Part shown: positions 1 through 33,041 of the stretch, piece by piece
How positions within the stretch are numbered: the first letter of the stretch is position 1
Layout of the letters: each line of letters starts with the position of its first letter
Assembly: GCA_031258305.1 (NCBI GenBank)
Contig: JAIRNA010000006.1
Span: forward strand, 1 to 33,041
Direction of reading: 5' to 3'
DNA: 33,041 bases
DNA from: Treponema sp.
GTDB taxonomy: Bacteria > Spirochaetota > Spirochaetia > Treponematales > Breznakiellaceae
The notes under the pieces: model-generated
Told to the model about the DNA's origin: nothing
The model's input: the letters and a program-made list of their open reading frames with translations, nothing else
Database searches by the model: none
Position numbers and translations under genes: made by a program

Positions 1-291
1 CTTGCTTATTTCTTGGCTTTCACGATTGGCGGCGGAGTCAGCCCGGAGATGTTTGCCGCATCATATATGAGCGCTTGGTACGCCAAATTCTTCTTCGGTC
101 CATGGAACTTCATCTATACGTTGACGGGCGACCTCGGATACATCATCCCGGCGGCCATTGGCGCTGTCATCGGCGCTTTCATCAAGAAAGGCGGATATGA
201 GGAGCGTCCGTACCTGCGCGAGCACGCAGGCGACGAGAGCTTCGACTATACGGCTCTGAAAGCCAAGAAAGCGGCAGCCGTAGCGCGGTAA
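1..291 (+). CDS. C-terminal part of a polytopic membrane protein (truncated by window edge), possibly a permease
   Basis: Frame open from base 1 (LAYFLAFTIGGGVSPEMFAASYMSAWYAKFFFGPWNFIYTLTGDLGYIIPAAIGAVIGAFI...), hydrophobic segments then a charged tail; stop at 291. Confidence 0.55.
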   Translation, partial: LAYFLAFTIGGGVSPEMFAASYMSAWYAKFFFGPWNFIYTLTGDLGYIIPAAIGAVIGAFIKKGGYEERPYLREHAGDESFDYTALKAKKAAAVAR

Positions 292-497
292 AGAAGTCAA
301 GGGATAATCTCCCTTCTTGTCATTAGAAGTTGGTGGAAGAACCGGGCCGGACCTTAGTCTGATTTGACCGGTTCTTCCAAAAGTTTATTCCAAACCAACC
401 GGGTTTTGGAATAAACTCAAGGAAATGCTGATTAATTCCGTTCGTGGATGCGCGGGCGGATATGAATATTGCTCCGCAGAGCAAAAAGGAAAAGAAA

Positions 498-1448
498 ATG
501 GAGAAGAGTGAAGTTTTATACGAACTGTTCAAGGATTACGAAGGGGCCGACTGGCTTACGCATATCGAATCAGCTCCCTCGCCTGAAGCGCAAAAGAGAA
601 TGCCTGAGCTTATCGAGGAATTGAAGGATTATCCGATGGCGCCCGGCAATGAGCTATCATTTCTTGACGACAGTACGCCGGCAGGAGTTACCCGCGAGGA
701 CATTGACGCGCCTCACGGCCTGCACCTGTATCACTATGAGCCGCAGAATAAGAATCCCGCAGAGAGGGTAATCTTCTATGTCCACGGTGGCGGTTTTATG
801 CGCGGCAACAAATGGTACTGTCGCTTTAACGCGGTCAATCAGGTAAAAAACCTTGATCTTCCCGTCTACGCATGCGAATATCGTTACACCCCTGAGAATA
901 AATACCCCAAAGGCCTTGACGACGTAGAGTGGGGTTGGAACTATCTCGTGAATGATCTCGGCATTGACCCGAAAAAGATCATCACCATAGGAGATTCGGC
1001 CGGCGGGACTTACGAGATGGCTCTTATGGCGAGGCTCAAAAGACAGGGACGGGAACTGCCCGGAGGGTGCGTCTGCATTTCGACATTTCTCGATTTTTCG
1101 GCCGAGAGTCCGTCCTATACCCTCAATAACGGCATAGACCCATTGTTCTCGATAGACTTTCATGAGACTGCCAAGCTCTATCTCGAAGACCTCTCTCTGT
1201 TACATGACCCTGAAGTTTCTCCGAAATATGCGGATTTCACAGGATTCCCCGAAACGATATTCTTTGCGGATGACACGGAGGTCTTCGTTTCGGACGCGCT
1301 TATCGGGGCGGATAAGTTGCATAAACTCGGTATCCGTACCAAGGCGTATATAACGCATGGACTCACGCATGTATATGCATGCGAGATGCCCGAACTGCCC
1401 GAGTCACAGACTGCTTACAAACGTATAAGAGAGTTTTTCGGACTATAA
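498..1448 (+). CDS. Alpha/beta hydrolase, hormone-sensitive-lipase-like esterase
   Basis: HGGGF oxyanion motif and GDSAGG nucleophile elbow; ORF open from 444, but ATG at 498 follows a purine-rich AAAAAGGAAAAG RBS-like stretch. Confidence 0.8.
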   Translation: MEKSEVLYELFKDYEGADWLTHIESAPSPEAQKRMPELIEELKDYPMAPGNELSFLDDSTPAGVTREDIDAPHGLHLYHYEPQNKNPAERVIFYVHGGGFMRGNKWYCRFNAVNQVKNLDLPVYACEYRYTPENKYPKGLDDVEWGWNYLVNDLGIDPKKIITIGDSAGGTYEMALMARLKRQGRELPGGCVCISTFLDFSAESPSYTLNNGIDPLFSIDFHETAKLYLEDLSLLHDPEVSPKYADFTGFPETIFFADDTEVFVSDALIGADKLHKLGIRTKAYITHGLTHVYACEMPELPESQTAYKRIREFFGL

Positions 1449-1699
1449 AAAATAGAGCAATTTAACTGATGTGCAAAAACAATATGAATAATTCAAGGTG
1501 GCCGGTGGAGTGAAGGATGTCGTCCTGGTGTTGAGGTGGGGTAAAACAAATCGACATAAAATGAGAATTGTTTCTTTCCCTGCGTAGCACCTGTAAGCCG
1601 GCTACTATTTTTACTACCGATATTCCATACTCCCTACCCCCCCCAAAAAAAAAGCGTTCGGCAGGATTGTCGTGATTCTTATGTGTCCCATGGTATATG

Positions 1700-1723
1700 A
1701 CGGCTATCATATATGATAGCCGT
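1700..1723. repeat. 24-bp perfect palindrome ACGGCTATCATATATGATAGCCGT
   Basis: Reverse complement is identical over 24 bp; intergenic. Confidence 0.9.
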
Positions 1724-1756
1724 AAACCCCCATGCTTCAAGGCAGGGGCTTTACGG
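1720..1756 (-). mobile_element. Hairpin resembling an IS200/IS605-type right-end structure (solo remnant)
   Basis: Minus strand CCGTAAAGCCCCTGCCTTGAAGCATGGGGGTTTACGG: stem CCCCTGC/GCA(T)GGGG with one extrahelical T, outer CCGTAAA/TTTACGG arms; no tnpA/tnpB ORF nearby. Confidence 0.4.
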
Positions 1757-1800
1757 CGCTTTTAGGTAAACAAATTTTTTTAATTTTTTTAAAAAAGAGC

Positions 1801-1829
1801 TTGACAAAGGCAAAAGGGCGATATACAAT
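1801..1829 (+). promoter_or_regulatory. Sigma70-type promoter for the arabinose kinase/araA/araD genes
   Basis: TTGACA (1801-1806), 17-bp spacer, TACAAT (1824-1829). Confidence 0.75.
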
Positions 1830-1837
1830 AGATTCAT

Positions 1838-1853
1838 GCGTGGACGTTCACGC
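1838..1853. promoter_or_regulatory. Operator-like imperfect palindrome, copy 1 (GCGTGGACGTTCACGC)
   Basis: 14/16 self-complementary; same core recurs at 1927-1942; lies just downstream of the -10. Confidence 0.6.
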
Positions 1854-1926
1854 TTATTTGTAATGGCGCGGCTGGTCCGAGGAAAAATCGTTCCTCCTTT
1901 CTTCTGATTTTCCAAGCCGAAATTGT

Positions 1927-1942
1927 GCGTGAACGTTTATGC
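1927..1942. promoter_or_regulatory. Operator-like motif, copy 2 (GCGTGAACGTTTATGC)
   Basis: Shares GCGTGRACGTTYAYGC with copy 1, 89 bp apart, just upstream of the RBS. Confidence 0.55.
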
Positions 1943-1965
1943 AAATATTTTAAGGAAGGTCTATT

Positions 1966-3522
1966 ATGGGAAAAACTTTTCTTGGGATAGAGCTTGGATC
2001 GACTCGTATCAAAGCTACGTTGATTGATGAAAAATATAAACCCGTAGCGTCAGGCATTTACGGGTGGGAGAATCGATTCGAAGATGAGGTCTGGACTTAT
2101 CGGCTTAACGATGTATGGACAGGACTGAAAGCCTGCCTGCGGGACCTACAGCAAGACGCGGAGAGTCGCGGTGTATCTTGCAACGAGGTAAGCGCGGCCG
2201 GTGTTTCGGCAATGATGCACGGGTACCTGGCGTTTGACAAGAATGGTAACTTGCTCGTCCCGTTCCGTACATGGCGCAACACATCTTGCGAGAAAGCCGC
2301 GAAAGCGCTTACGGAAACCTTTGATTTCAATATTCCGCAACGGTGGAGTATCGCTCACCTCTATCAAGCGATTCTAAACGGAGAAGCCCACGTCAAGGAA
2401 GCCGCCTTTCTTACTACTCTTGCGGGATACGTTCATTGGAAATTGACCGGTCAAAAAGTTATCGGCATTGGGGATGCTTCCGGTATGTTTCCCATTGACG
2501 ATAAGACAAACGACTACGATTCCGAAATGATGGAACGATTTAACACACTGGTAAAGGGGGAAAATTTAGGGTGGAAACTACGCGACGTTTTACCAAAAGT
2601 CCTGCTCGCGGGAGAGAATGCCGGACCCCTGATCGACGAATGTCCGCTGGATGTCGCAGGCGTTTTGAGAGCGGGACTTCCCTTTTGTCCACCTGAAGGA
2701 GACGCGGGGACCGGCATGATCGCGACAAACAGCATTATGGAACGAACAGGCAATATTTCAGCGGGAACTTCGGTCTTCGCTATGATAACCCTTGAGAAAC
2801 CTCTTTCAAGAGTGTATCGGGAAATAGATATAGTGACGACGCCTGAGGGGAAGCCTGTCGCAATGGTTCATTGCAATAATTGTTCCTCTGATATTGACGC
2901 TTGGTTCAAGCTGTTCAGAGAGACATCAGCATTGCTTGGCGTCCAGTATGACAAGCCTGTGCTCTATGATATACTCTACAACGAAGCTTTAAAAGGCGAT
3001 CCGGATTGCGGGAGTCTTACCTCCATCAATTATCATTCCGGCGAGCCGATTACGGGCTTTGAGAAAGGGCGGCCGCTTTTTGTCCGTTCATCGGATAGTC
3101 GTTTCACGACGGCAAACTTCGTTCGTTCGTTGTTGTTTTCTGCGATGGCGACTCTGAAGTTCGGCATGGACATACTGATTGGAGAGAAGGTACGCGTTGA
3201 CGTTCTCACAGGTCATGGAGGCTTGTTCAAGACGAAGAATGTGGGGCAGCGTCTTATGGCCGGGGCGTTGAATACATCGATTGCGATTATGGAAGGAGCG
3301 GGGGAAGGCGGATCCTGGGGGTGTGCATTGTTGGCTGCTTTCATGGCGCAGAAACAGACGGATGAAACTCTATCCGCCTTTCTTGAGGACAAGGTTTTTG
3401 TGGACATAGAAGGCGCCGTCGTGGATCCCGACCCGAAAGACGTTCAAGGCTTCGTGGAGTTTATGTCGCGTTATATTGCCTGTTTGGAGATTGAACGCAC
3501 CGTAGTGAAGGTATTAGAGTAG
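1966..3522 (+). CDS. FGGY-family carbohydrate kinase, probable L-ribulokinase role
   Basis: N-terminal [15 protein letters not shown] phosphate-binding motif; FGGY-like length and composition; immediately upstream of araA and araD. Confidence 0.75.
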
Positions 3523-3601
3523 GGGAGGGTTGCGATTTTTGTCGGCAATGAAGCTGTCAATGCAAAACTAACTCTCCACAAAACATAAACAAGGAGAAAA
3601 T

Positions 3602-5092
3602 ATGATTAACCTAGAGAAGTATGAATTTTGGTTTCTCACCGGCAGTCAAGATCTGTACGGCGAGGAGACGTTACGGCAAGCCTCTGAAAACGCAAGGAAG
3701 ATAGTCGCCGCATTGAATCAGGGCGCTCCGTGTCCAGTGGTTTTTAATCCCATTCTCACTAATGCGGACGATATAGAAAGAATCCTCCGCAAAGCCGAGT
3801 CGAATACGGCATGCGCCGGGCTTATCGCGTGGATGCACACTTTTTCACCGGCGAAGATGTGGGTGCGGGGCTTGCGCTCTCTCACTAAGCCGCTTTTGCA
3901 GTTGAACACCCAGTTCAATGCGGCCATCCCTTATGCGACGATGGACATGGACTTCATGAACTTGAATCAATCCGCACATGGGGACCGGGAATTTGGGCAT
4001 ATCACAGCGCGGATGGACATTCCGCGCAAAGTTATCGCTGGTCATTGGTGCGACAGCCTGTTTCAGGAGCGAGTCTTTGCCTGGATGCGTGTCGCGTGCG
4101 CTGTTGCGGATGCAAGACAACTCACTGTTGTCCGATTCGGCGATAATATGCGGGACGTTGCGGTGACGGATGGTGATAAGGTTGCGGCCCTTGAAAAATT
4201 CGGATGGTCGGTACCCTACTACGGCATTGGGGACCTCGTTCACTATATGAACGAAGTTGACGATGGGCAAATCGACCGCCTGATGCGAGAATACGCGGAT
4301 GCATACCTCATTTGTTGGGGGGATGATAAAGAACGGACGCTCGCTCATATCCACGAACAGGCAAAGATAGAGCTTGGACTTCGCTTATTTCTATCTGATA
4401 AGAAGGCAAATGCCTTCACAACAAACTTCCAAGATTTGCATGGTATGAAACAACTTCCCGGGCTTGCTGTGCAGAGGCTTTTGGTGGATGGTTTCGGATT
4501 TGCGGGTGAAGGGGACTGGAAGACTGCGGCAATGGTACGCGCCTTCAAGACCATGGGGCATGGGTTGCCGGGCGGCGCTTCGTTCATGGAAGACTATACG
4601 TACAATCTTGAACCGGATAATATGATGATTCTAGGCGCTCATATGCTTGAAGTTTGCCCGTCCATCGCAACGAAAAAACCTTCGCTCGAAGTTCATCCAC
4701 TGAGTATAGGCGGTAAGGAATCTCCTGCGCGGCTCGTGTTTGACGGCAAACCGGGCGCGTCTCTCTGTGCCGCAATGGTTGATATGGGCAACCGCTTCAG
4801 ACTCGTATGCAACGAGACCGAGTCTGTTTCCGCGCCGAGTCGCTTCGGCGCCTTGCCGACAGCCCGCGTGTTGTGGAAGCCTCTCCCCGATATGCTCACG
4901 GCGTGCGAAGCGTGGATTCTGGCGGGTGGCGGGCATCACACCGCTTATTCGAGTGCGATAACGTCCGATTATATCCGTGATTTCGCTGAAATGTGCGGGA
5001 TTGAGTGCCTGGTCATTGGAAACGGCGTAACAATATCCACATTTCGTAACGAATTGCGCTGGAACGAAGCCTATTGGGGAGGCAGGAAGTAA
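3602..5092 (+). CDS. araA: L-arabinose isomerase
   Basis: EFWFLTGSQDLYGEETLRQ N-terminus, HTFSPAKMWVRGL, 496 aa; RBS AAGGAG upstream. Confidence 0.96.
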   Translation: MINLEKYEFWFLTGSQDLYGEETLRQASENARKIVAALNQGAPCPVVFNPILTNADDIERILRKAESNTACAGLIAWMHTFSPAKMWVRGLRSLTKPLLQLNTQFNAAIPYATMDMDFMNLNQSAHGDREFGHITARMDIPRKVIAGHWCDSLFQERVFAWMRVACAVADARQLTVVRFGDNMRDVAVTDGDKVAALEKFGWSVPYYGIGDLVHYMNEVDDGQIDRLMREYADAYLICWGDDKERTLAHIHEQAKIELGLRLFLSDKKANAFTTNFQDLHGMKQLPGLAVQRLLVDGFGFAGEGDWKTAAMVRAFKTMGHGLPGGASFMEDYTYNLEPDNMMILGAHMLEVCPSIATKKPSLEVHPLSIGGKESPARLVFDGKPGASLCAAMVDMGNRFRLVCNETESVSAPSRFGALPTARVLWKPLPDMLTACEAWILAGGGHHTAYSSAITSDYIRDFAEMCGIECLVIGNGVTISTFRNELRWNEAYWGGRK

Positions 5093-5097
5093 GCGAT

Positions 5098-5796
5098 ATG
5101 GACAATTACAAGACCCTGAAAGAGGAAGCCTACGCCGCGAATATGGAGATTCCGGCGCGGGGGCTTGCGATTTACACGTGGGGCAACGCGTCTGCTTTTG
5201 ACTGGAGCATGGGTGCGTTCGCCATAAAGCCTTCAGGTGTGCCGTATGGGGAACTTAAGCCTCAAGATATGGTTGTCGTTGACCTTGACGGTACGGTTGT
5301 TGAGGGACGGCTCAGACCGTCTTCGGATGCGCCGACTCACCGTGCGCTTTACCGCGCCTTTGATCGCTTAGGGGGCGTTACGCATACCCACTCGTCATAC
5401 GCGACCGCGTGGGCGCAGGCTGGAAAGAGTATTCCGATCTTCGGTACCACGCATGCTGACCATACCTCGCAAGCGATTCCGTGCGTCCCTTTTGTAACCG
5501 AAGAGGCGGTCGTCCGTGACTACGAAACCGAAACTGGCATTCTCATTGTAAACACGTTCCGTTCAATGGAAATCAACCCTTTAGAGACGCCGATGACGCT
5601 TGTTGCGGGACACGGTGTCTTCACATGGGGTGAAAGCGCGGCAAAGTCGGTTTATCATGCGACTGTAATAGAAGAAGTGGCGAAAATAGCGTTTCTCACA
5701 CTCGCCATCAATCCGCAAGCCCGATCCTTACCCGACTACATCGTAACAAAGCACTATGAGCGTAAACATGGAAGAAATGCCTATTATGGGCAGTAG
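5098..5796 (+). CDS. araD: L-ribulose-5-phosphate 4-epimerase
   Basis: Class II aldolase/epimerase family: GNASAFD, IKPSGVPY, THTHSSYATAWAQ, TTHADH; start MDNYKTLKEE just after araA stop. Confidence 0.93.
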   Translation: MDNYKTLKEEAYAANMEIPARGLAIYTWGNASAFDWSMGAFAIKPSGVPYGELKPQDMVVVDLDGTVVEGRLRPSSDAPTHRALYRAFDRLGGVTHTHSSYATAWAQAGKSIPIFGTTHADHTSQAIPCVPFVTEEAVVRDYETETGILIVNTFRSMEINPLETPMTLVAGHGVFTWGESAAKSVYHATVIEEVAKIAFLTLAINPQARSLPDYIVTKHYERKHGRNAYYGQ

Positions 5797-5824
5797 TGAA
5801 ACAACGATTTGTTGCCTCTTTTCA

Positions 5825-5878
5825 AATTCGTCTCTCAAGACATGCAACTATAGGGCGTATGGGGAGACGAATTCGCCC
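5825..5878 (+). promoter_or_regulatory. Possible structured RNA / H-type pseudoknot between araD and the aldolase gene
   Basis: AATTCGTCTC (5825-5834) pairs perfectly with GAGACGAATT (5864-5873); loop GGGCG (5853-5857) can pair with CGCCC (5874-5878). Confidence 0.35.
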
Positions 5879-5893
5879 CAAGCGGTTTAAAAA

Positions 5894-5938
5894 TGTCTAT
5901 TAAAAACTATAGACAATTTTCGACAAGACGTTTATAAT
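5894..5938 (+). promoter_or_regulatory. Promoter of the aldolase gene with overlapping inverted repeat
   Basis: TAGACA (5910-5915), 17 bp, TATAAT (5933-5938); TGTCTAT-N8-ATAGACA (5894-5915) overlaps the -35. Confidence 0.6.
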
Positions 5939-5969
5939 AGATAATCTTTCTTGAAATAAAGGAGTTTAT

Positions 5970-6968
5970 ATGACAAGTTATAAAGAATTAGGATTGGTGA
6001 ATACGAAAGAGCTGTTTGCCAAGGCAATGAAAGGCAAATACGCAGTTCCAGCGTATAATTTCAACAATATGGAACAGTTGCAGGCTATCATCCAAGCCTG
6101 CGTGGAGACTAAATCTCCGGTCATCTTACAGGTTTCCTCTGGCGCGCGCAAATACGCAAATCAGAACCTGCTTAAGAATATGGCTAAGGGTGCAGTGGAA
6201 TACGCGCATGAACTCGGCTACGACATCCCTATCGTCCTGCACCTCGACCACGGCGACACCTTGGAACTGTGCGAGGACTGCATCGAAAGCGGCTTCTCCA
6301 GTGTGATGATTGACGGATCCAGCAAATCGGACGAAGATAACATCGAGCTTACCAAAAAGGTTGTAGAATACGCCCATTCCCGTAAAGACTACGTGACCGT
6401 CGAGGGCGAACTCGGAGTGCTCGCGGGTGTGGAAGATGATGTAGTTGCAGAACATAGCCACTACACCCGACCGGAGCAAGTGGAGAACTTCGTCAGCAAA
6501 ACCGGCGTGGATTCTCTGGCGATTTCCATCGGCACGAGCCACGGACGCGCCAAATTCAAGCCGGAGCAATGCTCCCGCACCCCGGACGGCGTTCTCATTC
6601 CGCCTCCTCTGCGTTTCGATATTCTGGAAGAAATCGAGAAAAGACTACCCGGTTTCCCCATTGTACTGCATGGTTCGTCTTCAGTTCCGATTGAATACGT
6701 CAAAATGATTGAGAAATATGGCGGCAAACTGGCGGATTCCGTGGGCATTCCCGAAGAACAGCTCCGCAAAGCCGCAAAGAGCGCGGTGTGCAAAATCAAT
6801 ATCGACAGCGACGGCCGCCTCGCGATGACCGCACTCCTCCGTAAAGTTTTTGCCGAGAAACCAGAAGAATTTGACCCCCGCAAGTACCTTGGACCCGCCC
6901 GTGATGAGTTAAAAAAGATGTACGTGCATAAGAACGTCAACGTGCTTGGTTCTGCAGGACAGGCGTAA
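5970..6968 (+). CDS. fba: Class II fructose-1,6-bisphosphate aldolase
   Basis: YAVPAYNFNNMEQLQAII, HLDHGD, EGELG, LHGSSSVP motifs; 332 aa. Confidence 0.93.
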   Translation: MTSYKELGLVNTKELFAKAMKGKYAVPAYNFNNMEQLQAIIQACVETKSPVILQVSSGARKYANQNLLKNMAKGAVEYAHELGYDIPIVLHLDHGDTLELCEDCIESGFSSVMIDGSSKSDEDNIELTKKVVEYAHSRKDYVTVEGELGVLAGVEDDVVAEHSHYTRPEQVENFVSKTGVDSLAISIGTSHGRAKFKPEQCSRTPDGVLIPPPLRFDILEEIEKRLPGFPIVLHGSSSVPIEYVKMIEKYGGKLADSVGIPEEQLRKAAKSAVCKINIDSDGRLAMTALLRKVFAEKPEEFDPRKYLGPARDELKKMYVHKNVNVLGSAGQA

Positions 6969-6989
6969 GGTACAAAAAATGGTCTAACG

Positions 6990-7152
6990 ATTCATCTTCC
7001 CATTGTGCAGCCATCTGGTACGCGAAGGAGTGTACTGTCCGCCGTACGCTTTTACTGAGAAACGCTATGTATAAATATTTTGTAAAAATTAAACATCACC
7101 CTATGTTGCCCTGGCGCTATTTCGACGTACGGCGGCAAAAAATTGTTCTCCG
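6990..7152 (+). repeat. Left copy of 163-bp direct repeat flanking the R-M island
   Basis: Matches 10403-10565 at constant offset 3413 with two mismatches seen (ACTGAG/ACCGAG; GTTC/GTTA). Confidence 0.95.
7067..7152 (+). pseudogene. Truncated duplicate of the GH13 gene 5' end
   Basis: ATGTATAAATATTTTGTAAAAATTAAACATCACCC... matches the start of the intact gene at 10480, then diverges after 7152. Confidence 0.9.
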
Positions 7153-7291
7153 AAACTTTTTTGCCACCCGCACAACCTTGATATAGCCGAAAGAGTAGAA
7201 GGACGCAATAGAAAACCTGAAAATTCGGCACGCCGCCATCCTTGGCGGTGCAAAAGGGAAAAACTCACTGAAAATTCATAGCCTTACCCAC

Positions 7292-7320
7292 TTGACTGGC
7301 AGGATTGTCTTTGATACAAT
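7292..7320 (+). promoter_or_regulatory. Promoter of the M-M-R operon
   Basis: TTGACT (7292-7297), 17 bp, TACAAT (7315-7320). Confidence 0.7.
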
Positions 7321-7336
7321 CATAAAAGGGTGATTT

Positions 7337-8188
7337 ATGAGCGATATGGACTATATTGACACAGTTTTTTACTCAGATTCTCGCAAAATGGAGGAACTGC
7401 CGGATAATTCCGTTCATCTCGTTGTTACAAGCCCACCGTATTTTAACATCAAAGACTACTCGCTTGACGGCTATCAGCAACAAAAAAAAGGTAAGCGAAA
7501 AAAAGAACAAATAGGAGACATCGCGGACTATGAGCAATATATCAATGAATTGCTTTTAGTCTGGAAAGAATGTGAGCGTGTCTTAAAACCCAATGGCAAA
7601 ATCGCCATAAACACTCCGCTTATGCCTATGTTAAAACGGGAAATGACAACACATTATAATAGACATATTTTTAATATCGACAGCGACATTAGACATTCGA
7701 TAGTTTATAATACTAACCTTTATTTGCTTGATGTGTATATTTGGAATCGCACTAATCCAAGTAAAAAATTGATGTTTGGAAGTTATCCATACCCAAGAAA
7801 TTTTTACGCGCAAAATACGACAGAATTTATTAGCGTGTATGTTAAGGATGGGCAACCTGAAAATAACTTGCCAGAAGACATAAAAGAAGAAAGCAAACTT
7901 ACTCAAGACGAATGGGTTAATTTCACAAAACAAATTTGGAATATCCCGATACCTGGAAAAGGCGATATAGCGTTTGGAAAACATTCGGCAATAATGCCGG
8001 AAGAAATAGTCCGCCGTTGCATCCGTTTATTTACTTTTGTTGGTGATGTTGTTCTTGACCCATTTACAGGAAGTGGTACAACATTAAAAGTCGCAAAAGA
8101 ACAGGGTAGGCACTATGTCGGTTATGAAATATCAGAAACATATAAATCTGTAATTAAAGAAAAATTAAGTCAGGGATTATTTGGATGA
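7337..8188 (+). CDS. DNA methyltransferase, beta-type N6A/N4C family (motif IV SPPY, motif I DPFTGSG)
   Basis: VVTSPPYFNIKDYS near N-terminus and VVLDPFTGSGTTLKVAKEQGRHYVGYEIS near C-terminus. Confidence 0.92.
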   Translation: MSDMDYIDTVFYSDSRKMEELPDNSVHLVVTSPPYFNIKDYSLDGYQQQKKGKRKKEQIGDIADYEQYINELLLVWKECERVLKPNGKIAINTPLMPMLKREMTTHYNRHIFNIDSDIRHSIVYNTNLYLLDVYIWNRTNPSKKLMFGSYPYPRNFYAQNTTEFISVYVKDGQPENNLPEDIKEESKLTQDEWVNFTKQIWNIPIPGKGDIAFGKHSAIMPEEIVRRCIRLFTFVGDVVLDPFTGSGTTLKVAKEQGRHYVGYEISETYKSVIKEKLSQGLFG

Positions 8189-8961
8189 TATTGAAACTTA
8201 ATAGTATTTATACTATGGATTGTATAGATTTTCTCAATAAAATTGATGACGGCTTTGCAGATTTAGCCGTTTTGGACCCTCCGTATAATATGCGAAAATC
8301 AGATTGGGACACATTCAAATCGGACAAAGATTTTTTTGATTGGACTTTTTCATGGATTGATGTTCTTTTGCCTAAATTAAAAGATACAGGCAGTTTATAC
8401 ATTTTTAATACTCCGTATAATTGCGCTTTTATTTTGCAATATCTTGTATCAAAAAAAATGAAATTTCAAAATTGGATTACATGGGATAAACGAGACGGTC
8501 TCGGAGCATCAAAACGAAAATATAGCAACGGACAAGAAGCAATTCTCTTTTTTACAAAATCTAATCGCTATACATTTAATTATGAAGAAATACGTGTTCC
8601 CTACGAATCGGTAGAACGTATGCAAGCCGCCGAGAAAACAGGTATTCTTAAAAACGGCAAAAGATGGTATCCTAATCCAAATGGGAGGTTTTGTGGTGAA
8701 GTGTGGCATTTTACCAGCGAGCGCCATAAAACAAAAGTCAATGGAAAAGTACAAAAATTAGACCATATTACGCCAAAACCGCTTGATTTAGTCGAGCGTA
8801 TTATTAAAGCAAGTTCAAACGAAAAAGATATTGTGCTAGATTGTTTTGTCGGTGGCGGAACGACCGCAGTTTCTGCAAAAAAACTTTTGCGGAATTTTAT
8901 TTGCTCTGATTCAAAGGCAGAATTTGTTGAAGCGGCAAAACGGAAGGTTAAAGCATTATGA
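8185..8961 (+). CDS. Second DNA methyltransferase (motif IV DPPY)
   Basis: LAVLDPPYNMRKSDWD and IVLDCFVGGGTTAVSAKKLLRNFICSD; ATGA overlap with the upstream gene. Confidence 0.9.
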   Translation: MILKLNSIYTMDCIDFLNKIDDGFADLAVLDPPYNMRKSDWDTFKSDKDFFDWTFSWIDVLLPKLKDTGSLYIFNTPYNCAFILQYLVSKKMKFQNWITWDKRDGLGASKRKYSNGQEAILFFTKSNRYTFNYEEIRVPYESVERMQAAEKTGILKNGKRWYPNPNGRFCGEVWHFTSERHKTKVNGKVQKLDHITPKPLDLVERIIKASSNEKDIVLDCFVGGGTTAVSAKKLLRNFICSDSKAEFVEAAKRKVKAL

Positions 8962-10193
8962 AAGAACTTTTAGCAATTTCTCCAGGAAATGTCGCGCTTG
9001 AATTCCTCGCCAAGCGTATTGCAGATGATAATTATCGCGGCGAAAAGTCATCACAACACAACCGGTATACAAAATCCGATGTAGTTACTATTTTGACTAT
9101 TTTCAACAATTACGCGCCTAATGGAAGTTTAATGAAAATTAGAACCACCGATATTTCAAAACGTCCAGCAAATAGCCCAGATGAAAAAATCTTTGCCCAA
9201 TTTTGTACAGACGTAGTGTCTAAAATTCATAAGGGGACACAAGATGCAATGCGGAAAAATTATTTTGTTGACTTTCACAGAATGGGTTTCATTGCTCGTT
9301 ATGATAAGAAAAAGAATTCTATCGTGCCTTTTGCGTCTGGTAAAATTAAGTATGTGTCTTTGACAAAACAAGGGCAAAGATTGATAAATGCAACAGATTT
9401 AGAAGAACAACATTTCGTATTTTCAAAAGGTATCGACTCAATGCTTGGTGGATATATAAACCTATTGTTGGAAATATTCCGTACCCCTGATTATGGGATT
9501 GAAACAATAACAATATACGAATATATGTTTTTTGTTTCCGCTGTACACTCTAATACTGCATTTGAAATTGATACTCAAAGATGCGTGGAATATATCAAAT
9601 TGTATAGAACGCTATCAAGAGGGCAAAGAGAGGCCGTTGTAAATATACTCAAAGAAAAAATGCAGCCTAAAAATTATTTGGGTAACAAAATAGAAAAACG
9701 CGATTTTTATAATTGGTGGAATAAGGCGGAACAATTATTTTCTGTCATTACACAAACAGTATATTTTGAGGAACGTGAGAATAAATTAATTCCAAGAGAA
9801 TTACGAAATGCCAAAGGTGAAAGAACAACATTAGTAAAATTATCGCGTTCAATTAGCGAAAAATTTGAATACTTTACTAACCATAAGGTCAGTAAATTCA
9901 TAGGATTTGAATTGCATCATGTCGTACCATTATCATGGGCAGAGAGCCGCGAACAATTTATTCTATTAGATGTTTGGATAAACATGGTATATATTGACGC
10001 TTTTAGCCATGCAAAAATTACTCAAAATAACAATAATAATGTGCAAATGGAACATGAAGGCACTACAGTTATTTTAAATGATTTGATAGGCAATAATGTT
10101 GAATTGGTATTGAATAACAATATCATGTATTCTCCAGATAAATTAAATGACATGCTCGATTACAATACAAAGTTACTACATAAATATCTGTAA
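8958..10193 (+). CDS. Probable HNH-type restriction endonuclease of the M-M-R operon
   Basis: ATGA overlap with the second methyltransferase; C-terminal FELHHVVPLSWA...INMVYIDAFSHAKITQ fits an HNH (beta-beta-alpha-metal) pattern. Confidence 0.65.
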   Translation: MKELLAISPGNVALEFLAKRIADDNYRGEKSSQHNRYTKSDVVTILTIFNNYAPNGSLMKIRTTDISKRPANSPDEKIFAQFCTDVVSKIHKGTQDAMRKNYFVDFHRMGFIARYDKKKNSIVPFASGKIKYVSLTKQGQRLINATDLEEQHFVFSKGIDSMLGGYINLLLEIFRTPDYGIETITIYEYMFFVSAVHSNTAFEIDTQRCVEYIKLYRTLSRGQREAVVNILKEKMQPKNYLGNKIEKRDFYNWWNKAEQLFSVITQTVYFEERENKLIPRELRNAKGERTTLVKLSRSISEKFEYFTNHKVSKFIGFELHHVVPLSWAESREQFILLDVWINMVYIDAFSHAKITQNNNNNVQMEHEGTTVILNDLIGNNVELVLNNNIMYSPDKLNDMLDYNTKLLHKYL

Positions 10194-10211
10194 CTATTGT
10201 TTTACTCCTTT

Positions 10212-10338
10212 CTGGTAAACCTTTCCGCCACTCCTGGAAACTTTACTGCCGTTCCAGTAAGACTTGCCGCCATTCTTGCAAAGTCTAAAGTCATTACTGG
10301 AAGCTTTACAGCCGTGGCTGTAAGGTCTTGTAGAATAT
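10212..10338 (+). repeat. Degenerate tandem array, ~6 units of 21-22 bp (consensus ~CTGGAAACTTTACTGCCGTTC)
   Basis: Units at 10212, 10234, 10255, 10276, 10297, 10318; begins 18 bp after the endonuclease stop. Confidence 0.7.
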
Positions 10339-10387
10339 CCGCAACTATGGTAGGCTATTCTAAACTTATTGAAATGGAGTGAGAACT

Positions 10388-10498
10388 ATGGCAAATGACT
10401 ACATTCATCTTCCCATTGTGCAGCCATCTGGTACGCGAAGGAGTGTACTGTCCGCCGTACGCTTTTACCGAGAAACGCTATGTATAAATATTTTGTAA
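10388..10498 (+). pseudogene. Chimeric 36-codon ORF: MANDYI start fused to GH13 upstream sequence; probable remnant of the small array-associated family
   Basis: ATGGCAAATGACTACATT after GGAGTGAG RBS; the 163-bp duplicated segment begins at 10403, in codon 6. The MANDYI start resembling family N-termini is from memory. Confidence 0.45.
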
Positions 10499-10565
10499 AA
10501 ATTAAACATCACCCTATGTTGCCCTGGCGCTATTTCGACGTACGGCGGCAAAAAATTGTTATCCG
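10403..10565 (+). repeat. Right copy of 163-bp direct repeat flanking the R-M island
   Basis: See 6990-7152. Confidence 0.95.
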
Positions 10566-12315
10566 CCTTATTTCCACGCCGGACATCAGAAACATAGAAC
10601 TGCTTTACAACGACCCTTTTGATTATGTGCAAAGAGGCGCTGAATGGATCTGGCGTTACGAAACCACGTCGCTCTCCAGACAGTTTTCGGGCGGTTCTGC
10701 GCTGATGTGGCGGGTGGAAATTGACATTCCGCCGCGGCGGCGCTTGAAATACGGGTTTCGTGTCTTCTTTGACAACGGCGAAACAGGCTGGTTTTCGGAA
10801 TGGGGGCTTGAGCCGTTTTCAGACGCCGCGGTGAATATGCCGCATAACCACTTCTTCTACCCGTTTATCCACGATGTGGATGCGCCGAAACCGCCCGTAT
10901 GGGTAGAAGAAACGGTGTGGTACCAAATTTTTCCAGATAGATTTTATCGGAGCGGCGGAGGCGTTCCACAGAATATTCCGACTGAGAATCTTGGGGATTG
11001 GGAAAAAGACGAGCCGACCCGGCATAACTTCTTCGGTGGAGATCTTGAGGGAATTCGGCGGCGGCTTGCCTATTTAAAAAACGTGGGGGTAAACGGCATA
11101 TACCTCACTCCTATCTTTAAATCCCCATCGAGTCATAAATACGATACCGAAGACTATTTTAGCATTGACGAACGTTTTGGTGGGACGGAAACCTTGAAGG
11201 CGCTGACTGCATCTGCCCACGAGTTAGGTATCCGCGTAATGCTTGATGCGGTATTCAACCACATTGGGAATACACACCCATTCTGGCAGGATGTGCTTGA
11301 GAAACAGGAAAAATCCCCGTACAAAGATTTTTTCCATATACATAGTTTCCCGGTAAAAGAGCAATATGAGGAACCGCGGAGCAGTAACTATGATTGTTTT
11401 GCCTTTGTTCCCTCTATGCCGAAATGGAATACCGAAAATCCGCAAGCGCGCAAATACCTGCTCGACGCGGCGCTCTACTGGATAAAAGAGTGCGACATTG
11501 ACGCTTGGCGCTTAGACGTGGCAAATGAAGTTTCCTTTGACTTCTGGCGGGAATTTTCCGCACTCACACACGGAGCAAAACCTGATTTTTATGTGGTTGG
11601 AGAAATCTGGGACGATGCATCTGCGTGGGTCAACGGCGGCTTCTTTGACGCGGTGATGAACTATCCGCTTGGCAGCGCTGTTTCGGGGTTCTTCCTGCAA
11701 AAGAAGACAGACGCGCAAGCGGCGCTTGCGTTTACCGACAGGCTTTTTCTTGCCTTATCCCGTTATGATGACAGCCGCAATAGTATTGCTTTCAACCTCC
11801 TGGATTCCCATGACACAGAGCGGGCTTTGACCGTTGCCGGTGGAGACAAGCAAGCTTTGCGGAACGCGTTCACCGTACTGTTCTTATTACCAGGTTCCCC
11901 GTGCATCTACTATGGTACCGAGGTTGGCATGAGCGGCGGCGGTGACCCCCAATGCCGCGCTCCTATGGTCTGGGACGAGGCGCGGCAGGATAAAAGCCTG
12001 CTTGCGTTTTTTCAGCGTCTCATCAGATTTCGGCTTGCCAACATCGGTCTCATCAAGAATTGTGCGTTGAGTTTCATAGAAGAGGACGGGATCTCTTATT
12101 GGCAACTGATACGGCAGGTACCGTGTCAACTGCCGCCGTTTTCTCCGTCGGAGAAGGGCTTGACCGTGGTCTATACTAACGGAGAAGCGGCGTTCCTTGC
12201 GGATTTGGAGCGGCGTTTCGGACGGCTCGCCTTTAGTGCGCTTGAAGATGAACGTGAAGAATTGCGGCAACCGCTGCGGTGGTTGCCGCCGTATTCGATC
12301 GCGGTATTCGGATGA
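10480..12315 (+). CDS. GH13 alpha-glycosidase (neopullulanase/cyclomaltodextrinase-like)
   Basis: N-terminal beta domain; WYQIFPDRF, GVNGIYLTPIF, DAVFNHIG, DAWRLDVANE, VGEIWDD, LLDSHDTER motifs. Confidence 0.93.
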   Translation: MYKYFVKIKHHPMLPWRYFDVRRQKIVIRLISTPDIRNIELLYNDPFDYVQRGAEWIWRYETTSLSRQFSGGSALMWRVEIDIPPRRRLKYGFRVFFDNGETGWFSEWGLEPFSDAAVNMPHNHFFYPFIHDVDAPKPPVWVEETVWYQIFPDRFYRSGGGVPQNIPTENLGDWEKDEPTRHNFFGGDLEGIRRRLAYLKNVGVNGIYLTPIFKSPSSHKYDTEDYFSIDERFGGTETLKALTASAHELGIRVMLDAVFNHIGNTHPFWQDVLEKQEKSPYKDFFHIHSFPVKEQYEEPRSSNYDCFAFVPSMPKWNTENPQARKYLLDAALYWIKECDIDAWRLDVANEVSFDFWREFSALTHGAKPDFYVVGEIWDDASAWVNGGFFDAVMNYPLGSAVSGFFLQKKTDAQAALAFTDRLFLALSRYDDSRNSIAFNLLDSHDTERALTVAGGDKQALRNAFTVLFLLPGSPCIYYGTEVGMSGGGDPQCRAPMVWDEARQDKSLLAFFQRLIRFRLANIGLIKNCALSFIEEDGISYWQLIRQVPCQLPPFSPSEKGLTVVYTNGEAAFLADLERRFGRLAFSALEDEREELRQPLRWLPPYSIAVFG

Positions 12316-12402
12316 TTTGCGGCCGGAAAACAACCGCCGAGCGATTCAAAATTGAGCCGCCGGCCTCACGAACCGCCATAGCTAAATTGGCTTTTGGACC
12401 GT

Positions 12403-13071
12403 TTAGCCGATGACCGCTTCTTCAATCGGGGACCACGGACCCGTGTCGCCTTTGCCGTTTTCGTAGCAAGTCGCATAATACGTGGTCTTTGCCTTGTCCG
12501 CTTCAGTGTGCGTTACGACGAGGGTCGTTTTCCTTGCGAATTTTGTTTTCGGCAAATCCGCGCCCGTGGCGGGCTTCTCCCCGCCAACCTGCCAGGCGTA
12601 ACGAACGCCGTAAGCGTCCGCGGGTTTGGATGCGTCGTTCCGACCGCGGTTCAACGCGCGCACCTGGTGTTCAAAATGGTTTTTGGTATTGTCCACCACC
12701 GTGTCGGGCTGGGAAGTCGGCGGCAAATGGGTCGTGGGCGTGTGGTCGCCGGGGCGTATGCCCAAGGGCGATTTATCCTCGTCCACCATATTCTTGTTAT
12801 AACGGATTGAAGAATTGGCGAAATCCCGCATCGCATCCATCATTTCCTTTTTCGCGCCGTCTTTGGCGATACGGTTTTCCGTGGAATTCACCGCCTCATA
12901 CGCGCTTCGGGCGGTCAGAAACACCGTAATCTTGCCCGTAACCGACGCACAATCGGCCGCGGCCCAGCCGTAAGCCGTCTGTTTAGCCTGATCCGGGAGA
13001 GTCGACTTCCACCGTTCCGCTAAATCCACTAAATCCTGCTCCTTTTTGGAGAGCCAATCACTGGTTGGCAT
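12403..13071 (-). CDS. Uncharacterised array-associated protein, helical N-terminus and C-terminal Fn3-like segment (family member A)
   Basis: MRDF..., LGIRPGDHTPTTHLPPTSQP..., TYYATCYENGKGDTGPWSPIEEAVIG; shares layout with 29348-30049; RBS GAGGAGG upstream. Confidence 0.75.
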   Translation of the reverse strand: MPTSDWLSKKEQDLVDLAERWKSTLPDQAKQTAYGWAAADCASVTGKITVFLTARSAYEAVNSTENRIAKDGAKKEMMDAMRDFANSSIRYNKNMVDEDKSPLGIRPGDHTPTTHLPPTSQPDTVVDNTKNHFEHQVRALNRGRNDASKPADAYGVRYAWQVGGEKPATGADLPKTKFARKTTLVVTHTEADKAKTTYYATCYENGKGDTGPWSPIEEAVIG

Positions 13072-13105
13072 ATACGCCTCCTCGTTTTAATCTGATAGTA
13101 GGTTC

Positions 13106-13123
13106 GTCAAATTCGAATTTGAC
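13106..13123. promoter_or_regulatory. 18-bp perfect palindrome GTCAAATTCGAATTTGAC at the predicted transcription start of family gene A
   Basis: Self-complementary; 7 bp downstream of the -10 on the minus strand. Confidence 0.75.
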
Positions 13124-13129
13124 TGTCTT

Positions 13130-13158
13130 ATAGTATCATGTATCGTCTAAAAAGTCAA
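13130..13158 (-). promoter_or_regulatory. Promoter of family gene A
   Basis: Minus strand TTGACT (13158-13153), 17 bp (TTTTAGACGATACATGA), TACTAT (13135-13130). Confidence 0.7.
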
Positions 13159-13169
13159 CTGTAGCGTTG

Positions 13170-13295
13170 CATAGTTTGAACTTTGCGTTTCATAGTTTGA
13201 ACTTTGCGCTTCATAGTTTGAACTTTGCGCTTCATAGTTTGAACTTTGCGTTTCATAGTTTGAACTTTGCATTTCATAGTTTGAACTTTGCGTTT
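13170..13295. repeat. Tandem array, 6 x 21 bp (CATAGTTTGAACTTTGCGTTT)
   Basis: Units at 13170, 13191, 13212, 13233, 13254, 13275; variants differ only by GCGTTT/GCGCTT/GCATTT. Confidence 0.97.
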
Positions 13296-13311
13296 ACAAA
13301 GTATACTGTAG

Positions 13312-13560
13312 TGTCAGACATCGTTAGTGTCAGACACCGTTAGTGTCAGACACCGTTAGCGTCAGACATCGTTAGTGTCAGACACCGTTAGCGTCAGACA
13401 TCGTTAGCGTCAGACACCGTTAGCGTCAGACATCGTTAGTGTCAGACATCGTTAGCGTCAGACATCGTTAGTGTCAGACACCGTTAGTGTCAGACATCGT
13501 TAGTGTCAGACACCGTTAGTGTCAGACACCGTTAGTGTCAGACATCGTTAGTGTCAGACA
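13312..13560. repeat. Tandem array, 15 full + 1 partial x 16 bp (YGTCAGACAYCGTTAG)
   Basis: Exact 16-bp period; only two positions vary, both C/T. Confidence 0.97.
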
Positions 13561-13734
13561 GAAAAATACAATAACCCCCCCGCTTTTTCCTCCAAAAAAG
13601 TAATTAACTATGTCTAAATGATGAGTTAAATAATTCACTGACCGCGTGGATGGTATGGCGCTTAACCATTTTGTCTTACTAATATAAATATCTATCTGTA
13701 TGGACAGGTGAGAAAACTTACAAGGGGGATTTCT

Positions 13735-16512
13735 ATGAAATCAGGAAAACTAAAAGCCGCTTCTTTCGCCATAGGCACATTCGGCATCATTCTCGGACTC
13801 GTGGCGTCCTGCGAGGACGGATCAAGCGACAATGAAACGTCGACCGTCAAGGTTACAGGCGTAACGCTGAACGAAACAGAAAAGACGATAAATGTGGGGG
13901 ACGAACCCTTTAACTTAACGGCGGCGGTCGCGCCCGAAAACGCGGGTAACAAGGCGGTTACATGGTCTCTATCAGGCGATGAAGGCGTCGTCCAGTTGAG
14001 CGCGACAAGCGGCGGGACCATTACGGTTACAGGGTTGACGGCAGGGACCGCGACGATTACCGCAACAACAGCAGACGGCGGCTTTACTGCGTCTTGCGAA
14101 GTAACCGTAAACCCGGCTATCCCGCAAGACGCTTTGGTCAAGTTTAACGCCAAAGACGAGCTTGTTTATGACGGCGCAAGCGCAATTACCGCGTTTGGGA
14201 AAACAGGCAACGAAGCCTATCTCTTGTATCCCGCCAAACTGGACATACTAACCGACAGTATCTCCATCAAGGCCAAGGTAAAACCCATTACCACTTCGGG
14301 GCATAACGGAACAGGCTTTATCAGTGTCAACGGCTCCGCGCGCAAGGGATATATGCTGAACACCGCGCAGAACGTCAAGAATGTCGGTACGACCAATGGA
14401 TTGGGCGGACAGGGCTTGGAAGGCTGGCAAAACGGCGCGACTGCTTGGGAGGCGGGCAGAACATACGTCTTTAAGTCAGAACTTATCGGCGGCGTCATCA
14501 ATCACTACATCTACGACGAGGACGGAACCACCCTGCTCAACCAAAAGACCGGCACATCCATTACGGCGGGACACGCGGAGACGGACGTGGTTTATGCGGC
14601 TATCGGCGGCACAAATGTGAATAATATGGAATGGTCCGAGATACAAGTTATTTATAACGGCATAACTTACAACATCAACTCGCTGGAGCCGCAGTCCGCT
14701 TTGCCGGTACTTTCGATCGAGTCCTCGTCTGTCCGGGTCCCGCTGAATGAACAGGGAACAATGGCGTATACAGCGACCGCTCCCGGCGGCGGAGCCGTGG
14801 CAGTTACAGCGGTCTCCTCAGACCAAACCGCAGTCAAGGTTGACAGCGCGGATGGAGGAATCATTACCTTTACGGCTTTGGCAGTTGGGACAACCGAAAT
14901 CACCATTACCAACACGGCCGCTCTGTACCTCACGGCTGCCTTCGCGGTAACGGTAACCAATTTCCCGGATGCGGATGACTACGGCGCATTGACCGCCTAT
15001 CCAGCCGCGGGCGCGACGGCCGCCTATACGGACGGCGAGCTTATGCTCACTTTTGATGGGGTCCCGCAATTACTCGAAGGCGGATCCATCTGCATCTACG
15101 ACAAGGCGACTGGCGAACCAGTAGACGTGGTTCTGTTCAAGGATGAAAAGCAGGTAACTTTAGGCTCAAGTAACAACAACCTCAACGTTGGTTCGCAACT
15201 AGCGCGGGTTGATGGAAACAGCGTCTACTGGATGCCTCACTTCAACGCCTTGGCGAATTCCACTGAATACTACATCGCCATTCCAGACGGGGCTATCAGC
15301 GGCGCCTTGAACGGTAAACCTTTTGTCGGATTAAGCGATAATAAGGAAATCGCCACGTGGTCCTTTACCACGAAGGCCGCGCCTTCGGTAAGCGCAGGAA
15401 CGCCTATCACGGTCGATGGTTCGCAAGCCTCAACCGCGGACTTCCGCACGGTCTACGGCGCGTTGAAAGCCATCGCTTCACAAAACGGCAACTTCACTAT
15501 CAATGTCGCGCCTGGAACCTATACAGAACTCGTCCATTATGTGGGAACGGCCAACGTTACTATCAATGGAACGGGGAGCGGTGTTTATGGAAACGACGTG
15601 ATCATCCAGTACACCAATAGCGAAAAGGTAAACACCGGCACCCATGCCCGCGCTTCGTTCTACTTCTCCGGCGCGAACCTCGTCCTGAAAAACCTTACGC
15701 TGAAGAATACCAGCGCTCGCATAAGCGGTTATGACCCCGGCCAAGCTGAAGCCATCTACTTTGCCAATGGAACGGGTAAAACCTTCGCGGCGTACAACTG
15801 CTCTTTCCTATCCCATCAAGACACGATTCAGACCACAGGCAAGAATTGGTTCTACCGGTGCTACATCGAAGGGGACACGGACTACATCTGGGGAACTGCG
15901 GAGGCGTGCCTCGTGGAAGAATCCCAATTGGTCAGCGTGAACGATACGAACAAGACGAATAACAAGGACGCTATCCTCTTCGTGGCGCGTACCGCGACGA
16001 AAACCGCAACCGCTATTCCCAAAGGCTATGTACTGTTCAATTCAAGGGTAACGACCCAAAACGGTATGACCACCTATTTTGGGCGGAACGCGGGCGCGGG
16101 TGATTTCTACGACCAAGTCGCTATCGTGGATAGCGAGTTTACGAATGAAGACACAGGCAGAATCGGCGCAACCTTATGGAGTGGTACCACCTATGATTTC
16201 TTGGCGGGTTTCCCGCAACATGTAGGCGCGAAGTACCATAACGTAACGGTAAAAGACGGAACCTTTAGTGATGACGGCGCATTGGCGAATGTAGTTCCCA
16301 TTGAGAATTACGCCCTTGAATACAACGGAAGACGCGCCGTCCTGAACCGTGTGTACAGGACCGACCTCAACGCCTACGCGCCCGCAGGCTCTGCGTGGGA
16401 CGTAACAGCCCTTGAAGCCGCGTTCAACGCGTCCGTGGACCCAAGCGCAAACAACGACTACGGCTCCGCGGCGGATGAAGCGTCTACCAAGTTGACTGAA
16501 AGGCGAGAATAG
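13735..16512 (+). CDS. Pectinesterase (PME) lipoprotein with Big2-like domains
   Basis: Lipobox LVASC; VTGVTLNETEKTINVGD Big2-like repeat; YFANGTGKTFAAYNCSFLSHQDTIQTTGKNWFYRCYIEGDTDYIWG pectinesterase motifs. Confidence 0.9.
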   Translation: MKSGKLKAASFAIGTFGIILGLVASCEDGSSDNETSTVKVTGVTLNETEKTINVGDEPFNLTAAVAPENAGNKAVTWSLSGDEGVVQLSATSGGTITVTGLTAGTATITATTADGGFTASCEVTVNPAIPQDALVKFNAKDELVYDGASAITAFGKTGNEAYLLYPAKLDILTDSISIKAKVKPITTSGHNGTGFISVNGSARKGYMLNTAQNVKNVGTTNGLGGQGLEGWQNGATAWEAGRTYVFKSELIGGVINHYIYDEDGTTLLNQKTGTSITAGHAETDVVYAAIGGTNVNNMEWSEIQVIYNGITYNINSLEPQSALPVLSIESSSVRVPLNEQGTMAYTATAPGGGAVAVTAVSSDQTAVKVDSADGGIITFTALAVGTTEITITNTAALYLTAAFAVTVTNFPDADDYGALTAYPAAGATAAYTDGELMLTFDGVPQLLEGGSICIYDKATGEPVDVVLFKDEKQVTLGSSNNNLNVGSQLARVDGNSVYWMPHFNALANSTEYYIAIPDGAISGALNGKPFVGLSDNKEIATWSFTTKAAPSVSAGTPITVDGSQASTADFRTVYGALKAIASQNGNFTINVAPGTYTELVHYVGTANVTINGTGSGVYGNDVIIQYTNSEKVNTGTHARASFYFSGANLVLKNLTLKNTSARISGYDPGQAEAIYFANGTGKTFAAYNCSFLSHQDTIQTTGKNWFYRCYIEGDTDYIWGTAEACLVEESQLVSVNDTNKTNNKDAILFVARTATKTATAIPKGYVLFNSRVTTQNGMTTYFGRNAGAGDFYDQVAIVDSEFTNEDTGRIGATLWSGTTYDFLAGFPQHVGAKYHNVTVKDGTFSDDGALANVVPIENYALEYNGRRAVLNRVYRTDLNAYAPAGSAWDVTALEAAFNASVDPSANNDYGSAADEASTKLTERRE

Positions 16513-16584
16513 CATAGAATAAACCGCAGAGGATAACGCGGAGAGGGGACAATCACCTCCGCGTCCCTCGCGGTTCCTTATAGT

Positions 16585-17406
16585 ATGAAGACAAATACGA
16601 CAAAAATATTCATTCTTATTACGCTTATTATCGGAGGGCGATTCGTATCTGCCCGCCCGGTCAAGGAGGATATTTCGAACAATTCCCCCGCCTCGCCGGT
16701 AAAAATCTTTCTTGTTGGAGATTCCACAGTGTGCGACTACGCGACAGACCCCGCCTACCGTATCAGACGCGCAGGCTGGGGGACGTACTTGCAAGACTAC
16801 TTTGATCCGTCAGATGTACGGGTCGTCAATTACGCGCTCTCTGGCAGAAGTAGTAAAAGCTTCACTACAGAAAACAATTATCGGAAACTACTGGACGAAC
16901 TTCGCGCTGGTGACTATCTCTTCATCCAGTTCGGGCATAACGATGAAAAAACAGAAGACCCGGACCGAGGGACAGACGCAAGTCAGCCTATAGACGCCGA
17001 GGGTTCGTTCAAATGGTTCCTCTATAACAAATACATTGTTCCAGCGCGGGAAAAGGGAGTGTATCCGGTGCTGGTAACGCCTGTAAGTAGACGCGCCAAA
17101 GACGGCGGGGTTATTGACTCGCACCGCGGTTATGACGACGCGGTTAGGCGGCTGTCTACGCAAGCCGTGGTCCCGCTCATAGACCTAACGCAAAAAACAG
17201 AAGGGGCGTTTATGGCTCTTCTCGAGCAGAATGCGCCATACGGCGCGGACGCAACGGCCGCGCTCTTCGCCGTGAAAAAAGACGAAAGCGGCGTGGATAA
17301 TACCCATTTCAATGCAAAAGGCGCGAGACTCGTATGCAGACTCGCGGTTCAAGGCATGAGGGAGGCGGGACTCCCGCTTGTTTCAATGATGAAGGATAAG
17401 GAGTAA
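16585..17406 (+). CDS. SGNH/GDSL hydrolase, rhamnogalacturonan acetylesterase-like
   Basis: FLVGDSTVCDY, FIQFGHNDEK, DNTHFNAKGA block motifs; signal-like N-terminus. Confidence 0.85.
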   Translation: MKTNTTKIFILITLIIGGRFVSARPVKEDISNNSPASPVKIFLVGDSTVCDYATDPAYRIRRAGWGTYLQDYFDPSDVRVVNYALSGRSSKSFTTENNYRKLLDELRAGDYLFIQFGHNDEKTEDPDRGTDASQPIDAEGSFKWFLYNKYIVPAREKGVYPVLVTPVSRRAKDGGVIDSHRGYDDAVRRLSTQAVVPLIDLTQKTEGAFMALLEQNAPYGADATAALFAVKKDESGVDNTHFNAKGARLVCRLAVQGMREAGLPLVSMMKDKE

Positions 17407-17410
17407 TTTA

Positions 17411-18925
17411 ATGAGGCAGTATTGTAAAAGAATAAGCGTTGCGGTTATATCCGCGGCGCTCATCATCGGCTGTCCGGACGATACGGCGCCGATTGCGGTG
17501 TCCGCGGTGTCGATAAACGAGGGCAATATCACCTTGGTTGAAAACACAGAAGAACAGCTCACCGTAGACGTTCAGCCTGCAAACGCGGCCGATAAGACCG
17601 TTCGGTGGTCGTCAAGCGATGAGGAGACGGCGACCGTGAATGAAGAAAGCGGTTTAGTAAGGGCCCGTGCTGTGGGAACCGCGGAAATCACCGCAAGGGC
17701 TGTGGACGGATCTGACAAGAGCGACGCTGTTACCGTCACCGTAACGCCGATTGTAGATGAACACGCGGACCTGTCTCCGTCGGAGCTATTCGCCCGGTTT
17801 AAGGGGCAAAAAGCCGTAACGAACGGCTGGGCAGATCGCTACAACGACGGCGCGGGTATGTTCTACGCGAATCCCGCGTCCCTTACCTTCATTGACGATA
17901 CAAGCTTCCCCAACCCGCTTGACAAACGTAAAGCCTTTACGGACGCGATAAACAGCAAGGCGGAAGCCTTCATCATCATCAGCGGGGATGTAGACCTTTC
18001 TGACGGCAAGGTGTCAGACACGGACCACAGCTATTTTGACGAATTCAATACGACAGCGCCTTATGCCCGTAAGCATAGCGACATCACCTTTAAAATAGAG
18101 AACGACAAGACCATCATAGGCGTGAACAACGCCCGCGTTAAATTCGGGGGATTGAGGATAAACGGCAGAACCAACATCATTATCCGTAATCTCACGTTCT
18201 GGGACGCGCATGGGTCAACGGAAAAGGACACGACAAAGGCGGGCAACGAGGCTTCCAAGGCAAGCATAGACGCATTAGTCATTGAGGAAGGCGGGGATGT
18301 CATACCCAGCGGCGTCTGGATAGACCATTGCACCTTCACGGACGGTACCTGTAATGACATGATTCGTAATTTTCACCACGACGGTTCTTTTGACATCAAA
18401 CACGGGCAGAACATCACCGTTTCGTGGAGTGAATTCACCAACCACGACAAGGTTATGCTTGTTGGTTCCAATGAAACCGACTACCTGAACGCAGACGAAC
18501 GACAGATAACCCTGCATCACAATTACTTCCACCAAACCACCCAACGTACGCCCCGTACGCGAGGAACCCTTATGCACATCTACAATAACTATTGGAAAGA
18601 TGTCGGCGTTGACGGCAACAACGGATACTGCCTTGGACCTGGCAGGAACGCCGAATTCATCGTGGAGAACAACTTCTTTGATACGGTAACATTTAAGACC
18701 AACACTAAAATCGTTGATTACTACGATGCGTCCGCCTATCCCGCAAAGGTCTTTTCCGATGGCAACAATGAGACTATAGCGCCGTCAGCGCATTTCACCG
18801 CGACCATCAAGCCGTGGACGCCGACATACGACTACACTGCGGAGGCGGCTCCGCTCTTGCCCACGACTATTCCCGCAGGCGCGGGCGCGGGAAAGACCGT
18901 AACTGCGGAGTGGTTGGAATATTAA
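17411..18925 (+). CDS. Pectate lyase (PL1-like) lipoprotein with N-terminal Big2-like domain
   Basis: Lipobox-like IIGC; Big2-like VSINEGNITLVENTEEQL; IIRNLTF, WIDHCTFTDG, HDKVMLVG, TLHHNYFHQTTQRTPRTR pectate-lyase motifs. Confidence 0.9.
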   Translation: MRQYCKRISVAVISAALIIGCPDDTAPIAVSAVSINEGNITLVENTEEQLTVDVQPANAADKTVRWSSSDEETATVNEESGLVRARAVGTAEITARAVDGSDKSDAVTVTVTPIVDEHADLSPSELFARFKGQKAVTNGWADRYNDGAGMFYANPASLTFIDDTSFPNPLDKRKAFTDAINSKAEAFIIISGDVDLSDGKVSDTDHSYFDEFNTTAPYARKHSDITFKIENDKTIIGVNNARVKFGGLRINGRTNIIIRNLTFWDAHGSTEKDTTKAGNEASKASIDALVIEEGGDVIPSGVWIDHCTFTDGTCNDMIRNFHHDGSFDIKHGQNITVSWSEFTNHDKVMLVGSNETDYLNADERQITLHHNYFHQTTQRTPRTRGTLMHIYNNYWKDVGVDGNNGYCLGPGRNAEFIVENNFFDTVTFKTNTKIVDYYDASAYPAKVFSDGNNETIAPSAHFTATIKPWTPTYDYTAEAAPLLPTTIPAGAGAGKTVTAEWLEY

Positions 18926-18977
18926 GGAATAAAGGAGTGGAAAAGCCTATGCCCACTTCCAGACAAAAGGAGACAGC

Positions 18978-20468
18978 ATGAATATTAACGAAAGCGTTAA
19001 GACGGTAAAGAGACCCGAAAGAGTCCTCCAATTCGGTGAGGGTAACTTCTTACGGGCTTTTGTGGACTGGATGATTGATATTCTCAACGAAAAAACCGCT
19101 TTCAATGGGAATGTCGTCATCGTTCAGCCTTTGGAAAAGGGTATGGGAGACGCGATAAACGCCCAAAACGGGCTTTATACAACGATCCTCCGCGGAGTGA
19201 TGGACGAAAAGGTCATTGAGGAATTTCGTCCTATTACATCAATAAGCCGATGCGTCAGCGCATACGCGCAGTTTGATGAGTACATCAAGCTCACGGAGAA
19301 TCCGGACCTTAAATTCGTTATTTCCAATACTACGGAAGCAGGCATCGCCTATAATTCAGCGGACAAGCTTGACGACAAGCCCCAACGCTCGTTTCCGGGC
19401 AAGGTTACGGCCTTCCTGTACCGGCGCTGGAAACATTTCAACGGAGACTCAAGCAAGGCGCTTACGTTCATCCCCTGCGAACTCATCGACAAAAATGGCG
19501 ATAAGCTAAGGGAAATAGCCGCAAGATACGCTAAAGAGTGGGGCTTGGAGGATGCTTTCTCTGTATGGCTGGAAGAATGTGATTTCTGTAATAGCCTCGT
19601 GGACCGTGTTGTACCGGGTTACCCCCGCGAAGAAGCTGAAACCCTCTGGGAGAAGCTCGGATACACAGACAGCCTGCTTGATATGGCGGAAATATTCCAC
19701 CTGTGGGTCATAGAGACAAGACGCGACTACACCAAAGAACTGCCCTTTGCCGCGGCCGGACTCAACGTTGTCTGGACCGATGATTTGAGTTTCTATCGTA
19801 CCCGCAAGGTGAGAATCCTGAACGGCGCTCACACTATGACCGTGCCGGCCGCCTTCCTCTACGGACTCGACACGGTGGAAGCCTGTTGTAAAGATCCGCT
19901 CGTGTCTGCGTTTATGAAAAAAGGTGTTTTTGAAGAGATAATACCGTCCATGCAGGGAAACGCCGACCAGCTCGTTACCTATGCAGACAAAGTGCTTGAC
20001 CGTTTCGCCAATCCCTCCATTAAACACCTCTTGCTGTCCATTACCCTAAACTCAGTTTCCAAATTCAAAACTCGTGTGTTACCCTCTCTTAAAGGTTTCT
20101 TTCAAAAGAAGGGGAAGTTGCCGACTTGCCTCAGTTTCTCGTTTGCTTCGCTTATTGCCTTTTACAACGGTGTTTTTGGTACTGGCGAAATGACTGGCTC
20201 GCGTAATGGGGAAAAGTATCCCATCAAGGACGATGAGGACGTTTTGACGCGCTTTGCCGCCCTCTACAAAGACAATCCGAACAACGCCCGCGTCATAGTC
20301 CACGCCGTGCTGTCCTTTGCGGACTGGTGGGGCGAAGACTTGTCCGCCATTCCCGGACTCGTGGACAAGGTTTCCGCTCACCTTGAAGGCGTCTGGAAAA
20401 ACGGTGTCAAGGCGGAATTGGAAAAGATTTGCGCCGAATACACTTACTCAGACGGCGAGGGCATTTAA
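18978..20468 (+). CDS. uxaB: Tagaturonate reductase (altronate oxidoreductase)
   Basis: VLQFGEGNFLRAFVDWMID; VISNTTEAGIAY; LNGAHTMTVPAAFLYG; mannitol-dehydrogenase-like family. Confidence 0.93.
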   Translation: MNINESVKTVKRPERVLQFGEGNFLRAFVDWMIDILNEKTAFNGNVVIVQPLEKGMGDAINAQNGLYTTILRGVMDEKVIEEFRPITSISRCVSAYAQFDEYIKLTENPDLKFVISNTTEAGIAYNSADKLDDKPQRSFPGKVTAFLYRRWKHFNGDSSKALTFIPCELIDKNGDKLREIAARYAKEWGLEDAFSVWLEECDFCNSLVDRVVPGYPREEAETLWEKLGYTDSLLDMAEIFHLWVIETRRDYTKELPFAAAGLNVVWTDDLSFYRTRKVRILNGAHTMTVPAAFLYGLDTVEACCKDPLVSAFMKKGVFEEIIPSMQGNADQLVTYADKVLDRFANPSIKHLLLSITLNSVSKFKTRVLPSLKGFFQKKGKLPTCLSFSFASLIAFYNGVFGTGEMTGSRNGEKYPIKDDEDVLTRFAALYKDNPNNARVIVHAVLSFADWWGEDLSAIPGLVDKVSAHLEGVWKNGVKAELEKICAEYTYSDGEGI

Positions 20469-20486
20469 AAGTTATAAGGTTAAAGA

Positions 20487-21989
20487 ATGAAAATAATCCG
20501 TATCAACAGCGCCGACACCGTAGTCGTGGCGCTGGAGCCGCTTGCTAAAGGTGAAAGTGTTGCAGTTGGGGGACAAACCCTCGTGTGCCTGGAAAACATT
20601 CCGCGAGGGCATAAGGTCGCGCTCAAGGATATAGCTAAAGACGAAAGAGTCGTCAAGTATGGTTATATTATAGGCGCGGCCACGCAGGACATACCTGTCG
20701 GCGCTCATGTGCATGTCCATAACCTACGGACCCTGCTTGCGGAAACAACGGAATACCATTGGACACAGCCGCCTGCGGCGCTCATGCCTATGGCGTTTTC
20801 ACCAGCGCCTGAAATTCAGGCGTTCAAGCGTAAAGACGGGCGCATCGGCGTCCGTAACGAGGTGTGGATAGTGCCAACGGTCGGATGTGTGAACCGTACC
20901 GCGCAACGGCTGGCAGAGTGGGCATCCACAGAGTTTAGCGATAGGAACATTGACGGCGTGTTCGCCTGGACCCATCCCTACGGCTGCTCCCAAATGGGCG
21001 AAGACCACGAAACCACCCGCATCGTGCTTGCGGACCTTGTGAAACATCCTAATGCAGGTGCGATTCTTGTGCTTTCACTCGGCTGTGAAAACAACACGCC
21101 CGAAGGCTTCAAACAACTACTCGGTGAATATGCCCATGATAATGCCCGCGTCCGGTTCCTCGTTACCCAAGAAAGTGCGGACGAAATCGCGGAAGGTAAA
21201 AGATTGCTCACGAGACTCGCGGCTTATGCGGAACAGGCAAAGCGGGAAACCGTATCTGCAACCGAATTGGTAGTCGGCATGAAGTGCGGCGGCTCGGACG
21301 GACTTTCCGGCATTACGGCAAACGCGCTCGTGGGACGGGTCTGTGACACACTCACGGGTCTCGGTGCAAGCGTTATCTTGACTGAAGTGCCGGAGATGTT
21401 TGGTGCGGAACAAATGCTTATGGATAGGTGCGAAAACAGAGAAGTTTTTGACAAGACCGTACGCCTCATTGGAGATTTCAAGGAATACTTCCACTCCTAT
21501 GGACAGACGGTCTACGAAAACCCGTCTCCGGGTAACAAGGCAGGCGGCATTACCACGCTCGAGGACAAGTCCTGTGGGTGTGTGCAGAAGGGTGGTTTCG
21601 CCATAGTACGCGGTGTGTATCGTTACGGAGAACGCCTGCCCCTGACCGCGAAGGGACTCGTTCTCCTCGAAGGACCGGGTAATGACATCGTGTCCACAAC
21701 CGCGATGACGGCTGCGGGCGCTCATCTCATCCTCTTCACCACCGGCCGCGGTACACCCCTGGGCGCGCCGATCCCTACCGTCAAAATAGCAAGCAATTCC
21801 GAGTTGGCGCAAAAGAAACCGAATTGGATTGATTTTGATGCTGGCAGGTTGCTCCGTGAAGATGCAGAGTCCTTGCGCGCCGAATTGTTTCGCTTGACAT
21901 TGGACACAGCTTGTGGTAAAGTCAAAACAAAAAACGAGCTTAACCATTACCGTGAAATCTCCGTCTTCAAAAACGGGGTAACGCTGTAG
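20487..21989 (+). CDS. uxaA: Altronate dehydratase
   Basis: GVRNEVWIVPTVGCVN, THPYGCSQMGEDHE, GMKCGGSDGLSGITANALVG motifs. Confidence 0.94.
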   Translation: MKIIRINSADTVVVALEPLAKGESVAVGGQTLVCLENIPRGHKVALKDIAKDERVVKYGYIIGAATQDIPVGAHVHVHNLRTLLAETTEYHWTQPPAALMPMAFSPAPEIQAFKRKDGRIGVRNEVWIVPTVGCVNRTAQRLAEWASTEFSDRNIDGVFAWTHPYGCSQMGEDHETTRIVLADLVKHPNAGAILVLSLGCENNTPEGFKQLLGEYAHDNARVRFLVTQESADEIAEGKRLLTRLAAYAEQAKRETVSATELVVGMKCGGSDGLSGITANALVGRVCDTLTGLGASVILTEVPEMFGAEQMLMDRCENREVFDKTVRLIGDFKEYFHSYGQTVYENPSPGNKAGGITTLEDKSCGCVQKGGFAIVRGVYRYGERLPLTAKGLVLLEGPGNDIVSTTAMTAAGAHLILFTTGRGTPLGAPIPTVKIASNSELAQKKPNWIDFDAGRLLREDAESLRAELFRLTLDTACGKVKTKNELNHYREISVFKNGVTL

Positions 21990-22085
21990 ACAAGGAACGC
22001 GGGCTTTATTTCTTTGAGGAATTATCGATTCGTTTGAATATTTGAGTAAATGATACCCGCGTATCTAAATAAAAAGGAGTAACCT

Positions 22086-23528
22086 ATGAAACCATTCATG
22101 GATGAAGATTTCTTGTTGGAAACGGAGTCCGCGCGGTCTTTGTTCCACGAGGCGGCAAAGGATGAGCCGATTTATGACTTTCACTGTCATTTGATACCGG
22201 CTCAAATAGCGGAAAATAAGCGGTTTTCTAATCTGACGGAACTCTGGCTTGCGGGCGACCACTATAAATGGCGTATGATGCGGGCTATGGGTTTTGATGA
22301 ATATTATATCACGGGCCGCTCAAGCGATTACGAAAAGTTCCTCGCGTGGGCAAGGACCGTCGAACGGCTCATCGGCAACCCGCTCTACCACTGGACTCAC
22401 CTTGAACTGCGCCGCTGTTTTGGCATAGACGAGGTTCTCTCGGGAAAAACCGCGCCCTTCATTTGGGAAAAATCACATGCGTTGCTTGCGGAGGGAGGTT
22501 TGTCCGTCAAAGATGTCTTTGAAAAATTCAAGGTCTATGCGGTTGGCACGACAGACGACCCGGCCGATTCACTCGAATACCACAAAGCGATAGGGCAAGG
22601 AATCGCTCCCATCGGCAAAATCAAAACCAAGGTGATCCCCTCGTTCAGACCGGACAAGGCGCTCAATATTGACAAGCCGGGTTTTGTTGAATATATCGAC
22701 AGGCTCTCTTCTGCGAGTGGTGTTGCCATCCGATCGGTTGCCGATCTTGTCAGAGCTTTAGAGAAACGGCTGGACTATTTTGCGTCCCTGGGCTGCCGCG
22801 CATCCGACCATGCCTTGGAGTATCCGCCCTGCGCCACCGCGGATGATGCGGATATTGAGAAAACGTTTCAAAAGGCGCTCGCCGATGGGCCTGTTGATAT
22901 GCCTGACGCATACAAGACAAAAGTATTGACGGAACTCGCCCGTCTCTATACGGAACGCGGCATCGTGATGCAGTTGCACTTCGCGTCTATCAGAAACGTC
23001 AATTCCCGTATGTTTAAACTGCTTGGACCTGACGTTGGCTACGACGCATCCCATGACCATCAGGCAACCGCAAACCTTGCTGGTTTGCTCGACCGTATGG
23101 AAAGCAATGGCGCTCTCCCGAAAACCGTACTTTACACGCTGAATCCCAAGGACTACTACCCATTTGTTACTGTTATGGGCGGCTTTCAGGATAATTCTTC
23201 AAAAGAGCGCGCCGCACGCGGCGCCGCGTGCGATGGAGTCCGCGGCAAGCTGCAGTTGGGGTCCGCGTGGTGGTTCTGCGACCACCGTGACGGCATGGAG
23301 GAACAATTGCGTGTGCTCGCCAACGTGGGGCTTCTCTCCGCGTTTGTGGGGATGTTGACCGACTCCCGGAGTTTCCTTTCCTACCCTCGGCATGAGTATT
23401 TCAGACGTATCTTCTGTAACCTGCTCGGCAGATGGGTTGAAAACGGAGAATATCCGCCTGATATGGATATGCTGTCCTCTATCGTGAAAGACGTCTGCTT
23501 TGGCAATGCGGAAAAATATTTCGGGTAA
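22086..23528 (+). CDS. uxaC: Glucuronate/galacturonate isomerase
   Basis: IYDFHCHLIPAQIAENKRFSNLTELWLAGDHYKWRMMRAMG; TDSRSFLSYPRHEYFRRI. Confidence 0.95.
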   Translation: MKPFMDEDFLLETESARSLFHEAAKDEPIYDFHCHLIPAQIAENKRFSNLTELWLAGDHYKWRMMRAMGFDEYYITGRSSDYEKFLAWARTVERLIGNPLYHWTHLELRRCFGIDEVLSGKTAPFIWEKSHALLAEGGLSVKDVFEKFKVYAVGTTDDPADSLEYHKAIGQGIAPIGKIKTKVIPSFRPDKALNIDKPGFVEYIDRLSSASGVAIRSVADLVRALEKRLDYFASLGCRASDHALEYPPCATADDADIEKTFQKALADGPVDMPDAYKTKVLTELARLYTERGIVMQLHFASIRNVNSRMFKLLGPDVGYDASHDHQATANLAGLLDRMESNGALPKTVLYTLNPKDYYPFVTVMGGFQDNSSKERAARGAACDGVRGKLQLGSAWWFCDHRDGMEEQLRVLANVGLLSAFVGMLTDSRSFLSYPRHEYFRRIFCNLLGRWVENGEYPPDMDMLSSIVKDVCFGNAEKYFG

Positions 23529-23577
23529 CAAAAGAGACGTACCCATGAAAGAGCAGCATCAGGGAAGAGGGATAAGA

Positions 23578-24885
23578 ATGACCGGTGAAGAACGAAAGCG
23601 ATCCTTTGAGTCCGAGCCGTTGGCGAAGGTATTTCAGGAACTTTACGGCAGGGACGGGGCGCGGGACGCGCCTCGTCGGTACGCCGCGCTTGCGGACGGG
23701 CTTGCGGCTATGGAAGGCGGCGCGGGTCCTCTGCGCGTCTTCACCGCGGCCGGCAGAACCGAGCTTTGCGGCAACCATACTGACCATAACTTGGGCAAGA
23801 CGCTTGCCGCGTCCGTACACTTGGACGCGGTCGGAATCGCCTGCCTTCGGCAAGACAAAACCGTGGTTTTCCAGTCAACTGGCTTTCCTGACGTGGTTGT
23901 TGACCTTTCCGACCTTTCTCCGCGAGAAAACGAGCGCGGTGCGGCCGAGTCGCTCGTACGGGGAGTGGCCGCGGAATTCGCCCGACTCGGCGCGGCGGTT
24001 CGAGGCTTCAATATATGCGCGGACTCCACCGTACCGAAAGGTTCTGGGTTGTCGTCTTCCGCGGCAATCGAGGTTCTATTGGCAAAAGTCTACGACAGCT
24101 TGAACATGGCTGGCGCTACCCCTCCGCTTGAACTGGCGAAAATCGCGCAAAAGGTGGAAAACGTCTATTTCGGTAAACCATGCGGTTTGATGGACCAAGC
24201 CGCGTCCGCCATAGGCGGCGTGGTTTTTATGGATTTCGGCAAAAACCCAGTCGAAACCGAAGCATTTGCATTTAACCTTGAGGAAAGCGGTTACACGCTT
24301 TGCGTGGTGAACACGGGCGGCACCCATGCCGACTTGACCCAGCACTATGCGGCAATCCCGTCCGAGATGAAATCCGTTGCGGCTTTTTTGGGGAAGTCCT
24401 GTCTTGCCGAAGTTGAGCGCTTGGACTTGTTCGCCAACACGGGGTCCCTACGCGCACGGTGTGGGGACAGGGCATTTTTGCGCGCGGTACACTTTTTTGA
24501 CGAAAACCAGCGGGTTGTTGAAATGAGCGCGCTGTTGCGAACGCTGACGCGAAAAAACGTGGTCGGTACAGGCGCGCTTTTGAAAGACTTGTTTGACATC
24601 GTGCAAAGGTCGGGTGACTCGTCGTGGAAGCTGTTGCAAAACATCAGCACGATGACGAATCCGCGTGAACAGAACAGCGCGCTTGGGCTTGCGCTCACAG
24701 AGGAATTTACCGCGAAACGCGGGGGCGCGAGCCGTATTCATGGCGGAGGATTCGCCGGAACCATCCAAGCCTATATTCCCACAGAGGATTTCCCCGCATA
24801 CCAAGCCTTCATGGAAAACGTTTTCGGAGCGGGTTCGGTCATCAAGCTCTTCATCCGCTCTATCGGAACCGCGGAGATTCTTTGA
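23578..24885 (+). CDS. galK: Galactokinase (GHMP family)
   Basis: GRTELCGNHTDHNLGKTLAASV, VPKGSGLSSSAAIEV, GGASRIHGGGFAGTIQAY; ORF open from 23500, but 23578 ATG follows a GGGAAGAGGG RBS. Confidence 0.88.
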   Translation: MTGEERKRSFESEPLAKVFQELYGRDGARDAPRRYAALADGLAAMEGGAGPLRVFTAAGRTELCGNHTDHNLGKTLAASVHLDAVGIACLRQDKTVVFQSTGFPDVVVDLSDLSPRENERGAAESLVRGVAAEFARLGAAVRGFNICADSTVPKGSGLSSSAAIEVLLAKVYDSLNMAGATPPLELAKIAQKVENVYFGKPCGLMDQAASAIGGVVFMDFGKNPVETEAFAFNLEESGYTLCVVNTGGTHADLTQHYAAIPSEMKSVAAFLGKSCLAEVERLDLFANTGSLRARCGDRAFLRAVHFFDENQRVVEMSALLRTLTRKNVVGTGALLKDLFDIVQRSGDSSWKLLQNISTMTNPREQNSALGLALTEEFTAKRGGASRIHGGGFAGTIQAYIPTEDFPAYQAFMENVFGAGSVIKLFIRSIGTAEIL

Positions 24886-24936
24886 GCGAGGCGCGCCCAT
24901 AAGGCCCCTGCTTTCGTTCCTCTATTTCCTTTCTTC

Positions 24937-24965
24937 TTGACGAAGAGTCTCGCTCCGCGTATAAT
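24937..24965 (+). promoter_or_regulatory. Promoter placing predicted +1 at the ATG of the following gene
   Basis: TTGACG (24937-24942), 17 bp, TATAAT (24960-24965); ATG at 24972. Confidence 0.7.
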
Positions 24966-24971
24966 AGAAAA

Positions 24972-27788
24972 ATGCAGAGAACCATAATTGAACACATCCA
25001 AACAAACCTAGGGAACAGAGACGTATGGTTCGTATTTCCAACCGGCGTTGTCGCGGACTTCTGGGGCGTGGAAACCGCGAGAGTCGTCAGGAAACCGGTA
25101 AACACAGAGCGTTTTGCGGCGTGGGATACGTTCAAGAGCATTACCCTTTCCGCGCAACGGAACATGCTCTATGACGAGCCTATAAACAATGCGATCAGAA
25201 CGCTCTTCGCATCGAATTTCCTCCTTGAAAACCGCAAGGAGAAATTCCTCTCTGAATACATCCCCCCGAAATTCGCGGACAGCTATCATTCCTTTATATC
25301 GAACTTGGTCAAGCTCCTCCCTGCTTTGGACGGCGTGATCAAGAAGTCTGAATCATCAGACGCGGGCGATGCGTATTGGGCGGATATGCGCCTCATACAT
25401 AAAAAATACGCCCGCTTCTTGGAGGAACACCAGCTCTACGAACCGTCTTGGAATCGCGCTCCCTTTGATTCAAACGGCAAGATATGGTTCTTGTTCTTTC
25501 CTGAGCTGTCTGAAGATTGGGAGGAATACGCTGAAGAACTCACCGCGCTTTCGGCGCCGATAGAAACGCCGTTTTTATCGGGGGTTCAAGGAGTCCGCAT
25601 CGTATCGGTCACGGACCTTGCCCCAGCGTCTACGGAACCAGTCGAATGGATAAAATTCAGGTCCACGACGGATGAATTCAGACGCCTCGCATTGACCTGT
25701 CGAAAGCTTTTGGCCGACGGCGTATGCCCGGAAGACATAGCTGTTTCGCTGGCCGGTACGGTGGATGCGGAACGGCTTGCACATGAATTCAGACGCTATG
25801 GGCTGACTGCGGATGTGCGTAAGGGGAGGAACCTCCCGAAACACCCAGGCGGCAGAATCTTCGCCGCGCTCTCCGCGTGTAAGGCAAAACATTGGTCCTT
25901 CCAAGCTCTCAAGGACCTTCTTTTAGACAAAGCCTTCCCGTGGAAAGATAAGGAATCCATTGACCTGCTCATGGAATTCGGTATACGGTTTCACTGTATG
26001 TCTGGCTTTTACGAGAACGGGATCGAAATAGACGTATGGGAAAAGACCTTCATGCAAAAACGCAACATGGAATTTGGAGGGCGGTACGTCGAATCCATCT
26101 GGCGGTTCTATCGTCGGCTCAAAGAGGACATTCGGGCGGTTCTCGAAACCAAAAAATTTTCAGCTCTCATTCAAGCATGGGCGGTATTCGAGCGTAATCA
26201 TTTTGACAAGGAAAACATGAATTCGGAAACCGCGAACGTCATCGGCAAATCCATAGCTTCTTTACAAAAACTCGTTGAAATCGAAGAGAAATACGAGAAG
26301 AAATTCCCGCAATTCTATACAAACTACGCTGGCGCCGCGTTTCCTATTTTCCAAGCCTATATAAAAGAGGAACCCTATGTTTTCCAATCGAAAGAGCGGG
26401 GTATTCTGGTCTATGCGTATAAGGTTGCCGCGGGCATTTTCCCGCGTTACCATTTCATCGCCAACATGAACCAAGACGATGCGGCTGTGGTCTACGACGG
26501 ACGGGCGTCGTTCTTGAGAGAAGACCGAAAAAAACAACTCAATGTCCAAGACCGAGACGTATCAGAGGAATTCATCCGCGCCTATGCCTTTTCAGGCTGG
26601 AAGACGGTCTTCTCAGTTGCGGACAGAACGTTTTCCAATCCGGCTACGCCCCACCGCAAACTCAGCGAGTTGTTTGGGAAAGCGGTTGCACAAAAAGATC
26701 TGCCTCCGCTCCCGGACCCCTACGAAGACGAATCCGCGGTATGCGGAATCGCTTCGACCCATAGGGGGGCTTATCCTTCTCCTGTGCAGAGGCGCGGGTG
26801 GGCTGCGTTCAAGGTTTTGACCCATGACCTTAGGGGGGTTGATTTACGCAGAGCGCCTATCAAACATCCGGGGCTTATCTCTATGGCGGCGCGCAGCCTC
26901 CGTACGCAGAAACGGTTTTCCCCCAAGCGCAGGGGAATGGATGAGGAGGCGGTCGTAGAGCGGCTTTCACCAACGGACGTGGAAGAATTCATTGACTGTC
27001 CCTTTGCATGGGTTTTACGCCGCGGGCTGAACATCCGTGAAAAGCAGACTGCCATAGAGACTCTGGACCAGAGGGACATGGGCAATCTTTACCATCGTAT
27101 TCTCGAACGGTTCTTTACGCGAATCAAGAACGATTACCGCGTATTTCACAGCCTCGACCTACCGAATTACAAGAAACTGCTCAACGAGGAGATAGACGCC
27201 TCGATTGACGAGGCTCAGAACAAGGAAGGGTATTTCCAGAAGCCGGTATTTGATATGCTCCGTCCGCGTATTCAAGCGGCGCTTGAATGGTACCTTGAAT
27301 CGGATGCGGAGACGTTGGACGGCTGTAAAATTATCGATGCGGAACACCCGCTCCGCAAGGATTATGCGGACGGCCGCATCTTGAGCGGCATTGCGGACTT
27401 GGTTCTTGAAAAGGACGGGTATATCTTAACGGATTTCAAGACTGGTTCCATGCCCGAGCTCAAAGATTTGTTCGCCCAGGACGCTCAATTTCCGAAAAGC
27501 GTACAGATAGCCGCGTATATTACTATGCTTGAAACGGCAAAGGGGGAGGCGCCCCTGACCGTTCGGGGCGCCCGCTTTTACTCGATTGACAACCGCGAGT
27601 TCCGCGATGTTGTATCTGAAGACCGTCCGCGTTCCGCGTATGACAAAGAGGTTCACGCGGTGGACGACGTTACCGCGTTGGTGTGGGATGCGATGGAGCG
27701 GGGCGATTACCGGGCGCCCGAATATAAACCGCGCCATGCCTGCTCTGCATGTTCCGTTCTGTCGGTCTGTCGGAAGCTATTCCTTTGA
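24972..27788 (+). CDS. PD-(D/E)XK nuclease family protein, AddB/RecB-like with putative 4Fe-4S staple
   Basis: LSPTDVEEFIDCPFAW, ...GNLYHRILERFF, ILTDFKTG (QxxxY-type nuclease motifs), C-terminal CSACSVLSVC (CX2CX5C). Confidence 0.8.
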   Translation: MQRTIIEHIQTNLGNRDVWFVFPTGVVADFWGVETARVVRKPVNTERFAAWDTFKSITLSAQRNMLYDEPINNAIRTLFASNFLLENRKEKFLSEYIPPKFADSYHSFISNLVKLLPALDGVIKKSESSDAGDAYWADMRLIHKKYARFLEEHQLYEPSWNRAPFDSNGKIWFLFFPELSEDWEEYAEELTALSAPIETPFLSGVQGVRIVSVTDLAPASTEPVEWIKFRSTTDEFRRLALTCRKLLADGVCPEDIAVSLAGTVDAERLAHEFRRYGLTADVRKGRNLPKHPGGRIFAALSACKAKHWSFQALKDLLLDKAFPWKDKESIDLLMEFGIRFHCMSGFYENGIEIDVWEKTFMQKRNMEFGGRYVESIWRFYRRLKEDIRAVLETKKFSALIQAWAVFERNHFDKENMNSETANVIGKSIASLQKLVEIEEKYEKKFPQFYTNYAGAAFPIFQAYIKEEPYVFQSKERGILVYAYKVAAGIFPRYHFIANMNQDDAAVVYDGRASFLREDRKKQLNVQDRDVSEEFIRAYAFSGWKTVFSVADRTFSNPATPHRKLSELFGKAVAQKDLPPLPDPYEDESAVCGIASTHRGAYPSPVQRRGWAAFKVLTHDLRGVDLRRAPIKHPGLISMAARSLRTQKRFSPKRRGMDEEAVVERLSPTDVEEFIDCPFAWVLRRGLNIREKQTAIETLDQRDMGNLYHRILERFFTRIKNDYRVFHSLDLPNYKKLLNEEIDASIDEAQNKEGYFQKPVFDMLRPRIQAALEWYLESDAETLDGCKIIDAEHPLRKDYADGRILSGIADLVLEKDGYILTDFKTGSMPELKDLFAQDAQFPKSVQIAAYITMLETAKGEAPLTVRGARFYSIDNREFRDVVSEDRPRSAYDKEVHAVDDVTALVWDAMERGDYRAPEYKPRHACSACSVLSVCRKLFL

Positions 27789-27827
27789 CAGCTTTTTGTT
27801 TGAACGAGCGTAGAGGCGCTGGCTCTT

Positions 27828-29237
27828 TTAGCTTGTTTTGAAGGCGTCCAGTCGTTGTTCTACCTGTTCGATGCTCTTGATGTTTGCGTTGAGCGCCCGC
27901 GCGGTCTCGTCTATTTTGCGCTTTGTATCAGACGCCTTGTTCGCTATGTCGAGGGAAGAGGTTTCCACCGTTTCGGAAATGAGGTGGAGGCGTTTCATTT
28001 CTTGTTGAATCGCCTGACTGCGGTCCAGCATTTTTTCGGAGCTTGTCAGAATTTCGTTGGTAATGTCGCGAATCATGCTTGTAGATTCGAGGATCTTGGA
28101 ACTACCTGCGGATTGTTCGTTTATGGCGTTTTTGATGTCATGTTCGATAGCGTCGACCGTATCGGCGGATGAGTAGATATGTTCGAAAGACAGGCCTGTT
28201 TCTTCCACGCTCCGCACTGCTGAATTGATAGAGTCCTGCAAGCTCTTGATATTTGCGCTGATGATTTTTGATTGTGCGTTGGAATTTTCGGCGAGCTTGC
28301 GGATTTCTTCTGACACCACTGCAAAACCCGCGCCGGACCCTCCGGCATGGGCCGCTTCGATGGCCGCGTTCATGGACAAGAGGTTTGTTTGAGCCGCGAT
28401 GGTCTGGATGATTTTATTAGCTTCGAACACGCCGGCGGACTGTTGATTCAGCGCGGTTACCGTTTCCTTGAGCCGAGTTACCGCGGTTTGTCCATCTTTG
28501 ACCCCTGTATGCAGGGCGTTGAACTCGGTTGAGCTTTTTTCGAGGTTCTGCGCGATGGCGTTAATATTCGACGTCATTTGTTCGACTGCGGCCGCGTTTT
28601 CGTTCATACCGCTGGACTGCCTGTTGATACGGTCGTTTTGACGCGCCGTGTTTTCGTTTATATCGCGTACCGCGTGCACGGAAGAATCCATGAGGGTGAT
28701 TTGTTCTTGAATCATGCTGTTTATCAAGCCGATGATGCTTTCAATATTCCCGGCCGACTCCGCGGCTTGGTTCATAACCGTGATCAGCTCGGTACTACTG
28801 CGTTTCGATTCTCCAGTCGTTCTGCGGATTTCCACGATAAGCGTCGTGACCGCGGTCAAGAAGCCGTTGATGTGTCGGCTTACCGCGCCGATTTCGTCGT
28901 CTTTATTGTAGTGGAGGCGGACGGTCAAGTCGCCCTTACCGGACTGCAATGTATCGGTAAGTTCAGACGCTTCACGGAGCGGACGTATGACGCTCCTGAA
29001 CAAAAATATGAAAAAGACCAGGACCAACCCGGTAATGGCTGGAATAACCCACAGTCCGTCGAGCGCCCTTTGGCGGTAACCCGCGAGGACGCCCACCAAA
29101 ACGATGCCGGTGACCGTGAGCGCATACGGCAACAGAATCGTCCTCACGATGGTCTTCTTGAAAACCTTGGCGAATACTATACACGCTATCGGCACCGCAA
29201 TAATAAGCTGGATATACATACTACCCAAATATCCCAT
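27828..29237 (-). CDS. Methyl-accepting chemotaxis protein without an obvious periplasmic sensor domain
   Basis: Two clustered hydrophobic segments, HAMP-like [11 protein letters not shown]..., signalling core [37 protein letters not shown]. Confidence 0.92.
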
Positions 29238-29308
29238 AAATTCTCCTTCCCATCTTTTCCTTTTTCATTCTTTTTTAAAAAGATGGATGTAAATCTCTCA
29301 TAAATCTT

Positions 29309-29340
29309 AAAAAAAAGGCGGGGGAAACCGCCTTTTTTAA
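29309..29340. terminator. Bidirectional Rho-independent terminator-like hairpin
   Basis: AAAAAAGGCGG-GGGAAA-CCGCCTTTTTT, downstream of the 29348-30049 gene on the minus strand. Confidence 0.85.
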
Positions 29341-29347
29341 GAACTTC

Positions 29348-30049
29348 TCACGGAATAACCGCCTTGAGAATCGGTCCAAAGGGCCCTGGGGCGCCCTTTG
29401 AGTTTTCGTACCTCAGGCAAAAATACGCCGTATTTCCGCTTTCCCCGTCGAAATCAAACAGAATTTTCTTCTTGCTCACCCATTCCGAATAGGGGAGGTC
29501 GCTGCCGCTTGTCGGGGGTTCCGTTATACGGAATTTATGGCTTGTTGTCGGCGTTCCGCTCAAGCCGTAATACACCCGCGCGCCGAATTCGCTTCCGTCG
29601 CTGTTCCGCGAGCTTTGCCCTCCGCTCACCGGGCGGATATTTTTCAGTTCGATCAGGTGAACGCCGGGAAAGGTCAGGTCCGCTTCGGGTTGGGCCGTCG
29701 GTATTTCACCTTGTGTGGGAACACGGTCTTGCGGTTTCAGTCCCAATGAAATCAAATCTGCGCCTGTCAGGGGTGGAACCAAGAAATAACGGCGTTTAAA
29801 GTCCCGCATGAACGCGGTAAGGTCTTTAAAAGCAGCCTTACATTCAGCCGTAATGGTTTTGGTGCGGTCGGGCGACAGGTCTCGGGACAGCCAATTTTCC
29901 GCGTTAGCCGTTTTCTCGGTGAGTTCTTGGACGGCCGCGGCGAGAATGTTCCATACGGCAGCTTTCGTTTGCAGTATCAAAAGCCACGCCTTTGCCATAG
30001 CCAATTTCAGCTCCATTGAACCGGGCAGCCAGTCTGTTCTTCTAGCCAT
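29348..30049 (-). CDS. Uncharacterised array-associated protein (family member B)
   Basis: LSLGLKPQDRVPTQ-type segment (ISLGLKPQDRVPTQGEIPTAQPEADL) and C-terminal YFCLRYENSKGAPGPFGPILKAVIP, parallel to 12403-13071; RBS AGGAGGA. Confidence 0.75.
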   Translation of the reverse strand: MARRTDWLPGSMELKLAMAKAWLLILQTKAAVWNILAAAVQELTEKTANAENWLSRDLSPDRTKTITAECKAAFKDLTAFMRDFKRRYFLVPPLTGADLISLGLKPQDRVPTQGEIPTAQPEADLTFPGVHLIELKNIRPVSGGQSSRNSDGSEFGARVYYGLSGTPTTSHKFRITEPPTSGSDLPYSEWVSKKKILFDFDGESGNTAYFCLRYENSKGAPGPFGPILKAVIP

Positions 30050-30080
30050 AAAATCCTCCTTATAAAAGTCGATGTATAAG

Positions 30081-30109
30081 AGTATGCTCTATACGTCTAA
30101 AATTGTCAA
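30081..30109 (-). promoter_or_regulatory. Promoter of family gene B
   Basis: Minus strand TTGACA (30109-30104), 17 bp (ATTTTAGACGTATAGAG), CATACT (30086-30081). Confidence 0.72.
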
Positions 30110-30157
30110 GAATGTTTTTTAAAAAACCGCCTGTTTTTTTAGATTCTTTTATAAAAT

Positions 30158-30577
30158 CTTAAGACACAGGGTCGTTGTCTTAAGACACGGGAGTAAAATC
30201 TTAAGACACAGGGTCATTGTCTTAAGACACGGGAGTAAAATCTTAAGACACAGGGTCATTGTCTTAAGACACGGGAGTAAAATCTTAAGACACAGGGGCG
30301 TTGTCTTAAGACACAGGAGTAAAATCTTAAGACACAGGGGCGTTGTCTTAAGACACAGGAGTAAAATCTTAAGACACAGGGGCGTTGTCTTAAGACACAG
30401 GAGTAAAATCTTAAGACACAGGGTCATTGTCTTAAGACACAGGGTCATTGTCTTAAGACACAGGGTCATTGTCTTAAGACACAGGAGTAAAATCTTAAGA
30501 CACAGGGGCGTTGTCTTAAGACACAGGAGTAAAATCTTAAGACACAGGGGCGTTGTCTTAAGACACAGGGTCGAGCG
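30158..30577. repeat. Tandem array, 20 x 21 bp, two alternating unit types
   Basis: CTTAAGACAC every 21 bp from 30158 to 30557; unit type A ends in ..TTGT, type B in ..GAGTAAAAT. Confidence 0.98.
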
Positions 30578-30641
30578 GGCGTATTGCCGCCGCTTTAGGG
30601 ATGGGGATTGGTTTGCGGGGGAAACCGCATTGTGGGAAAGG

Positions 30642-32330
30642 CTAAAATGCAAGTGTTCTTTGGCTGCCGGCCTTGCGGTTTAACCGCCAGCCGTTTTCCG
30701 TCTGCTCTCCTATGTCTTTCAACACGCTTTCTATCGTCTGGTTTTTGGGTTCGCGCCCGTTTCTTAAAAGCGGCATAATCTCATATATGATTTTATCGAA
30801 GTCCGTCGTCCCGTTTGTTAGTAAAAAACTCGTTAAGAAGTATTTAATACGCAGTTTTTCGTCTACATGCGTCTTGAACGGCTTGTTTTTTTTTATGTTA
30901 AACTTTTCCGCGTCCGGGTCGTAATCAAACCTGTCAAGCAGCAACGGCGTCAAATCAGTATACTGTTTCTGCAATAAATGCAGAAACCCCCGCTCCAGCC
31001 CTTTGATGATGAGTTCGTCGTTTATTTCTTCAAGCGTCGCGCCGTGGTTCTTTGCGATAACCCCTTCGATGGTCTGCATCACGATTTCGTCTATATCTTC
31101 TCCGAAAACGCCTCTTAACAGGGTCTTTGGATTCTTTGTCTTGCGAAAGTTGAGAATAAGCTCGCCCGACAACACGGTAAAAGGATGCTGGCGCTTCTTG
31201 AAAGAAGTTTGCCCGTTCTTCTGCGGAACCGCGCCCGCATATTCGAAGCCGCAGTGTTCGGCGGTATCAATAATCAAATGCCAAAACTCCGGGTCCTTGT
31301 GCGCGTATACAAAGGAAAGCCAGCGGTCGAATTTCAGCACGCGGTACATTTCTCGTATGCTTTGCGCTATCAGGCTGTTGTACTCGTCTTTTGTTTTGCG
31401 GCGTTCGCCGCCTTCGATGGCTTCCTGCGCGTAGTCTTGCTCCGTAACGTCCAAATCAAGCCACGCGTTCCACATCACCGACAAATCCAAGTACGGTATT
31501 TTCTTGCCGTAGGGCGGGTCCGTGTAAATGTAATCAACGCTCTCGTTTGCCAAAAAGGATAAATCCGCCGCGCTTCCTTTTCTGACGTCTAAATGAGAAA
31601 TGGTTTTATCGTTAATAAAGTATTCCATTTCTTTTTTTGCAGCTTTTACAGCGTTATATCGTAATTCAAAATATTTCATTAAATCTATTTCTTTAGGGCG
31701 TGGAGCTATTCTATAACGATAATATTGAAATGCAGAAGCATTTCCGCCGCTTATACTGTCTTCTGTAGCTGTGCTGTTAGTATGGAATGTTAAATTAAAT
31801 TTTGTAACCATTCCCGAAAACATAAGCAATAAAGTATTTTTTATATTTTCATTTTTCTGTTTTAGAATTATTGATTTAAGCAATGCGAGCTTTGCGGTTT
31901 GCGTGTCGCTAAATAGTTTATCTACGGTATCAACATCGGAACCTTTTGGAAGAGCAAGTTTTTTAGGCGGCGGATATTTTTTTAACGTTTTTTGTATTTC
32001 TTCTTTGGTTTTTGGTTCTTTCTTTAAATATTCTTGCTTTACTTCTTCAAAGGCTTTTGAAAGTTCAGGCAGTTTTACGGGCGCTGTTAAAGAATTTACC
32101 AAAAAAACCGCCATCGGATTAAGGTCCATATTGATTCCTTTTCGACCGTTCATCAGCGCCTCAATTGCCGTAACGCCGCTCCCGCCGAACGGGTCGAGCA
32201 CCACGTCGCCCTTTTGCGAGAAGTTTTTTATGTATTCGGCTACCACATTCCATGCCTGCCGCGTAAAGTAGCCGTGAACGCCGAAATGCCGTTTGGCCGC
32301 CCGCTTCCGCACCGCAATTTCTTCAAGCAA
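30642..32330 (-). CDS. DNA methyltransferase (motif I DPFGGSG, motif IV TDPPYG)
   Basis: GDVVLDPFGGSGVTAIEALMNGRKGINMDLNP, YIYTDPPYGKKIPYLDLS; called start is TTG; the frame stays open upstream into the G14 tract. Confidence 0.88.
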   Translation of the reverse strand: MLEEIAVRKRAAKRHFGVHGYFTRQAWNVVAEYIKNFSQKGDVVLDPFGGSGVTAIEALMNGRKGINMDLNPMAVFLVNSLTAPVKLPELSKAFEEVKQEYLKKEPKTKEEIQKTLKKYPPPKKLALPKGSDVDTVDKLFSDTQTAKLALLKSIILKQKNENIKNTLLLMFSGMVTKFNLTFHTNSTATEDSISGGNASAFQYYRYRIAPRPKEIDLMKYFELRYNAVKAAKKEMEYFINDKTISHLDVRKGSAADLSFLANESVDYIYTDPPYGKKIPYLDLSVMWNAWLDLDVTEQDYAQEAIEGGERRKTKDEYNSLIAQSIREMYRVLKFDRWLSFVYAHKDPEFWHLIIDTAEHCGFEYAGAVPQKNGQTSFKKRQHPFTVLSGELILNFRKTKNPKTLLRGVFGEDIDEIVMQTIEGVIAKNHGATLEEINDELIIKGLERGFLHLLQKQYTDLTPLLLDRFDYDPDAEKFNIKKNKPFKTHVDEKLRIKYFLTSFLLTNGTTDFDKIIYEIMPLLRNGREPKNQTIESVLKDIGEQTENGWRLNRKAGSQRTLAF

Positions 32331-32346
32331 AGGTCTGTTTTTATAA

Positions 32347-32895
32347 TCAATTCTTTCGCACGGCCCCCCCCCCCCCCGCCGTCACTCTTGTTTCATAGGC
32401 GAAAGTTTTTCCCGCCTGAAAACTGTTTATTGAAAGAATGGTTCGTAGTTCATTCCAGTGTTTATCAAGCTCGCTCATCTTGAAATAAAGTTTCGGCGTA
32501 TTTGTTTCCGTGGTTCTATAACAAACAAATTCAAGACCGTTACATAGCGTGAAATAATTACTTTGTACGTCTATGTGCGCGGCGTAAGAGTAGGCTTGTT
32601 CAATATTATTCTTTTCTAATATATTTTGATTCGGCGATTTTGTCTCCAGCGTCCACGCATACGCATTTCCAACTTTCATAAGATAATCCGGTCTCATAGT
32701 ATGCAGTTTGCGCCCCGCGCGTAGTTTTAAGGTTTTGTTGCGCTCTATGTTTTCATAGGAAAAGCCCAGATTTTTTAGAAGAGGTTCAACAATCACCGCC
32801 GCTACATCAGCTTCGGTAAAATCTTTCCGTGAAACCAGCGAGTGTATATCGCCGCCGCCGAAAATTTTTTTGCTTATTGCATTTTCTTGTTCCAT
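32347..32895 (-). CDS. HSDR_N-like (type I restriction R-subunit N-terminal-like) protein
   Basis: DFTEADVAAVIVEPLLKNLGFSYEN...RPDYLMKVGNAYAWTLETKSPN: PD...ExK-type nuclease core; ends in ..TAGGGGAVRKN at the G14 tract. Confidence 0.7.
   Translation of the reverse strand: MEQENAISKKIFGGGDIHSLVSRKDFTEADVAAVIVEPLLKNLGFSYENIERNKTLKLRAGRKLHTMRPDYLMKVGNAYAWTLETKSPNQNILEKNNIEQAYSYAAHIDVQSNYFTLCNGLEFVCYRTTETNTPKLYFKMSELDKHWNELRTILSINSFQAGKTFAYETRVTAGGGGAVRKN
32364..32377 (-). repeat. Homopolymeric tract, 14 G on the minus strand
   Basis: CGG-C14-GCC on the plus strand, at the junction of two R-M ORFs. Confidence 0.95.
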
Positions 32896-32972
32896 GCTTT
32901 TTCCTCAAATATTCAATCACAAAATCCTATTATACGATGCGTCCACCCCTTTGGAAGTATTTTTTTGTAATG

Positions 32973-32994
32973 TATCAAACAAATTTATTTGATA
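32973..32994. promoter_or_regulatory. 22-bp near-perfect palindrome TATCAAACAAATTTATTTGATA upstream of the HSDR_N-like gene
   Basis: Self-complementary except one mismatched pair; 78-99 bp upstream of the 32895 start. Confidence 0.5.
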
Positions 32995-33041
32995 ATTGTT
33001 CTCAAGCCTATTCATAGCCGTAACACTATTCAATGGTGTTT

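Follow-up and report, generated by a model that had tools for sequence, protein, structure and literature searches.

An island of restriction-modification genes flanked by target repeats in a termite-gut Treponema starts with a dispersed, cassette-start-like element

The window that we analysed is a stretch of 33,041 nucleotides from a Treponema sp. (assembly GCA_031258305.1, contig JAIRNA010000006.1, forward strand). In it a class II aldolase gene and a GH13 gene are separated by a restriction-modification (R-M) island, in which three overlapping sense genes, M1, M2 and R, lie between the two copies of a direct repeat and are preceded by a structured element that we call E (Table 1). R matched no Pfam family and was recognised instead by PDLC03506, a model of type II restriction enzymes. 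M1, M2 and R are the only sense ORFs of the island, and no transposase or integrase gene was found within it, in agreement with the first-pass annotation of this DNA.

Table 1. Features of the aldolase-GH13 locus, in window coordinates
Feature	Coordinates	Strand	Evidence or remark
Class II fructose-bisphosphate aldolase, left flank	5970..6968	+	PF01116 E=2.3e-93; NF005481 above cut-off
Left repeat copy	6990..7152	+	duplication proper up to G7145
Element E, cassette-start / leader-like, starts at GTT, conserved hairpins	7145..7262	+	covariance model, covariation, BLAST homologs
Predicted sigma-70-like promoter before M1, TTGACT-17-TACAAT	7292..7320	+	read from sequence
M1, N6/N4 amino-methyltransferase	7337..8188	+	PF01555 E=3e-47; PDLC03353 E=1.5e-87
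M2, N6/N4 amino-methyltransferase, 4-base overlap with M1	8185..8961	+	PF01555 E=1.6e-56
R, type II restriction endonuclease, HNH, HpyAII-like	8958..10193	+	PDLC03506 REase_II E=1.9e-118; H320 H321 N342 H351
Right interior flank: decayed ~21-bp tandem array, then GGAGTGAGAACTATGGCAAATGACTAC adjoining right repeat	10194..10402	+	autocorrelation
Right repeat copy, runs on into intact GH13	10403..10565	+	target G/TT core 10558-10560 (codon 27 GTT)
Intact GH13 alpha-amylase / maltodextrin glucosidase-like gene, 611 aa	10480..12315	+	PF00128 E=8e-74

A repeat search of the window returned a direct repeat of 163 nt (99% identity, offset 3413), whose copies differ at two positions (7056 T / 10469 C and 7148 C / 10561 A), just as had been noted from the letters beforehand. 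What is repeated is the start of the GH13 gene, with 77 bp 5′ of it and the initial 86 bp of its CDS. The left copy encodes just a 39-aa fragment of GH13 and the right copy runs on into the complete 611-aa gene, so that the first-pass description of a dead 5′ fragment facing an intact gene also held. The same is true of the AT-richer interior, carrying two methyltransferases and an HNH endonuclease: GC content is 0.33-0.36 across M1, M2 and R versus 0.51 for the aldolase and GH13 genes. Because the E family begins at GTT (7145), we shorten the duplicated stretch proper to 6990-7145, which is 156 bp with one mismatch; the final matching bases (TCCG) of the 163-bp repeat need not have come from the target.

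No other direct repeat reaching 100 bp with more than 95% identity and 0.3-20 kb spacing occurs in the 1.06 Mb sampled of the same genome, a count that sets aside 99-119-nt matches involving contig ends. The uninterrupted identical blocks of the repeat (66, 91 and 4 nt) fall below k=119, the assembly k implied by the names of related contigs; both copies should therefore be resolved by assembly, and an assembly artefact appears unlikely. We also rejected a composite transposon or IS-borne island, as the island holds no transposase and its repeat, the start of a host gene, occurs only twice in the genome. A 10-bp inverted repeat lies inside the repeat (10452-10461 / 10539-10548), nine bases 5′ of the GTT, and is equalled in length in 23 of 2000 shuffles; since a proper R box partner is missing, we do not call the repeat an attC site. 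Excision between the repeats in silico leaves the aldolase and GH13 genes 98 bp apart, with GH13 intact at 611 aa. The precise excision proposed earlier would thus restore the locus, and recombination between the repeats would be the presumptive step leading to it.

The nearest relatives of the GH13 gene are found in Treponema MAGs, and the aldolase-GH13 junction could be inspected in two genomes of the same genus. In one (L023, genome G011) the aldolase (96% identity) is followed after 88 bp by GH13 (76%); in the other (L024, genome G010) the corresponding values are 94%, 443 bp and 71%, and neither junction has R-M genes. Searched against the 11 other genomes of the genus, the DNA of the 163-bp repeat gave no match; its coding half aligns to single copies in L023 and L024, and the 77 bp 5′ of the GH13 start do not. 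An empty, single-copy site, as predicted from the window, is therefore present in both of the inspectable relatives, and these two junctions lack island and duplication together, so that neither an island without duplication nor a duplication without island was met with. The repeats and the empty sites support insertion of an R-M system with long target duplication at the aldolase-GH13 junction, which the first-pass annotation had put forward; the part of that reading which has to be revised is the left end of the island, which is not anonymous DNA but the dispersed element E.

The R-M system itself resembles HpyAII (HpyII) of Helicobacter pylori, in which two exocyclic methyltransferases are paired with an HNH type IIS enzyme that cuts near GAAGA (PMC7494987). 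In the window likewise two exocyclic amino-methyltransferases (PF01555 twice) adjoin R, whose residues H320, H321, N342 and H351 are invariant across four homologs and have the spacing HH-21-N-9-H of the HpyAII catalytic residues H328, H329, N350 and H359 (PMC7494987), a comparison made with the published residue positions rather than with the HpyAII sequence. The closest sequenced homologs of R that we found are encoded on Helicobacter suis plasmids (35% identity, beside two methyltransferases) and in two Spirochaetota genomes (L088 and L089; R 39-44%, M1 68-75%, M2 54-68%), with none in 395 other genomes of the order. Phages and viral contigs contained no R homolog, so that we set phage carriage aside. 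By analogy with HpyAII the system may be active and may recognise GAAGA. According to the passage of PMC7494987 that cites Aras et al. 2001, HpyAII has reportedly been deleted and restored by recombination at 80-bp flanking repeats; the architecture of the window, with 156-163 bp of the host GH13 start as its repeats, therefore has a direct precedent. Thus an R-M system with flanking repeats is a known kind of arrangement, with its precedent in what looks, from the sequence, like the same R-M family. Flanking repeats are no general trait of that family, since no long repeat surrounds the R-M genes of L088 and L089, and the window differs from HpyAII in its E leader, its treponemal flanks and a host of a different phylum.

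Element E, a dispersed structured element of ~120 nt, forms the left end of the island. Positions 7153-7340 matched scattered places in genomes of the same genus by BLAST, and the aligned homologs begin at GTTATGYG, which is the R′ box of attC-like sites. A covariance model (R1) scored E of the window at 108.5 bits (E=3.9e-24), the window being among the seed sequences. With it we obtained 15 good copies from the genus, including four from this genome (contigs C22, C125, C116 and C80), and a refined model found E in 40/151 genomes and 21/59 genera of the family. The hairpins of E show compensatory changes, with a covariation score above all shuffles and well above slid controls, although some inflation of that score is to be expected because the alignment was fitted to that structure. 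No Rfam family was matched, so that we do not take E for a known RNA.

Several observations connect E with the edges of integron-type cassettes. In four copies E is followed by a MATE-type transporter gene; these share 95-100% identity from the G/TT core on, and upstream of it their likeness falls to shuffle level between three different contexts. The BglI-type and other E groups show the same contrast between downstream and upstream, less sharply. A scan for R′′/L′′/L′/R′ boxes placed attC sites with their R′ box exactly on the start of E at three loci (L155, L227 and L244) and none in shuffles, and a further attC site lies directly before E at L191. L227 is an integron-type array with repeated attC sites of ~170 bp, one of them immediately before E, and contigs C2 and C53 of the window's own genome carry attC sites too. 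On this sequence evidence E appears to be the start of mobile, integron-type cassettes with a sharp G/TT edge. In the window the start of E coincides exactly with the end of the left repeat (G7145/TT), and E is fused there to GH13 at codon 27, GTT. The core is GTTCTCC versus the usual GTTATGY or GTTAGGC. No attC site was found in the window by the R/L-box scan, and none is recognisable at the right end of the island.

A candidate for the enzyme is a 397-aa tyrosine recombinase encoded elsewhere in the same genome (contig C85), whose best PDB match is the integron integrase IntI4 (2a3v, E=4.5e-42); its score of 214 bits falls short of the integron-integrase cut-off (265), and its alignment with that integrase model breaks at the expected integron-specific insert. 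Its size is near that of the IntI of T. brennaborense (1342819-1344015, about 398 aa; PMC3607928). The loci examined here are like the chromosomal integrons of Treponema (PMC3607928) and promoter-bearing cassettes (PMC6557892) in their R/L-box attC sites and long attC sites, and the candidate integrase is close to ~398 aa in size. The survey of PMC3607928 reported no integrons in the termite-gut species T. azotonutricium and T. primitia, whereas our attC sites and array occur in termite-associated Treponema MAGs and their family.

What E precedes is often, though not always, an R-M gene. Counting as cargo the genes 3′ of E that share its strand or its small locus, we found besides M1-M2-R of the window a C5 methyltransferase with a PDLC03508 endonuclease (G005), decayed or partial C5 methyltransferases (contig C116 of this genome; G011:C86), BglI-type endonucleases (G002, G005) and PF01555 methyltransferases (G004, G002:C156, G001). 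In other genera there were a C5 methyltransferase (L204), BglI-type genes (L213, L216) and EcoRI-type methyltransferase-like genes (L207, L210, L212, L219), the last labelled by reading the sequence only. Altogether E heads R-M genes of unrelated families in about 9 of the 15 copies in the genus and about 16 of 39 examined overall, counts that are not independent because some of these R-M genes are related to one another, and that stand against a background of about 10-12 methyltransferase matches per genome. Since non-R-M genes (MATE, SAM domain, hypothetical) also follow E, it is not specific to R-M systems.

At the other end of the island, the autocorrelation of 10194-10402 at lags 21 and 42 was reached by 0 of 2000 shuffles, and 21 bp is the commonest tandem-array period of this genome. 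This flank has no significant match elsewhere in the genome. Its decayed array is like others of the genome, so that treponemal DNA probably bordered the R-M genes on either side within the inserted unit, and only the R-M core looks foreign.

As the left end of the island is a family-wide cassette-start element, a mechanism for its mobility can be proposed. In our model an HpyAII-like type IIS operon M1-M2-R, headed by E, would enter the aldolase-GH13 junction of a termite-gut Treponema as an integron-type cassette inserted off-target. Its left end would be joined to GH13 at codon 27 (G/TT), the core at which an integron integrase acts on secondary (attG) sites; at its right end, in place of attC, the 156 bp of target leading up to this G/TT would be found once more, and since the right end finishes in this target copy, an intact GH13 gene follows. 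The layout is thus: target piece, G/TT, E, M1, M2, R, flank, target piece, G/TT, rest of GH13. The duplication may stem either from an aberrant (one-ended, staggered) insertion, or from an incoming circle which already carried the GH13 segment, and RecA-type recombination between the repeats could allow excision and re-entry. We infer the action of an integrase at the GH13 site, the RecA-type excision and re-entry, and the origin of the duplication from this arrangement. Off-target cassette insertion is favoured because the start of E is the end of the left repeat, because the target offers a GTT, and because of what is published on delta-attI cassettes, whose two ends are attI pieces reaching to the crossover (PMC12901181), and on integron integrases, which act at secondary GTT/GNT sites to give attG insertions (PMC10127599). 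Several points speak against it: the missing attC site, the unusual core GTTCTCC and the sub-cut-off score of the recombinase, as described above; moreover, a GTT at any junction has a 1-in-64 chance, and, the attC array apart, no other examined E locus has a comparable repeat ending at E. We accordingly reject the idea that E cassettes regularly duplicate their target, since the other E loci show nothing of the kind save for the attC repeats of the L227 array, a comparison in which many flanks are short. Weighing these, we put the chances of a cassette inserted off-target, with the 156-bp target piece where attC should be, at about even.

Insertions with long target duplication of the classical kind (Nobusato/Kobayashi type) would arise differently: broken or circular R-M DNA would join staggered breaks 156-163 bp apart with fill-in of the gap, E being a passenger and no integrase taking part. 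Insertions of this class are on record for R-M systems (PMC3031569; Nobusato et al. 2000, cited there and in PMC7494987), and our locus shares with them the R-M block, the long target repeat, the empty site in relatives and the transposase-free island; the foreign composition of the R-M genes would fit as well. The left end of our island, however, falls where E naturally begins, at a boundary that delimits cassettes in many other loci, and it also coincides with a GTT in the target. Unlike the members of the class, the island begins with a recurrent cassette-start at a G/TT core, which suggests the work of a specific enzyme, and we regard the classical mode as rather unlikely here.

Alternatively, a circle with E-M1-M2-R and the GH13 5′ segment, excised from the chromosome of another strain, could have integrated by homologous recombination within the 156 bp (Campbell-type), after which the repeats would permit repeated loss and regain. 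This is how HpyAII is said to behave in H. pylori, in the passage on the 80-bp repeats mentioned above (PMC7494987), and both the restoration of the locus by in-silico excision and the treponemal look of the two interior flanks would agree with it. Yet the first joining of E to GH13 at G/TT would be left unexplained, and the donor locus was not found; we consider this mode unlikely. Least probable of all, and in our view improbable, is a capture by duplication, in which a [GH13 5′ piece - E - R-M] segment from a disrupted GH13 allele was joined before the old GH13 upstream region, so that the 21-bp array of the right interior flank would be that region: a 21-bp array does lie directly 5′ of GH13 in L024, and 10194-10402 is likewise 21-bp periodic, but the array units are unlike each other, such arrays are common in this genome and L023 has no array at that place.

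Returning to off-target insertion of an E cassette, its likeness to delta-attI cassettes and attG insertions consists of a cassette between target pieces which end at the crossover, and of off-target GTT use. It differs in that the target is a chromosomal gene start and not attI, that it lies outside an array and lacks attC, and that the candidate integrase falls below its family cut-off; the kinship with delta-attI cassettes should be taken as an analogy of form. Because one junction here has a recognisable cassette-start, in addition to the repeats and the empty site, an integrase model can be put to the test.

R-M systems are often mobile, and the literature on their insertion with long target duplication goes back to 2000. 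A repeat-flanked R-M system is therefore already known, and the new part is the link of the island to E. Our findings add attC sites and a cassette array from termite-gut treponemes and the family they belong to, in contrast to an earlier survey that had found none in two species, together with a structured leader that is common to R-M genes of unrelated families. We tentatively suggest, with more doubt than confidence, that in termite-gut treponemes E may be a family-wide promoter/leader module which starts integron-type cassettes often loaded with R-M genes, and that their off-target insertion, with a piece of the target replacing attC, may be one route by which long target duplications arise.

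A perfect inverted repeat of 10 bp (CCGCCGTACG) lies inside the right copy of the 163-bp GH13 repeat and ends nine bases before the GTT core, the point in codon 27 of GH13 at which element E is fused to the GH13 fragment in the left copy; an inverted repeat of this length was reached in 23 of 2000 shuffles. A post-aldolase hairpin (AACTAGGAAAC...GTTTCCTAGTT), probably a terminator, is present in both same-genus relatives with an empty aldolase-GH13 junction (L023, L024) and is absent from the window.

Features of the window, the two relatives and the Treponema sp. genome
Feature	Position	Setting
10-bp inverted repeat	window 10452-10461 / 10539-10548	inside right copy of repeat
Tandem arrays, periods 21 and 16	window 13164-13560	neighbouring
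42-bp tandem array	window 30152-30569	beside methyltransferase and HSDR_N-type ORF
PF01555 methyltransferase, 561 aa	window 30642-32330 (-)	
HSDR_N-type ORF	window 32347-32895 (-)	
Hairpin	L023:6373-6434; L024:7570-7627	after aldolase
attC sites (L069)	C2:290-468, 1162-1332	own genome
attC site (L121)	C53:7043-7226	own genome

Window 30068-32895 may be another, variable R-M locus. The most frequent tandem-array period in this genome is 21 bp, and two of its contigs, C21 (L090) and C35 (L103), each have identical 119-nt ends and probably represent small circles, C21 of about 4.8 kb and C35 of about 12.2 kb.

On contig C112 of genome G003 (L179:5020-8936), a 396-aa integrase adjoins genes for Vsr, an NgoFVII-type endonuclease and a C5 methyltransferase, with attC sites (integron cassette recombination sites) about 4 kb beyond. 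A 2013 survey reported no integrons in two termite-gut species (PMC3607928). Among termite-associated Treponema and their family, attC sites were seen at L227 (G186:C151), L155, L244, L191, L162 and L179; at least one of the attC-bearing loci is an array of integron cassettes.
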